Positions 1-49,814 of a DNA stretch of 49,814 bases are shown here, in pieces. The notes under the pieces are model-generated. The model was not told the origin of the DNA and did no database searches. It worked only from the letters and a program-made list of their open reading frames with translations. The stretch's first letter is position 1; each line of letters starts with the position of its first letter. The stretch comes from Bacteroidota bacterium. Lineage in GTDB: Bacteria > Bacteroidota > Bacteroidia > B-17B0 > Aurantibacillaceae. The stretch spans positions 1-49,814 of the forward strand of contig JAUXSA010000033.1 in NCBI GenBank assembly GCA_030681615.1, read 5' to 3'. Made by a program: the position numbers and the translations under genes.

Positions 1-1899
1 AACATTTGTCCAGGTAATTCCGCCATCAATTGTTTTACGGATAGAACCTGAGTAAAGAACATATATTACCTGGTTATTAGAAGGCGCAATAGCAAATTCA
101 ACAATTAATCCACCACCGCCGGTTGTCCCTAATTGTGTCCAGCCAGTTCCGTAGTTAGCAGATTTATGAAGTTGACTTCTTCCTGAATAAATCGTGCCAG
201 GATTTATAGGATCTTGTTTCCATGGTGTTACCCAATCGCCTGCAGGTAAAGAGCCTGTAACATTTGTCCAACTAACTCCCATGTTTGTAGACCTATATCC
301 ATTTCCATTAAATTGTTCTGCAAACATGTAATTATTATTTGTACGGTCAACAAAACAATCCATCCCATCGCCTGCTAAACTGGCAACATAATTAGCTCCA
401 TTCTTTACGTTTGTTCCGTTATCCTGGTGACCAGTGATCCAAACATTTGGTGTAGTTCCTGATAAACCTATTTTATAAATTTGTGCAATATTTCTTTGTG
501 CAGTTATATCGGTCCATGCATTAGTACCATTATAAACAAAAATGCCGCCATCGTTTGAAGAATATAAAGTTCCGGCTGAGTTGTACTCTAACTCATGAAT
601 ATCTGCATGAATGTATGGCGATGGAGAATTCCAACAACCTATCATAGTCCAGTTAGCTCCCCCATTTATAGAACGCCAAACGTTTACACCGCCAACAACA
701 ATTTCATTAGGGTTTATTGGTGAAGCTGCAATTGTTAGATCGTACCAACCTTGCCCTTGCCCTGTGGATGTACCTGCACATGAATTTCCTATAATATTTG
801 GTGATGTAGAAGCTGTTGTGAAATTAACACCATCATTTGTGGATACATATACGCCGTGAAATTGACTATCAGAGCTTTTGCTGGCAAGTACATAAACATG
901 AGAAGGATTTGTAGGTGTAACAGCAATACACATTCTATTAACTCCTGAAGATGGAACTCCTGATGAGATAATGGAAAAACTTGTCCCGCTATTTGTAGAA
1001 CGATAAAACGCCGTGCCAACTGCGTAAACAATTGTTGGGTTAGTTGGATGGAATTTTATATCCCAGCAATTTATTGAGCTTACTGTTGTCCATGATGTTC
1101 CGCCGTTTGTACTCCTGTATATTCCGACATTCGTTCCAGCAAAAACAATTTGGGGATTGGTAGGATCCAATACGACTCTATGAATTACTCTGCCCAATGA
1201 AACAGGAAATGTCAATCCGCTTGGTAACCATGTTGCACCTCCGTCTGTAGATTTATAAAGGCCGTCAGAATTAACAGGAAAAGCTGATAAGAGGTCGTTG
1301 CCCCCACCTGTTGCCAAGTACATATTATTTGGATTGGTTGGATCGATAGCAAGGCCAGACATTGCTGTTACCGGAAGATTGTCAGTATTTGTAGTCCATG
1401 ATGTTCCACCATTTGTTGTTGTCCACAAACCACCACCTGCTGCACCAGCATATATTATAGCAGGATTTGTTGGATGGAACGTAAGAAAATTATCACGCCC
1501 TGCCTTACGTGGTAAACCGCCAACAAGCCCTGTTGGCGCTCCCATTGGCCCAACAGGCATCCAGGTTGCAGACATTACTGAGTTACTATTTGAAGTTTTA
1601 TTACTACTAGCTTCTGCATTGTATTGTTTTAAAAAATCCGTGTAATTTTTCGAGGCCTGACTCATTACAGAAATATTTCCTGATGGATAAACACGAGGTT
1701 TTACAAAATATTCCCAACGTTTAAATTGTTTATACCCTGTGCTTTTTATACTTATATCTTTTCCTTCAAAAGATTTATAAAACTCCTTTTGGATTTCGTA
1801 TAAGTTAGCGTCAGGCTTGTTTGCCATATCTATCCACTCCTGTGAAAAATAATTTTGCGAAGCAAATAATAAGCTAAGTACTACTAATGATTTTTTCAT
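1..1899 (-). CDS. Secreted BNR/Vps10-type propeller protein, C-terminus cut by window edge
   Basis: I read this frame open from an ATG at 1899 to the first base of the window (633 codons, no stop), so the gene continues off the left edge. The N-terminus is a signal peptide (MKKSLVVLSLLFASQNYFSQ). It is followed by repeated propeller-blade motifs of the type 'GLWTTTNGGTSWTT', 'LYKSTDGGATW' and 'ITGHQDNGTN', as in BNR/sortilin-like (Vps10) beta-propellers, glycosidase-like or adhesive surface folds. It is a clear paralogue of the gene just upstream: the two share the region after the signal peptide (GYKQFKRWEYF, then PRKAGRDNF). Only 28 bases separate them, so they are probably co-transcribed. 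By analogy the missing end should hold a T9SS sorting domain. The function and ligand are unknown. Confidence 0.85.
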   Translation of the reverse strand, partial: MKKSLVVLSLLFASQNYFSQEWIDMANKPDANLYEIQKEFYKSFEGKDISIKSTGYKQFKRWEYFVKPRVYPSGNISVMSQASKNYTDFLKQYNAEASSNKTSNSNSVMSATWMPVGPMGAPTGLVGGLPRKAGRDNFLTFHPTNPAIIYAGAAGGGLWTTTNGGTSWTTNTDNLPVTAMSGLAIDPTNPNNMYLATGGGNDLLSAFPVNSDGLYKSTDGGATWLPSGLTFPVSLGRVIHRVVLDPTNPQIVFAGTNVGIYRSTNGGTSWTTVSSINCWDIKFHPTNPTIVYAVGTAFYRSTNSGTSFSIISSGVPSSGVNRMCIAVTPTNPSHVYVLASKSSDSQFHGVYVSTNDGVNFTTASTSPNIIGNSCAGTSTGQGQGWYDLTIAASPINPNEIVVGGVNVWRSINGGANWTMIGCWNSPSPYIHADIHELEYNSAGTLYSSNDGGIFVYNGTNAWTDITAQRNIAQIYKIGLSGTTPNVWITGHQDNGTNVKNGANYVASLAGDGMDCFVDRTNNNYMFAEQFNGNGYRSTNMGVSWTNVTGSLPAGDWVTPWKQDPINPGTIYSGRSQLHKSANYGTGWTQLGTTGGGGLIVEFAIAPSNNQVIYVLYSGSIRKTIDGGITWTNV

Positions 1900-1927
1900 T
1901 TTGTTTTTTTGTGTTTATTATTGTGAT

Positions 1928-4900
1928 TTATTCTTTTACTAATTTAATTGTTTGAGTGTTGCCTTCTTTTGGAATTAATTTCAGAAAATAAACTCCGGTA
2001 GCAACTGCAGAGATATTTATCTGTTGGTCGATTTTTGTTTTATCAAACCTCACATTTTGTTTTAAAATTATTTTTCCGGAAGCATCTGTTAACTCTATAA
2101 AAATATCAATAATTTTATTTGTATTTACATTTAAAGTGATCTGATCTTTTGCCGGGTTTGGATAAACATTATATTTGATAGGGGTTCCATTCAATTGTGC
2201 AATACCTGTACAAAGAGAAACGGTAACCGAAACGGTAGTATTATTAACACAGCTATTCAGGTCTGTTCCTGTTACTGAATAAACTTGCGTGGCTGCAGGA
2301 TTATCGGATAATGTTGAGCCTGTAACGTTGCCTGGTTGCCATGTATAATTATTGGCTCCTGTAGCGGTTAATATAACTTGCTGGCCCTGGCATATTAATG
2401 AATTATTTGCAGTTGCATTAACCGATGGAAGAGGATTAACAATAACAGTTGAAGTTTTAATGTTTGAACAAACCCCTGTTGTGCCTGTAACAGTGTAAAC
2501 CGTTGTTGCAATTGGTGTGGGGTTAATATTTGATGAAGTTGCTCCTGTGTTCCAAGAATAGCTTGCCGCACCACTGGCAGTTAGGTTAGCAAATGCGCCT
2601 GCACAAATTGTTGTGGAGTTTACAGTTACTGTTGGCGAAGTATTTACAGTAACCGTTGCTGTTCTGGAAGAAAGACATATGCCGTTATATCCTGTAACCG
2701 TATAAATTGTTGTAGATAAAGGTGAAGGCGAAATAGCAGCAGACGTGGCGCCTGTATTCCACGAATAAGTGCTTGCACCACTTGCTGTAATAGTGACAGA
2801 ATTTCCGCTACAAATTGTTTGAACGCTACCTGTAACTGCAACTGTTGGTGTTGTATTAACAGTTACTGTTGTGGTTTTGACGTTAATACAGGTTCCAGTT
2901 GTGCCGGTCACTGTATATACAGTTGTAAGTGCTGGCGTAACCGAAATTGCCGCCGAGGTTGCACCAGTATTCCAGGTATAGGTGGTTGCACCGCTTGCAG
3001 TAACAGTTGCAGAAGAACCACTGCAAATAGAAGCAGTTGTTGCATTAACTGTTGGTGTTGTATTCACATTAACCGTTGCTGTTCTCGAGGAAAGACATGT
3101 TCCGTTATATCCTGTAACCGTATAAATTGTTGTAGACAATGGTGAAGGTGAAATTGCCGCAGATGTTGCACCTGTATTCCATGAATAAGTTGTAGCACCG
3201 CTTGCTGAAATCGTTGCTGCATTACCACTACAAATTGTTTGCACACTTGCAGTAAGCGCCACTGTTGGTGTAGCGGTAACTATAACGGTTTGTGTACTGA
3301 CGTTTCCAGGGCCAAAACCATTATTAGCCTGTAACGAAACTGAGTAGGTTCCTGCATTTGCAAAAGTAATGGCGGGATTTTGAGACGTTGGTGTAGTGAT
3401 CGTAACCCCCGCAGAAGGTGTAACACTCCAACTCCATGAGGTTGGCGAGTTAGTTGAAATATCATTAAATGTTTTAACTACGCCTGAACAAGCTGTCCCT
3501 GTGTAAGAAAAACTGGTTGATGGCGGAAGTGAAGTTGAAAGAAGGTCTACTTCGTAAACACCACGGCCATAAGTAGCAGCTCTTAATTTTGTTGCAGACG
3601 CTGGCGAAACTTCCATATCAGAAATTGGGACATTTGGCAAACCAACATTATAAAGCGTCCAGTTAACGGTTAAATTATCTTTATAATAAACCCCAACATC
3701 CATACCAATATAAATTCTATCACTTGTACCATTTTGATAGACCGAGCAATTTGCAGGTATGTTTGGTAAGTTAGATGAAATGTTTGTCCACGAAGTGCCG
3801 CCGTTGGTTGTTTGAAAAACTTTATTTCCTGCAGAATAACCACTTAACGTTACCCAAACATTTGCGGTGTTTGTTGGACTTATAGTAATAAAAGTAGGCG
3901 CGCCGCTGCCAACAGGTATTGTTCCTGTTACATTCGTCCAGCTTGTTCCGCCATTTATTGTTCTAAAAATATTTGTACCGTGAATAACAAACAGAACCTG
4001 GTTATTAGATGGCGCAATGGCAAATTCAACAATTGCACCCGAGCCACCTGTTGCGGTAAGTTGCGTCCAGTTAGCTCCCAAATTTGCTGACACAAACATT
4101 TGCGATCTTCCCGCATAAAGTCGTGCTGCTACAGTTGGATCTTGTTTCCATGGAGCAACCCATCCTGCTCCACCACTTTGACCTGTTGTGGCTCCACCCC
4201 ATGAGGCACCGCCATTTGTTGATCTTAAAAAAGTACCGTTTGGTTGGGCACAAAACATATTATTGTTATTTGTGCGATCAATAAAACAATCCATCCCATC
4301 ACCGGCATGACTTGCGTTATAAGTGCCGCTGTTATAAATATTCGATCCGTTATCCTGGTGACCAGTGATCCATAAATTTGGTGATAAAGTAGATAAACCT
4401 ATTTTATACATCTGTGCAATATTTCTTGGTGATGTGAGGTCTGACCACGTAGTGCCATTATAACTAAAAATTCCTCCATCATTTGCGGAATACAATACTC
4501 CGGCCGATGTATATTCTAATTCGTGATGATCTGCATGTATATAACTTGCAGGAGGACCAGTACCTATCCAGCAACCGGTACATGTCCATGAACCTGTTGC
4601 GCCACCTGCGTTATTTGACCATACATTAACTCCGCCAACTGAAATAAGATTTGCGTTCAACGGCGATGCGCCAAGACAAAGATCGTACCAGCCTTGTGCG
4701 CCGGCTCCCGTTCCGTTACAGGCATTAGCCAATACATCAGGGGTGGTTGACATAGTTGAAAAAGTACCCGCACTATTTACTGAGCGGTACAAACCTAAAA
4801 ACCCATTGGTAGCACTACTTGAACCTAATACATAAACATAGTTTGGATTAGCTGCAGTAACTGCAACCGACATCCTGTTACATCCTGTTGTAGGAATACC

Positions 4901-5824
4901 CGAACTCACTTGTGTAAAACTGGCACCGCTATTTGTTGAAATATAAAAAGAAGTGCCACCTGCATATAGCGTAGTAGAAGAGCCTGGTTTAAATTCAATA
5001 TCGTAAGCATTGATCGTGCTTACCTGTGTCCAATTAGTTCCGCCATTTACAGTTCTGAATATTCCGCCGTTTGTTGCGGCAAATAAAACCTGTGTATTTA
5101 AAGGATCAATAATTAATCTGCGCATTAGATAGCCTTGCGAAACATTAAATGTAAGCCCTGTTGGGTTCCATGTGGTTCCACCATCAGTAGATTTTAAAAC
5201 GCCGATGCTTCTTGTGTCTCCTGCGTCACCATCGCCGGTTGCAAGGTACATGGTGTTTGGTGTAACAGGATCAATTGCAAGATCAGAACATCCGATCACT
5301 GATAAATTATCGGTCAAAGTTGTCCAGCTGGCGCCATTGTTGGTGGTTTTCCATAAACCACCGGCAGGTGCGCCAACCCAATAAGTATTTGCAATAGAAG
5401 GATGAAAAGTAACAAAATTATCGCGGCCGGCTTTACGCGGAAAACCATTATCAGCCAACCCACTCATTGGGCCGAAAGGGCCCATCGCTGTCCAGGTAGT
5501 GGATGCGATCATACTGGATGAAGTAAGCTTATTTCCGGATTGGTTATTTTCATCTAAAAATGCTTGATAATTTTCCCAGGTCTTACTTGGTAAGGTCATG
5601 TCACCGGAAGGATAAACACGGGGCTCCATAAAATATTCCCAACGCTTAAATTGTTTGTAGCCCTGGCTTTTTACATTTATATCTCTGTCTTTCCAGTATT
5701 CGTTGAATGCCTGTTGTACCTCATAAAAATTTCTACCGGGTTGGTCCATCATTTCTGTCCAATCCTGCGAAAGAATTGGTTGACAAGAAAAGAGTATTGC
5801 ACTAAACAGTAAAAGTTTTTTCAT
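1928..5824 (-). CDS. Giant T9SS-secreted propeller protein with PKD and tandem Ig-like modules
   Basis: A 1298-residue secreted protein. The signal peptide covers residues 1-20 (MKKLLLFSAILFSCQPILSQ). Residues about 110-760 carry Vps10/BNR propeller motifs (GGLWKTTNNGASW, GVLKSTDGGTTW, GITGHQDNG-like). A PKD-like domain spans about 765-850 (TSWSWSVTPSAG... NAGTYSVSLQANNG). Five Cys-containing beta-sandwich modules of about 70 residues occupy about 852-1204. The end (about 1218-1298) is a type A T9SS sorting domain with the hallmark YPNPAKD and a final GVYFLKLI...IKLVKE. The protein should cross the outer membrane through T9SS and be attached to the surface or released. It is the upstream member of a tandem paralogue pair. 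The enzymatic or adhesive role cannot be told; the propeller resembles those labelled glycosyl hydrolase-like, but no catalytic residues are evident. Confidence 0.92.
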   Translation of the reverse strand: MKKLLLFSAILFSCQPILSQDWTEMMDQPGRNFYEVQQAFNEYWKDRDINVKSQGYKQFKRWEYFMEPRVYPSGDMTLPSKTWENYQAFLDENNQSGNKLTSSSMIASTTWTAMGPFGPMSGLADNGFPRKAGRDNFVTFHPSIANTYWVGAPAGGLWKTTNNGASWTTLTDNLSVIGCSDLAIDPVTPNTMYLATGDGDAGDTRSIGVLKSTDGGTTWNPTGLTFNVSQGYLMRRLIIDPLNTQVLFAATNGGIFRTVNGGTNWTQVSTINAYDIEFKPGSSTTLYAGGTSFYISTNSGASFTQVSSGIPTTGCNRMSVAVTAANPNYVYVLGSSSATNGFLGLYRSVNSAGTFSTMSTTPDVLANACNGTGAGAQGWYDLCLGASPLNANLISVGGVNVWSNNAGGATGSWTCTGCWIGTGPPASYIHADHHELEYTSAGVLYSANDGGIFSYNGTTWSDLTSPRNIAQMYKIGLSTLSPNLWITGHQDNGSNIYNSGTYNASHAGDGMDCFIDRTNNNNMFCAQPNGTFLRSTNGGASWGGATTGQSGGAGWVAPWKQDPTVAARLYAGRSQMFVSANLGANWTQLTATGGSGAIVEFAIAPSNNQVLFVIHGTNIFRTINGGTSWTNVTGTIPVGSGAPTFITISPTNTANVWVTLSGYSAGNKVFQTTNGGTSWTNISSNLPNIPANCSVYQNGTSDRIYIGMDVGVYYKDNLTVNWTLYNVGLPNVPISDMEVSPASATKLRAATYGRGVYEVDLLSTSLPPSTSFSYTGTACSGVVKTFNDISTNSPTSWSWSVTPSAGVTITTPTSQNPAITFANAGTYSVSLQANNGFGPGNVSTQTVIVTATPTVALTASVQTICSGNAATISASGATTYSWNTGATSAAISPSPLSTTIYTVTGYNGTCLSSRTATVNVNTTPTVNATTASICSGSSATVTASGATTYTWNTGATSAAISVTPALTTVYTVTGTTGTCINVKTTTVTVNTTPTVAVTGSVQTICSGNSVTITASGASTYSWNTGATSAAISPSPLSTTIYTVTGYNGICLSSRTATVTVNTSPTVTVNSTTICAGAFANLTASGAASYSWNTGATSSNINPTPIATTVYTVTGTTGVCSNIKTSTVIVNPLPSVNATANNSLICQGQQVILTATGANNYTWQPGNVTGSTLSDNPAATQVYSVTGTDLNSCVNNTTVSVTVSLCTGIAQLNGTPIKYNVYPNPAKDQITLNVNTNKIIDIFIELTDASGKIILKQNVRFDKTKIDQQINISAVATGVYFLKLIPKEGNTQTIKLVKE
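2213..3271 (-). repeat. Five tandem Ig-like modules inside the large T9SS protein
   Basis: Five consecutive modules of 71, 69, 71, 69 and about 73 residues, each with an ICSG/ICQG Cys, a WNTGAT-type core and a VYTVTG strand. Modules 1 and 3 are nearly identical, and module 2 resembles module 4. The near-identity is visible in the DNA at a spacing of exactly 420 bases (for example the stretches beginning near 2655 and 3075). This points to duplication of a two-module block. The fifth module is the most diverged. Confidence 0.9.
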
Positions 5825-5908
5825 GAATGAATTTTATAGGTAGTCTAAGCTATAAAAAAAAATCATAAAGTAAAAGCCTTTTAACAAATAAAACCTCCAA
5901 AATGTAAT

Positions 5909-5916
5909 TATATTTG
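5909..5916 (+). promoter_or_regulatory. -7 promoter box TATATTTG directly before the lipoprotein gene
   Basis: TATATTTG matches the Bacteroidota -7 consensus TAnnTTTG and ends only three bases before the ATG at 5920. Transcription from it would start at or almost at the start codon, giving a leaderless mRNA. No good TTG -33 element lies 19-21 bases upstream. Confidence 0.5.
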
Positions 5917-5919
5917 GTC

Positions 5920-6411
5920 ATGAAAATTTCAAAAAAAAATCTATTATTTGTAATTATAGGTAGTGCTTTGTTTTCCTGCTCACAAAAAAAATTAGTAAGC
6001 ACACAGATAACCTTTATGCAGCCTTATTGTGGAGGTGCGCGCCCAACTCCTGAAATACAAGCTGATGCGCAAAAAGCTAAGCCTTATTCAAACAAAACAA
6101 TAGTTGTTGTTTCTAATAAAGGCAAAGTAGATTCTTCGAAAACAACTGTTGAAGGCACCTTTAAAATAAATTTAAAACCTGGTACTTATAAATTATTTGA
6201 AGCCTGGCGTTATTACAAAAAAGCAGATGGCGGCCTGGCTGTTAGCGATTTTGATCAAGAGTGTATTAAGGCTGAATGGAAAAAAGAAATAAAAGAAGTT
6301 ATTGTTTCAAAAACTGAAATTAAAGTAACAGATAAAAATGAAATAATACAGATCTGTCCCTGGAATTTACCTTGCATACTTGAATCGCACAAGCCACCGG
6401 CGCATGAGTAA
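5920..6411 (+). CDS. Small predicted lipoprotein of unknown function
   Basis: A 163-residue protein. The N-terminus (MKISKKNLLFVIIGSALFSCSQ) is a lipoprotein signal with the lipobox LFSC, so it is probably lipidated and membrane-anchored. The rest has an even beta-rich pattern with the phrase GTFKINLKPGTYKLFEAWRYY, reminiscent of a CarboxypepD_reg or prealbumin-like sandwich, and three further Cys residues. I start it at the ATG at 5920; an in-frame TTG six bases upstream lies inside the -7 promoter box and cannot be the start. It sits alone between minus-strand genes. I do not recognise the family. Confidence 0.75.
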   Translation: MKISKKNLLFVIIGSALFSCSQKKLVSTQITFMQPYCGGARPTPEIQADAQKAKPYSNKTIVVVSNKGKVDSSKTTVEGTFKINLKPGTYKLFEAWRYYKKADGGLAVSDFDQECIKAEWKKEIKEVIVSKTEIKVTDKNEIIQICPWNLPCILESHKPPAHE

Positions 6412-6456
6412 TTGACTTAGTAAATCGTTAAAAGGGATTAGTTAAAGTATTGTATA

Positions 6457-6852
6457 CTATTGTTTTTGCACAAATTCCATCAACCATTTAATAGCTGCTT
6501 CTTCGCGCGTAAATACTTTTGAAGGATGATGATGTTTGCCAATCTTAATAAAAAAATTTGCCATAATACGTTGCGGTAAACTTTTTATTAAAAGGGCTTC
6601 TGCTAATTTTAAATGTTTGTACGGATTGTTTTTTCCGGCATAATTTCTTGCTTCGGGTGAAAGATTTTTTCGACCGTTTCTCACATCAATTAAAACAGGA
6701 GTTGCTTTTCCTTCGGTAATTATATAACAAGCATCAACCTGTTGTTTGATCTCGTCAAAATCAATTTCATCGTCGGTGTCGTTAAAGGCAATTCGTAAAA
6801 AGCCTCTTTCATCGAAATTAATTTCAGAGTTATATGTTTTTAAAGATCGCAA
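6457..6852 (-). CDS. Small STAS/DUF7793-like protein, possible SpoIIE partner
   Basis: A 131-residue soluble protein. The core phrases VLIDVRNGRKNLSPEARNYA and PQRIMANFFIKIG resemble the small Bacteroidota proteins grouped as DUF7793/STAS-SEC14-like, which have an anti-sigma-antagonist-type alpha/beta fold. The family name is my recollection rather than a search result. It uses a TTG start at 6852; there is no in-frame ATG before residue 95, and the promoter box lies about 25 bases upstream. It lies 85 bases downstream of the SpoIIE-type phosphatase gene, which suggests partner switching, but it also has its own promoter. No phosphorylatable Ser is obvious at the classic STAS site, so regulation by phosphorylation is unproven. 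Confidence 0.7.
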   Translation of the reverse strand: MRSLKTYNSEINFDERGFLRIAFNDTDDEIDFDEIKQQVDACYIITEGKATPVLIDVRNGRKNLSPEARNYAGKNNPYKHLKLAEALLIKSLPQRIMANFFIKIGKHHHPSKVFTREEAAIKWLMEFVQKQ

Positions 6853-6878
6853 AGTAAAGTCTTAAAGTTTGATATGAT

Positions 6879-6909
6879 CAAATATACAAATCCGTTTTTG
6901 AGAGCGCAA
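6879..6909 (-). promoter_or_regulatory. Bacteroidota-type promoter TTG-N20-TATATTTG
   Basis: On the minus strand, TTG (complement of 6907-6909) is followed after exactly 20 bases by TATATTTG (complement of 6879-6886), the full -33/-7 arrangement. Transcription should begin near 6872, about 20 bases before the TTG start of the STAS-like gene. A near-palindrome TTTGATATGATCAAA (6868-6882) overlaps the -7 box and the probable start site and could be an operator. Confidence 0.65.
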
Positions 6910-6937
6910 CTAATTTGAAAGTATTTTGTTAAATGCA

Positions 6938-9058
6938 CTAAAGCTTAATGCCTGCAACGCATACGTCGTCTATCTGTTCAAGCGAGCCTTTCCAGTTATT
7001 AAACGTTTCATCAACTGTTTTTGATTGCTTATCAAAAGGCAGATCTTTTATGTTAAAAAATAATTGTGCTAATTTTTTACGCATAAATTTTTTACCGCTC
7101 GGGTTGCCTTTATCACCGCCAAATTGGTCATAATAACCGTCGGTAGAAAAATACAACAGATCGCCTTTATCTAATTCAATACTATGTGTGGTAAAAGGTT
7201 GGCTATGCTCTGAAAGGCCAATTGGCTGCTTGTTTGCGGTTAATTCTTTTATCTCGCCTTTATGAATATACCATAAGGAATTATTTGCCCCGGCCCATTT
7301 AATAGAGATTTTGTTTTCGGAAAGAGTATTACGTTCAATAGAGCATAATGATATATCCATTCCGTCTTTAACATTTTGCCCGGTCTTTGAAAATGTTTGA
7401 AGAACGATCTCTTTTGTTTTATCTAAGATCTTACCCGGATCAATTAATCCAAATTCTTTTGCAGCACTATCTAAAGCATTGCTGCATACTACACTCACAA
7501 GAGCGCCCGGCACACCATGGCCTGTGCAATCAGCAACGGCGAATAAAAAAACATCTTCATTCTTTTTGCCAACGGTTTTGTGTAACCAATAAAAATCGCC
7601 GGCAATAATATCTTTTGGTTTATAATAAATAAAACTGTCTTTAAAATCGTTTTGTATTTTAGCCAACGGTGGTAAAATTGCCTGTTGCAAATTTTTTGCA
7701 TAATTGATGCTATCAATAATATCTTTTTTCTGCGCTTCAATAAGATCGTTCTTTTGCTGTAGTATTAAATTATCTTTCTTTTTTTGGTTGTTGCTTTTTA
7801 AAACGATCAAGACTAGAACTAATAATAAAAGTAGGCCTGCAAAAGCAGCATATATTAAAATTTGTTTTCTTTCAAGTGCGTTTTTTGTTTCGAGTTCTTT
7901 TTTAAGTTGCGCGCGTTTGATCTCCTCCTGTTCTTTATCAAACTGGTTTTGCATTTCATAACGCGTTATCTCTGAAGTTTTAGAAGCATTAAATAATGAA
8001 TCTTTAAGCGCATCTGCTAATTTTTTATTTTCGAATGTTGAATCTATATCTCTTAAATAATAAAAGCATCTTGCTTTTGCCTTATACAACCCTGCCAATC
8101 TACTGATATCTTTATTTAAATTAGAATATTTTATTGACAGATTATAATCAACAATTGCCTCTTTAAATTTTTTTTGATGCTGACTAATATCGCCTCTGTT
8201 CTCATAAAAATGCGCTAAAAGAAAAGGATTTGATTTTTCGTTTAAATATTTTTGGGTGATATTCAAATATTTTATAGCCGAATCCATTTGATCTGCTTCA
8301 ATATAAAGGTTGGTGAAATTATTATATGTTAATGCCTTTTTTGAATCAGGGAATTTTAATTTTTCATTTAACATTATTGCTTTTGAATAATAATAGAGAG
8401 ACGAATCGGGCTTTTCTATATTCGAATAATAATTAGCAATATTTGCATAAGAAAGTGCCAGGCCCTTTTCATCCTTAGATTCGGTACGCATTTTCAATGC
8501 TTCATGAAAATACCATCCGGCTTTTTTATGTTGCCCTATGTCGCTATAAACATTTGCAAGGTTAGCATAATTACCTGCCAACTCAACTCTTGCATGTAAC
8601 TGATTTATTTTTATAGATTCCTGTAAATAATAAATTGCTTTTGGGTAATTTCCTGATTTTCTGTAAAGGATGGCTGTATTACCTAACGATGCTGCAATGA
8701 GTAGTGAATCTGAATTTCGGTAATCATAACTTATTAATTTAAGTGATACATCAAGGCAGTTGGCAATATCTCCTTTAAAAAAATAAAATGTAGTAAGGTC
8801 TGCAAGATGCGCTCTATAAGTAGTTGAATCTTTTGTGTTTTTTATTACACGCTCAATTACTTGTCTTGTTTTTTTTAATAGCTTATCGGCACCATCATAA
8901 TCATCCTTATCGTAATAACAATCTAATAAGCGTCTGTATTTTCTGATCTTAAGAGTGTCATTCGTTTCAGCGTCGGCTTGTTTCATATCACCTATACACT
9001 GTGCTTCTATTATTTTAGCAGTAAATAAAAATAATATTAGCCAGGTGATCTTTTTCAT
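6938..9058 (-). CDS. TPR-containing membrane SpoIIE-type Ser/Thr phosphatase
   Basis: A 706-residue protein with a signal peptide at 1-20 (MKKITWLILFLFTAKIIEAQ). About eight TPR-like helical repeats follow to about residue 340 (for example YANLANVYSDIGQHKKAGWYF). Next come a charged coiled segment, a transmembrane helix near 400-422 (ILIYAAFAGLLLLLVLVLIVL), a second coiled segment, and a PP2C/SpoIIE domain from about 470. Phosphatase motifs are readable: IIAGDFYW, ADCTGHGVPGA, WAGANNSLW and FSTDGYYDQFGG, which supply the metal-binding Asp residues. The TPRs would face the periplasm and the phosphatase the cytoplasm, so it should turn an envelope signal into dephosphorylation of an anti-sigma antagonist or similar partner. 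The small STAS-like gene downstream is a candidate partner. It starts 32 bases after the end of pntB. Confidence 0.92.
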   Translation of the reverse strand: MKKITWLILFLFTAKIIEAQCIGDMKQADAETNDTLKIRKYRRLLDCYYDKDDYDGADKLLKKTRQVIERVIKNTKDSTTYRAHLADLTTFYFFKGDIANCLDVSLKLISYDYRNSDSLLIAASLGNTAILYRKSGNYPKAIYYLQESIKINQLHARVELAGNYANLANVYSDIGQHKKAGWYFHEALKMRTESKDEKGLALSYANIANYYSNIEKPDSSLYYYSKAIMLNEKLKFPDSKKALTYNNFTNLYIEADQMDSAIKYLNITQKYLNEKSNPFLLAHFYENRGDISQHQKKFKEAIVDYNLSIKYSNLNKDISRLAGLYKAKARCFYYLRDIDSTFENKKLADALKDSLFNASKTSEITRYEMQNQFDKEQEEIKRAQLKKELETKNALERKQILIYAAFAGLLLLLVLVLIVLKSNNQKKKDNLILQQKNDLIEAQKKDIIDSINYAKNLQQAILPPLAKIQNDFKDSFIYYKPKDIIAGDFYWLHKTVGKKNEDVFLFAVADCTGHGVPGALVSVVCSNALDSAAKEFGLIDPGKILDKTKEIVLQTFSKTGQNVKDGMDISLCSIERNTLSENKISIKWAGANNSLWYIHKGEIKELTANKQPIGLSEHSQPFTTHSIELDKGDLLYFSTDGYYDQFGGDKGNPSGKKFMRKKLAQLFFNIKDLPFDKQSKTVDETFNNWKGSLEQIDDVCVAGIKL

Positions 9059-9090
9059 TAAACTATTTTATAAAAATTTACATAACGCAA

Positions 9091-10491
9091 TTATGCTTTT
9101 AAAAAGCCCATGATCTTTTCAACGCTCGCTTTTGCATCGCCATAAAGCATCTCTGAATTTGGTTTGTAAAATAAAGGATTGTCTTCGCCAGAGTATCCTG
9201 CCGACATAGAGCGTTTCATAATGATCACTTTTTCCGCTTTCCATGCTTCAATAACAGGCATTCCGTAAATTGAACTTGCAGGATCATCCTGCGCGCCCGG
9301 ATTAACTACATCGTTTGCTCCAATAACCATTACTACATCCGTTTCTGGCATATCTTCGTTGATCTCATCCATTTCCAAAACAATATCGTAAGGCACGTTT
9401 GCTTCGGCCAATAACACATTCATGTGACCCGGTAAACGACCGGCAACAGGATGTATGGCGAATCTAACTTTTTTATTTGCTTTACGTAATGTTTGTACCA
9501 TATCAAAAATTGGATACTGCGCTTTAGCAACAGCCATACCATAACCCGGCACAATTACAACTGATTTAGCTTCTTTCAATAATGCTGCAACTTCTTCGTG
9601 ATTCAATGCAGTTACTTCACCTTCCATCGCTTTTTTCTCGCCACCAGAACCGCTACCTGCACCATTTGCAAATATTACAGAAAAGAACGAACGATTCATA
9701 GCGTGACACATGTGCATAGAAAGAATAGCACCCGAACTTCCAACTAAAGCACCTGTTACAATTAGCAAGTCGTTACCTAACATAAAGCCTGCTGCTGCTG
9801 CTGCCCAACCTGAATACGAGTTAAGCATTGAAACCACTACAGGCATATCTCCGCCACCAATTGCCATAACTAACACCACGCCAATAAAAGAAGCGATTAC
9901 AGTCATTATACCAAGATATAACATTCCGTCAGTTCCTTCTGCTTTGCAATATAAAACACCAAGAACAGTACAAGCTGCAAGCAACAATAAGTTCATGGTT
10001 TGAAGCCCTTTAAAACTCCATGGCTTGGAAGGAACTTTTCCGTCTAATTTTCCCCAGGCAATAATAGAACCAGTGAATGTAATAGCCCCAATAAAAATTC
10101 CTACAAAAACTTCCACTAAGTGAATAGTATGCGCCGCACCTTGCAATTCATGTGATTTAGGATCCAGATATGAGCCAAAACCAACCAGAACAGCCGCTAA
10201 TCCTACAAAGCTATGCAGGATGGCCACTAACTGCGGCATAGCTGTCATTTCTACTTTGCGCGCAAGCAGTAAACCAATTACCGAAGCAATAGCTATAGCC
10301 ACAATGATATAAATATGTCCGGCAACACCTTGTCCTAATACAGTTGCAATTATTGCCACGATCATACCAATGATCCCATAAACAACACCGCGCTTTGCCG
10401 ATTCTTGTGAGGACAATCCTCCTAAACTTAAAATAAACAATATACTTGCAAATAAGTATGCTGCTGTTTGTATTTCTTTTACGATGAACAT
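9091..10491 (-). CDS. pntB: NAD(P) transhydrogenase subunit beta
   Basis: A 466-residue PntB. Residues 1-265 hold about eight or nine membrane helices (proton channel, domain II). From about 285 lies the NADP(H)-binding domain III with [37 protein letters not shown] and [19 protein letters not shown]. Together with PntA it transfers hydride between NADH and NADP+ across the inner membrane, driven by the proton gradient, and supplies NADPH. It starts five bases after the pntA stop, so it belongs to the same operon. The length matches the usual beta subunit (about 460). Confidence 0.97.
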
Positions 10492-10496
10492 AGATC

Positions 10497-12041
10497 TTAT
10501 TTTTTAAACATTTTCAACATACGGTGAGTAACTACGAAACCACCAACAATATTAATGCTGGCAACCAAAATAGCAATAGAAGCCAGAATGGTCATTATGC
10601 TCGTCATATCATCATTTGTTTGTAATAAACCACCAACAACAATGATACCGCTGATAGCATTAGTTACGGCCATTAAAGGTGTATGCAATGAGTGCGCTAC
10701 ATTTGTTATAAGCTGCCAACCAACAAACACTGCTAAAATAAAAACAGTAAAGTGTTGTATAAATTCAGCAGGTGCAAATTTTCCTACTAAAAATAATAAC
10801 GCACCAACTACGGCCAAACTAATGAGCATTGATGTAGTTGCTTTTTTTGATTTTTCTGCATCAGATATTTTTAACTCTTCTGCAGTAGGCGCAACTACTT
10901 TTTTAGCACCGCCAGCAGTAGGACTAACAGGAAGTGGCGCAGGTGGCCAGTTAATTTTACCATTATGTGTTACCATTGCTCTTGAAACAACAGCATCTTC
11001 CATATCAATTTTCCATTTTTCTGCTTTACCCATGTCATCTAATAAATGACATAAGTTGTTACCATATAATTGCGAAGCCTGGCTTGGTAATTGACTTAAT
11101 TTACCAACTATAGTTACACCGTTATTGGTTGTAAACACTTCGCCATTTTTTGTGTAAGCACAGTTACCACCTGTAGAAGCTGCAAGATCGACAATTACAG
11201 ATCCCGGTTTCATAGCATCCACATGATAATCTAACCATAATTTTGGAGCAGGTCTGCCGGGAATTTGCGCAGTGGTAATTACAATATCAACTTCTTTAGC
11301 TTGCTCTAAAAATAATTTCATCTCTGCCTCAATAAATTCTTTACTCATTTCTTTTGAGTAACCTGATGAGGTGGCGCCATCTTCTTCAATTTCTACAGTT
11401 AAAAATTGCGCACCCATTGATTCAATTTGTTCGGCAACTTCTTTACGTGTATCAAATGCTCTTACAATAGCTCCTAATGAATTTGCCGCGCCAATAGCCG
11501 CTAAACCTGCAACACCGGCACCTATTACTAATACTTTTGCCGGCTCTACTTTACCAGCTGCAGTAATTTGTCCGTTTAAAAATCTTCCAAAATGATATGA
11601 GCCTTCAATAACAGATCTGTATCCTGCAATGTTTGCCATCGACGACAACACATCCATTTTTTGCGCTCTTGAGATACGCGGAATAGCATCCATTGCTATG
11701 GCGTTCACTTTTTTATCCGCTAATGTTTTTAATAGATCCTGGTTTTGTGCAGGCCATAAATAGCTTAACAAAACAAGGCCTTCTTTCATCATTCCAACTT
11801 CTTCAACCGAAGGCTCTTTTACTTTAAGAACTATATCTGAATTGCCATAAATATCGGCGGCAGAATTAACAATTTTAGCGCCTGCTTCTTCAAATTCCTT
11901 ATCAGAAAAATTTGCTTTTGTGCCGGCACCTTTTTGAATTTGAACTTCAAACCCTTGCTTTTGCAAACGTTTAACAGTTTTAGGAGTTGCGGCAACTCTT
12001 AGTTCGTTTGGAGATATTTCCGCTGGAATTCCAACTTTCAT
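10497..12041 (-). CDS. pntA: NAD(P) transhydrogenase subunit alpha
   Basis: A 514-residue full-length alpha subunit, not split into alpha-1 and alpha-2 as in some bacteria. The NAD-binding domain I occupies about 1-370 (start [20 protein letters not shown]; Rossmann motif [29 protein letters not shown]). A Pro/Ala linker near 375-395 precedes four membrane helices at about 405-510 ([24 protein letters not shown]). It binds NAD(H) and couples to PntB in the inner membrane. It is the first gene of pntAB, preceded by 73 bases after trmD. No separate -7 consensus is convincing there. Confidence 0.97.
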
Positions 12042-12114
12042 GTTTATTAAAATTTAGGAACCCAAATAACGCAAAATTTTTGGGAAATTAAAAGGGATTT
12101 TAAACAAGTTTTGC

Positions 12115-12789
12115 CTATTTCAAAAGGTCTGGACGACGAAGTTTGGTGCGTTCTACACTTTGCTCATGGCGCCACTTATCAATGTTGGCGCTGTGTCCGC
12201 TTAATAAAATCTCAGGTATGGTCCAGCCATTAAACTCTGCAGGCCTTGTATATACAGGCGGTGCCAGTAAGTTATCCTGAAAAGAATCGCTTAGTGCTGA
12301 GGTCTCATCGTTTAAAACGCCGGGTAACAGGCGTATAACGCCATCGCAAAAGGCAGCTGCTGGAATTTCGCCGCCACTTAAAACGTAATCGCCAATACTA
12401 ATTTCTTTTGTAATTAAGTGCTGGCGCACCCGTTCATCAACACCTTTGTAATGGCCACAAAGTATAATTATGTTCTTTAAAAGCGAGTATTGGTTGCAGA
12501 GTTTCTGGCTTAACAACTCGCCATCGGGACTCATATAAATTACTTCGTCATATGTTCTTTTAGACTTAAGATCGGCTATACAAGCAGCTATTGGCTCAAT
12601 ACTTAAAACCATTCCGGCCCCGCCACCAAAAGCGTAATCATCAATTTGTTTTTGTTTGTTTGTAGAGTAATCGCGAAGATTGATAAGATTAACCTCTACC
12701 AACTTATTAGTAATAGCCCTTTTTAAAATAGAATGGCCAAAAAAGCTGGTCATAAGATCTGGAACGGCACTAATAATATCAATTCTCAT
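12115..12789 (-). CDS. trmD: tRNA (guanine37-N1)-methyltransferase
   Basis: A 224-residue SPOUT-class enzyme that methylates G37 of tRNAs reading CNN codons, using S-adenosylmethionine, and so prevents +1 frameshifting. Conserved TrmD blocks are visible: DDYAFGGGAGMV, ILCGHYKGVDERV, the knot segment IGDYVLSGGEIPAAAFCDGVIRLLPGVL at about 130-160, and PPVYTRPAEFNGWTIPEILLSGH with WRHEQS near the end. The length is normal. The start is the ATG at 12789, with a partial -7 box (TATCTTTA) six bases upstream, so the transcript may be nearly leaderless. The usual partners rpsP, rimM and rplS are not beside it. Confidence 0.96.
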   Translation of the reverse strand: MRIDIISAVPDLMTSFFGHSILKRAITNKLVEVNLINLRDYSTNKQKQIDDYAFGGGAGMVLSIEPIAACIADLKSKRTYDEVIYMSPDGELLSQKLCNQYSLLKNIIILCGHYKGVDERVRQHLITKEISIGDYVLSGGEIPAAAFCDGVIRLLPGVLNDETSALSDSFQDNLLAPPVYTRPAEFNGWTIPEILLSGHSANIDKWRHEQSVERTKLRRPDLLK

Positions 12790-12827
12790 GTGGTAAAGAT
12801 AGCGATTTTAACAATTCCGTACTTTAA

Positions 12828-12897
12828 AGCCACAGATAGCGCAGATTGATATTAAAAATTTAAAGATCATCCGTGTAAATCTGCGAAATCTGCGGCT
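12828..12897. repeat. Inverted-repeat intergenic element, copy 1
   Basis: The left arm AGCCACAGATAGCGCAGATT pairs with the right arm AAATCTGCGAAATCTGCGGCT about 28 bases later, with a few mismatches. This is the AGATT/AATCTGCG type of dispersed palindromic element. Related copies lie at 13352-13437 and, degenerate, at 34127-34204. Confidence 0.75.
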
Positions 12898-12978
12898 ATT
12901 TATAGTCAAAATCCATCTTAACGATTTGGTAACATTTGCCTAAGGATTTAAATAGGTTGTGGCTCTAATTTTACATCA

Positions 12979-13314
12979 GCGAAAAAATTAGTTTACATAT
13001 TTTTATTCTTAGGCTTAACCGCTGTTTCTTTTGCAGGAAATAACGATAAAGAAAAAAAATCTGTTGCCGTAACACAAAAAACCGTTGCAGGTAAGATCAC
13101 GGATGTTACAGGCGAATCTATTGCAGGAGCAAAAATTACGATCAACGAAACCGGTGAAACTTTTTTTGCAGATTTTGATGGTAATTTTAAACTTTCAGTA
13201 AAAACAGACAAGGTATACTCTCTATCAATTAATACAATTGGCTACCAGCCTTTAGAGGTTAAATCAAATAACCTTTCATTGTTCTCCGATCTTTCTTTAC
13301 AACCACTTAACTAG
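12979..13314 (+). pseudogene. CarboxypepD_reg-like secreted protein gene lacking a start codon
   Basis: A 111-codon frame reads AKKLVYIFLFLGLTAVSFAG followed by TVAGKITDVTGESIAGAKI, NETGETFFADFDGNFKLSV and INTIGYQPLEV, ending at a TAG. This is an intact signal peptide plus a CarboxypepD_reg-like beta-sandwich, a common small Bacteroidota protein. Where ATG-AAA-AAA is expected the DNA reads GCG-AAA-AAA. The next in-frame upstream codons contain no ATG, GTG or TTG before a TAA at 12949, and there is no later in-frame ATG. Either the gene has lost its start (recent pseudogene), or it starts at an unusual codon such as ATA (12952). The rest of the frame shows no damage. It sits between two copies of an inverted-repeat element. 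Confidence 0.65.
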
Positions 13315-13317
13315 CAA

Positions 13318-13336
13318 AAGCAGCGAAAAGCTGCTT
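13318..13336 (+). terminator. Stem-loop just after the start-less gene
   Basis: AAGCAGC and GCTGCTT form a perfect 7-bp stem around the loop GAAAA, starting three bases after the TAG of the CarboxypepD_reg-like frame. There is no following T-tract, so it is a weak terminator or an mRNA 3'-end stabiliser. Confidence 0.35.
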
Positions 13337-13351
13337 ATCTGCGAAATATAA

Positions 13352-13437
13352 AGCCGCAGATTGCACCGATTCACACAGATAATTCTTAATAGATTTTCAT
13401 ATAATTTGAAATCCGTGCTATCTGCGAAATCTGTTGC
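13352..13437. repeat. Inverted-repeat intergenic element, copy 2
   Basis: The left arm AGCCGCAGATTGCACCGATT and the right arm ATCTGCGAAATCTGTTGC are the same kind of ends as in copy 1, with the shared internal stretch ATCCGTG before the right arm. It lies 455 bases from copy 1's right end; between them is the start-less gene. Confidence 0.7.
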
Positions 13438-13531
13438 AAAATAAAAATTCGCTGCACTCCTTTATTCATAGTGCATTCACCCTTTTTAACCAAACTATAA
13501 GTAAAGTTAAGGTTAAATCTGTATTATGCCA

Positions 13532-13562
13532 TTGTTTCCTAATCATTATCTTAATATCTTTG
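13532..13562 (+). promoter_or_regulatory. Bacteroidota-type promoter TTG-N20-TATCTTTG
   Basis: TTG at 13532-13534, a 20-base spacer and TATCTTTG at 13555-13562 match the -33/-7 consensus exactly. Transcription would start near 13569, leaving a leader of about 34 bases before the ATG at 13603. Confidence 0.75.
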
Positions 13563-13602
13563 ATATAAGAAATTGATTGTTTAATTTTTAAAACAAACGG
13601 TT

Positions 13603-14061
13603 ATGAAAAAGTTAGGATTAATATTAATATCAGTATTGAGTTTAAATTTTTTAAATGCTCAAACACAAAACGATAAAGGCTTATATATAGATAGCGAAGG
13701 CAATTTATTTAACGGAACTATCGCAAAAACTGAGAATACTGTAAAAACAGATTTTACAGTTACAGAAGGCGTAATTAATGGTGAGGCAACTTATTATTAT
13801 GCATCTGGCAATAAAATGGAAACCGGTATGTTCACTAATGGTCAAAAAGATCAAAAGTGGACCCGTTTTAACGAGAACGGTACAGTTTCTGCCATTGCAT
13901 TTTATAATCTGGGTAAAAAAACCGGTACCTGGTTAGTTTATGATGAAACAGGTAAAAAACGTTTTGAAATGAATTACAATAATGGTGAAAAAACCGGAAC
14001 CTGGACCAATTGGGACGAAAACGGTGCTGTTGCAAGCACAAAAAACTACAACCCAAACTAA
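13603..14061 (+). CDS. Secreted MORN-repeat protein (YwqK-like)
   Basis: A 152-residue protein with a signal peptide (MKKLGLILISVLSLNFLNAQ). It has four to five MORN-type repeats of about 23 residues in the pattern 'G..T.Y..G...G.': GEATYYYASGNKMETGMF, GQKDQKWTRFNENG, KKTGTWLVYDETGKKRF and EKTGTWTNWDENGAV. Such proteins are often labelled YwqK-family antitoxin, but with a signal peptide and no toxin neighbour an envelope or structural role is more likely. It is a single-gene unit with its own consensus promoter and an intrinsic terminator. Confidence 0.85.
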   Translation: MKKLGLILISVLSLNFLNAQTQNDKGLYIDSEGNLFNGTIAKTENTVKTDFTVTEGVINGEATYYYASGNKMETGMFTNGQKDQKWTRFNENGTVSAIAFYNLGKKTGTWLVYDETGKKRFEMNYNNGEKTGTWTNWDENGAVASTKNYNPN

Positions 14062-14082
14062 TTAAAACTTACTAATATACTT

Positions 14083-14109
14083 AAAAGCCCCTGTTTTGGG
14101 GCTTTTTTT
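14083..14109 (+). terminator. Intrinsic terminator of the MORN-repeat gene
   Basis: The stem AAAAGCCCC / GGGGCTTTT (14083-14091 and 14098-14106) around the loop TGTTTT is followed by a run of T. It lies 22 bases after the stop codon. Confidence 0.9.
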
Positions 14110-14169
14110 ATGTAATAAAGTAGCGAAAATCCATTAAACAAAAAAATCGGGCAATTCACTAAAACACAG

Positions 14170-14177
14170 TACCTTTG
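14170..14177 (+). promoter_or_regulatory. -7 promoter box TACCTTTG of the ABC-F gene
   Basis: TACCTTTG fits TAnnTTTG and ends six bases before the ATG at 14184, implying a leaderless or nearly leaderless mRNA. The -33 element is weak. Confidence 0.55.
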
Positions 14178-14183
14178 CGGCCG

Positions 14184-16088
14184 ATGAATTTACTCTCTAT
14201 AAACAACCTTACAAAGGCCTACGGCGCAAAAAAACTGTTTAACAAAATAAGCTTTGGCATTAACTATGGCGAAAAAGTAGCTTTGGTTGCAAAAAATGGT
14301 TCGGGTAAAACTACACTCTTTAAAATTTTAAAAGGTATTGAAATTGCCGATGAAGGGGATGTTACTTTTAGAAAAGATATTACAATAGGATTTCTTGACC
14401 AGAATTTTACGTTTGACGAAAATGCAAGCATTCAACATTTAATTGATACTGCCGACAATAAATTTGTACGCGCTATTAGAGAATATGATGACGTAATTAA
14501 ATTAAGCGAAACATCTACCGATCCAAAAGTTGCAGATAGATTAGAAGAATCTTTAAACCAGATGAATTTAATTGATGCCTGGGATTACGAAAAAAATATT
14601 GTAGAGATCTTATCGCGTTTAGAAATAAAAGATAATACACAAATAGTAAAAACACTATCGGGCGGACAAAAAAAACGTGTTGCTTTAGCTTTAACATTAA
14701 TCAATCGTCCGAATTTAATTATTATGGATGAGCCAACTAACCATTTGGACATTGACATGATAGAATGGTTGGAGAATTATTTACAAGACGCATCGTTAAG
14801 TATTTTATTAGTTACCCACGACCGTTATTTTTTAGATGAGGTATGTGATAAAATTATTGAGATAGATAATTATCAGTTGTATGAATACAACGGCAACTTT
14901 GATTATTATTTAGAAAAGAAAGCCGAGCGCGAACAAATTGCAAATGCAGAAATTGATAAGGCAAGAAATGCGTACCGTCGTGAAGTTGTTTGGGTGCGCA
15001 AGATGCCAAAGGCCCGTGGTACAAAATCAAAATCGCGGGTTGATGCTTTTTATGAGATCGAGAAAAAAGCAAAACTAAAACGTATCGAGAAAAAAATTGA
15101 ACTCACTGTTAAAATGGAACGCATGGGTTCTAAAATTGTTGAGTTGCATAACATCACCAAAAATTATCCAAACAAAGCTATTTTAACTGAGCCTTTTACG
15201 TATACATTTATTCCCGGAGAAAAAATTGGTGTTGTTGGAAAAAATGGTGTTGGAAAAACAACCTTATTAAATATTATACAAGGAAAAGAAAAAGTTGACA
15301 CCGGTAAAGTTGCTTTGGGTGATACTATTGTTTTTGGTTACTACTCTCAAGGCGGAATGGTGATCAATAATGATAAACGTATTATTGAAATTGTACAGGA
15401 TATTGCAGACCACATTCCATTAGCTAATGGCACCAGCCTTTCAGCATCGCAATTATTAACGCGTTTTAATTTTACACCAAGCGTTCAATTCAGTTACGCA
15501 CACACTTTAAGTGGTGGCGAAAAAAGAAGATTGTATTTATTGACAGTGTTAATGAAAAATCCAAACTTTTTAATTCTCGATGAACCCACTAACGATTTGG
15601 ACATTGTTACTTTACAAACACTCGAAGATTTTTTAGAAGAATTTAAAGGCTGTGTTTTAATTGTTTCTCACGATAGATATTTTATTGACAGACTGGTTGA
15701 CCATACTTTTGTTTTGGAAGGCAATGGCACCATCAAAGATTTTCCCGGCAATTACACCGAGTACCGTGAATGGAAAAGCAATCAAAAAGGAGAAGCGTTT
15801 CCTGTTCTTGAAATTGAGCCTGCTATTCTTGAAAAAAAAATTGCCGAGATTAAACCGGTAAACGAAGCGCCTGCAAAAAAATTATCTTACAAAACACAGC
15901 GTGAGTTAGAGATCCTGGAAAAAGAAATTCCAACATTGGAAGAAAAAAAGAGAACGCTGGAAGAAAAATTAGCAAGTGGAATAACAGAATACAACGAGAT
16001 CCAAAAAATAAGTGATGAATTAAAATTACTTACAAAAGATCTGGATGAAAAATCTACACGTTGGTTAGAGATCCAGGAAGAAGTATAG
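14184..16088 (+). CDS. ABC-F ATPase with Uup-like C-terminal coiled coil
   Basis: A 634-residue soluble protein with two ABC domains and no membrane segment. Domain 1 (about 1-255) has KNGSGKTTLFK, the signature LSGGQKKRVALA, and IIMDEPTNHLDID. Domain 2 (about 310-530) has KNGVGKTTLLN, HTLSGGEKRRLYLL, LILDEPTNDLDI and the H-switch SHDRYFIDRL. The linker between them is basic (KARGTKSKSRVDAF). Residues 555-634 form a charged coiled coil as in Uup. ABC-F proteins act on ribosomes or, for Uup, affect branched DNA and translation; they are not transporters. I use the ATG at 14184, because an in-frame TTG nine bases upstream is part of the -7 promoter box. Confidence 0.93.
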   Translation: MNLLSINNLTKAYGAKKLFNKISFGINYGEKVALVAKNGSGKTTLFKILKGIEIADEGDVTFRKDITIGFLDQNFTFDENASIQHLIDTADNKFVRAIREYDDVIKLSETSTDPKVADRLEESLNQMNLIDAWDYEKNIVEILSRLEIKDNTQIVKTLSGGQKKRVALALTLINRPNLIIMDEPTNHLDIDMIEWLENYLQDASLSILLVTHDRYFLDEVCDKIIEIDNYQLYEYNGNFDYYLEKKAEREQIANAEIDKARNAYRREVVWVRKMPKARGTKSKSRVDAFYEIEKKAKLKRIEKKIELTVKMERMGSKIVELHNITKNYPNKAILTEPFTYTFIPGEKIGVVGKNGVGKTTLLNIIQGKEKVDTGKVALGDTIVFGYYSQGGMVINNDKRIIEIVQDIADHIPLANGTSLSASQLLTRFNFTPSVQFSYAHTLSGGEKRRLYLLTVLMKNPNFLILDEPTNDLDIVTLQTLEDFLEEFKGCVLIVSHDRYFIDRLVDHTFVLEGNGTIKDFPGNYTEYREWKSNQKGEAFPVLEIEPAILEKKIAEIKPVNEAPAKKLSYKTQRELEILEKEIPTLEEKKRTLEEKLASGITEYNEIQKISDELKLLTKDLDEKSTRWLEIQEEV

Positions 16089-16098
16089 AGGTTATATC

Positions 16099-16252
16099 GT
16101 CCCTACGGGACTTTCGTCTACTTTTTGATTTTTTCTACCTTATCTTGTCCCTATGGGACATAAAAAATTATTTCAAATTTGGGTAAATAATCCCGTAGGG
16201 ATTAAATATGTGTAGAAAACATATAAGGAAAATTATGAAGTCCCGTAGGGAC
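16099..16252. repeat. Cluster of four GTCCC(T/G)A(C/T)GGGAC-type palindromes
   Basis: Four 13-base palindromes lie at 16099-16111 (GTCCCTACGGGAC), 16147-16159 (GTCCCTATGGGAC), 16190-16202 (ATCCCGTAGGGAT) and 16240-16252 (GTCCCGTAGGGAC), at steps of 48, 43 and 50 bases. The first two read in one orientation at the centre and the last two in the other, so the whole block is roughly an inverted repeat (ATATCGTCCC at the left, GGGACGAAATAT at the right). It fills the gap between convergent genes and may also act as a bidirectional terminator. It resembles REP/BIME-type dispersed elements. Confidence 0.8.
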
Positions 16253-16271
16253 GAAATATATATTTACTGAT

Positions 16272-17030
16272 TTAAGATTTTGGGCTACCCAAAACCTGTT
16301 TCATAAACTCGCTGGCAAAAACAAAATCGAATAATTCCTGGTTCTTTGTTTTAAGGATCTGCGATTTATCTCCCGTCCACCAGTTCTCGCCTTTATGAAC
16401 GAACATAATATTATCACCAATTTCTATCACACTATTCATGTCATGCGTAACGATGATAGTTGTAATATTAAATTCTTCGGTAATATTTTTGATGAGGTTA
16501 TCAATAACAATAGATGTTTTTGGATCCAAACCTGAGTTAGGCTCATCACAAAATAAATAACTTGGATTATTTGCAATAGCTCTTGCAAGTGCTGCACGTT
16601 TTTTCATACCGCCGCTTAATTCTGCAGGATATAATTTATTTTTGCCAACCAATTGAACTTTTTCGAGACAAAAATTTACACGTTCCAACTTCTCTGCTTT
16701 TGTAAGATCAGTGAACATATCTAAAGGAAACTGAACATTCTCTTCTAATGTTTGCGAATCAAATAAAGCACCACCCTGAAAAAGCATACCAATTTTTTTG
16801 CGAATGTTCTCTTGCTCAATAACAGATAATTTTGGAAAATTTTGTCCATCGTATAAGATATCTCCACTATCTGCTTTGTGCAAACCAACCATTAATTTTA
16901 AAATAGTTGTTTTACCACAACCACTTTCGCCAATAATTAAATTTGTTTTTCCTTTGTAGAAAGTGAAGGATACATCTTTTACAACTTGCCTGTCGTCAAA
17001 GGTTTTATTTATGTTCCTGATCTCTATCAA
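16272..17030 (-). CDS. mlaF: MlaF-like ABC ATPase of a lipid (MCE-type) transporter
   Basis: A 252-residue ATPase with Walker A GESGCGKTT, MLFQGGALFDSQTLEENV (the MlaF-typical Q-loop region), signature ELSGGMKKRAALARAI, Walker B LFCDEPNSGLDP and the switch VTHDMNSV. It powers a phospholipid or other lipid carrier across the envelope with the permease encoded just upstream. The start is TTG at 17030: its TTGA overlaps the TGA stop of the permease by four bases, and the ABC fold begins immediately (IEIRNINKTF), so no other start fits. This is translational coupling with a non-ATG start. Confidence 0.9.
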   Translation of the reverse strand: MIEIRNINKTFDDRQVVKDVSFTFYKGKTNLIIGESGCGKTTILKLMVGLHKADSGDILYDGQNFPKLSVIEQENIRKKIGMLFQGGALFDSQTLEENVQFPLDMFTDLTKAEKLERVNFCLEKVQLVGKNKLYPAELSGGMKKRAALARAIANNPSYLFCDEPNSGLDPKTSIVIDNLIKNITEEFNITTIIVTHDMNSVIEIGDNIMFVHKGENWWTGDKSQILKTKNQELFDFVFASEFMKQVLGSPKS

Positions 17031-17770
17031 CGGTTAATAAATAATTCAGTTAAGATCAAGCTGAATAATAAAATTAAGACGCTGCTGTATACAACCGCGC
17101 TGGTACTGCTTTTACCAACTTCTAAAGCCCCGCCTCTTGTATTATAGCCAAAATAAGCAGAAACAGAGGTGATGATAAAAGCAAACACAAGTACTTTAGT
17201 GAAAGAATAGTACAATTTCCCTGGGTCAAAAAAAGCTTGTATCCCATATATGTATTGATAAGATGTACAAGCGCCCGATGATACTCCCATTAAATAACCA
17301 CCCAATATCCCTAAAAACATACTTATAGCAATTAAGAACGGAAAAATAAAAACCGCAGCAGCAATTTTTGGAAAGATCAGATAACCTGCCGAGTTAATTC
17401 CCATGATCTCTAAAGCGTCTATCTGCTCAGTAATACGCATGGCGCCAATTTCCGAAGCAATGTTAGAACCCACTTTTCCGGCTAAAATTAAACAAACAAT
17501 GGTTGGACTAAATTCAAGCATAATACTTTCGCGGGTTGTGAAACCAACCGCATATAGTGGCACCAATGGGCTATCAATGGCATGAGCAGATTGTATGGTA
17601 ATGATGCCGCCCATAAAAACCGATATAATAACAATAATAGGTAATGAAGAGATGCCGATATTATTGATCTCGAAAATGATCTGGCGCATATAAACGCTAT
17701 GTTTCTGGGGTCTTGCAAAAACCCTGTACAAAAGCATAAAATAACGACCTATGTGAAAAAAGAGATTCAT
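17027..17770 (-). CDS. mlaE: MlaE-like permease of a lipid (MCE-type) transporter
   Basis: A 247-residue inner-membrane protein with about five or six helices and the MlaE hallmark LEFSPTIVCLILAGKVGSNIASEIGAMRITEQIDALEIMG (about residues 85-125). It pairs with the ATPase it overlaps. The usual third partner, a periplasmic MCE/MlaD protein, is not in this cluster; the gene after the ATPase is a convergent ABC-F gene. The substrate is therefore unassigned. The start is the ATG at 17770. Confidence 0.9.
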   Translation of the reverse strand: MNLFFHIGRYFMLLYRVFARPQKHSVYMRQIIFEINNIGISSLPIIVIISVFMGGIITIQSAHAIDSPLVPLYAVGFTTRESIMLEFSPTIVCLILAGKVGSNIASEIGAMRITEQIDALEIMGINSAGYLIFPKIAAAVFIFPFLIAISMFLGILGGYLMGVSSGACTSYQYIYGIQAFFDPGKLYYSFTKVLVFAFIITSVSAYFGYNTRGGALEVGKSSTSAVVYSSVLILLFSLILTELFINR

Positions 17771-17802
17771 TTTGCAAGTCTAAAAATACTAAAATATTCC
17801 CG

Positions 17803-17810
17803 TATATTTG
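17803..17810 (+). promoter_or_regulatory. -7 promoter box TATATTTG of the small lipoprotein gene
   Basis: TATATTTG matches TAnnTTTG and lies 12 bases before the ATG at 17823, predicting a leader of only a few bases. It lies in the 52-base gap divergent from mlaE. Confidence 0.45.
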
Positions 17811-17822
17811 TAATAACGAATT

Positions 17823-17969
17823 ATGTTTAAAAGAGGGGTTATAATTTTTTCGATATTAGCTATTGTTACCTGTACTATGGAAAGCTGCTTTAATAAAAAT
17901 AAATGTGACGGCTGCCCAGGCCTTATTAAAAAGAAAAAAGTAAGAAAATCAAGTAAAGGCTCTATATAG
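17823..17969 (+). CDS. Tiny Cys-rich predicted lipoprotein (48 aa)
   Basis: The ATG at 17823 opens a 48-codon frame: a hydrophobic N-terminus (MFKRGVIIFSILAIVTCTMESC), then NKNKCDGCPGL and a very basic tail (KKKKVRKSSKGSI). The signal may be cleaved at VTC or ESC to give a lipoprotein. The KCDGCPG segment recalls short Bacteroidota lipoproteins with a KCDCP motif; this is recollection and not a search result. It is preceded by a plausible -7 box and ends seven bases before the convergent neighbour's stop, consistent with a real gene. The function is unknown. Confidence 0.6.
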   Translation: MFKRGVIIFSILAIVTCTMESCFNKNKCDGCPGLIKKKKVRKSSKGSI

Positions 17970-17976
17970 AACGCTG

Positions 17977-18786
17977 CTAGTAAGCCACTTCTGCATGAAG
18001 ACCAAGGCCAACCGGAATTTTATTCCATTTATCCTGGCTTGCCTGGCGAAAGTAGGTAGGACTCCCCACCAATTTTGCCGAGAAATATAATCCTTTAACA
18101 TCTCCCAGATCTTTTATCCATTCTAAAGAGATGAACACATCATCATCAACATATAAGTTATAAGGCGTTAGGTCTAGTTCTATCAATCCTGTTTTCTCTT
18201 TCATCTCAACAATAATATTTTGAGTTAACAGGTTATCTTTTGGATTTCCTTTTTCGTCCTTATTATAAACGTTAAATCTAAAGATTGGTTTTTCGATTGA
18301 GTTTCTTGGTACATTCAAAAAGAATTTACGCAAATGTGTTTTTGCATGTTTGATATTTAATTTTACAGCTAACTCCGCACCCAGAGTATTTTTAACAAAA
18401 CCAGCGGTAACACCATTTGTTTTAGTATCGTTACCCAAAATTTTTATTTTGGTTTTTTTTACCGAAACAGAAACTTCGTTTAAATTGGTGGCTGCCTGGG
18501 CCAATTTAATTTTATTTAATGCGGCTAAATTTGCCGCAGAAAAAGTTTTTGACCTGTAGCCTATCATAGAAACTTTTATAGGTGCGTTGGCAACACTATC
18601 GGGCACAACAAAATTAAATTCGCCCTGTTCGTTTGTAACAGTACCAAAACCTTTACCCACAATACCAATATTTGCAAACTCAATGGGTTGATTGGTGAGG
18701 CTATCCAATAAAACACCTTTGCAGATCTTTTGAGAAAATGAAGAAGAAAAAATTAAACTAAAACAGAGAACCGTTAATGATTTCAT
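17977..18786 (-). CDS. Secreted CarboxypepD_reg-like domain protein
   Basis: A 269-residue protein with a signal peptide (MKSLTVLCFSLIFSSSFSQ). A CarboxypepD_reg-like beta-sandwich covers about 20-100 (CKGVLLDSLTNQPIEFANIGI, VTNEQGEFNFVVPD, VSMIGYRSKTF). The uncharacterised C-terminal half (about 110-269) is beta-rich (FRFNVYNKDEKGNPKDNL, VFISLEWIKDLG) and is a recurrent Bacteroidota arrangement without TonB receptor parts. No T9SS tail is visible. It is probably periplasmic or outer-membrane associated; the role is unknown. Confidence 0.8.
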   Translation of the reverse strand: MKSLTVLCFSLIFSSSFSQKICKGVLLDSLTNQPIEFANIGIVGKGFGTVTNEQGEFNFVVPDSVANAPIKVSMIGYRSKTFSAANLAALNKIKLAQAATNLNEVSVSVKKTKIKILGNDTKTNGVTAGFVKNTLGAELAVKLNIKHAKTHLRKFFLNVPRNSIEKPIFRFNVYNKDEKGNPKDNLLTQNIIVEMKEKTGLIELDLTPYNLYVDDDVFISLEWIKDLGDVKGLYFSAKLVGSPTYFRQASQDKWNKIPVGLGLHAEVAY

Positions 18787-18846
18787 AAAATTGTTTGTTT
18801 TAGTGTAAGACGGTTAAGTGTAAAAAAAGTTACATGAAAAAGAAAA

Positions 18847-19728
18847 TTAATATTTTGCCCCACCAATACCAACGTTCTCAATCGGATGCCAGGTTGTTTT
18901 TATTTCCTGCAGATCTAAAATTAAATATGGATTTTGGTTCTCATCTTTGGTCCAATCTTTATTCCAATTAAAAGAACGTTTTACATTGAGGGAAGAATTT
19001 TCGGAAATAACTTTTGCTTCTTCTTTATTATTCCCGCAATAAATTATAGCGTTTACATCCATGTGCGAAGAAAAATGACTGTGCAATTCTTTAGAAGTAC
19101 CGGTTAAAATATTAACCACACCCCCCGGAAGATCAGAGGTAGCAAGCACTTCGGAAAATGTAACTGAACATAACGGCAAACTGTTTGAAGCTAAAACCAC
19201 ACACGTATTGCCTCCGCAAATAACGGGTGCAATAATACTTACCAAACCTAATAAACCAGAATCTTCGGGAGCAATTATTGAAACAACACCTGTAGGCTCC
19301 GGTACCGAAAAATTAAAATGCGATGAGGCCACTGGGTTTACAGAACTGAACAATGCGGAATATTTATCGCACCAGCCTGCATAATACACTAACCTGTCTA
19401 TACTTTGCAGCACCTCTGTTTCTGCAGCTTTTGAGCTAAGGCCTTGTAAAACCAACTCCTCAACAAATTGTGCTTTTCTACCTTCCAGCATTTCGGCAAT
19501 ACGGTATAAAATTTGGCTACGGTTAAACGCGGTTTTTGCGCTCCAGCCGCCAAATGCAGAACGTGCCACAACAACAGCATTTCTAAAATCTTTACGGGAT
19601 GATAAACATACATTGGCAACGGTATCGCCTTTTTTATTTAAGAGTGCGTAATACCGACCGCTCTCGGTGCGGGGAAATTGTCCGCCAATATATATTTTAT
19701 ATGTTTTTAAAACGTTTAAACGTGACAT
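18847..19728 (-). CDS. Aldehyde dehydrogenase-like protein lacking the catalytic half
   Basis: A 293-residue protein aligning with the N-terminal NAD-binding half of aldehyde dehydrogenases: YIGGQFPRTESGRYYAL, AFGGWSAKTAFNRSQILYRIAEMLE, GVVSIIAPEDSGLLGLVSIIAP and LPGGVVNILTG. Full enzymes are about 480 residues. Here the chain ends soon after the place of the ELGGK motif, which reads DLQEIKT, and the catalytic Cys region is absent. The KPSE-type cofactor motif is also altered (ASNS), as is the usual PWN (PED). No remnant of the missing half follows in the 60 bases to the next gene. It may be a non-catalytic homologue, as is known for the second domain of ALDH16-type proteins, or a decayed gene. 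Confidence 0.8.
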   Translation of the reverse strand: MSRLNVLKTYKIYIGGQFPRTESGRYYALLNKKGDTVANVCLSSRKDFRNAVVVARSAFGGWSAKTAFNRSQILYRIAEMLEGRKAQFVEELVLQGLSSKAAETEVLQSIDRLVYYAGWCDKYSALFSSVNPVASSHFNFSVPEPTGVVSIIAPEDSGLLGLVSIIAPVICGGNTCVVLASNSLPLCSVTFSEVLATSDLPGGVVNILTGTSKELHSHFSSHMDVNAIIYCGNNKEEAKVISENSSLNVKRSFNWNKDWTKDENQNPYLILDLQEIKTTWHPIENVGIGGAKY

Positions 19729-19784
19729 GGTCTATACTAAAATGAATAGTAAAGATAAAGGATTTTTTTGGAAAATCATTTTTA

Positions 19785-21530
19785 TTAAAACGGCACAAAA
19801 GTTACGCCAAACATAAAGTTAAAGCGTTGGCTAGGATAGCGGTCCCAGCGGTAATAGCGTTGGTTGGCAATGTTATTAAATTGTACAAAAAAGCTTAACA
19901 TTTTACTGTATCTGTATTCTGCTCCCAGATTAATATCCGCCCAACCTTTTAATTGTTTTGATGTTGGCACATATACACCACTTGTATCTTGTGTTTGCGT
20001 TAAGGCCCATTGTTGCCCTACAAAGAACAAATCGGCTTTAATTATAATTTTACTTTGTAGATTATATGTTCCCGAAAAAGTTAGATCATAATCGGGTTTT
20101 TGATAGGCACGCTCTAAATTTTTTGTTTTGTACAAATAATAATTTCCTTTGGCTATTACATTTAATTTTTCTTTTAGCTGGTATTTTAATTGTCCGCTAA
20201 CAGTTAACAGGGTTGTATTATCATACACAATATTAAAACGGTTGTAAATTTGATTGGCGCCACTATAATCGATTACAAAAAAGTGCAGGCTATCGTATTG
20301 CGCGTAACTCACCTTTGCATCGTAAGAAGTTTTACTACTTAAATTACCCCGTAATCCAATAAAAGCATTGTATTTATTATTGGTATTGCTATAATATAAA
20401 GTAGTATCAACAAATGGATTCTCTTTGCTCAAACTTCTGAAACTATTTTTTATTAAACCACCGGTTACACCTGCATATGGAATGATCATGTTTTCATACA
20501 CATTGTAGAAGACATTTAGTTTTGGGAAAAAATAAAAACGCGTTTTGTCTTTAAAATTATCAAGCGTTCCTGTCAGACCAATATCCGCGTGCCATTTGCT
20601 ACCACCTGCTTCAAAGGATGGATTGATGCTTACAATGAGATCATTTATAGTGTCGTTGGATTGTTTATGGTTATAAAAATCGGTGAGTAAGTTTACATTT
20701 AATTTTTCTTTATTAATGTACATACTTCCGTTCGCATTGAACTTGATGTTGTTTTCTGTTTCACGATATAGATTTTGCAAATTATAATAACTTAAACCAA
20801 TATCGTGATTGATCTTTGAACTATCTGTGTAATGACTTACCAATCGCAGTTTAGGCTGAATGAATTGGTAGCGTTGGCGCGTAAAATCGTTCTCCAATTT
20901 ATTTAAACTTGTATCGTAACCATAATAGTGTACCACATTGCGCTCGTAATTAAAGTCGCCCGACAAAGTATGCTTCTTATAAAATTGTTTCGCGAATAGA
21001 TTTACTTCGTTATCACTATAACCACCATACCCAACTCCTTCTAAATGGGGCGTGCCTGAAAAATGTTTTAAGTGTGCACCATAATTGGTTTCACGCGAAC
21101 GTGTATTACCTATCCAGAATTCGCCATAAGGCATATTATATATTGGACCATAACCAACTTTTAATAAAGAATGATACAATTTATTTAAAGGCTCGTTCTG
21201 TAATTTTGCCTGTACAATTGGTTGCACCTGGTATTTTGGAAATAAAGGAACGCTGGTAATACCATACTTAAGATCCTTAATGCGTTTAACCGTATCTTTT
21301 ATTTCGGGAACATCAGAAAATTTTAAAGCATCCTTTATAGTTGGTTGAAATTCGCTTTGCGCCTGGTAATTAAGATCGTTTATACCGTTTTGCGTTTGCG
21401 CCATTACCGCAACAGTATAACCCATTATTATCAATAGAATTAAGATCCACTCCATTTGCTTTTTACGACGCTTGGTAAGAAATTCTCTTTTCTTATCTAT
21501 TTTACTTTCTGGTATGTCTAATACACTCAT
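19785..21530 (-). CDS. Predicted outer-membrane beta-barrel protein paired with a giant TPR protein
   Basis: A 581-residue protein with many alternating amphipathic strands and a C-terminus ending in aromatic beta-strands (YPSQRFNFMFGVTFVPF), as in outer-membrane barrels and the barrel part of TonB-dependent receptors. There is no plug domain. A hydrophobic signal lies at about residues 26-45 (MEWILILLIIMGYTVAVMAQ) behind a 25-residue Lys/Arg-rich leader. The ATG at 21530 lies three bases after the upstream stop, favouring coupling; the ATG at 21455 would give a conventional signal peptide. It follows the 1055-residue TPR gene in one operon. The pair is likely to form an envelope complex of unknown function. 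Confidence 0.8.
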   Translation of the reverse strand: MSVLDIPESKIDKKREFLTKRRKKQMEWILILLIIMGYTVAVMAQTQNGINDLNYQAQSEFQPTIKDALKFSDVPEIKDTVKRIKDLKYGITSVPLFPKYQVQPIVQAKLQNEPLNKLYHSLLKVGYGPIYNMPYGEFWIGNTRSRETNYGAHLKHFSGTPHLEGVGYGGYSDNEVNLFAKQFYKKHTLSGDFNYERNVVHYYGYDTSLNKLENDFTRQRYQFIQPKLRLVSHYTDSSKINHDIGLSYYNLQNLYRETENNIKFNANGSMYINKEKLNVNLLTDFYNHKQSNDTINDLIVSINPSFEAGGSKWHADIGLTGTLDNFKDKTRFYFFPKLNVFYNVYENMIIPYAGVTGGLIKNSFRSLSKENPFVDTTLYYSNTNNKYNAFIGLRGNLSSKTSYDAKVSYAQYDSLHFFVIDYSGANQIYNRFNIVYDNTTLLTVSGQLKYQLKEKLNVIAKGNYYLYKTKNLERAYQKPDYDLTFSGTYNLQSKIIIKADLFFVGQQWALTQTQDTSGVYVPTSKQLKGWADINLGAEYRYSKMLSFFVQFNNIANQRYYRWDRYPSQRFNFMFGVTFVPF

Positions 21531-21533
21531 TGC

Positions 21534-24500
21534 TTAATTTGGTTGCTTGGTATTTGTAGTATCTTTTGGTGTGGTTTGACCTTCCGCTTCAAATTTTATC
21601 TCCTGCATAATATCATCATCTTTATGCGTTTGATTAAATTGCACTTTCATATCTTCATAAGACATTTTTTTCTCTGCTGCTTCTTTCGCAGCTTGTTTTG
21701 CTTTTAAAATTTCCAGGCGTTTATTGGCTTCATCCAAATATTCTTGTTTTGCTTTACTTTCAATTAAGCTTTCAAGAATAACCTGCGCATCAGCATCATC
21801 CCCTTTTTCCATATACGCATCTGCCAATAGCAACATACCTTTATTGTTCCAATCGTCGTTACTGTATTCGTAACTCACTAACTTGTTTATTGTCTTCTCA
21901 ACCTCTTTATAATCTTTTTTAGTGAACTGGATCTTTGCTATATGATAATAAGCTTCAGCACCAGTTACATTTTTAGATGCTTTGGTCATGGCTTTAAATT
22001 CGAGCATGGCATCATCATAACGAGCCGTTTCGTAAAGCGATTTCGCTTTTATATATTTTGCTTCGGTAGTTTGTTGTGGCGTTAATTTTTCCATTGCTAA
22101 CACTTTTGTACATTCTGTTAAAGCGGTTTCAAATTGATTTAGATAAAATGAGCAACGCATAGCGCCTAACCTTGCAAGGCTTTTATTCACCGGCGATTCG
22201 GCCATTTCCTGCATTTGCAAATACAGCGGCAACGCATCCTGATATTTTTTATCTTTATAATACAGATAAGATGCTTTTGTAAGTGATACTTCGGTATAAA
22301 GCCCTCTTGGTTTTTGGATGACAAATAAATAACCCGGCAAGGCCAACTCAAATAAATTTTTATTGTAAGCACATTCAGAAAAACTAAATTGTGCCTCGTT
22401 AATATATTTACCATTGGGGAATTTTTTAATATACGCTTCCCATTTAGACATAGCTGACTCGCAATCTTTTTGGGTGTAATATGCGTCGTAAGCTGCTATA
22501 TAAGTTGCTTTTTCGAGTTGGTTCTCAGATAAAGGATTGCCAAGAGCTGCAAAATATTTTTCCATTTCGTCTATCTTTCCTTTCTCTGTAAATATTTTTT
22601 TGATCACTTCTAATGCTTCTTTTGCTGCATCGCTTTTCGAATCATATTTCACAAACTTGTCAAAATATTCGAAGGCTTTATCATCCTGTTTGCGTTCGTA
22701 ATAAATGTTTCCTAACTGTGCGTTTGCATTTGATGTGAAAGATGAATTTGGATAATTTTTAAGGATCTTGTTATAATACACAATAGCATTCTCCTGGTCT
22801 TTTATGTTATTGTAATAAGTATCTGCTATTTCGTTCAACGCAGCGCTTAAATAATTAGAGCCAGGGTAACGACTTTCAATTTTCTTCAGTTCAGAAACTT
22901 TCTCCGTAAAATTTTTGTTTAAACCATCGCATAATGCTTTTTGATATAAACAATAATCCACATCCAGTTTGTTTTTTGCAATAGCTAATTTGTAATTATC
23001 AGACGCTTGTGCAAAATCGCGGTTCATAAAATAACTATCGCCAACACGTATATACGCGTCGGTTATTTTATTTTCATCAAACACCTCTTTGGTCAATAAA
23101 AATTTTCTGAAAGAAATATTCGCGTTGGTAAAATCATCTTTTTCTTTCCGCTGGAAATAAGAATAACCCAAAGCATAATTACTAAGGTCATATTCCTTTA
23201 ACTGTGCCACACCATCCATTACCTGGAATTTTTTCCAAATGTCGATTGAGGTTGTATAATCCTTTCTGATGTAAGATATCTCACCTAACCAATATTGGTT
23301 CAACGCATTTAATTTAAGATCTGTGTTTTGCTGCAACGATTTTTTAAATTGTTTTTCCGCGTTATCCAACGCGTTATTATTAAAAAATTCAACCCCGTTA
23401 AAATAAATTAGTTTTTGATAAGTAACTTTTAAAATAGGGTCAATACTTCCCATTGCCTCAATACTTTTGATGGCCATGTCGTAATTTCTTGTAGTTGAAT
23501 AAACGTTGATCAAAAAGTTGTAACACTCATCTTTTCTTGACGAAGAAGGGTATTCTTTTAAATATTTGCTAAAGGCCTTTACTGCTTCGTTAAACGGACT
23601 AAAATCCAATTCATAACTTAGTTTTGCAAAAGCAAATAAAGCATCTTCATTTATTTTTTTATCAAGGTTTAATTGGTATGCGCTGTAATATGCGTTTTTA
23701 GCTTTTATCTTTTCGCCAAGTTTTAAATAACAATCGGCCATATGGTACCAGGCATTTTGCGCCAACGAATCTTTATCTGCCGTTACCTTTTCAAAATTAA
23801 TTACCGCGTTGGCACAATCGTTTATCTTGTAATAACAATAAGCTAAGGCGTAATTACCTTTCGAATTTCCAGAGGAAAGATTTGTTTTCTTTAAATAGGT
23901 TAAAGCATTATTATAATCTTTTAAATTAAAATAACTTTCTCCTATCATCCGGTTTATCTCATCTTCTTTTTGGATGTTGGTACTATCATCCAATAAAGCA
24001 GGAGCTTCCTTCACAACCTTGTCAAATTTTCCCTGAATAAAATAAATCTGAGTAATATAGTACGGTACAACGCTTCCAAAAGTTTCGTTGCCAACTAATT
24101 TATTAAAACCCTGTAAAGCTATTTCGTAATTTTTTTCTTTATAGGCAATGTGCGAATAATAATAGTTGGCAGGCGAAGCATATTTGTTATCTACATCTTT
24201 TATTTCGTAAAAATCTGTTTTGGCTTTTTCGTCTTGCCCAATATCCAAATTACTGTAACCGCGTTTAAAGTAAAACTCCGCCAGTTGATCTTTGTCTAAT
24301 TTGTAAATATCAACTTTCTCAAAGAACTCAATTGTTTCTTTATACTTTTTCTTCCTGAAGTTTGATTTCCCAAGATAAAAATGGGCATTATTGATCTTAT
24401 TGCTTTCCGGATAGTTTTCAGCAAACTGCTTCATCTGCCATTCACCATCCTTGTTGAACAGTTCAATAGCACAGGCCGCTGCGTAATACATGGCATCTAT

Positions 24501-24701
24501 TTTTAAAATTTTTGATGTACTTACAGCGGTATATTCGTTAAAGTTTTTTTGTGATTGCACAAATTGTTTTTTATCAAAAAGGTCTAAACCCTGCTTGTAC
24601 AGGGCGTCTTTATCGGTAAAGAACGCGGTTTTTTGTGCCGGGAGCGTGGTACTGAAAAATATAAAGAGTGCCAGGGCACTTATTTTTTTTATGTGCTTCA
24701 T
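21534..24701 (-). CDS. Giant periplasmic TPR-repeat protein
   Basis: A 1055-residue protein with a signal peptide (MKHIKKISALALFIFFSTTLPAQ). It then consists almost entirely of TPR/Sel1-like helical hairpins (for example DIGQDEKAKTDFYEI, KDQENAIVYYNKILKNYPNS, QDDKAFEYFDKFVKYD), roughly 20 or more. The C-terminal stretch from about 985 is charged and likely coiled (AKQAAKEAAEKKMSYEDMKV). No enzymatic domain is seen. It is a scaffold or interaction protein for the envelope, co-transcribed with the outer-membrane barrel gene three bases downstream and divergent from ftsE. Confidence 0.9.
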   Translation of the reverse strand: MKHIKKISALALFIFFSTTLPAQKTAFFTDKDALYKQGLDLFDKKQFVQSQKNFNEYTAVSTSKILKIDAMYYAAACAIELFNKDGEWQMKQFAENYPESNKINNAHFYLGKSNFRKKKYKETIEFFEKVDIYKLDKDQLAEFYFKRGYSNLDIGQDEKAKTDFYEIKDVDNKYASPANYYYSHIAYKEKNYEIALQGFNKLVGNETFGSVVPYYITQIYFIQGKFDKVVKEAPALLDDSTNIQKEDEINRMIGESYFNLKDYNNALTYLKKTNLSSGNSKGNYALAYCYYKINDCANAVINFEKVTADKDSLAQNAWYHMADCYLKLGEKIKAKNAYYSAYQLNLDKKINEDALFAFAKLSYELDFSPFNEAVKAFSKYLKEYPSSSRKDECYNFLINVYSTTRNYDMAIKSIEAMGSIDPILKVTYQKLIYFNGVEFFNNNALDNAEKQFKKSLQQNTDLKLNALNQYWLGEISYIRKDYTTSIDIWKKFQVMDGVAQLKEYDLSNYALGYSYFQRKEKDDFTNANISFRKFLLTKEVFDENKITDAYIRVGDSYFMNRDFAQASDNYKLAIAKNKLDVDYCLYQKALCDGLNKNFTEKVSELKKIESRYPGSNYLSAALNEIADTYYNNIKDQENAIVYYNKILKNYPNSSFTSNANAQLGNIYYERKQDDKAFEYFDKFVKYDSKSDAAKEALEVIKKIFTEKGKIDEMEKYFAALGNPLSENQLEKATYIAAYDAYYTQKDCESAMSKWEAYIKKFPNGKYINEAQFSFSECAYNKNLFELALPGYLFVIQKPRGLYTEVSLTKASYLYYKDKKYQDALPLYLQMQEMAESPVNKSLARLGAMRCSFYLNQFETALTECTKVLAMEKLTPQQTTEAKYIKAKSLYETARYDDAMLEFKAMTKASKNVTGAEAYYHIAKIQFTKKDYKEVEKTINKLVSYEYSNDDWNNKGMLLLADAYMEKGDDADAQVILESLIESKAKQEYLDEANKRLEILKAKQAAKEAAEKKMSYEDMKVQFNQTHKDDDIMQEIKFEAEGQTTPKDTTNTKQPN

Positions 24702-24864
24702 TAAAAATTAAATTGCCAAAATTTTGTCACACTAAATTTACCCTCCTTAGAGCTACACTTTAATGGAGCGCATGTGCAGTTATTAACTCTGCCGTGTTGA
24801 TATTGGAATAACTCTATTCAGAATAAAAGTTACAATAGATTTAACTTAGAAGTTTATTTCAACT

Positions 24865-25533
24865 ATGAGCGAATTGATAAAGTTTGATAATGTAACTATT
24901 TTTCAGGATGAGCGCCCTGTGGTTGGGAATTTAACTGTTGAAATAAAGAAAGGCGAGTTTGTTTATTTGCTTGGTAAAACAGGAAGTGGCAAGAGTAGTT
25001 TTTTAAAGACCATTTACGGCGATTTAACATTAAATAACGGCACAGCCAAGGTTTGCGGCTTTATTCTTAATGATCTTAAACAAAAAGAAATTCCATTTTT
25101 AAGAAGAAGATTGGGAATTGTTTTTCAGGATTTTCAATTACTTGGCGACAGAAGTGTTTATGAGAATTTAAAATTTGTAATGAAAGCAACAGGCTGGAAA
25201 GAAGAAGCAAAAATTAAAGAGCGTGTGTTGGATGTCCTTAAAAAAGTTAATTTAGATGGTAAAGAAAATAAAATGCCGCATGAACTTTCGGGTGGAGAGC
25301 AGCAAAGGGTAAGCATTGCCCGTGCACTGGTAAATAATCCCGAATTAATTTTAGCCGATGAACCCACCGGGAATTTAGATCCTGAAACTTCTGAAGAAAT
25401 TTTAGTGCTTTTAAAACAATTGAGCGAAAGTGGTTGCGCTGTGTTATTTGCCACACATGATATGCTTGTGTACAATAAATTTAAATCGCGCACATTATTG
25501 TTCGAAAATGGCAAAGTGATAGAGAAGAATTAG
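24865..25533 (+). CDS. ftsE: Cell division ATP-binding protein FtsE
   Basis: A 222-residue ABC ATPase with Walker A LLGKTGSGKSSFLK, Q-loop IVFQDFQLL, signature LSGGEQQRVSIARAL, Walker B LILADEPTGNLDPET and H-loop ATHD. The length and the phrase FLRRRLGIVFQDFQLL fit FtsE, which with the membrane protein FtsX activates peptidoglycan hydrolases at division. FtsX is not downstream here, which is common in Bacteroidota where the two are unlinked. Confusion with a LolD-type ATPase is possible but less likely. It is divergent from the TPR/barrel operon, with a 163-base gap containing no clear TAnnTTTG box. Confidence 0.87.
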   Translation: MSELIKFDNVTIFQDERPVVGNLTVEIKKGEFVYLLGKTGSGKSSFLKTIYGDLTLNNGTAKVCGFILNDLKQKEIPFLRRRLGIVFQDFQLLGDRSVYENLKFVMKATGWKEEAKIKERVLDVLKKVNLDGKENKMPHELSGGEQQRVSIARALVNNPELILADEPTGNLDPETSEEILVLLKQLSESGCAVLFATHDMLVYNKFKSRTLLFENGKVIEKN

Positions 25534-25584
25534 ACCTCATATTTCCCACTATTTCAGTTTTACTATAACTCTTTTTCCACACAT

Positions 25585-25647
25585 AGGGGGCGTTAACTAA
25601 GATCTAAGGGGCGTTTCTTACCAAAAACTTCAAAAATCTTACATTTG
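25585..25647 (+). promoter_or_regulatory. Paired GGGGCGTT direct repeats upstream of a TACATTTG box
   Basis: AGGGGGCGTT (25585-25594) and AAGGGGCGTT (25606-25615) are direct repeats whose CGTT cores are 21 bases apart, two helical turns. They stand just upstream of TACATTTG (25640-25647), a -7 consensus with no matching TTG -33. The repeats would lie at about -40 to -70, a place for an activator pair. The regulated gene starts at 25737. Confidence 0.5.
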
Positions 25648-25736
25648 TATCTTTTCAAAAGAAGTCAACTTTTAAAACGCATCGTCTATTCTGAAATTTG
25701 TGTTGTAATAATACAACAACACAAAAAGTTTGAAAG

Positions 25737-26255
25737 ATGAAAAACACAACAAAAAAAACAGCGCTTACTTTATTAAGCATACTATTTACTATTGGAAGTT
25801 TTTTTGCCAACGGAAAAACTACCGACACATCCTGCCTGCAATTAAGTGGGAAGGTGTTAAAACTAAAAACAAATTCGTCAAACTCTTATACGGTTGCATT
25901 AATGCGTGACCATAAAGTGATTGAAACTAAAATAATTAAAGGGAACAAGGAATTTAAATTTATCCTTAAAAAAAATAAATTTTACACAATACAAATTTTA
26001 AAAGAAGGGTATGTACCCCGCACTGTAAGTGTTGACACAAAATTGACCGAAGAGAACTATGGTTTATACAGCTTCGCTTTTGATACTGAGTTGATTGATG
26101 AGGTGGAAGCTGCAAAGCTAAATAAAAAAGCACTTGAAATGCCTATTGCACATATTTCTTTTAACCCTAAAAAAAGATGGTTTACGTATAACGAAGAATA
26201 TACAAAACAGGTAAAGAAAAATATTTACAACGGGCACGCTCAATTGAATAAATAA
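25737..26255 (+). CDS. Secreted protein of unknown function, CarboxypepD_reg-like fold likely
   Basis: A 172-residue protein with a signal peptide (MKNTTKKTALTLLSILFTIGSFFANG). The next 90 residues read as a beta-sandwich (LQLSGKVLKLKTNSSNSYTVALM, KEFKFILKKNKFYTIQILKEGYVPRTVSVDT), similar in shape to CarboxypepD_reg or prealbumin-like domains. The tail is charged (NPKKRWFTYNEEYTKQVKKNI). It ends exactly where the convergent gene's stop begins (26255/26256), with no terminator between them. The paired direct repeats upstream suggest activator control. The family is not recognised with certainty. Confidence 0.75.
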   Translation: MKNTTKKTALTLLSILFTIGSFFANGKTTDTSCLQLSGKVLKLKTNSSNSYTVALMRDHKVIETKIIKGNKEFKFILKKNKFYTIQILKEGYVPRTVSVDTKLTEENYGLYSFAFDTELIDEVEAAKLNKKALEMPIAHISFNPKKRWFTYNEEYTKQVKKNIYNGHAQLNK

Positions 26256-27644
26256 TTATTCTTTAATAAGTTTTTTTACCAACATTTGTTTTTCGCCCTC
26301 ATTAATCGTTAAAAAATAAATACCTTGCGATAAGTTAGCTAATGAGCTATGATACTTATTACCAGAGAAAGTTTCTGTCTTAATAATGTTACCTGTAATA
26401 TCAGTAATTTTTAAGAGCATTTGCCTGCCTTCCGAATTTTGTAACTCAACTGTTATATTTTCTTTTACCAATGTTGGATACACTATAAAATTATATTTCA
26501 GATTATTTTCTTTTACACTAACTGTATTGGGTGGACTTAATTTTAAAATTGTATGTGTGTTGGGGTCTACATTAGATGCTGAGGCGCCGTTTGTGGCAAT
26601 ATAAATTTCGTTATTTGGTCCAACACAAACATCTCGTAACCTGCCAAACATATTTGTAAGATAAGATGTTTGTGAAACAGTTGCCGTACCGGTCGCATTT
26701 AATTTTATGGCTACAAGTTGTTTATTTTTTAAAACTGCCATTATAAAACCGTTGTGGAACTCGGGAAAACCAGGGTTGTTATAGTAAGCAATATCAGCCG
26801 GCGCTATGGTTGGTGACCAGTTCATCAAAGGTTCTTTTACATTGTTAGCGCCGCAAAAAGCTATTTCCGAACCAGTGTTGCAAAAGCCCTCAACATTTGG
26901 CCAACCGTAATTTCTGCCGCTTTCAATAATTTGAAATTCATCATCGTTTGACGGCCCATGTTCTGAAGAATATACCAGACCGTTTGGCGCTAAAGTTAAA
27001 CCCTGCGCATTGCGATGCCCCCGCGTATATACGTAACTTCCCGGAAAAGGATTGTTTGCCGGAATAGTGCCGCTTGTGTTTAAACGCAACACTTTTCCAT
27101 TTTTAGAATTTAAATTTTGTGCATTTGCTGTATTCAAAGCGTCGCCGGTTGTCATTAATAATGTATTATCAGGCATGAAGGTTAAACGCGATCCGTTGTG
27201 ATTTATATTTCCAACAATACTATCAATTAATATTTGCGGACTAACAAGATTTGTATTGTTGTAAGTGTATTTTACCAATCGTTCTTTAACATTGCCACTT
27301 GGGCCATAAGTATATACCAAGTAAACTTCTTTGTTTGTAATAAAGTTAGGGTGCAATTTCATGCCTAACAAACCGGCCTCCGATTGCGCATAAATAGAAG
27401 CCGTTAAATCCAAAACAATAGTTTTTGTATTTGCAACCGGATCGATCCTGCTAACAATACCTCTACGTTCGGTTACCCATAAAAAATTATCAGGACCATA
27501 AATTATTTCCCACGGCACATCTAAGCCTGTATAAACAGTGTCTATGCCTACCCAGGTATTGCCTACTTGTATAGTTGTTTGCGAATTTAATTTCGAAACG
27601 AAAGAAAAAAACAATAAACTAAAAATAAAGGTAAAATTTTTCAT
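26256..27644 (-). CDS. T9SS-secreted PQQ-type sugar dehydrogenase homologue
   Basis: A 462-residue protein. The signal peptide is MKNFTFIFSLLFFSFVSKLNSQ; I start at this ATG (27644) rather than one nine codons upstream, which would spoil the signal and overlap the previous gene. A six-bladed soluble glucose/aldose dehydrogenase-type propeller spans about 30-375, with the catalytic-His region INHNGSRLTF, the PQQ-binding Arg-Asn block RGHRNAQGL, the metal-site phrase SSEHGPSNDDEF and NYGWPNVEGF. The last 80 residues are a T9SS type A sorting domain (VYPTLVKENITVEL... GIYFLTINEGEKQMLVKKLIKE). It is predicted to oxidise sugars at the cell surface if PQQ is available. No PQQ synthesis gene is in the window. 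Confidence 0.9.
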   Translation of the reverse strand: MKNFTFIFSLLFFSFVSKLNSQTTIQVGNTWVGIDTVYTGLDVPWEIIYGPDNFLWVTERRGIVSRIDPVANTKTIVLDLTASIYAQSEAGLLGMKLHPNFITNKEVYLVYTYGPSGNVKERLVKYTYNNTNLVSPQILIDSIVGNINHNGSRLTFMPDNTLLMTTGDALNTANAQNLNSKNGKVLRLNTSGTIPANNPFPGSYVYTRGHRNAQGLTLAPNGLVYSSEHGPSNDDEFQIIESGRNYGWPNVEGFCNTGSEIAFCGANNVKEPLMNWSPTIAPADIAYYNNPGFPEFHNGFIMAVLKNKQLVAIKLNATGTATVSQTSYLTNMFGRLRDVCVGPNNEIYIATNGASASNVDPNTHTILKLSPPNTVSVKENNLKYNFIVYPTLVKENITVELQNSEGRQMLLKITDITGNIIKTETFSGNKYHSSLANLSQGIYFLTINEGEKQMLVKKLIKE

Positions 27645-27663
27645 ATTGTATAAATTTAGACGA

Positions 27664-28113
27664 TTAAACATTAAATTCCTTAACTCCTTGTTCCAATAAA
27701 ATTTTTAAACTATTCAACACCTTTTTCCAATTCTGCCCGGAATGTTCTTTCATTTTTTCATTCGGAATGTTTTCCTGGCTAATGGTAAGGCTGGTTTTGC
27801 CATTCTCGCTCGAAAGAAAATAAGATATGGTAACATAATTTTCGGGCGTATCTTCGATACCTGACATTGAGCTCCAGTAGTTATATTGCAAGATTTTATT
27901 TGTCTCAAAACGCAAAACAATACCTTTGTCCTCGTATGATCTCCCTTCCCATTCTCCCTTAAAAACTATTGATCCGCCAATTCTCCAATCGGTAATGGTA
28001 TCTGCGCCAAAAAAATATTGTTTAATTATTTCCGGCTTTGTAAGGGCTTCCCACACATCTGATATAGGCCTATTAATAACCGCACTTACTTTTACTGATA
28101 TATCGCTTTTCAT
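27664..28113 (-). CDS. SRPBCC/AHSA1-family ligand-binding protein
   Basis: A 149-residue soluble protein of the START-like AHSA1 fold: VSAVINRPISDVWEALTKPEIIKQYFFG, WRIGGSIVFKGEW, VLRFETNKILQYNYWS and a C-terminal helix (GQNWKKVLNSLKILLEQG). Such proteins bind hydrophobic ligands or modulate partners; no specific ligand can be named. I choose the ATG at 28113, about 33 bases downstream of the predicted transcription start; an upstream in-frame TTG adds nine polar residues absent from the fold. It is followed after 19 bases by the sugar dehydrogenase gene, a likely two-gene operon. Confidence 0.87.
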   Translation of the reverse strand: MKSDISVKVSAVINRPISDVWEALTKPEIIKQYFFGADTITDWRIGGSIVFKGEWEGRSYEDKGIVLRFETNKILQYNYWSSMSGIEDTPENYVTISYFLSSENGKTSLTISQENIPNEKMKEHSGQNWKKVLNSLKILLEQGVKEFNV

Positions 28114-28150
28114 TACCTTGATTTTATTGTTTATACTCAAAAAATCATGC

Positions 28151-28158
28151 CAAAGGTA
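28151..28158 (-). promoter_or_regulatory. -7 promoter box TACCTTTG for the SRPBCC operon
   Basis: On the minus strand TACCTTTG (complement of 28151-28158) matches TAnnTTTG. The start would fall near 28146, giving a leader of about 33 bases. The -33 element is weak. Confidence 0.5.
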
Positions 28159-28264
28159 TTAGAGGAAAAACGAAACGTTTTATGGTTGTATTGCATATAA
28201 ATGCCCAAATACCCCCAGGTATTGACTAAAACAAGAAACCAGGAACTTGAAATATGAAATAATA

Positions 28265-29083
28265 CTAGGCCAGATCGGCAAAGTAAGCTTCGGTCTTCTT
28301 AAAATACACCAACCCAATTATAAAAATACATAGAGATGAACTAATACTTACAACATCGGTTTCCCAATTAATTACGCTGTTGGTTATACCAGCCCTAAAA
28401 ATATCCAACGGTGCTGTCATAGGATTTAAAGCAAGCAGCCCTTTTAAATAAACATTTTGGGTAATGTTGGTTGGATATATTACCGGTGTAACAAATAATA
28501 AAAACTGCACTAAAAAAGGAATTATGTAGCGCACATCGCGGTATTTAACATTTAATGCGGCAAGAAAACAGCCGGCTCCAAAGGCAGCAATACAAGTTAA
28601 AATAACAGCGAGCGGGAAATAGATCAATCCACTCCACGAAAAAGGAACATCTTTACACAAACAATAAACAATAAAAACAGCAAAGGCCATAAAAAAATCG
28701 AACACTCCAACAAGTACAGCTGATATTGGAATTATTAAACGCGGGAAATATATTTTTTTTATGATGTTGGCATTTGACACCATACTGTTACCGGCATTAT
28801 TAATTCCTGAAGAAAAAATACCCCAAAGTACTAATCCGCTCAAAGCAAACATTTCGTAAGGTAAAGGCAATTGAGTGTAACTGCTAATTGCTTTGCCTAA
28901 AAAGAAAGAAAATAGTAGCGCCATTATTAAAGGTTGCAACACGGCCCACAAAAAACCTAAAACAGTTTGTTTGTATTTTACCTTAATATCCCGTAGTGTA
29001 AAAAAATAAAACAGCTCACGGTATTCCCACAGTTCGTTTAAACCAAGACTTAATTTTTTTTGAGGTTTTATTTCAAATTCCAT
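28265..29083 (-). CDS. ABC-2 type polysaccharide/O-antigen export permease
   Basis: A 272-residue membrane protein of the Wzm/TagG family. An N-terminal amphipathic stretch ends in ELFYFFTLRDIKVKYKQTVLGFLWAVLQPL, the family hallmark, and six membrane helices follow (AVFIVYCL, VQFLLFVTPVIYPT). It would export lipid-linked O-antigen or another glycan across the inner membrane with a Wzt-type ATPase. No ATPase lies on either side within the window; the next minus-strand gene downstream is the SRPBCC gene, 151 bases away with its own promoter. The partner is elsewhere or the gene is displaced. It follows the beta-lactamase gene after 94 bases. Confidence 0.9.
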   Translation of the reverse strand: MEFEIKPQKKLSLGLNELWEYRELFYFFTLRDIKVKYKQTVLGFLWAVLQPLIMALLFSFFLGKAISSYTQLPLPYEMFALSGLVLWGIFSSGINNAGNSMVSNANIIKKIYFPRLIIPISAVLVGVFDFFMAFAVFIVYCLCKDVPFSWSGLIYFPLAVILTCIAAFGAGCFLAALNVKYRDVRYIIPFLVQFLLFVTPVIYPTNITQNVYLKGLLALNPMTAPLDIFRAGITNSVINWETDVVSISSSLCIFIIGLVYFKKTEAYFADLA

Positions 29084-29177
29084 TTGTGTAAAAATAGCGA
29101 TTTTAAGTTATCCTCAAAGTTATTATAATACAGCACCGTTTTAAAATTTAGTATGGGAAGTTTAACGGAAGTGGTTA

Positions 29178-29981
29178 TTATTTTTTCAATTTAAGATCAT
29201 AAAAAATCTGATCGGTTATTTCAATTCTTGCTTTTGCCTTGTCAAAGTCTGGTGTTTGAATACAATTTGAAAAATAGTAAACATTGTCATTTGTTTCTAA
29301 ATAACCAATATACCAACCAATACTTTTTTTATCCCCATCTGACCAACCTGTTTTTGCTCTTAACACATAGCCCAAGGTATCTTTTACAATCATTATTCTT
29401 TTTACGATTTCAGTCGACCGTTTTGAAAAGACAAGTTTGTTATCATGAAGTCGTTTTAAAAAATCAATTTGTTGTTCAGGGGTAATCCTAAGTCCGCCTC
29501 TAAGCCAAAAAAGGTCAACTCCACCGCTCATATCCATATTACCAAATTTCGATTTATCGAGCCAATATTTCATTTTTTTTTCACCAACACGCCTTGCCAG
29601 TTCACGATAATACCAAACGGTAGAGTTTTTAAATGCTGTTTTTAAGTCATGGTCTGTATTCCATTTTGGGTTTTGTCTAACTACACTATCCCAGGGAATA
29701 ACAAAATTTTCGTCCTTAATAATTCCTGTTTCAAGGCCAATCAAAGAATTACAGATTTTAAAAGTTGATGCTGGGGAAAAAGAGTCGGTATACTGCTTTT
29801 TATTATAAAAGATAAGCTTATCATTTTTTGAGTCATATAAAACAAATGAGCCCTCAACATTCTGTTCGTCATAATACTTTTTAAAGTCGTTGCGAATTTC
29901 TTCCTTTTGTTTTATTCTAAAAGCAGTAAAAACTGTAACAGCTATTAATAATATTGTTATTACCGTTTTTCTGGTAGCCAT
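29178..29981 (-). CDS. Class D (OXA-type) beta-lactamase
   Basis: A 267-residue protein with an N-terminal hydrophobic signal or anchor (residues 5-20). All class D motifs are in order: nucleophile motif PASTFK (Ser72, Lys75, the Lys that is carboxylated in this class), S-x-V at 120-122 (STV), FGN at 146-148 where most enzymes have YGN, FWLRGG near 158-163 and KTG at 210-212 (RAKTGWSDG), then IGWYIGYLE. It should hydrolyse beta-lactams in the periplasm. The C-terminal sensor of BlaR1 is related, but the peptidase part of BlaR1 is missing, so an enzyme is the better reading. It begins 8 bases after the stop of the double D-Ala-D-Ala ligase gene, so the two are almost surely co-transcribed. Confidence 0.93.
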   Translation of the reverse strand: MATRKTVITILLIAVTVFTAFRIKQKEEIRNDFKKYYDEQNVEGSFVLYDSKNDKLIFYNKKQYTDSFSPASTFKICNSLIGLETGIIKDENFVIPWDSVVRQNPKWNTDHDLKTAFKNSTVWYYRELARRVGEKKMKYWLDKSKFGNMDMSGGVDLFWLRGGLRITPEQQIDFLKRLHDNKLVFSKRSTEIVKRIMIVKDTLGYVLRAKTGWSDGDKKSIGWYIGYLETNDNVYYFSNCIQTPDFDKAKARIEITDQIFYDLKLKK

Positions 29982-29989
29982 ATTGATAC

Positions 29990-32689
29990 CTATGAAACAG
30001 CTGCTAAACGCTCTTTGCCAAAATCAAGGATCTTGTCAATGAACTCATATGGCTTGTAATTATTAATGGCCGCCTGGTGAAAGATGCAGGTAGCAGGCGT
30101 CATACCAGGCAAAGAGTTAACTTCAATAAAAATTATTTCGGCTCTGCAATCATCAAAAACCCGCACAAAAGCGTCTATTCTACAATAACCTGTAACGCCC
30201 AATGCTTTTGCAGCACCGCCTAAAGCAGCCTTTACCTGCTCGCTTACTTTTTGCCTGTCTTTAGAATCTTTTGCATAACGTGCCGGTGTAATATTCTGAC
30301 CTTGCCCTGCTAAAAATTTTTCTTCCAGACTTAAAATTTCTCCATCGGCTAAAGCTTCTGATGCTTCAAACACTTCGTATTCTATTTCTCCCTTTTTATT
30401 TAATTTGGTGAGCATCCCACCTGTTACTTCTAAAAAATGGGTTGCGTTTTTTTTGCTGATGAGTTCTTCAACCAAAACAACCTGCTTTTGGGGGAATTCT
30501 TCTTTTGGTTTAATATGCAATGTTTCTGCAGCCTGCGCATCAAATTCTTCGGTCGTACGGAAGATCAATTTACAAAAGGCTTCAAACTCGGCCGGTGTTT
30601 TTATTTTCTTCACTGCGCTGCTGCAGCCGTCATCAACTGGTTTGGCAATGAAAGGATATTTAATCCGGTCCTTTAAAATTTCAGCGAATTTATTTTTATC
30701 CTTTGACCACTCTTCTTTAGAAATTAAAATATGATCGGCAATAAGAAAACCGTTATTCTTTAAAATTTCATTAGTGCGATACTTATCAATGGTAATAGAC
30801 GAGCTTTCTTTATTTGAACCGTTATATGGTAAGTTTATTTTATCCAATTGTTCTTGTATCGCGCCATCTTCGCCCGGACGACCATGTAGCGCAATAAATA
30901 CCTCATCCGCTTTTTGTTTTAACGATGCGTAATTTAATTTCTCTGGTTCTGCAGTATGATTTGCCGATGCGTATTTATGCGTAATAGCTTCGCATTGGTG
31001 CATAATACTAGTTATAACGGGATGCACTTTAAAATTCTCAACCTTTTCTTTTATATCATCGGCATTATCCTTCAACAATAAATTAATAGGCACGTGATAC
31101 ATTTGATGCTCCTGTGAATTACCGGTTAAAAAAACCGGAAAGGGCGCATATTTTTCTGATGACGCTAACTTTTCAAATACATTTCTTCCGCTTTCCACAG
31201 AAATATGGCGCTCCGATGAATAACCACCCAGCACAACGGCTACGCGTGTTTTGTTACTTATAGCATTTTTGTCTTTATCAATTTGCGCATCTAATAACTC
31301 CAACAAATGTTTGTACGTCACATTACCTTTTGATTGGATCAAACGTTTTGCAAGCGATGTGCGAATAATAAAAGTTAAGAATTGTGATGGGTTCAATCCT
31401 ATTTCTGCTGCCTGGTGAAAAAAGAAAGAAGAAGGCATCATTCCACTTGTAGTGTTTGGATCATTCAAAAATATCTTTCCATCCTTACTTAAAAAACCAT
31501 CAATACGTGCGTACACATCAAAGTGCAATTCGTAAAATAATTTTTCGCAGTCTTTACGTATCGCTTCAATTTGCGCATCGGGCAGATCAATTGGTGTTAT
31601 TTTTCTTGAAAGACCTGGTAAATATTTACTGCGGTAATCAAATAATTCTTTTCCTTTTTTTATCTCTGTTGGTGGTAACGCAATTGCTTTTCCTTCTTCA
31701 TCTTCCAACACTATACAACTAAATTCTTTCCCTTCAATAAATCCTTCAACCAACACTGTACTTTCGCCATCAATACTTTCTATGATATAACCATCTGTTT
31801 TTAAATTGGCGTTTAAAAATTCTATTAATTTATTTGGATCGTAAATTACTGGTGCGTTTAATTCTTTAGGATAACTAATAACTACCGGCATTCCCATACC
31901 CTCACGGATATCGGCTAATACTTTTACATAATTAAATTTTTCTTCATCACTATACCCCTGCCATTCTTTAGCATCTACCCAACGTGTGAATAATGCTTTT
32001 TCAACTGCACTCATAAATTCAAAATCGTTAGGCTCATTTAAAATACTAACACCAATACTCGAACCCTGGTTGGCAGGTTTAACCACACAAGGAAAACCGA
32101 TCAATTCGTTTACTTTCTTTAAAGATGTTTTTGATTTACCATCTATCCAATCCTGCCTGTTAATGGTTAAGTATTTCGGACTATTAAATCCTTTGCTTAC
32201 CATCATTTCTTTTTGCACCGCTTTATCAATGCCAATTGCTGAAGCTAAAATTCCGGAACCGCTATAAGGAATTTGATAATATTCAAACAACCCTTGTATA
32301 CGGCCATCTTCACCATAAGGACCGTGCAAACATAAAAATGCAAAATCAATTTTTGTTTTAAGATCTGTAGGTGATAATTTTTTTCCGATCTTTTGTATCA
32401 ATGCGTTTTGTTGTTCTACATTAAGCTCTCCTAAATTCTCTGCGTATAATTGAAAGCGCGAATTGTTTGGTAAAAATTCTACCGGTGGATAAAAATCGCG
32501 GATGGTGCCTTTGTAAATATATTCCCAATTCAGTTCAATAAAATTTCCAAAGCTGTCAACAAAAACAGGCACGGCTTCAAATAAAAATTTATTTAAATTG
32601 TCGTAAACCGTTCTTCCCCCGGCGAAAGAAATTTCGCGCTCTTTACTTTGTCCACCAAAAATGATACCGATTTTTATTTTGTTTGCCAT
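29990..32689 (-). CDS. Tandem fusion of two D-alanine-D-alanine ligase (ATP-grasp) domains
   Basis: An 899-residue protein made of two complete Ddl-like units; single Ddl enzymes are about 300-370 residues. Unit 1 (about 1-470) begins IGIIFGGQSKEREISFAGGR, and has LHGPYGEDGRIQG, SGILASAIGIDK (about 150) and KPANQGSSIGVS (about 205), but the metal-binding end motif reads LNDPNTTSGM (about 410). Unit 2 (from about 480) begins VAVVLGGYSSERHISVESGR, and has LHGRPGEDGAIQ, an altered SNKESSSITIDK (about 630) and KPVDDGCSSAV (about 686), but a canonical end motif IEVNSLPGMTPA (about 860). Ddl joins two D-Ala for peptidoglycan precursors in the cytoplasm. Complementary deviations suggest division of labour or one regulatory half. 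It is the first gene of an operon with a class D beta-lactamase. Confidence 0.92.
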   Translation of the reverse strand: MANKIKIGIIFGGQSKEREISFAGGRTVYDNLNKFLFEAVPVFVDSFGNFIELNWEYIYKGTIRDFYPPVEFLPNNSRFQLYAENLGELNVEQQNALIQKIGKKLSPTDLKTKIDFAFLCLHGPYGEDGRIQGLFEYYQIPYSGSGILASAIGIDKAVQKEMMVSKGFNSPKYLTINRQDWIDGKSKTSLKKVNELIGFPCVVKPANQGSSIGVSILNEPNDFEFMSAVEKALFTRWVDAKEWQGYSDEEKFNYVKVLADIREGMGMPVVISYPKELNAPVIYDPNKLIEFLNANLKTDGYIIESIDGESTVLVEGFIEGKEFSCIVLEDEEGKAIALPPTEIKKGKELFDYRSKYLPGLSRKITPIDLPDAQIEAIRKDCEKLFYELHFDVYARIDGFLSKDGKIFLNDPNTTSGMMPSSFFFHQAAEIGLNPSQFLTFIIRTSLAKRLIQSKGNVTYKHLLELLDAQIDKDKNAISNKTRVAVVLGGYSSERHISVESGRNVFEKLASSEKYAPFPVFLTGNSQEHQMYHVPINLLLKDNADDIKEKVENFKVHPVITSIMHQCEAITHKYASANHTAEPEKLNYASLKQKADEVFIALHGRPGEDGAIQEQLDKINLPYNGSNKESSSITIDKYRTNEILKNNGFLIADHILISKEEWSKDKNKFAEILKDRIKYPFIAKPVDDGCSSAVKKIKTPAEFEAFCKLIFRTTEEFDAQAAETLHIKPKEEFPQKQVVLVEELISKKNATHFLEVTGGMLTKLNKKGEIEYEVFEASEALADGEILSLEEKFLAGQGQNITPARYAKDSKDRQKVSEQVKAALGGAAKALGVTGYCRIDAFVRVFDDCRAEIIFIEVNSLPGMTPATCIFHQAAINNYKPYEFIDKILDFGKERLAAVS

Positions 32690-32721
32690 ATCTAAAATTA
32701 CCTACAAAGGTCAATATTATT

Positions 32722-32729
32722 CAAAAGTA
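32722..32729 (-). promoter_or_regulatory. -7 promoter box TACTTTTG of the ddl-bla operon
   Basis: TACTTTTG on the minus strand fits TAnnTTTG and predicts a start near 32716, giving a leader of about 27 bases before the ATG at 32689. The upstream -33 candidate is poor. Confidence 0.4.
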
Positions 32730-32866
32730 TAAGAAAGCCTGAGTTTTAAAACACCGGAAATTGGAATTAATTAACATTCGTATGTAAATACCTATGACAT
32801 TACAATGACAGGTGTTGATTACTTTTGATCTGAATTTATTATGAGGCATATTGTTTTGTAATTTTA

Positions 32867-34120
32867 ATGCGACTTATGTTTGTTAGAATTTTAGTTTTCT
32901 TCTTCTTTATGCTGCTTATTGAGTTGTATTTTTTACAAGCAGTAAAAACCTTTACGCAGGACTTTTCTCAACAAAAAAGGAATTTTTTTCTATACACAGC
33001 CTATATTACAGCAGGCTTAAGCATCTTAATGGGCCTGGTTTCCTTAGTTTATCCACCTCCAAACTGGAACGATTTTTTCAGGTTCTTATCTTCGGCTATC
33101 CTCATATTAGTAGTTTGTAAGGTTTTTGGAATCCTTTTTCTGGCAATGGATGATATAGTTCGCTTTTTTAAGTGGGTCTATTCCTTCTTTAAACCTAAAA
33201 CCCCTGAAACCATTGATGCTGTGCATAAGATAAGCAGGTTGAAATTTTTTAGTCAATTAGCCATTACATTTACTGTGATACCTGCGGTGGGTTTTTTATA
33301 CGGCATGGTGCGGGGCGCTTATAAATACAGGGTTCACAATGTAAAGATCCCTTCGCCAAACATTCCCAAAGAGTTTGATGGATTTAAGATCGTTCAGCTT
33401 TCGGATATCCATACAGGATCGTTCATTAATGATAGTGGCTTAAAGGCGGCTTTTGAAATAGTAATGGCTCAAAAAGCCGACATGATCTTATTTACAGGAG
33501 ATCTTGTAAACAACGAAACTTCAGAAGTAGAGGGTTTTGAAGATCTGTTTAAAAGCCTGAAAGCACCGCATGGCGTGTTCTCTGTTTTAGGGAACCACGA
33601 TTATGGCGATTATGTGCAATGGGCAGGCCCACAAGAAAAACGCGCCAACCTTGAATCACTTAAAGCAAAACAAAAAGATTTTGGGTGGAGGTTGTTGATG
33701 AATGAACATGTACCTATTGAGAAAGATGGTGCTCAAATAGGATTGATTGGCATAGAGAACTGGGGTGGTAATATGCGTTTTCCTCGTTATGGTAAAATGA
33801 AGGAAGCGTATGAGGGCGCAGACAAATATCCTTTTAAAATATTAATGAGTCATGACCCTAGTCACTGGGATATGCAGGTGGTTTTAGAATATCCTGAAAT
33901 TGACCTTACGTTAAGTGGCCACACGCATGGTATGCAGCTAGGTATTGAAATTCCAGGTTTTAAATGGAGCCCGATAAAATATTTATATAAGAACTGGGCC
34001 GGCCTTTACAAACAAGATAAACAAATGTTGTATGTTAACCGTGGTCTTGGTTTCCTTGGCTATCCGGGCAGGTTAGGTATTTGGCCGGAGATAACGGTGA
34101 TTGAGCTGCAGAGTGTATAG
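32867..34120 (+). CDS. Membrane-anchored calcineurin-like metallophosphoesterase
   Basis: A 417-residue protein. Four N-terminal membrane helices lie within about 1-165 (VRILVFFFFMLLIELYFL, LYTAYITAGLSILMGLVSLVY, FLSSAILILVVCKVFGILF, LAITFTVIPAVGFLYGMV). The phosphoesterase domain from about 170 contains all metal-binding blocks: LSDIHTG, LFTGDLVN, LGNHDYG, MSHDPSHW and SGHTHGMQLG. It is similar to the YkuE/YaeI group, some of which act on lipid-linked pyrophosphates such as UDP-diacylglucosamine. The exact substrate is not determinable. It is monocistronic, divergent from the ddl operon. Confidence 0.92.
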   Translation: MRLMFVRILVFFFFMLLIELYFLQAVKTFTQDFSQQKRNFFLYTAYITAGLSILMGLVSLVYPPPNWNDFFRFLSSAILILVVCKVFGILFLAMDDIVRFFKWVYSFFKPKTPETIDAVHKISRLKFFSQLAITFTVIPAVGFLYGMVRGAYKYRVHNVKIPSPNIPKEFDGFKIVQLSDIHTGSFINDSGLKAAFEIVMAQKADMILFTGDLVNNETSEVEGFEDLFKSLKAPHGVFSVLGNHDYGDYVQWAGPQEKRANLESLKAKQKDFGWRLLMNEHVPIEKDGAQIGLIGIENWGGNMRFPRYGKMKEAYEGADKYPFKILMSHDPSHWDMQVVLEYPEIDLTLSGHTHGMQLGIEIPGFKWSPIKYLYKNWAGLYKQDKQMLYVNRGLGFLGYPGRLGIWPEITVIELQSV

Positions 34121-34126
34121 TTTTTT

Positions 34127-34204
34127 GCCATAGATTGGCAGATCGCACAGATTTTATTTTATTAAATAGTTAATTGTTTCATTCGCGGAAATTAATTCAT
34201 GGCT
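34127..34204. repeat. Degenerate inverted-repeat intergenic element, copy 3
   Basis: The left end GCCATAGATTGGCAGATCGCACAGATT resembles the left arm of the elements at 12828 and 13352 (GCCACAGAT...GCAGATT). The right end ATTCGCGG...CATGGC is its decayed counterpart. It lies in the gap between two convergent genes. Confidence 0.5.
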
Positions 34205-34210
34205 TTAAAA

Positions 34211-35557
34211 CTATAGTGCAATCCGTAAACCAACATTTAGCAAAAGGCTATTTTCTTTTAATCTAAATGAAGATGAATTTATGATCAGGTTAGTTTCAGA
34301 AAGTGTAATAAAATACGCTGGTTTAAAGATCAAGCTCGCTTTTTTATTTAATCTGTAGCTTAATAAAATACCAGGCATAAGCCCTGCACTTATACGATTT
34401 TCTTCTTTAAAATAATCACCCTCTTTAAAAGAAGGTGGCGACAGATTGGCAGATGGTGGATTTGGGCCTCCGTTTACATATATCATAACATCTTTTCCAT
34501 AATCCATTGTATAACCATAATTATATTTGGTTGCACTTACATTAAATAATGCAAAAGTACCAAGGCTTAATTTATTTTTTTGAAGGAATTTATATTCTGC
34601 ACCAAGAGCAAAATTATACGATGCGTTTGAACGAATAATGTAATTTGTGTTTGCGTGTATGTAATACGTGGTATCTATGTTTGCGCTTGTAGGACCGCTA
34701 GTAATGCTAAGTACCTGTTTGGTAACTTTATTTTCAGTAACCGTATTGGTATAGTTAAAATTATTTCTGCTGTAAATAAATTGTCCGGTAACACTGAGTT
34801 TATTTCTTAAATGATAATTTATACCAATGCCTGCTAAATAATTTAAATTAGTATTATTTTGCTTATTATTATTTAGTTTAATAACCGTATGCGTTTGCTG
34901 TATCCCGCCAAACAGGTCAATGCTGATTAACGAAACGGGTTTTGGCAGATAATAATTGGGGTTAAAAGCAGGAGAAATCTCACTGTTTTTTTCAGTTGGT
35001 AAAAGTTTAAATGGCAAAAGAGGAAGTTGATCATAAATAACGGGCCCTTTTTCAAACACAGTTTCTGTGTCAATAAATTTATTCTGTTGTGAAACAATGC
35101 TTTCTGTGTTTTTGTTCGCATTGGCATTTGAACTTATTGAAACTTCTTTTTTAGTATTAGATGCAATAGTGTATGCCGCTAAAGCTTTTTGTTGTGCAAT
35201 ATTGGTAGTAATTTGTTTCGCGGAATTTTTTTTATTCTGCTTTCTTACAAAAGAATTGTTGTTTTCTTTTGAGCTAACAATTTCGACATTGGCTGTTTTT
35301 TTATTTTTTTGCGGAATGGATATTTGTTTTTCAGAAACATCTAAAGAATTTTTTGGAAAAAACGAAACAATAAAGATCAACGAAGAAATCAATAAAAAAG
35401 CAAGCGTTCCGTATAAAAAGAAAAACAGGCCTCTTCTTTTCTTTTCTTTTTGAGGTACAAAATACTTTATTTGTTCCCAGTTTTTGTTAATAACAAGCTC
35501 ATCAACTTCGGGTTCAAAGTTGAGGAATTTGTTTTTTATGGCTTCTTTATCATTCAT
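34211..35557 (-). CDS. Membrane partner of ECF sigma factor with barrel-like C-terminus
   Basis: A 448-residue protein. Residues 1-42 are cytoplasmic-like and charged (DELVINKNWEQIKYFVPQKEKKRRG). One membrane helix follows at about 43-68 (LFFFLYGTLAFLLISSLIFIVSFF), then a long Asn/Lys/Ser-rich linker to about 200. A beta-rich region from about 205 (LISIDLFGGIQQTHTVIKL, LAGIGINYHLRNKLSVTGQFIY) ends like an outer-membrane barrel (LLLNVGLRIAL). Its start overlaps the stop of the ECF sigma gene by four bases, so it is probably the cognate anti-sigma factor. The C-terminus resembles OmpA-like or PorT-like barrels, which is hard to reconcile with an inner-membrane helix unless it spans the periplasm. 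Confidence 0.8.
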   Translation of the reverse strand: MNDKEAIKNKFLNFEPEVDELVINKNWEQIKYFVPQKEKKRRGLFFFLYGTLAFLLISSLIFIVSFFPKNSLDVSEKQISIPQKNKKTANVEIVSSKENNNSFVRKQNKKNSAKQITTNIAQQKALAAYTIASNTKKEVSISSNANANKNTESIVSQQNKFIDTETVFEKGPVIYDQLPLLPFKLLPTEKNSEISPAFNPNYYLPKPVSLISIDLFGGIQQTHTVIKLNNNKQNNTNLNYLAGIGINYHLRNKLSVTGQFIYSRNNFNYTNTVTENKVTKQVLSITSGPTSANIDTTYYIHANTNYIIRSNASYNFALGAEYKFLQKNKLSLGTFALFNVSATKYNYGYTMDYGKDVMIYVNGGPNPPSANLSPPSFKEGDYFKEENRISAGLMPGILLSYRLNKKASLIFKPAYFITLSETNLIINSSSFRLKENSLLLNVGLRIAL

Positions 35558-36105
35558 ACGGCCTGTTGTTTATGAGATACCTTTAAAAGATTTTTTAAAT
35601 ATGCTTTTGCTTTAAAAAGCTGCGATTTTGAAGTGCCAACGCCAATGTTAAGCAGTTCCGAAATTTCCTGGTGCGAATAACCATCAATATAAAATAAATT
35701 AATTACCACTCTATATCCTTCGGGCAATTGATTTAGTAAAGCCAGTATTTCTTTATTCGAAAATGATTCGAAAACAGAAGTAAAACTATCATCACCAACA
35801 TCTATCTCATCAGTAATGGCAACGTGCAGATCGAATTTTAAATTGCTTCTGTAGCTGTTAATGGCTGTGTTTTGCACAATGCGTTTCATCCAGCCTTCAA
35901 AAGAACCCGTGGTGTTAAATGACTCAATACTGTTAAAGATCTTTATGAATGAATCCTGCAATATATCTTCAGCCTCTGCCGTATCGCGGCTATACCTTAA
36001 GGCAATGCCTAAAAGTATTCTGTAATATTTTTTATACAGTACCTCAAAAGCCTTTTCATCTTTGGCTTTGCAACCTTTAATTATATCATTAAGGTGAATT
36101 TGCAT
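35554..36105 (-). CDS. ECF-type RNA polymerase sigma factor
   Basis: A 183-residue sigma-70 family protein containing only regions 2 and 4. Region 2 is at about 20-90 (FEVLYKKYYRILLGIALRYSRD, EDILQDSFIKIFNSI, FEGWMKRIVQNTAINSYR). Region 4 is at about 125-180 (LLNQLPEGYRVVINLFYIDGYSHQEISELLNIGVGTSKSQLFKAKAYLK). It directs RNA polymerase to stress or envelope genes when released by its partner. It is the first gene of a two-gene unit, with a four-base overlap with the membrane partner. Confidence 0.95.
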   Translation of the reverse strand: MQIHLNDIIKGCKAKDEKAFEVLYKKYYRILLGIALRYSRDTAEAEDILQDSFIKIFNSIESFNTTGSFEGWMKRIVQNTAINSYRSNLKFDLHVAITDEIDVGDDSFTSVFESFSNKEILALLNQLPEGYRVVINLFYIDGYSHQEISELLNIGVGTSKSQLFKAKAYLKNLLKVSHKQQAV

Positions 36106-36157
36106 TAGGTTGAATAATTCAAAAAGCGTACCGTTTTTAAAGATCTAAGTATATTTG

Positions 36158-37039
36158 TTAGTCTTTTACGAATTTTTTATAAGCTTGTTTACCATCGTCT
36201 AATTGCATTTTAACAATATAAGCGCCCGGTAAAAGTCCTTCAAGGTATATTTTTCCTTCTGTATTTTGAATATCAAAAGACACTAATACTTCTTTGCCTA
36301 AAAGATCATATACTTTTATACCGGTAAAAGAAATTGCTGTTTTTATAGTTAATACTTCTTTTGCAGGATTTGGATAAAATGCTGTGATCATTTTTTTAGA
36401 ATGATCTTTAATGCCATTTGGATTTGCACAGTTAATATTTACCGCAGCATAAGCATAACAGGTATCGTTGGGTGTATTCATATCCCACTGGTTTACCTGT
36501 ATTATGTAATTACCACAGGCGGGATATGTATGTGTGTATGAGTTTGTAGTTGGCGAGCCATCACCATAGTTGTAGTTTGTAAATAATTCGGGAATAGCCG
36601 CCCCGGCCCAAACAGTAACTGAGTTAACAGATAAAGAAACACTTGGTGTGTTAAGAACACAATGTGTTGATGAAGGAGGATTTAACGTAATGGTAAATAC
36701 CTGCACATTAGGCAGTGGGCCGCATAATGCCGGAGAATTATAAGTAAGAGACAATGTGTAGCTAGTTGTAACTGTTACTGGTGAGCAGCAATGAAGGATA
36801 GTTTTGCCAATTCCGTTTGTGCCATCTTGGAAATGCCACTGATAATAACTGTCAGGGTCGTTAGGAACACTATTATTGGTGGTTATTGAGTAACAGCCAT
36901 AAGTGTTTGGAATGGGCGTAATAGTTACAAGTGGCACACATGGATTTACAAGTGTAAATGTTGATGCCGGATTTAGGGCAAGGGCACTCTTAACTAAGAA
37001 CAAGCTAAGCGTAAAAAAAAGTAGTTTTATAGTTTTCAT
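36158..37039 (-). CDS. T9SS-secreted protein with PKD-like domain
   Basis: A 293-residue protein. The signal peptide is MKTIKLLFFTLSLFLVKSALA; I start at the ATG at 37039 because upstream in-frame codons give an implausible extra N-terminus. Two beta-sandwich segments follow. The second carries the PKD signature FTNYNYGDGSPTTNSYTHTYPACGNYIIQV (about 155-185), with many Cys that may form disulfides. The last 80 residues are a T9SS type A sorting domain (FYPNPAKEVLTIKT... GAYIVKMQLDDG...YKKFVKD). It has no catalytic domain, so it is probably a surface or adhesive protein. Confidence 0.9.
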   Translation of the reverse strand: MKTIKLLFFTLSLFLVKSALALNPASTFTLVNPCVPLVTITPIPNTYGCYSITTNNSVPNDPDSYYQWHFQDGTNGIGKTILHCCSPVTVTTSYTLSLTYNSPALCGPLPNVQVFTITLNPPSSTHCVLNTPSVSLSVNSVTVWAGAAIPELFTNYNYGDGSPTTNSYTHTYPACGNYIIQVNQWDMNTPNDTCYAYAAVNINCANPNGIKDHSKKMITAFYPNPAKEVLTIKTAISFTGIKVYDLLGKEVLVSFDIQNTEGKIYLEGLLPGAYIVKMQLDDGKQAYKKFVKD

Positions 37040-37195
37040 AATATAGATTTTATGGTTTCTATATATAAGACATAATAGTTTGAGAAAAGGTTGCCTGGGG
37101 AAAAAGATCAAAATGCGATGACTCAGAAAAAAATGTCGATAATAAGTAAGAATAAACTTAATATTATACAATAGTTTTTAGAAATTTACGGTGCA

Positions 37196-37900
37196 TCACA
37201 TAAAACACTCATAAAAACCATTGTAGCTCTGGCAACAAGACTTTTTATATAGCGAATCGTAATCTTCTTTTGCTATTTTTGAAACAATCGATTCAATTTC
37301 ATGTTTTGATTTATCGTAACCTACTCCGATAATGGATAAAATTTCATTTACAACAGAGGCGGGATGAAAATGTGTAAGTTCAGGATCTAAACTTAAATCA
37401 ATCGATACCATATTTTTTATAGTATCATTTGTTAAATTAGGATGAATCCTAGTAAATAATAAATCAAAAGCTAAAAGCCATGATTCAATTTCCATAATAC
37501 TATAGAAAAATTTAATTTTTTGAGGTTGTTTTGCTTTAATAAGAGAATCAGAGGAGCCTTTGATAAATTCTGCTATTAATTTTGAGTCAATTGCATTAGA
37601 ATATTTTTTATACCTTGTAGAATACATATCTCTTAATCCTATAATTTGATCATAATTAGCCTCATATAATTTTTCCTCTCGTAAAAGTATTTGGCTTAAA
37701 ACAGCTTCGTCATTTGCTACGTTTATGATCCAAAAATGGTTTTCAGCATTTGGACATGGATAGTTATATTCAGCATAAATTAGTTGGTTGGCACAAAGCG
37801 TATTACATATTATATCTACATCATAGTCGTATTTTATTTTTAAAAATTCTCGAACAAAAATTAATTCTGTTTGACCTTCAACAAAAATAGCCGTTTTCAT
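37196..37900 (-). CDS. TOPRIM/DUF4276-like protein paired with AAA ATPase
   Basis: A 234-residue protein. It opens with IFVEGQTELIFVREFLK, the acidic VEG-TE motif (Glu8, Glu12) of TOPRIM-like folds. It continues with GLRDMYS (Asp91), and IMEIESWLLAFD (Glu137, Glu139), which matches the E-x-E-WLLA block of DUF4276/RloB-like proteins. These acidic residues could bind metal in a nuclease active site, although the classic DxD is reduced to one Asp. Two Cys near the end (SCCQS) are unusual. The ATG overlaps the TGA-type end of the AAA gene by four bases (37897-37900), so the two are translationally coupled. It is a likely effector of a two-gene defence module; the family call is by motif only. Confidence 0.75.
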   Translation of the reverse strand: MKTAIFVEGQTELIFVREFLKIKYDYDVDIICNTLCANQLIYAEYNYPCPNAENHFWIINVANDEAVLSQILLREEKLYEANYDQIIGLRDMYSTRYKKYSNAIDSKLIAEFIKGSSDSLIKAKQPQKIKFFYSIMEIESWLLAFDLLFTRIHPNLTNDTIKNMVSIDLSLDPELTHFHPASVVNEILSIIGVGYDKSKHEIESIVSKIAKEDYDSLYKKSCCQSYNGFYECFM

Positions 37901-38991
37901 ATTTCGCTTGATTCAGAATCAATAAAATCAGATGAAAAGAAATCAAAATTCATGAGGCCGGAAAAATCAAACTTCTTAAATAAACTAGCATTTGAAACTA
38001 TATTATATGATTTGACAATGTTTTGTTTTCTCCTCAAAACGTTCCAATACGCTGTATCAACAGAATTCATTAAAAAATAATCATTTGTAGTTGCAACAAG
38101 TTGTGTGTCTAAAGTAGCTAAATATGCGAAAATCGTTTTGCCAAGCATAGATGATCTTTCATAATCTAATCCTTCACATAAATCATCGATTACCAAAGTT
38201 TTTAATTTATTTTGTTCCTGATTGTATTTAATGAATATTAATAATGATAGCGCACGGTACATTCCCTGTGAAATAGATGATTCAATTAACCCTTGAGTTA
38301 AGTATTTCTCTCTGATTATAATCTCTTTTTTTTCTTTATTTAAATTTGGCACAACATCTTCCAGCTCATAGCCTAAGCTATTAAACATTGTAATTATTTC
38401 ATTCTTTCCATCGGTCGATAATAAATTAACCATTTCCCCAATACTCAATTGAGAACTTATTGTTTTATCTCTTTCTTGAGATTGATTATCGAAATTTAAT
38501 GAAGCATGAAGGTGTCCGAAATTAAAGTATTGTAATGATTCTGCCCATGTAACAATTTCTTCAAAGAAAGGATACTCATTAACATCCCTTCTCGAATGTA
38601 GAGTTAATTTTTTATCAGGAGGATGGATGGTTTGAATTCTATTTTCTAGAAAAGAATATATTTTTGCTTCATTTCCATACCTTTCTAAAAGCACAATGCT
38701 ATTATTCGTCGTAATCTTTTCATATATTCTTAGACCAGTACCACATTTTATTTGATAGCAAAGTTCCCCATACGATTCGGATCTAAAATAAAAAATAAAA
38801 TGTGCGTTTATAAGCTGGCTGTGTAAAATAGCTTGAGAAAATAATTTTATGACCCTCAAAGCACGAGATTTTCCCGTCGAGTTTTTTCCAACAAGTAAAT
38901 TTAAATTATTCAGATAAATATCATCTATGATCCATTCATCTTTATAGCCAACTTCTTTTGTTAAGTGACATGAATATTTAATAATTTGCAT
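37897..38991 (-). CDS. AAA (AAA_21/OLD-like) ATPase of a two-gene module
   Basis: A 364-residue SMC/ABC-like ATPase. Walker A is GKNSTGKS at 35-42 (LNNLNLLVGKNSTGKSRAL). A variable middle region (about 60-220) has no recognisable domain. A signature-like ISQGMYRALSLLIFIKY is near 240, Walker B TLVIDDLCEGLD near 265-275, and a switch segment QLVATTNDYFLM near 300. This is the architecture of the ATPases in OLD-, RloA- and PARIS-type systems, which sense invaders and control a TOPRIM partner. The partner overlaps its end by four bases. Base composition looks more AT-rich than in neighbouring housekeeping genes. No integrase or tRNA is next to it. Confidence 0.85.
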   Translation of the reverse strand: MQIIKYSCHLTKEVGYKDEWIIDDIYLNNLNLLVGKNSTGKSRALRVIKLFSQAILHSQLINAHFIFYFRSESYGELCYQIKCGTGLRIYEKITTNNSIVLLERYGNEAKIYSFLENRIQTIHPPDKKLTLHSRRDVNEYPFFEEIVTWAESLQYFNFGHLHASLNFDNQSQERDKTISSQLSIGEMVNLLSTDGKNEIITMFNSLGYELEDVVPNLNKEKKEIIIREKYLTQGLIESSISQGMYRALSLLIFIKYNQEQNKLKTLVIDDLCEGLDYERSSMLGKTIFAYLATLDTQLVATTNDYFLMNSVDTAYWNVLRRKQNIVKSYNIVSNASLFKKFDFSGLMNFDFFSSDFIDSESSEI

Positions 38992-39007
38992 TACTTTAGT
39001 AATTTAT

Positions 39008-39025
39008 AATGTGAAAATACACATT
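39008..39025. other. Inverted repeat AATGTG-N6-CACATT in divergent promoter region
   Basis: A perfect 6+6 inverted repeat sits between the divergent AAA ATPase gene and the YdeI/OmdA-like gene, 17-34 bases before the ATPase ATG. It could be an operator or a chance palindrome in AT-rich DNA. No TAnnTTTG box is visible on either strand here. Confidence 0.3.
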
Positions 39026-39059
39026 TTTTTAATCTATTTAGTAATTGTATAGCTTAAAC

Positions 39060-39563
39060 ATGCATTCCTTCAAAGCCATTATTCAAAAATTTTCAAGCAA
39101 GGGCGAAAAAACCGGCTGGACCTTTGTGGATATTCCACAGGATATTTTATTGAAGTTAAAGCGGCCTGATAAAAAAGAGTTTCGTGTTAAAGGCATTATT
39201 GATGATGTGAAGTTTGACCGTATGGCCACGTATCCTATTGGCGAAGGAAATTATATTATTGCCATTAATGCCGAGCTGCGAAAAAAATTAGGAAAAAAAG
39301 AAGGCGCTATGGTTTCTTTAAAAATAGAATTAGATAAAAGCGCGCCGCTTCAGTCTGAAGAATTAATGGAGGCGTTAAACGACGATAAGATCGCTAAAAA
39401 ACAATTTGATTCGTTATTATTATCGCATCGCAATTATTTTCACCGCTATGTTTATACTGCTAAAGGAATTGATACCAAAGCGGGGCGAATTGTAAATATC
39501 ATAAACGCCATGTATAAAAAACAAGATTTTGGCGAGATGATAAGAAGCCTGAAAAAGAAATAG
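39060..39563 (+). CDS. DUF1905/YdeI-OmdA family protein
   Basis: A 167-residue soluble protein. The N-terminal DUF1905-type barrel (about 1-100) reads GWTFVDIPQDILLKLKRPDKKEFRVKGIIDD and YPIGEGNYIIAINAELRKKLGKKEGAMVSLKI. The C-terminal helical part has the OmdA-type pattern (LMEALNDDKIAKKQFDSLLLSHRNYFHRYVYTAKGIDTKAGRI). OmdA relatives are linked to bacteriocin protection, but their biochemistry is not known. I use the ATG at 39060; an in-frame TTG 15 bases upstream is less likely. It converges with the next gene with a three-base gap. Confidence 0.85.
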   Translation: MHSFKAIIQKFSSKGEKTGWTFVDIPQDILLKLKRPDKKEFRVKGIIDDVKFDRMATYPIGEGNYIIAINAELRKKLGKKEGAMVSLKIELDKSAPLQSEELMEALNDDKIAKKQFDSLLLSHRNYFHRYVYTAKGIDTKAGRIVNIINAMYKKQDFGEMIRSLKKK

Positions 39564-39566
39564 ATT

Positions 39567-40073
39567 TTATTTTTTATTCTCGTCCAAAGTAAATTTCCAT
39601 TCTTTGGCAAACTTCATTTGCGCTGCCTGAATTTTATTATAGGCATTATCGTAATCTGCATCAAACTTAGTGGCAATTTCAGTGATCTTATCCAGATCCT
39701 GTTGTGTGATTTGCATACTGTCTTTAGACATGATCTCAACCATTTGTGTTCCTTCAACTGTTGCAATTGAATGTAGGGTTGTAAAATATTCATTGGCCAC
39801 GTCAATAAATTCTTTTTTATCTGCAAAAGGGCCTATCTTTTTACTTTCCTCTAAACTCTTAGTTGCTTTATCAACAAATAATTTATGACTGATCTTTAAT
39901 GAATCAATATTGTGACCATCTATCTGATCTAAAAATAAAGTATGCTCAATAGTTAAACCATCAATAATACCTGTAATATTATCATTATAAGTGATGGCTT
40001 CGTTTTGAGTTGGTCCACAAGAAACCATTATAGTTAATAAAAATGCACTTGCAAAAAGGAATAATTTTTTCAT
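39567..40073 (-). CDS. Predicted lipoprotein of unknown function
   Basis: A 168-residue protein with a lipoprotein signal (MKKLFLFASAFLLTIMVSCG, lipobox MVSC). The rest is alpha-helical and charged with no Cys (FLDQIDGHNIDSLKISHKLFVDKATKSLEESKKIG, ITEIATKFDADYDNAYNKIQAAQMKFAKEW), similar to small Bacteroidota helical-bundle lipoproteins. I start at the ATG at 40073; an upstream ATG would add 11 residues that disrupt the signal. It follows ahcY but is separated from it by a hairpin terminator, and has no clear promoter of its own. Confidence 0.8.
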   Translation of the reverse strand: MKKLFLFASAFLLTIMVSCGPTQNEAITYNDNITGIIDGLTIEHTLFLDQIDGHNIDSLKISHKLFVDKATKSLEESKKIGPFADKKEFIDVANEYFTTLHSIATVEGTQMVEIMSKDSMQITQQDLDKITEIATKFDADYDNAYNKIQAAQMKFAKEWKFTLDENKK

Positions 40074-40090
40074 GGTTGTTTTGGTTACTA

Positions 40091-40124
40091 AAAAAATGAT
40101 CCGCACTGTGGCGGATCATTTTTA
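40091..40124. terminator. Bidirectional hairpin terminator after ahcY
   Basis: A perfect 9-bp stem ATGATCCGC / GCGGATCAT (40096-40104 and 40111-40119) with loop ACTGTG is flanked by A-runs on the left and T-runs on the right, so it has a U-tract on both strands. For minus-strand ahcY it lies 22 bases past the stop codon. Confidence 0.9.
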
Positions 40125-40145
40125 AATTATTTATTTTTTTAAATT

Positions 40146-41462
40146 TTAGTATCTGTAAGCATCGCCTTTAAATGGCCCTTCAACTTTCACGCCAATATAA
40201 TCAGCCTGATCTTTGTTTAGCACATCTAATTCAACGCCAATTTTACCTAAGTGTAAACGGGCAACTTTTTCATCTAAAATTTTTGGTAACACGTAAACTT
40301 TTTTCTCGTAAGCTGCCGTGTTTGTCCATAATTCTAATTGCGCTAATGTTTGGTTTGTGAATGAATTACTCATTACAAAACTTGGGTGGCCTGTAGCACA
40401 ACCTAAGTTAACCAAACGGCCTTCGGCTAAAACAATAATGTTTTTTCCTTTAATGGTGTATTGATCAACTTGTGGTTTAATGGTGTCTTTAGTATCACCA
40501 TAAGTTTTGTTTAACCAAGCCATATCAATTTCAGTATCAAAGTGGCCAATGTTACAAACAATAGCACCATGTTTCATTGATTCGAAATGACGACCAACAA
40601 TAATATCTTTATTACCTGTAGTTGTAACTAATATATCTGCAATTTTTGCAGCGTTATCCATTTTCATTACCTGGTAACCATCCATTGCAGCTTGTAAAGC
40701 ACAAATAGGATCAATTTCAGTTACAATAACACGCACACCTTGCGATGAAAGCGATTGCGCTGAACCTTTACCCACATCACCATAACCTGCAACAACAGCA
40801 ATTTTACCTGCCATCATAATATCAGTAGCTCTACGGATAGCATCCACTAATGATTCGCGGCAACCGTACTTATTATCAAATTTAGATTTTGTAACCGAAT
40901 CGTTTACGTTAATAGCCGGTAACAATAAAGTACCTTTTGCCATACGCTCATATAAACGGTGAACACCTGTAGTTGTTTCTTCAGATAAACCTTTAATGCC
41001 TGCGGCTAATTCAGGGTATTGATCAAAAACCATATTCGTTAGATCGCCACCGTCATCTAAGATCATATTTAAAGGTTTGCGGTCTTCGCCAAACCATAAA
41101 GTTTGTTCAATACACCAGTCAAATTCCTCTGCTGTCATACCTTTCCAGGCATAAACCTGTATACCAGCCGCTGCAATTGCTGCTGCTGCATGATCTTGTG
41201 TTGAGAAGATATTACATGAACTCCAGGTAACTTCAGCGCCTAAAGCTGTTAATGTTTCAATTAAAACTGCTGTTTGAATGGTCATGTGCAAACAACCTGC
41301 AATACGAGCACCTTTTAATGGTTGAGATTTACCGTACTCTGCGCGCAATGCCATTAAGCCGGGCATTTCTTCTTCGGCTAATTTAATTTCTTTACGACCC
41401 CACTCTGCTAAAGACATATCTTTAACTTTGCTTTTTACGTACTTTGTTGCTGTAACTGGCAT
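40146..41462 (-). CDS. ahcY: Adenosylhomocysteinase
   Basis: A 438-residue enzyme that splits S-adenosylhomocysteine into adenosine and homocysteine and keeps methylation reactions running. Conserved blocks: [40 protein letters not shown], the NAD-binding [13 protein letters not shown] (about 235-247), [22 protein letters not shown] and C-terminal [30 protein letters not shown]...YRY. The full length is typical. It is monocistronic, with a consensus promoter and a strong terminator. No SAH riboswitch-like structure is apparent in the short leader. Confidence 0.98.
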
Positions 41463-41500
41463 ATTATTTATGTTTTTAATTATTAATTTTTTAAGGAATA

Positions 41501-41531
41501 CAAAGATAAGTCATAAGTTTGTAATTCTCAA
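41501..41531 (-). promoter_or_regulatory. Consensus promoter of ahcY, TTG-N20-TATCTTTG
   Basis: On the minus strand TTG (complement of 41529-41531), exactly 20 bases and TATCTTTG (complement of 41501-41508) form the full Bacteroidota promoter. The predicted leader to the ATG at 41462 is about 33 bases. A plus-strand TAAGTTTG (41514-41521) lies inside it and could serve the divergent phosphopantetheinyl transferase gene, so the two promoters would overlap. Confidence 0.75.
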
Positions 41532-41541
41532 CTAATTATTT

Positions 41542-42114
41542 GTGATTAACATAAGAATTATAAGCCCTTTTATCCACCTTGGAATTTTAGATATGGCCGC
41601 ATTTTCGCAAAGCCGTTCAAACATACCAAAACGCGGGCTGGAGAAGGCCGGGAGCCAATTTTTATTGAAGGAAATGTTAAAAACAGAAGATTTTGAGCTA
41701 AATTATACGCCCGCGAACAAACCGTTTTTAAAGGCGAGAACCGAGCATATTTCCATTTCGCACTCGCATGATAAACTGGTTATTATTATTAATGAAAAAG
41801 AGAACACCGGCATTGATATTGAACTTATAAGAGATAAGGTTTTAAAGATCCAACATAAGTTCTTAAACCAACCCGAAGTAGAATTCGCGAAAAATAATGT
41901 AGAAAAATTAATTACTATTTGGGCCGCCAAAGAGGCCATGTATAAGGTTTACGGACTAAAAGAGCTGGACTTTAAATTAAATTTGTTTGTGGAGGAGTTT
42001 GATGGCGCTGTTATTTTTGGTAAAATTGATATTGGAAGTTTTAAAAAGCGCTACCAATTAGTGTGCGAAAATGTGGATGATTACAAAATGGTATACGTTT
42101 TAAATGAAGTTTAA
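41542..42114 (+). CDS. 4'-phosphopantetheinyl transferase family protein
   Basis: A 190-residue protein from a GTG at 41542; an ATG at 41593 would remove 17 residues. Family motifs: NKPFLKARTEHISISHSHDKLVIII (the substrate-binding SISHS region at about 70), TGIDIELI (metal-binding Asp/Glu) and IWAAKEAMYKVYGL (Trp-x-x-Lys-Glu block, about 130-143). It attaches phosphopantetheine from CoA to carrier proteins such as ACP. It resembles the Sfp/AcpT-like group rather than the short AcpS. The stop overlaps the start of the next gene by 11 bases, marking the head of a five-gene operon. Confidence 0.88.
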   Translation: MINIRIISPFIHLGILDMAAFSQSRSNIPKRGLEKAGSQFLLKEMLKTEDFELNYTPANKPFLKARTEHISISHSHDKLVIIINEKENTGIDIELIRDKVLKIQHKFLNQPEVEFAKNNVEKLITIWAAKEAMYKVYGLKELDFKLNLFVEEFDGAVIFGKIDIGSFKKRYQLVCENVDDYKMVYVLNEV

Positions 42115-42820
42115 AGAACTAATAAAAAAACTGGTGGCTTCTAAAAAGCCTTTATTGGCGGTACTTATAGACCCTGATAAATTTAACCCGGAGCTAATAC
42201 ATCTTGCCAATAAAAGCAAAGTAGCCTGTTTTTTAGTGGGCGGCAGCGAATTGCAAAAAGGCGATGTTACAAAAACTATTTTGACAATTAAAAAGATCTC
42301 TAAGATCCCGGTAATATTATTTCCCGGAAACGAAACGCAATTATCGAAGCATGCAGATGGGCTATTATTATTAAGTCTTTTATCCGGTAGAAACCCCGAT
42401 TACCTTATTAGTAAACACATTACAGCAGCTCCGCTCATTAAAAAAATGAAGCTGGCACATTTACCTACCGCTTATTTATTGATAGATGGAGGAGTAACCT
42501 CAACAACCGAAAGAGTTACCGGAACTTTGCCTTTAGATCCAAAAAACAAAACGTTTATTATTAATACTGCTATTGCTGCCCAACAATTAGGCTTTAGGGC
42601 CATTTACCTGGAGGCCGGAAGTGGCGCCAAAACAAGTGTTGCAGCACCTTTAATTAAAAGTATAAAAAAAGAAATTACCTTACCCCTTATTGTTGGTGGC
42701 GGTATTGATTCGAGGAGAAAAACCGAAGAAATAATAAAAGCCGGGGCAAATATGATCGTAATTGGTAACGCATTGGAAAAAAATGTATTTTTATTAACTG
42801 AAATAAATAAGTGTTTTTAA
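42104..42820 (+). CDS. Geranylgeranylglyceryl/heptaprenylglyceryl phosphate synthase
   Basis: A 238-residue TIM-barrel enzyme of the GGGP/PcrB family, which joins a polyprenyl diphosphate to glycerol-1-phosphate, the first step of archaeal-type ether lipids. Motifs: AVLIDPDKF (metal site, about 20), FLVGGSELQKGDV, LFPGNETQLS, TAYLLIDGGVTSTTERV, AIYLEAGSGAK (phosphate binding), LIVGGGIDSRRKTEEIIKAGANMIVIGNALEKN. The length and the inserted segment after residue 125 fit the group II Bacteroidota enzymes rather than short Bacillus PcrB. The lipid product in Bacteroidota is unclear. It overlaps the phosphopantetheinyl transferase gene. Confidence 0.93.
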   Translation: MKFKELIKKLVASKKPLLAVLIDPDKFNPELIHLANKSKVACFLVGGSELQKGDVTKTILTIKKISKIPVILFPGNETQLSKHADGLLLLSLLSGRNPDYLISKHITAAPLIKKMKLAHLPTAYLLIDGGVTSTTERVTGTLPLDPKNKTFIINTAIAAQQLGFRAIYLEAGSGAKTSVAAPLIKSIKKEITLPLIVGGGIDSRRKTEEIIKAGANMIVIGNALEKNVFLLTEINKCF

Positions 42821-42845
42821 TATTTAAAGGTTAGGGTTTAGTAAT

Positions 42846-43475
42846 ATGAAGTTATTTGTAATAACATCTTCGAAAGATGTGCCTGATGAAGCAAGTTTGA
42901 TAACGAAGATGTTTGAAAGCGGTTTAACGAATTTACATTTACGCAAACCAAAATACTCCACCAATCAAATGACTGATTTCTTAAATGAGATCCCTGTGCA
43001 TTTTCATAAATATATTGTTATTCATTCTCACCACCAGTTAGCATTAAAATTTGATCTTAAAGGAATCCATTTAACCAGCACGCATCTATCAAAAAAATGG
43101 AAATACTTTTTTGTACGCCAGCGATTAAAATTAAAATTCGGCAAAATTTCTAAAAGTCGTTCTTATTCCAGGCTGCAACAGGTATATAATAAAGAAGAAC
43201 ATGTGTTTGATTATATTTTAATGGGCACCATGTTTAACAGTATTACCGGCGAGTTTTACAGTGGTTTTTATGAAGTGGGTGTTAAAGCCGCATTAAAAAA
43301 TACAGGTAAACGATTTGTTGCCCGTGGCGGCACCTCTCCTAAAATAGTTGCTAAAGCTGCCGAATTGGGCTTTTATGGTTTGGCTTTTAATTCTTACATC
43401 TGGGATCACGCCTCTCCATACGATCATTTTTTAAAGATCCTCGACGCTTACAAAGAAAATAACCTGGAGATCTAA
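42846..43475 (+). CDS. ThiE/TenI-like protein, thiamine phosphate synthase family
   Basis: A 209-residue TIM-barrel protein recognisable as a thiamine phosphate synthase or TenI relative: GLTNLHLRKPKYS (first strand), KYIVIHSHHQLALKFDLKGIHLTSTHLS, DYILMGTMFNSITGEFYSGF and FVARGGTSPKIVAKAAELGFYGLAFNSYIW. Compared with true ThiE, the Asn-Asp and GQxD motifs are missing and the TxTK loop is changed (SITGE). So a TenI-like or divergent function is possible. It is followed after two bases by pnuC. No TPP riboswitch precedes it. Confidence 0.8.
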   Translation: MKLFVITSSKDVPDEASLITKMFESGLTNLHLRKPKYSTNQMTDFLNEIPVHFHKYIVIHSHHQLALKFDLKGIHLTSTHLSKKWKYFFVRQRLKLKFGKISKSRSYSRLQQVYNKEEHVFDYILMGTMFNSITGEFYSGFYEVGVKAALKNTGKRFVARGGTSPKIVAKAAELGFYGLAFNSYIWDHASPYDHFLKILDAYKENNLEI

Positions 43476-43477
43476 GC

Positions 43478-44023
43478 ATGTCTGTTCTGGGAATCATAGC
43501 CTTAATCAGCGGAGTATTGGGCGTTTGGTTAACCATCAAAGAAAACATCTGGTGTTGGCCTGTTTCAATTATGGCTGTTTGTGCATCAATTGCAGAGTTC
43601 TACGAAGAAAGATTATTTGGCGATATGGGCCTGCAGGTATTTTATTTAGGCGCCGCTATTTACGGCTGGTATTTTTGGGAAAAAAATAAAGAAAAGGAAT
43701 TTAAAGTCGAAAAAATGCCTCTGAAACTAATTCCTGTTTTAGTTGTAGTTACAGTAGCGCAAATAGCTTTGTTTTACTTTTTAATAGGTTTTCTTAAAGG
43801 TGATAAAGTTTTGTTTGACGCTACACTAACGGCTTGCAGTTTAACAGCCACTTATATGATGACAAAAAAGTGGGTAGAGAACTGGTTAACCTGGGTGTTG
43901 ATTGATGGCGCTTATGTTGTTTTATACGGCGTTAAATTTATGTGGTTGTTTGCAGTATTATATTTATTTTTTACGGTTATGGCTTTTTACGGATGGTTAA
44001 AATGGAGAAGAGCGGTATCATAA
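43478..44023 (+). CDS. pnuC: PnuC-family nicotinamide riboside transporter
   Basis: A 181-residue membrane protein with about seven helices and PnuC hallmarks: ENIWCWPVSIMAVCASIAEFYEERLFGDMGLQVFYLGAAIYGWYFW and WLTWVLIDGAYVVLYGVKFMWLFAVLYLFFTVMAFYGWLKWR. PnuC facilitates diffusion of nicotinamide riboside, which is trapped by phosphorylation. In Bacteroidota some PnuC homologues (PnuT) carry thiamin instead. Here the overlapping downstream NadR-type kinase favours nicotinamide riboside, while the upstream ThiE-like gene keeps the thiamin reading possible. Confidence 0.92.
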   Translation: MSVLGIIALISGVLGVWLTIKENIWCWPVSIMAVCASIAEFYEERLFGDMGLQVFYLGAAIYGWYFWEKNKEKEFKVEKMPLKLIPVLVVVTVAQIALFYFLIGFLKGDKVLFDATLTACSLTATYMMTKKWVENWLTWVLIDGAYVVLYGVKFMWLFAVLYLFFTVMAFYGWLKWRRAVS

Positions 44024-44529
44024 AAATTGCTGTGATCGGCGCCGAAAGTACCGGTAAATCTGAACTTTGCGCAGCACTGTCAAAATACTATAATACCGTT
44101 TGGGTGCCCGAATACGCACGCGAATATTTTAACGATTCGGATATTTATAATTACACTTTAGAAGATCTTGTTATTATTGCCCAAAAACAAATTGCTTTAG
44201 AGAACGAATTAATTAAAAAAGCAAAACGCTTTTTGTTTTGCGACACCACATTAATTACCCTTAAAATTTGGGCGGAACTGGAGTTTAAAAAAACACCAGA
44301 TTTTATTTGTGACAAGCTCCATAAAATAAAATATGATCATTATTTTATTACGGATAACGATATGCCATGGCAGCAGGATGAACTAAGGCAAAATAAATTC
44401 AGTCGCGATATGATCCTTGGAATGAATAAAAATGAAGTAAACGACCTGAATGCTTCTTTTTCTATTATTAGCGGGGTGAACGAAGAACGCGCAAAGAATG
44501 CGATTAAGATAATTGACCAGTTGTTTTAA
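44002..44529 (+). CDS. NadR-type nicotinamide riboside kinase (AAA/P-loop)
   Basis: A 175-residue P-loop kinase: IKIAVIGAESTGKSELCAAL (Walker A), VWVPEYAREYF (the NadR kinase signature), FCDTTLITLKIWAEL (Walker B-like) and YFITDNDMPWQQDELRQ. It corresponds to the C-terminal kinase domain of NadR without the adenylyltransferase or DNA-binding parts. It should phosphorylate nicotinamide riboside arriving through PnuC to NMN. I choose the ATG at 44002 (MEKSGIIKI), overlapping pnuC by 22 bases; an ATG at 43993 would add three residues, and longer versions only re-read pnuC in another frame. Confidence 0.88.
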   Translation: MEKSGIIKIAVIGAESTGKSELCAALSKYYNTVWVPEYAREYFNDSDIYNYTLEDLVIIAQKQIALENELIKKAKRFLFCDTTLITLKIWAELEFKKTPDFICDKLHKIKYDHYFITDNDMPWQQDELRQNKFSRDMILGMNKNEVNDLNASFSIISGVNEERAKNAIKIIDQLF

Positions 44530-45383
44530 TCTATCAGTATTTTTTCTGTTGCAGGTAAATTTTCTTTACTGTAATAAGTCACAAAATAAATTCCTTTTGC
44601 AAAATTATTACAATCGATCAATAAATTCTCTTCATTTGTTTTTTTGTAAATTTCTTTTCCCTGCACATCTCTAATAACAATATGTTCAATAGAAGGATCT
44701 AAAATTTTTATTTGTTTTAAAGAACTATAATAAACAAACGCTTTTTGTCTTAAACTTTCGTTTGTGGCAAGCGATGTTATTATTGAACAATTAATACTTG
44801 CTGTACCAATACTCATAAAATCGATCAATGCATTCACACCACTAAAGTTGCTAAAGCATAGAACCAAACTGTCGCCGGCATTTACAGCCAAAGGAGGTTC
44901 GTAATTATATTTTACACCATTTGGAGGTAAGTTTAAAGTATCGCAAATACCGGTCCCACCGCTTACCGCACCATTCCAATTACACCTTAAAGGAGCAAGC
45001 TGATTATTAAATATTTTAGAGCAGCTGGTTGAGGTGTATTTCCAGAGAGACCAGTCTGTAAAACCCGCTTGTGGACATTGGCCAAGATCAGAACCTATTA
45101 ATAACTCAAAATTACCGGGGTTACAAATTTTAAAAATAAACCATTGTGGAACCAATTCGTTTGACAACATACATCCAGAATTTGTTCCTATTGGATTTAC
45201 ATTAGGGTTACTAATATTATTTGGCAATTGAAGGTCATTTATATTTCCGTTTCCCGAATTTGGAACTAATTGTGTTGTATAATTGCCATTGACAAAAATT
45301 GCCGTTATGCAATCAAGGTTGGTAACTACTTGTGCTTTAACAAATCCAAATGATAATAATAATATAATAAGTGGTTTTCTCAT
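44526..45383 (-). CDS. T9SS-secreted protein of unknown function
   Basis: A 285-residue protein with a short signal peptide (MRKPLIILLLSFGFVKAQ). A beta-sandwich domain with Cys pairs follows (VPQWFIFKICNPGNFELLIGSDLGQCPQAGFTDWSLWKY, PPLAVNAGDSLVLCFSNFSG), resembling the prepilin/CUB-like 'gliding or adhesion' domains of Bacteroidota. A shortened T9SS-type tail covers about 215-285 (IKILDPSIEHIVIRDVQGKEIYKKTNEENLLIDCNNFAKGIYFVTYYSKENLPATEKILID). Its stop codon overlaps the convergent kinase gene by four bases and its ATG abuts the stop of the EVE gene, so it is the second gene of that pair. Confidence 0.85.
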   Translation of the reverse strand: MRKPLIILLLSFGFVKAQVVTNLDCITAIFVNGNYTTQLVPNSGNGNINDLQLPNNISNPNVNPIGTNSGCMLSNELVPQWFIFKICNPGNFELLIGSDLGQCPQAGFTDWSLWKYTSTSCSKIFNNQLAPLRCNWNGAVSGGTGICDTLNLPPNGVKYNYEPPLAVNAGDSLVLCFSNFSGVNALIDFMSIGTASINCSIITSLATNESLRQKAFVYYSSLKQIKILDPSIEHIVIRDVQGKEIYKKTNEENLLIDCNNFAKGIYFVTYYSKENLPATEKILID

Positions 45384-45800
45384 TTACTTTATATCCACTC
45401 CTCCCATGTCGCAGATCTTATCAAACTCAGCTTTTGTTACTTTTCCTGTACTTAAGCGTGAAAGCCTTATAAGGTCCATTGTTTTAAAGAAAGGGTCTTT
45501 TTTAAGGGTTTCAAGGGTAACCGTTTTTTTAAGGTCTTTGTACGGGGCAAATTCCACGGCCAACCACGCCGTTTCTTCAGTTGTAGGGTCTTGAAAATGC
45601 TCTTTTACCACTTTAGCAATGCCCACTATTTCCATACCCTCGTTACTATGGTAAAAAAAGGCAAGATCCCCTTTTTTCATATCACGTAAATTATTGCGGG
45701 CGGCATAGTTGCGCACACCTGTCCAATCGGTTTTTTTGTCTTTTTTTAGCTGCTCCCAACTGTAGGCTGAGGGTTCGGATTTTATAAGCCAATAGTTCAT
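45384..45800 (-). CDS. EVE domain-containing protein
   Basis: A 138-residue EVE/PUA-like protein: MNYWLIKSEPSAYSWEQLKKD, WTGVRNYAARNNLRDMKKGDLAFFYHSNEGMEIVGIAKVV and WLAVEFAPYKDLKKTVTLETLK. This is the complete thymocyte-nuclear-protein-1-like fold, whose aromatic cage is known to bind modified bases in DNA or RNA. The function in this organism is unknown. It is read directly into the T9SS gene with no gap and is divergent from the ATP synthase operon. Confidence 0.95.
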   Translation of the reverse strand: MNYWLIKSEPSAYSWEQLKKDKKTDWTGVRNYAARNNLRDMKKGDLAFFYHSNEGMEIVGIAKVVKEHFQDPTTEETAWLAVEFAPYKDLKKTVTLETLKKDPFFKTMDLIRLSRLSTGKVTKAEFDKICDMGGVDIK

Positions 45801-46010
45801 AGTAAAATTTTATAATGGGTTGAAATTAAGAAAATTATTAAGGTTATCGGCAATTCTTTTATGGAATAATGCCTTCAAAAAATTCTAAAAAACGGGCAAC
45901 TTTTCAACCATTAATTAAAAATCTTATAAACAATCTTTAAAGTACCTGAAATTGGTACTCCAAAAAAGAAAATTCATCTAAAATAGTGTCGTTTTTGATT
46001 AAAATATACC

Positions 46011-46018
46011 TACATTTG
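46011..46018 (+). promoter_or_regulatory. -7 promoter box TACATTTG of the ATP synthase operon
   Basis: TACATTTG fits TAnnTTTG and predicts a start near 46025, about 32 bases before the atpB ATG. The base run 19-21 positions upstream is not a TTG. The 256-base gap between the EVE gene and atpB shows nothing else beyond AT-rich DNA. Confidence 0.55.
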
Positions 46019-46056
46019 CCCCCGAAATAAAAGCTTTTTAAACACAAATTCACGTA

Positions 46057-47190
46057 ATGACCAGTAAAATTAGCACATACAAGAGATTTTCGAGTACTTG
46101 TTTTGTAATATTTGCCCTGTTTTTCTCTCTTTCATTAAAATTAAACGCTTCAGAACCGGTTGAACCTTCTACTGATGAAACCGGCGCCGTTGTTAGCGAA
46201 AACCCTCACGACACTAAGGAACATGACCCAAATGCGCCTGTAGATATTGCTGCGGTTGCTTTTGAGCATATCTTAGATTCACATTCGTGGCATTTATGGG
46301 GTGACCATAGTGATGCGGTTGCTATTCCCTTGCCCGTAATTATTTATTCTAATACAAAGGGGTTACAATTCTTCTCTTCTTCAAAATTTGATCATGGCGC
46401 AGAATACGCAGGTTATATATTAATTGATGAAGAAATTATTCCTGTTGATCCTAACGAAACCGTTTATGATTTTTCTATCACTAAAAACGTAGCGCAATTA
46501 ATGTTAACCGCTGCAATTTTATTTTTATTATTTACATCCATCGCAAGGGCTTACAAAAACACCGGCGTTACTTCTGCCCCAAAAGGCAAACAATCTTTTT
46601 TTGAGCCGTTAATTACTTTTGTACGCGATGATATTGCAAAATCAAACATTGGCGCTAAAAGCGATAAATACGTGCCTTATTTATTAACTGTTTTCTTTTT
46701 GATATTACTAAATAATGTATTAGGCCTTATTCCAATTGGCGCAAACCTAACAGGTAACATTGCTTTTACATTGGTACTTTCGGTTATTACTTTAATTGTT
46801 ACTAACGTAAATGCTAATAAACATTATTGGCACCACATTTTTGCGCCACCGGCCCCAAAAGCGCTTTACCCTATTTTAGTGCCTTTAGAGATTGTAGGTA
46901 TCTTTACAAAACCATTCGCTTTAATGATCCGTTTATTCGCAAACATTACTGCCGGTCACATTATCGTAATTAGTTTAGTAGGTTTGATCTTTGTATTTAA
47001 AACACTATGGATCTCGCCGGTAGCGGTAGGTTTTGCATTATTTATTGACGTATTGGAATGTTTGGTTGCTTTATTACAGGCATACATATTTACCTTGTTA
47101 ACTGCTTTATTTATTGGTTCTGCATCTGCAGATCACAATGAAGATGGCGTTCACAATGATGAAGATGAAAAAGCAACAGCACATCACTAA
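46057..47190 (+). CDS. atpB: F0F1 ATP synthase subunit a
   Basis: A 377-residue subunit a, longer than the 240-270 usual elsewhere because of a Bacteroidota-type N-terminal extension: a signal-like helix (about 10-30) and an acidic segment (EPVEPSTDETGAVVSENPHD). The membrane part from about 140 has helices including LTVFFLILLNNVLGLIPIG. The essential Arg half-channel block FALMIRLFANITAGHIIVISLVGLIFVF is near 285-315, then FIDVLECLVALLQAYIFTLLTALFIG. It forms the proton half-channels next to the c-ring. It is the first gene of atpBEFHA; atpI is not directly upstream. Confidence 0.96.
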   Translation: MTSKISTYKRFSSTCFVIFALFFSLSLKLNASEPVEPSTDETGAVVSENPHDTKEHDPNAPVDIAAVAFEHILDSHSWHLWGDHSDAVAIPLPVIIYSNTKGLQFFSSSKFDHGAEYAGYILIDEEIIPVDPNETVYDFSITKNVAQLMLTAAILFLLFTSIARAYKNTGVTSAPKGKQSFFEPLITFVRDDIAKSNIGAKSDKYVPYLLTVFFLILLNNVLGLIPIGANLTGNIAFTLVLSVITLIVTNVNANKHYWHHIFAPPAPKALYPILVPLEIVGIFTKPFALMIRLFANITAGHIIVISLVGLIFVFKTLWISPVAVGFALFIDVLECLVALLQAYIFTLLTALFIGSASADHNEDGVHNDEDEKATAHH

Positions 47191-47217
47191 TTAAAAGAAT
47201 TTAATAAAAACAAATAA

Positions 47218-47451
<234 letters not shown>

Positions 47452-47459
47452 TTATTATT

Positions 47460-47493
47460 GCCCCTTACGGTTGGTAAGGGGCTTTAGTTTTTT
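47460..47493 (+). terminator. Strong stem-loop between atpE and atpF
   Basis: A perfect 9-bp stem GCCCCTTAC / GTAAGGGGC (47460-47468 and 47474-47482) with loop GGTTG is followed by TTTAGTTTTTT. It looks like an intrinsic terminator inside an operon, eight bases after the atpE stop. It probably attenuates transcription into atpF or stabilises the atpBE mRNA, helping the high c-subunit ratio. Confidence 0.85.
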
Positions 47494-47521
47494 AATAAAA
47501 AGCAATAAAAAAATCAACATA

Positions 47522-48037
47522 ATGAACAGTTTATTTATATCAGCTTCACTTATCACTCCGGGTATTGGTCTTATTTTCTGGACAACCGTTGTGTTCTTAT
47601 TGTTATTGGTTCTGTTAGGTAAATACGCCTGGAAACCAATTTTAAATGCTATTAAAACCCGCGAAGACGGCATTACAAAAGCATTGGCGAGTGCAGAAAG
47701 CGCTTTAAATGATATGCGCGAGCTAAAATCAAACAATGAAAAGATCTTAGCAGAGGCACGTAACGAACGTGATGCTTTAATTAAAGAAGCGCGTGAAGCA
47801 AAAGATGCTATTATTAACGAGGCAAAATCTAAAGCGCAAAAAGACGCTGATAGAATTTTAGCTTCTGCAAGAGAGCAGATCATCAACGAAAAAAATGCAG
47901 CAGTTACTGAATTAAAAAACCAGGTTGCAACTTTATCTATTGAGATAGCAGAAAAAATATTACGCAGCGAATTATCGTCTGACGAAAAGCAAAAAGCTTT
48001 AGTAAATAACTTAATGAAAGACGTAAACTTAAACTAA
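47522..48037 (+). CDS. atpF: F0F1 ATP synthase subunit b
   Basis: A 171-residue stator protein. The N-terminal membrane helix is at about 8-30 (TPGIGLIFWTTVVFLLLLVLLGKYAW), followed by a long charged coiled coil (AREAKDAIINEAKSKAQKDADRI) and the C-terminal AEKILRSELSSDEKQKALVN that contacts delta. I start at the ATG at 47522; a longer frame from a TTG upstream runs through the hairpin loop and is not credible. It lies one base before atpH. Confidence 0.96.
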   Translation: MNSLFISASLITPGIGLIFWTTVVFLLLLVLLGKYAWKPILNAIKTREDGITKALASAESALNDMRELKSNNEKILAEARNERDALIKEAREAKDAIINEAKSKAQKDADRILASAREQIINEKNAAVTELKNQVATLSIEIAEKILRSELSSDEKQKALVNNLMKDVNLN

Positions 48038-48038
48038 G

Positions 48039-48593
48039 ATGATCGTTGGTTCAAGATATGCTAAATCCCTGATCGACCTTGCTGTTGAAAATAAGCAGCT
48101 GGAAGAAACAAGGAAAGATATGCAAACAGTAAAACGGGTATGTGATCAAAATCACGAATTTATTGTTTTACTAAATAGCCCTATCGTTAAAACAGATAAA
48201 AAATCAGAGATCCTTAATTCTATTTTCGGTGGCAAGATCTCAAAATTATCTTTATCGTTTTTAAACTTGCTGGCAACAAAACGCCGCGAATCTTATATTC
48301 CTGAAATTGCAACAGCCTTTGACGAGCAGTTTAAAGCAAAGAAAAATATTACAACAGCTGTTATTACAACTGCAACCGGTTTGGATGCAAAATTAAAAAC
48401 ACGCGTGTTAGAGATCGTTAAACAAAATGCAGGAGCAGGCGAAGTTGAATTGGTTGAAAAAGTAGATGCATCTATTTTAGGAGGATTTGTTTTAGCAATT
48501 AGCGATAAACAATTAGATCAAAGCGTAAAACGTAAGTTAAATGATCTTCGAAAGAATTTATTAAGTAATAAATATATACCAAGTAGTAATTAA
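48039..48593 (+). CDS. atpH: F0F1 ATP synthase subunit delta
   Basis: A 184-residue delta subunit: start MIVGSRYAKSLIDLAVENKQLEE (family opening RYA-SL--A), middle FIVLLNSPIVKTDKKSEIL, and the conserved C-terminal VELVEKVDASILGGFVLAISDKQLDQSVKRKLNDLRKNL. It links the peripheral stalk (subunit b) to the F1 head. The ATG follows the atpF stop after one base, suggesting translational coupling; atpA follows after 19 bases. Confidence 0.96.
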   Translation: MIVGSRYAKSLIDLAVENKQLEETRKDMQTVKRVCDQNHEFIVLLNSPIVKTDKKSEILNSIFGGKISKLSLSFLNLLATKRRESYIPEIATAFDEQFKAKKNITTAVITTATGLDAKLKTRVLEIVKQNAGAGEVELVEKVDASILGGFVLAISDKQLDQSVKRKLNDLRKNLLSNKYIPSSN

Positions 48594-48612
48594 TAATTGA
48601 ATCCAAAATAAA

Positions 48613-49814
48613 ATGGCTGAGATAAAACCGGCAGAAGTATCTGCAATTTTAAGACAACAACTAAGCGGCTTTAAAAGCGAAGCTGAATTAGAAGAAGTAG
48701 GAACCGTATTACAAGTAGGTGATGGTATTGCCCGTATTTATGGTCTATCTAAAGTTCAATCAGGAGAGCTGATCGAATTTGAAACAGGCTTACAAGCTAT
48801 TGTATTAAATCTTGAAGAAGATAACGTTGGTGCCGTATTATTAGGGCCAAGCGAAGGCATCAGTGAAGGAAGTCCTGTAAAACGTACGGGCCGTATTGCT
48901 TCCCTAAAAGTTGGAGAAGGAATGCTAGGTCGTGTAGTTGATACATTAGGAAATCCAATTGATGGAAAAGGACCAATTCCCGGCACTACTTATGAAATGC
49001 CATTAGAACGTAAAGCGCCAGGTGTTATTTACCGTCAGCCGGTAACTGAGCCTCTACAAACTGGTATCAAAGCTATTGACGCGATGATCCCAATTGGTCG
49101 TGGACAACGTGAGTTAGTTATTGGTGATCGTCAGATCGGTAAAACTGCCGTTTGTATTGACACTATTATTAATCAAAAAGAATTTTACGAAGCGGGGCAA
49201 CCTGTATTCTGTATATATGTAGCTATCGGTCAAAAAGCATCTACTGTTGCAAACATCGTTCGTGTATTAGAAGAGAACGGTGCAATGCCTTACACAGTAA
49301 TTGTTTCTGCAAGTGCTGCCGATCCTGCTCCATTACAATTTTATGCTCCATTCTCGGGTGCTGCAATTGGTGAGTTCTTCCGCGATACCGGTCGTCCGGC
49401 TTTGATCGTGTTTGATGACTTATCAAAACAAGCAGTTGCTTACCGTGAGGTATCTTTATTATTACGTCGCCCACCGGGACGTGAAGCTTATCCTGGTGAC
49501 GTTTTCTACTTACACAGTAGATTATTGGAACGTGCGGCAAAGATCAATGCTAATGATGCAATTGCTCAAAGCATGAATGATCTTCCGGCTTCTATTAAAC
49601 ATTTAGTAAAAGGTGGTGGTTCGTTAACTGCATTACCTATTATTGAAACACAAGCAGGTGACGTTTCTGCATACATTCCAACAAACGTAATTTCTATTAC
49701 CGACGGACAAATTTTCTTAGAGTCAAATTTATTTAACTCAGGTATTCGTCCCGCTATTAACGTAGGTATCTCCGTATCACGTGTGGGTGGTAATGCTCAA
49801 ATTAAATCAATGAA
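48613..49814 (+). CDS. atpA: F0F1 ATP synthase subunit alpha, C-terminus beyond window
   Basis: I read the frame from ATG at 48613 ([20 protein letters not shown]) to the last base with no stop: 400 codons of about 525. Visible parts are the N-terminal beta-barrel ([22 protein letters not shown]), the P-loop [16 protein letters not shown] (about 170-185), [55 protein letters not shown] and the catalytic-Arg region GISVSRVGG (about 385-393). It carries the non-catalytic nucleotide sites and the Arg finger. The gene continues to the right, where the gamma subunit would be expected. Confidence 0.98.

Follow-up and report, generated by a model that had tools for sequence, protein, structure and literature searches.

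The tandem ddl locus

The window, a 49,814-nucleotide stretch of DNA from a 199-contig draft genome, carries on its reverse strand a single intact open reading frame that occupies exactly positions 29990-32689, starts with ATG, and encodes an 899-residue protein with two D-Ala-D-Ala ligase (Ddl) units. Its features are given below in window coordinates; active-site positions follow E. coli DdlB, and counts refer to an alignment of 71 rows, comprising the window protein and 70 relatives.

29990..32689, minus strand: tandem D-Ala-D-Ala ligase gene, 899 aa (stop codon 29990-29992)
31295..32689, minus strand: unit 1, residues about 1-465; scored catalytic residues canonical save E270D (alignment, structure match)
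31622..31624, minus strand: unit 1 Tyr356 codon (DdlB Tyr216), canonical; Y in 71/71
31460..31462, minus strand: unit 1 Asp410 codon (DdlB Glu270, metal ligand); D in 71/71
31253..31321, minus strand: helix of residues 457-479, connecting units 1 and 2 (AlphaFold2 model)
29993..31252, minus strand: unit 2, residues 480-899, Ddl paralogue with S150C, G153A, Y212L, Y216F and S281T (alignment, structure match)
30623..30625, minus strand: unit 2 Cys689 codon (DdlB Ser150); C in 71/71
30314..30316, minus strand: unit 2 Phe792 codon (DdlB Tyr216, omega loop), the ‘F-type’ position; F in 71/71
30122..30124, minus strand: unit 2 Glu856 codon (DdlB Glu270), canonical; E in 70/71, the frame-broken L045 being taken as the exception

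A preliminary description of this DNA had proposed two Ddl units in one chain, an architecture borne out by the single frame, by two Pfam stretches of the Ddl N-domain (PF01820, 1.3e-50; 171.4 bits vs. a curated cut-off of 34.6) accompanied by stretches of the C-domain (PF07478, 8.4e-56; 189.1 vs. 24 bits), and by two separate structure matches. In the AlphaFold2 model (mean pLDDT 85.3, pTM 0.86), residues 3-452 (unit 1) adopt a Ddl fold that matches 6u1d (Z 36.3), while residues 478-899 (unit 2), matched separately, correspond to 3tqt (Z 36.2). TIGR01205 assigns the whole protein 383.8, a score that sums the two units, vs. a cut-off of 245.65; taken singly, the units score 235.0 and 155.1, both below it.

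Search for further Ddls in the genome

A profile search of the genome returned two PF01820 matches in all, both inside the window gene; the separate single-unit ddl for which the preliminary description had proposed a search was thus not detected with this Ddl-specific N-domain. A hidden second ddl was also rejected on reading other ATP-grasp matches, which are RimK, PurT and two biotin carboxylases (the weak PF07478 matches C3, C19, C158 and C187 were left out of this reading; the N-domain has its two matches only). All 24 genomes reached through fused loci likewise contain exactly two PF01820 matches, both in one frame. The window gene is almost certainly the native ddl in fused form.

The five flanking genes scanned encode a class D beta-lactamase, an ABC2 permease, an AHSA1 protein, a GSDH protein and a metallophosphatase, with no vanH- or vanX-like gene among them. 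Functional pairing with the adjacent beta-lactamase was considered and rejected, as this gene adjoins the fusion at one of 63 loci, that of the window.

Distribution of the fusion

The preliminary description had allowed that the fusion might be an assembly artefact not seen in relatives. That explanation, or a chance fusion of neighboring genes in one genome, is vanishingly improbable: nothing was found in its favor beyond the draft origin of the window, and against it stand 78 related loci, of which 70 read as frames of at least 865 aa, and a locus on the complete chromosome of Hymenobacter sp. BT18 (L054). Within the order, both N-domains lie in one 897-952-aa frame in 60 of 65 genomes; in the other five the frames are shorter or the pieces are split between contigs. 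Across the class, distribution is patchy; the fused gene is present in 106 of 247 sampled genomes, and 134 show no strong match of the unit-1 type. Within the order to which G249 belongs, f9 and a few more families give weak, single-Ddl-like matches only. Literature searches, which were narrow and mostly required several particular words together, returned no described tandem Ddl; one gave only a paper on archaeal pseudomurein and another only general papers.

The 71-row alignment excludes the eight loci with frames shorter than 865 aa; a further alignment (A1) used 36 rows, L084 being excluded for a stop inside the stretch. The 865-aa frames of L045 and L153 end early within unit 2, and among the 29 class-survey rows the unit 2 E270/N272 motif is lacking from L153 alone, being present also in L159, L160 and L163.

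Active-site residues of the two units

Residues were scored against E15, K97, K144, S150, E180, E187, K215, Y216, R255, D257, E270 and N272, which we take to be the catalytic set of DdlB, in its numbering and with the roles assigned there. Alignment identifies E270D as the sole departure in unit 1 of the window protein, and S150C and Y216F as the only departures in unit 2. The two halves are therefore not both canonical, and their deviations are complementary, as the preliminary description had proposed, although not all of those it listed withstand scrutiny. The peptides it quoted are all present, and ‘KPVDDGCSSAV’ in unit 2 is truly changed (S150C and G153A), but neither of the other two peptides taken as deviant is a lost motif: unit 2 ‘SNKESSSITIDK’, read as degenerate, retains K97 and is harmless, and ‘LNDPNTTSGM’, read as lacking the metal-binding motif of unit 1, still offers both metal ligands, now as Asp and Asn (E270D, with N272 unchanged). 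Y212L and the most telling substitution, Y216F, both in unit 2, had been overlooked.

Asp270 of unit 1 is invariant in all 71 aligned full-length fused proteins, and further differences from DdlB, P275S and L282F, lie near the metal-ligand pair. A metal-dead unit 1 was rejected because Asp replaces Glu, and because the same Asp is retained in nine proteins, read individually, from which the unit 2 catalytic part is gone (see below). Unit 1 is very probably an active Ddl, and would be expected to make D-Ala-D-Ala.

In unit 2, Cys150, Leu212 and Phe216 are each invariant across the same 71 proteins, and neither Cys150 nor Phe216 occurs in any of 30 single Ddls. Wherever a unit 2 row has a residue at position 216, it is Phe; all 30 single Ddls and all scored unit 1 sequences have Tyr. 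The remaining scored residues of unit 2 are E15, K97, K144, E180, E187, K215, R255 and D257, conserved in 71/71, and E270 and N272, conserved in 70/71. Because these catalytic residues are near-invariant and mean identity to the query is equal for the two units (0.67 vs. 0.67), unit 2 appears to be under constraint.

Loss and separation of unit 2

In families f11, f110 and f112, the unit-1 match lies in a 558-657-aa frame in all 33 sampled genomes (31 with one match, G651 with two pieces in one frame, and G640 with two further matches). The nine frames read all end in a remnant of the unit 2 N-domain, without its catalytic part, and all keep D270; murF scores over its cut-off in G190 and G249, the two unit-2-lost genomes tested. 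Because these genomes keep unit 1 without the unit 2 catalytic part, unit 1 suffices, and the job of unit 2 is dispensable in this one clade, throughout which that part is gone.

A different arrangement is seen in the small-genome family f126, where 19 genomes give any match: 12 carry two separate single-unit genes, six carry the fusion, and one (G662) carries unit 2 only. The second gene was read as unit 2 in nine of the 12 split genomes (G702, G720 and G722 were not read), and in G684 it lies about 340 kb from unit 1; in G601 and G614, where the His63 motif differs, unit 1 was typed by BLAST. G662 has murF and no detected unit 1; as a single draft genome that is 96% complete, it may lack unit 1 only because of a gap. 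Unit 2 position 150 is Ser, not Cys, in G662 and G715. Fused and split forms of f126 interleave in the tree, ruling out that fusion is needed for function.

Relationship to known ligases

The two units resemble E. coli DdlB (PDB 2dln/1iow) in having both Ddl domains, in fold and in almost all scored catalytic residues, at 29% (unit 1) and 27% (unit 2) identity. The tandem protein differs from DdlB in having two units per chain, E270D in unit 1, and S150C, G153A, Y212L, Y216F and S281T in unit 2. Among DdlB mutants, Y216F and S150A gain the ability to form esters, and Y216F DdlB is still able to make D-Ala-D-Ala. We know of no characterized counterpart of S150C, Y212L or S281T.

The F-type Ddls of vancomycin-resistant lactic acid bacteria (Leuconostoc LmDdl2, PDB 1ehi; Lactobacillus) have Phe in place of Tyr, as does unit 2; these enzymes are known as single-unit proteins. 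In those bacteria Phe at this site is the mark of D-Ala-D-Lac-type ligases, whose altered cell-wall terminus confers vancomycin resistance. F792 of unit 2 (71/71) shares its column with the substituted residue of Y216F DdlB (1iow) and with the Phe of the L. curvatus Ddl, a plasmid copy and the sole lactic acid bacterial enzyme compared, which keeps Ser150, unlike unit 2. According to PMC5996685, Phe vs. Tyr at the DdlB 216 site decides between depsipeptide and dipeptide activity. In a 95-row tree (L107, L111, L128 and L185 excluded; L124, L189 and L191 yielded no row), unit 2 groups with unit 1 (support 92, not starred), and the L. curvatus Ddl falls among single Ddls; common descent of unit 2 with the lactic acid bacterial F-type Ddl is thus not borne out by this tree, in which those bacteria are represented by one row on a long branch.

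VanA/VanB-type D-Ala-D-Lac and VanG/VanC-type D-Ala-D-Ser ligases have superfamily and fold in common with the tandem Ddl, which nevertheless scores far below their curated cut-offs; a Van-type identity was rejected at the cut-off of 550 of the D-Ala-D-Lac ligase model NF000206 (unit 1, 119.8 bits; unit 2, 91.7 bits). The MurC-Ddl fusion (NF011171) similarly couples Ddl with a second protein from its own pathway, but the partner there is MurC, whereas the window gene pairs two Ddls, and the window protein (171.9 bits) does not reach the cut-off of 1015.

Proposed roles of the two units

The two diverged Ddl paralogues would stem from a duplication and fusion in a common ancestor of numerous lineages within the class, presumably Bacteroidia. 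Unit 1 would serve as the housekeeping D-Ala:D-Ala ligase, tolerating E270D, and unit 2 as an additional ligase that is probably active and has a changed preference for the acceptor (D-Ala-D-X), an overall reading to which we give about an even chance. Unit 2 retains the scored ATP- and Mg-binding residues, and the Glu15-Ser150-Tyr216 triad around its acceptor site is altered at two places (Ser150 to Cys, Tyr216 to Phe). Carrying the residue change of the lactic acid bacterial type, unit 2 may therefore make a second product. Judged by itself, the proposal that unit 2 is catalytic with altered specificity is evenly balanced; it would most likely join D-Ala to another acceptor, with D-lactate or another D-hydroxy acid as a leading candidate, and its product would be handed to MurF in parallel to D-Ala-D-Ala. 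D-lactate in particular is unlikely when taken as a specific prediction. Several observations count against this reading: the low score of unit 2 with the D-Ala-D-Lac model, its position in the tree apart from the L. curvatus Ddl, the lack of a vanH- or vanX-like gene among the five flanking genes scanned, the loss of its catalytic part in a whole clade, and the patchy distribution of the fusion. The suggestion of different substrates for the two halves, such as D-Ala-D-X, which the preliminary description had offered as a guess, is the one that the evidence favors.

Alternatively, unit 2 could be a non-catalytic or weakly catalytic regulatory half: with ATP and D-Ala (or D-Ala-D-Ala) bound, it would tune or stabilize unit 1 in a built-in pseudo-dimer replacing the Ddl homodimer. 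The fixed changes in its omega loop and Ser150 loop, the dispensability of its catalytic part in three families, and the two N-domains in 18 of the 19 f126 genomes with a match, from which it follows that unit 2 nearly always accompanies unit 1, would all suit such a role, which we regard as possible but somewhat doubtful: unlike a decaying pseudoenzyme, unit 2 keeps all scored ATP and Mg residues together with K215, R255 and D257, and it persists both as the distant separate gene of G684 and, beside murF, in G662. It is also conceivable, but unlikely, that both units make D-Ala-D-Ala, the changes in unit 2 adjusting kinetics (pH, affinity, or inhibition by product or D-cycloserine); with F216 fixed in unit 2, a purely kinetic role is not expected. 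The retention of catalytic residues in both units is consistent with this explanation, as is the existence, for either unit, of murF-bearing genomes in which no other Ddl was detected (unit 1 in G190 and G249, unit 2 in G662). E. coli has two Ddls, several of its records showing two Ddl places each; under this explanation the tandem protein would resemble DdlA and DdlB joined in one chain, with a high capacity or a different regulation.

Under the preferred reading of unit 2 as a second ligase, one Gram-negative polypeptide might supply two peptidoglycan termini, D-Ala-D-Ala from unit 1 and a D-Ala-D-lactate-type or other D-Ala-D-X end from unit 2, a prospect we consider rather improbable. If true, an F-type ligase would have an origin separate from those of lactic acid bacteria and Van operons and would sit inside the housekeeping ddl of more than two fifths of the sampled class genomes, giving these bacteria a hidden second type of wall terminus or a reserve route to one. 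Ddl, a drug target familiar from textbooks, is mostly regarded as a single-unit enzyme; in this large and little-studied group of bacteria, the presumably essential Ddl is built differently and has a putative second active site. Should unit 2 make an end other than D-Ala-D-Ala, peptidoglycan chemistry and the response to beta-lactams and glycopeptides would need a second look in these organisms. The loss of unit 2 in one clade and the separate genes in another provide clean natural comparisons for its role.

A tandem D-Ala-D-Ala ligase gene

Positions 29990-32689 (minus strand) form a single ATG-started reading frame encoding an 899-amino-acid protein, in which Pfam recognizes the D-Ala-D-Ala ligase (Ddl) N-terminal domain (PF01820) in two stretches and the Ddl C-terminal domain in several. 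An AlphaFold2 model, built from 36 aligned full-length fused proteins, has a mean pLDDT of 85.3 and a pTM of 0.86, with confidence below 50 at both omega loops (residues 348-353 and 356-360; 792-797) and at residues 865-867. In structure comparisons, model residues 3-452 match Thermus Ddl (Z 36.3, with an rmsd of 2.1 over 320 aligned positions) and those from 478 to 899 match Coxiella Ddl (Z 36.2, with an rmsd of 2.7 over 324), so that, as modeled, each half (unit 1, residues ~1-465; unit 2, residues 480-899) is a complete Ddl fold; a long helix (457-479) connects the two.

Distribution and origin of the fusion

Scanning one genome per species, we found relatives encoded at 78 loci, in MAGs and in named organisms (Hymenobacter, Rhodocytophaga, Flexithrix, Lewinella/Neolewinella, Saprospiraceae), including a complete chromosome; frames are of at least 865 amino acids at 70 of these loci. 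Within the order to which the window belongs, 60 of 65 genomes carry both N-domains inside one frame of 897-952 amino acids, one of them (G359) with an additional match in a 336-amino-acid frame, and the remaining five (G318, G348, G350, G351, G358) have shorter frames or contig-split pieces. The fusion is thus not an assembly artefact, a possibility raised in the preliminary description. Many surveyed genomes are drafts or MAGs, and frame lengths come from search tables, confirmed by reading for the frames stated as read.

A separate single-unit ddl gene, proposed as a check, was not found in the window's own genome, where the two PF01820 matches both come from the tandem gene; four other ATP-grasp matches were read and are RimK, PurT and two biotin carboxylases. 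All 24 genomes reached via fused loci likewise have exactly two PF01820 matches, both inside the fused frame. The tandem gene is almost certainly a genuine, native ddl.

When the class was sampled evenly, a unit-1-type match (E <1e-50) turned up in 113 of 247 genomes and lay within a frame of at least 865 amino acids in 106 of these; since the remaining genomes have weaker single-Ddl-like matches or, once, none, the distribution is patchy. Each genome sampled evenly from the phylum outside this class has one N-domain match, with a single exception that has none. Elsewhere in the phylum, a lone N-domain match (G135:C55:57395-57778) lies in a 944-amino-acid frame, perhaps a different Ddl fusion.

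In a quick IQ-TREE search of 95 rows, some of odd composition, unit 1s form one group (36 rows, support 99) and unit 2s another (30 rows, support 100), and the two join in one group apart from the 29 remaining Ddls (support 92, not starred). A FastTree phylogeny of fewer sequences gave the same grouping, with unit 1 less well supported (0.70). These groupings fit a single duplication followed by fusion.

Active-site residues

Active sites were mapped in 71 full-length fused proteins (the window's and 70 relatives) using E. coli DdlB numbering and residue roles. In unit 1, E15, S150, K215, Y216, R255, D257, N272 and S281 are present in 71/71; what had been described as a missing metal motif is actually a conservative Glu-to-Asp swap at position 270, also in 71/71. 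Unit 2 has Cys150 in 71/71, and its key change, Phe216 (71/71), had been overlooked; L212 is also found in 71/71, T281 in 70/71, and E270 with N272 in 70/71. Both units retain K97, E180 and E187 (71/71), and K144, present in every unit 2, is replaced by Arg in 8/71 unit 1s. Single Ddls in the same alignment (n=30) all have Ser150 and Tyr216, with Glu (29) or a gap (1) at position 270.

A class survey of 29 further fused proteins gave identical unit-1 states and unit 2 Cys150 and Phe216 in 29/29, and the E270/N272 motif of unit 2 in 28/29, the exception being frame-broken (locus L153). Six divergent fused proteins all have unit 1 Asp270, and the five with letters at the unit 2 positions have Cys150 and Phe216. 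Loci L045 and L153, perhaps from one genome, have 865-amino-acid tandem frames in which unit 2 terminates early with an identical odd end, reflecting either a broken gene or a sequencing error.

Separate genes and loss of unit 2

In family f126, mostly small genomes, matches were found in 19 of 21 genomes: 12 have two separate single-unit genes (G684, G614, G719 and nine others; L206-L212, L239, L252), six have the fused form, and G662 has unit 2 only, with no unit 1 detected. The second gene, read in nine of the 12 split genomes, is unit 2 in every case, and murF is over cut-off in 18/21 genomes, including G662. Because split and fused forms interleave on the IQ-TREE phylogeny, the sequences suggest repeated fission, occurring more than once. 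All ten free-standing unit 2s read have Phe216, and position 150 is Cys in eight; Ser150 occurs, with Phe216 retained, in G662 and G715 (L216, L215). Two free-standing unit 1s (L210 in G614, L213 in G601) have an unusual motif around His63 and were missed by the motif filter and typed by BLAST.

In three families in the order of G249 (f11, 14 genomes; f110, 9; f112, 10), the unit-1 matches lie in frames 558-657 amino acids long. The nine read all end in a remnant of the unit 2 N-domain, recognized by a search match in G190, by BLAST in seven (30-76 bits) and by eye in G249. The eight placed on the IQ-TREE phylogeny form one clade (support 100), so this looks like a single loss; with unit 2 lost across that whole clade, its product would be dispensable there. 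Three queries found no Ddl in G190 and G249 other than unit 1, which carries Asp270, and murF is over cut-off in both; the other short-frame genomes were searched with unit 1 only, giving one match in 31/33 overall (exceptions G640, G651).

Predicted roles of the two units

The housekeeping Ddl is very probably unit 1. As to unit 2, the conserved nucleotide and metal residues, an identity to the query equal to that of unit 1 (mean 0.67 vs 0.67), its persistence as its own gene and a unit-2-only genome argue for a catalytic role, and Phe fixed and Cys nearly fixed argue for a different acceptor side. Two serious rivals to this reading are that unit 2 is a regulatory half and that it is a second plain Ddl.

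DdlB mutants with new ester-forming activity presumably involve members of the Glu15-Ser150-Tyr216 triad, of which two of three positions are changed in unit 2. In alignments, unit 2 Phe216 (residue Phe792) falls in the same column as the Phe in the solved structure of DdlB Y216F (1iow) and the Phe of a Latilactobacillus curvatus Ddl, a plasmid copy that may not be the assayed enzyme; this ligase, which follows the Phe rule, keeps Ser150, unlike unit 2 with Cys150. According to PMC5996685, one active-site residue, Phe or Tyr, sets depsipeptide versus dipeptide activity: F261Y turns the Leuconostoc depsipeptide ligase into a dipeptide ligase, and an L. reuteri F258Y derivative is vancomycin-sensitive. 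If it carries over to unit 2, this rule would suggest D-lactate as a candidate acceptor; D-Ser, Gly and other acceptors are candidates too.

The single units score 235.0 and 155.1 against TIGR01205, both below its cut-off (245.65), and both fall far below the Van cut-offs. Narrow literature searches, covering few subscription journals, returned no description of a tandem or fused Ddl or of Bacteroidetes D-Ala-D-Lac.

Neighboring genes and further fusions

Other genes annotated in the window include:

29178-29981, minus strand: class D (OXA-type) beta-lactamase gene (NCBIfam equivalog, 267.5 against a cut-off of 250)
9091-12041, minus strand: adjoining genes for the alpha and beta subunits of NAD(P) transhydrogenase
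6938-9058, minus strand: protein combining tetratricopeptide repeats with a SpoIIE-type phosphatase domain

The beta-lactamase gene lies immediately downstream of the ligase gene and, adjoining the fusion in 1/63 loci, is a local neighbor. A PASTA-like gene accompanies the fusion in 25/63 loci (21 following in the same locus, four fused), although not at the window's own locus; Pfam confirmed PASTA in all three proteins scanned (L081, L066, L054). A Bacteroides plasmid record has adjoining PASTA, RluA-family and single-unit ddl genes, and the PASTA gene, where present, therefore marks a ddl-like neighborhood.

In Lewinella/Saprospiraceae loci L066, L081, L082 and L094 (4946-8723 and similar), the tandem ligase continues into a PASTA stretch in frames of 1195-1259 amino acids; in this Ddl-Ddl-PASTA triple fusion, PASTA was identified by Pfam in L066 and L081, and a membrane segment was judged by eye. 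Unit-1/unit-2 matches in reported frames of 1149-1389 amino acids (G621, G597, G669, G699, G706) suggest more C-terminal fusions of the tandem ligase.
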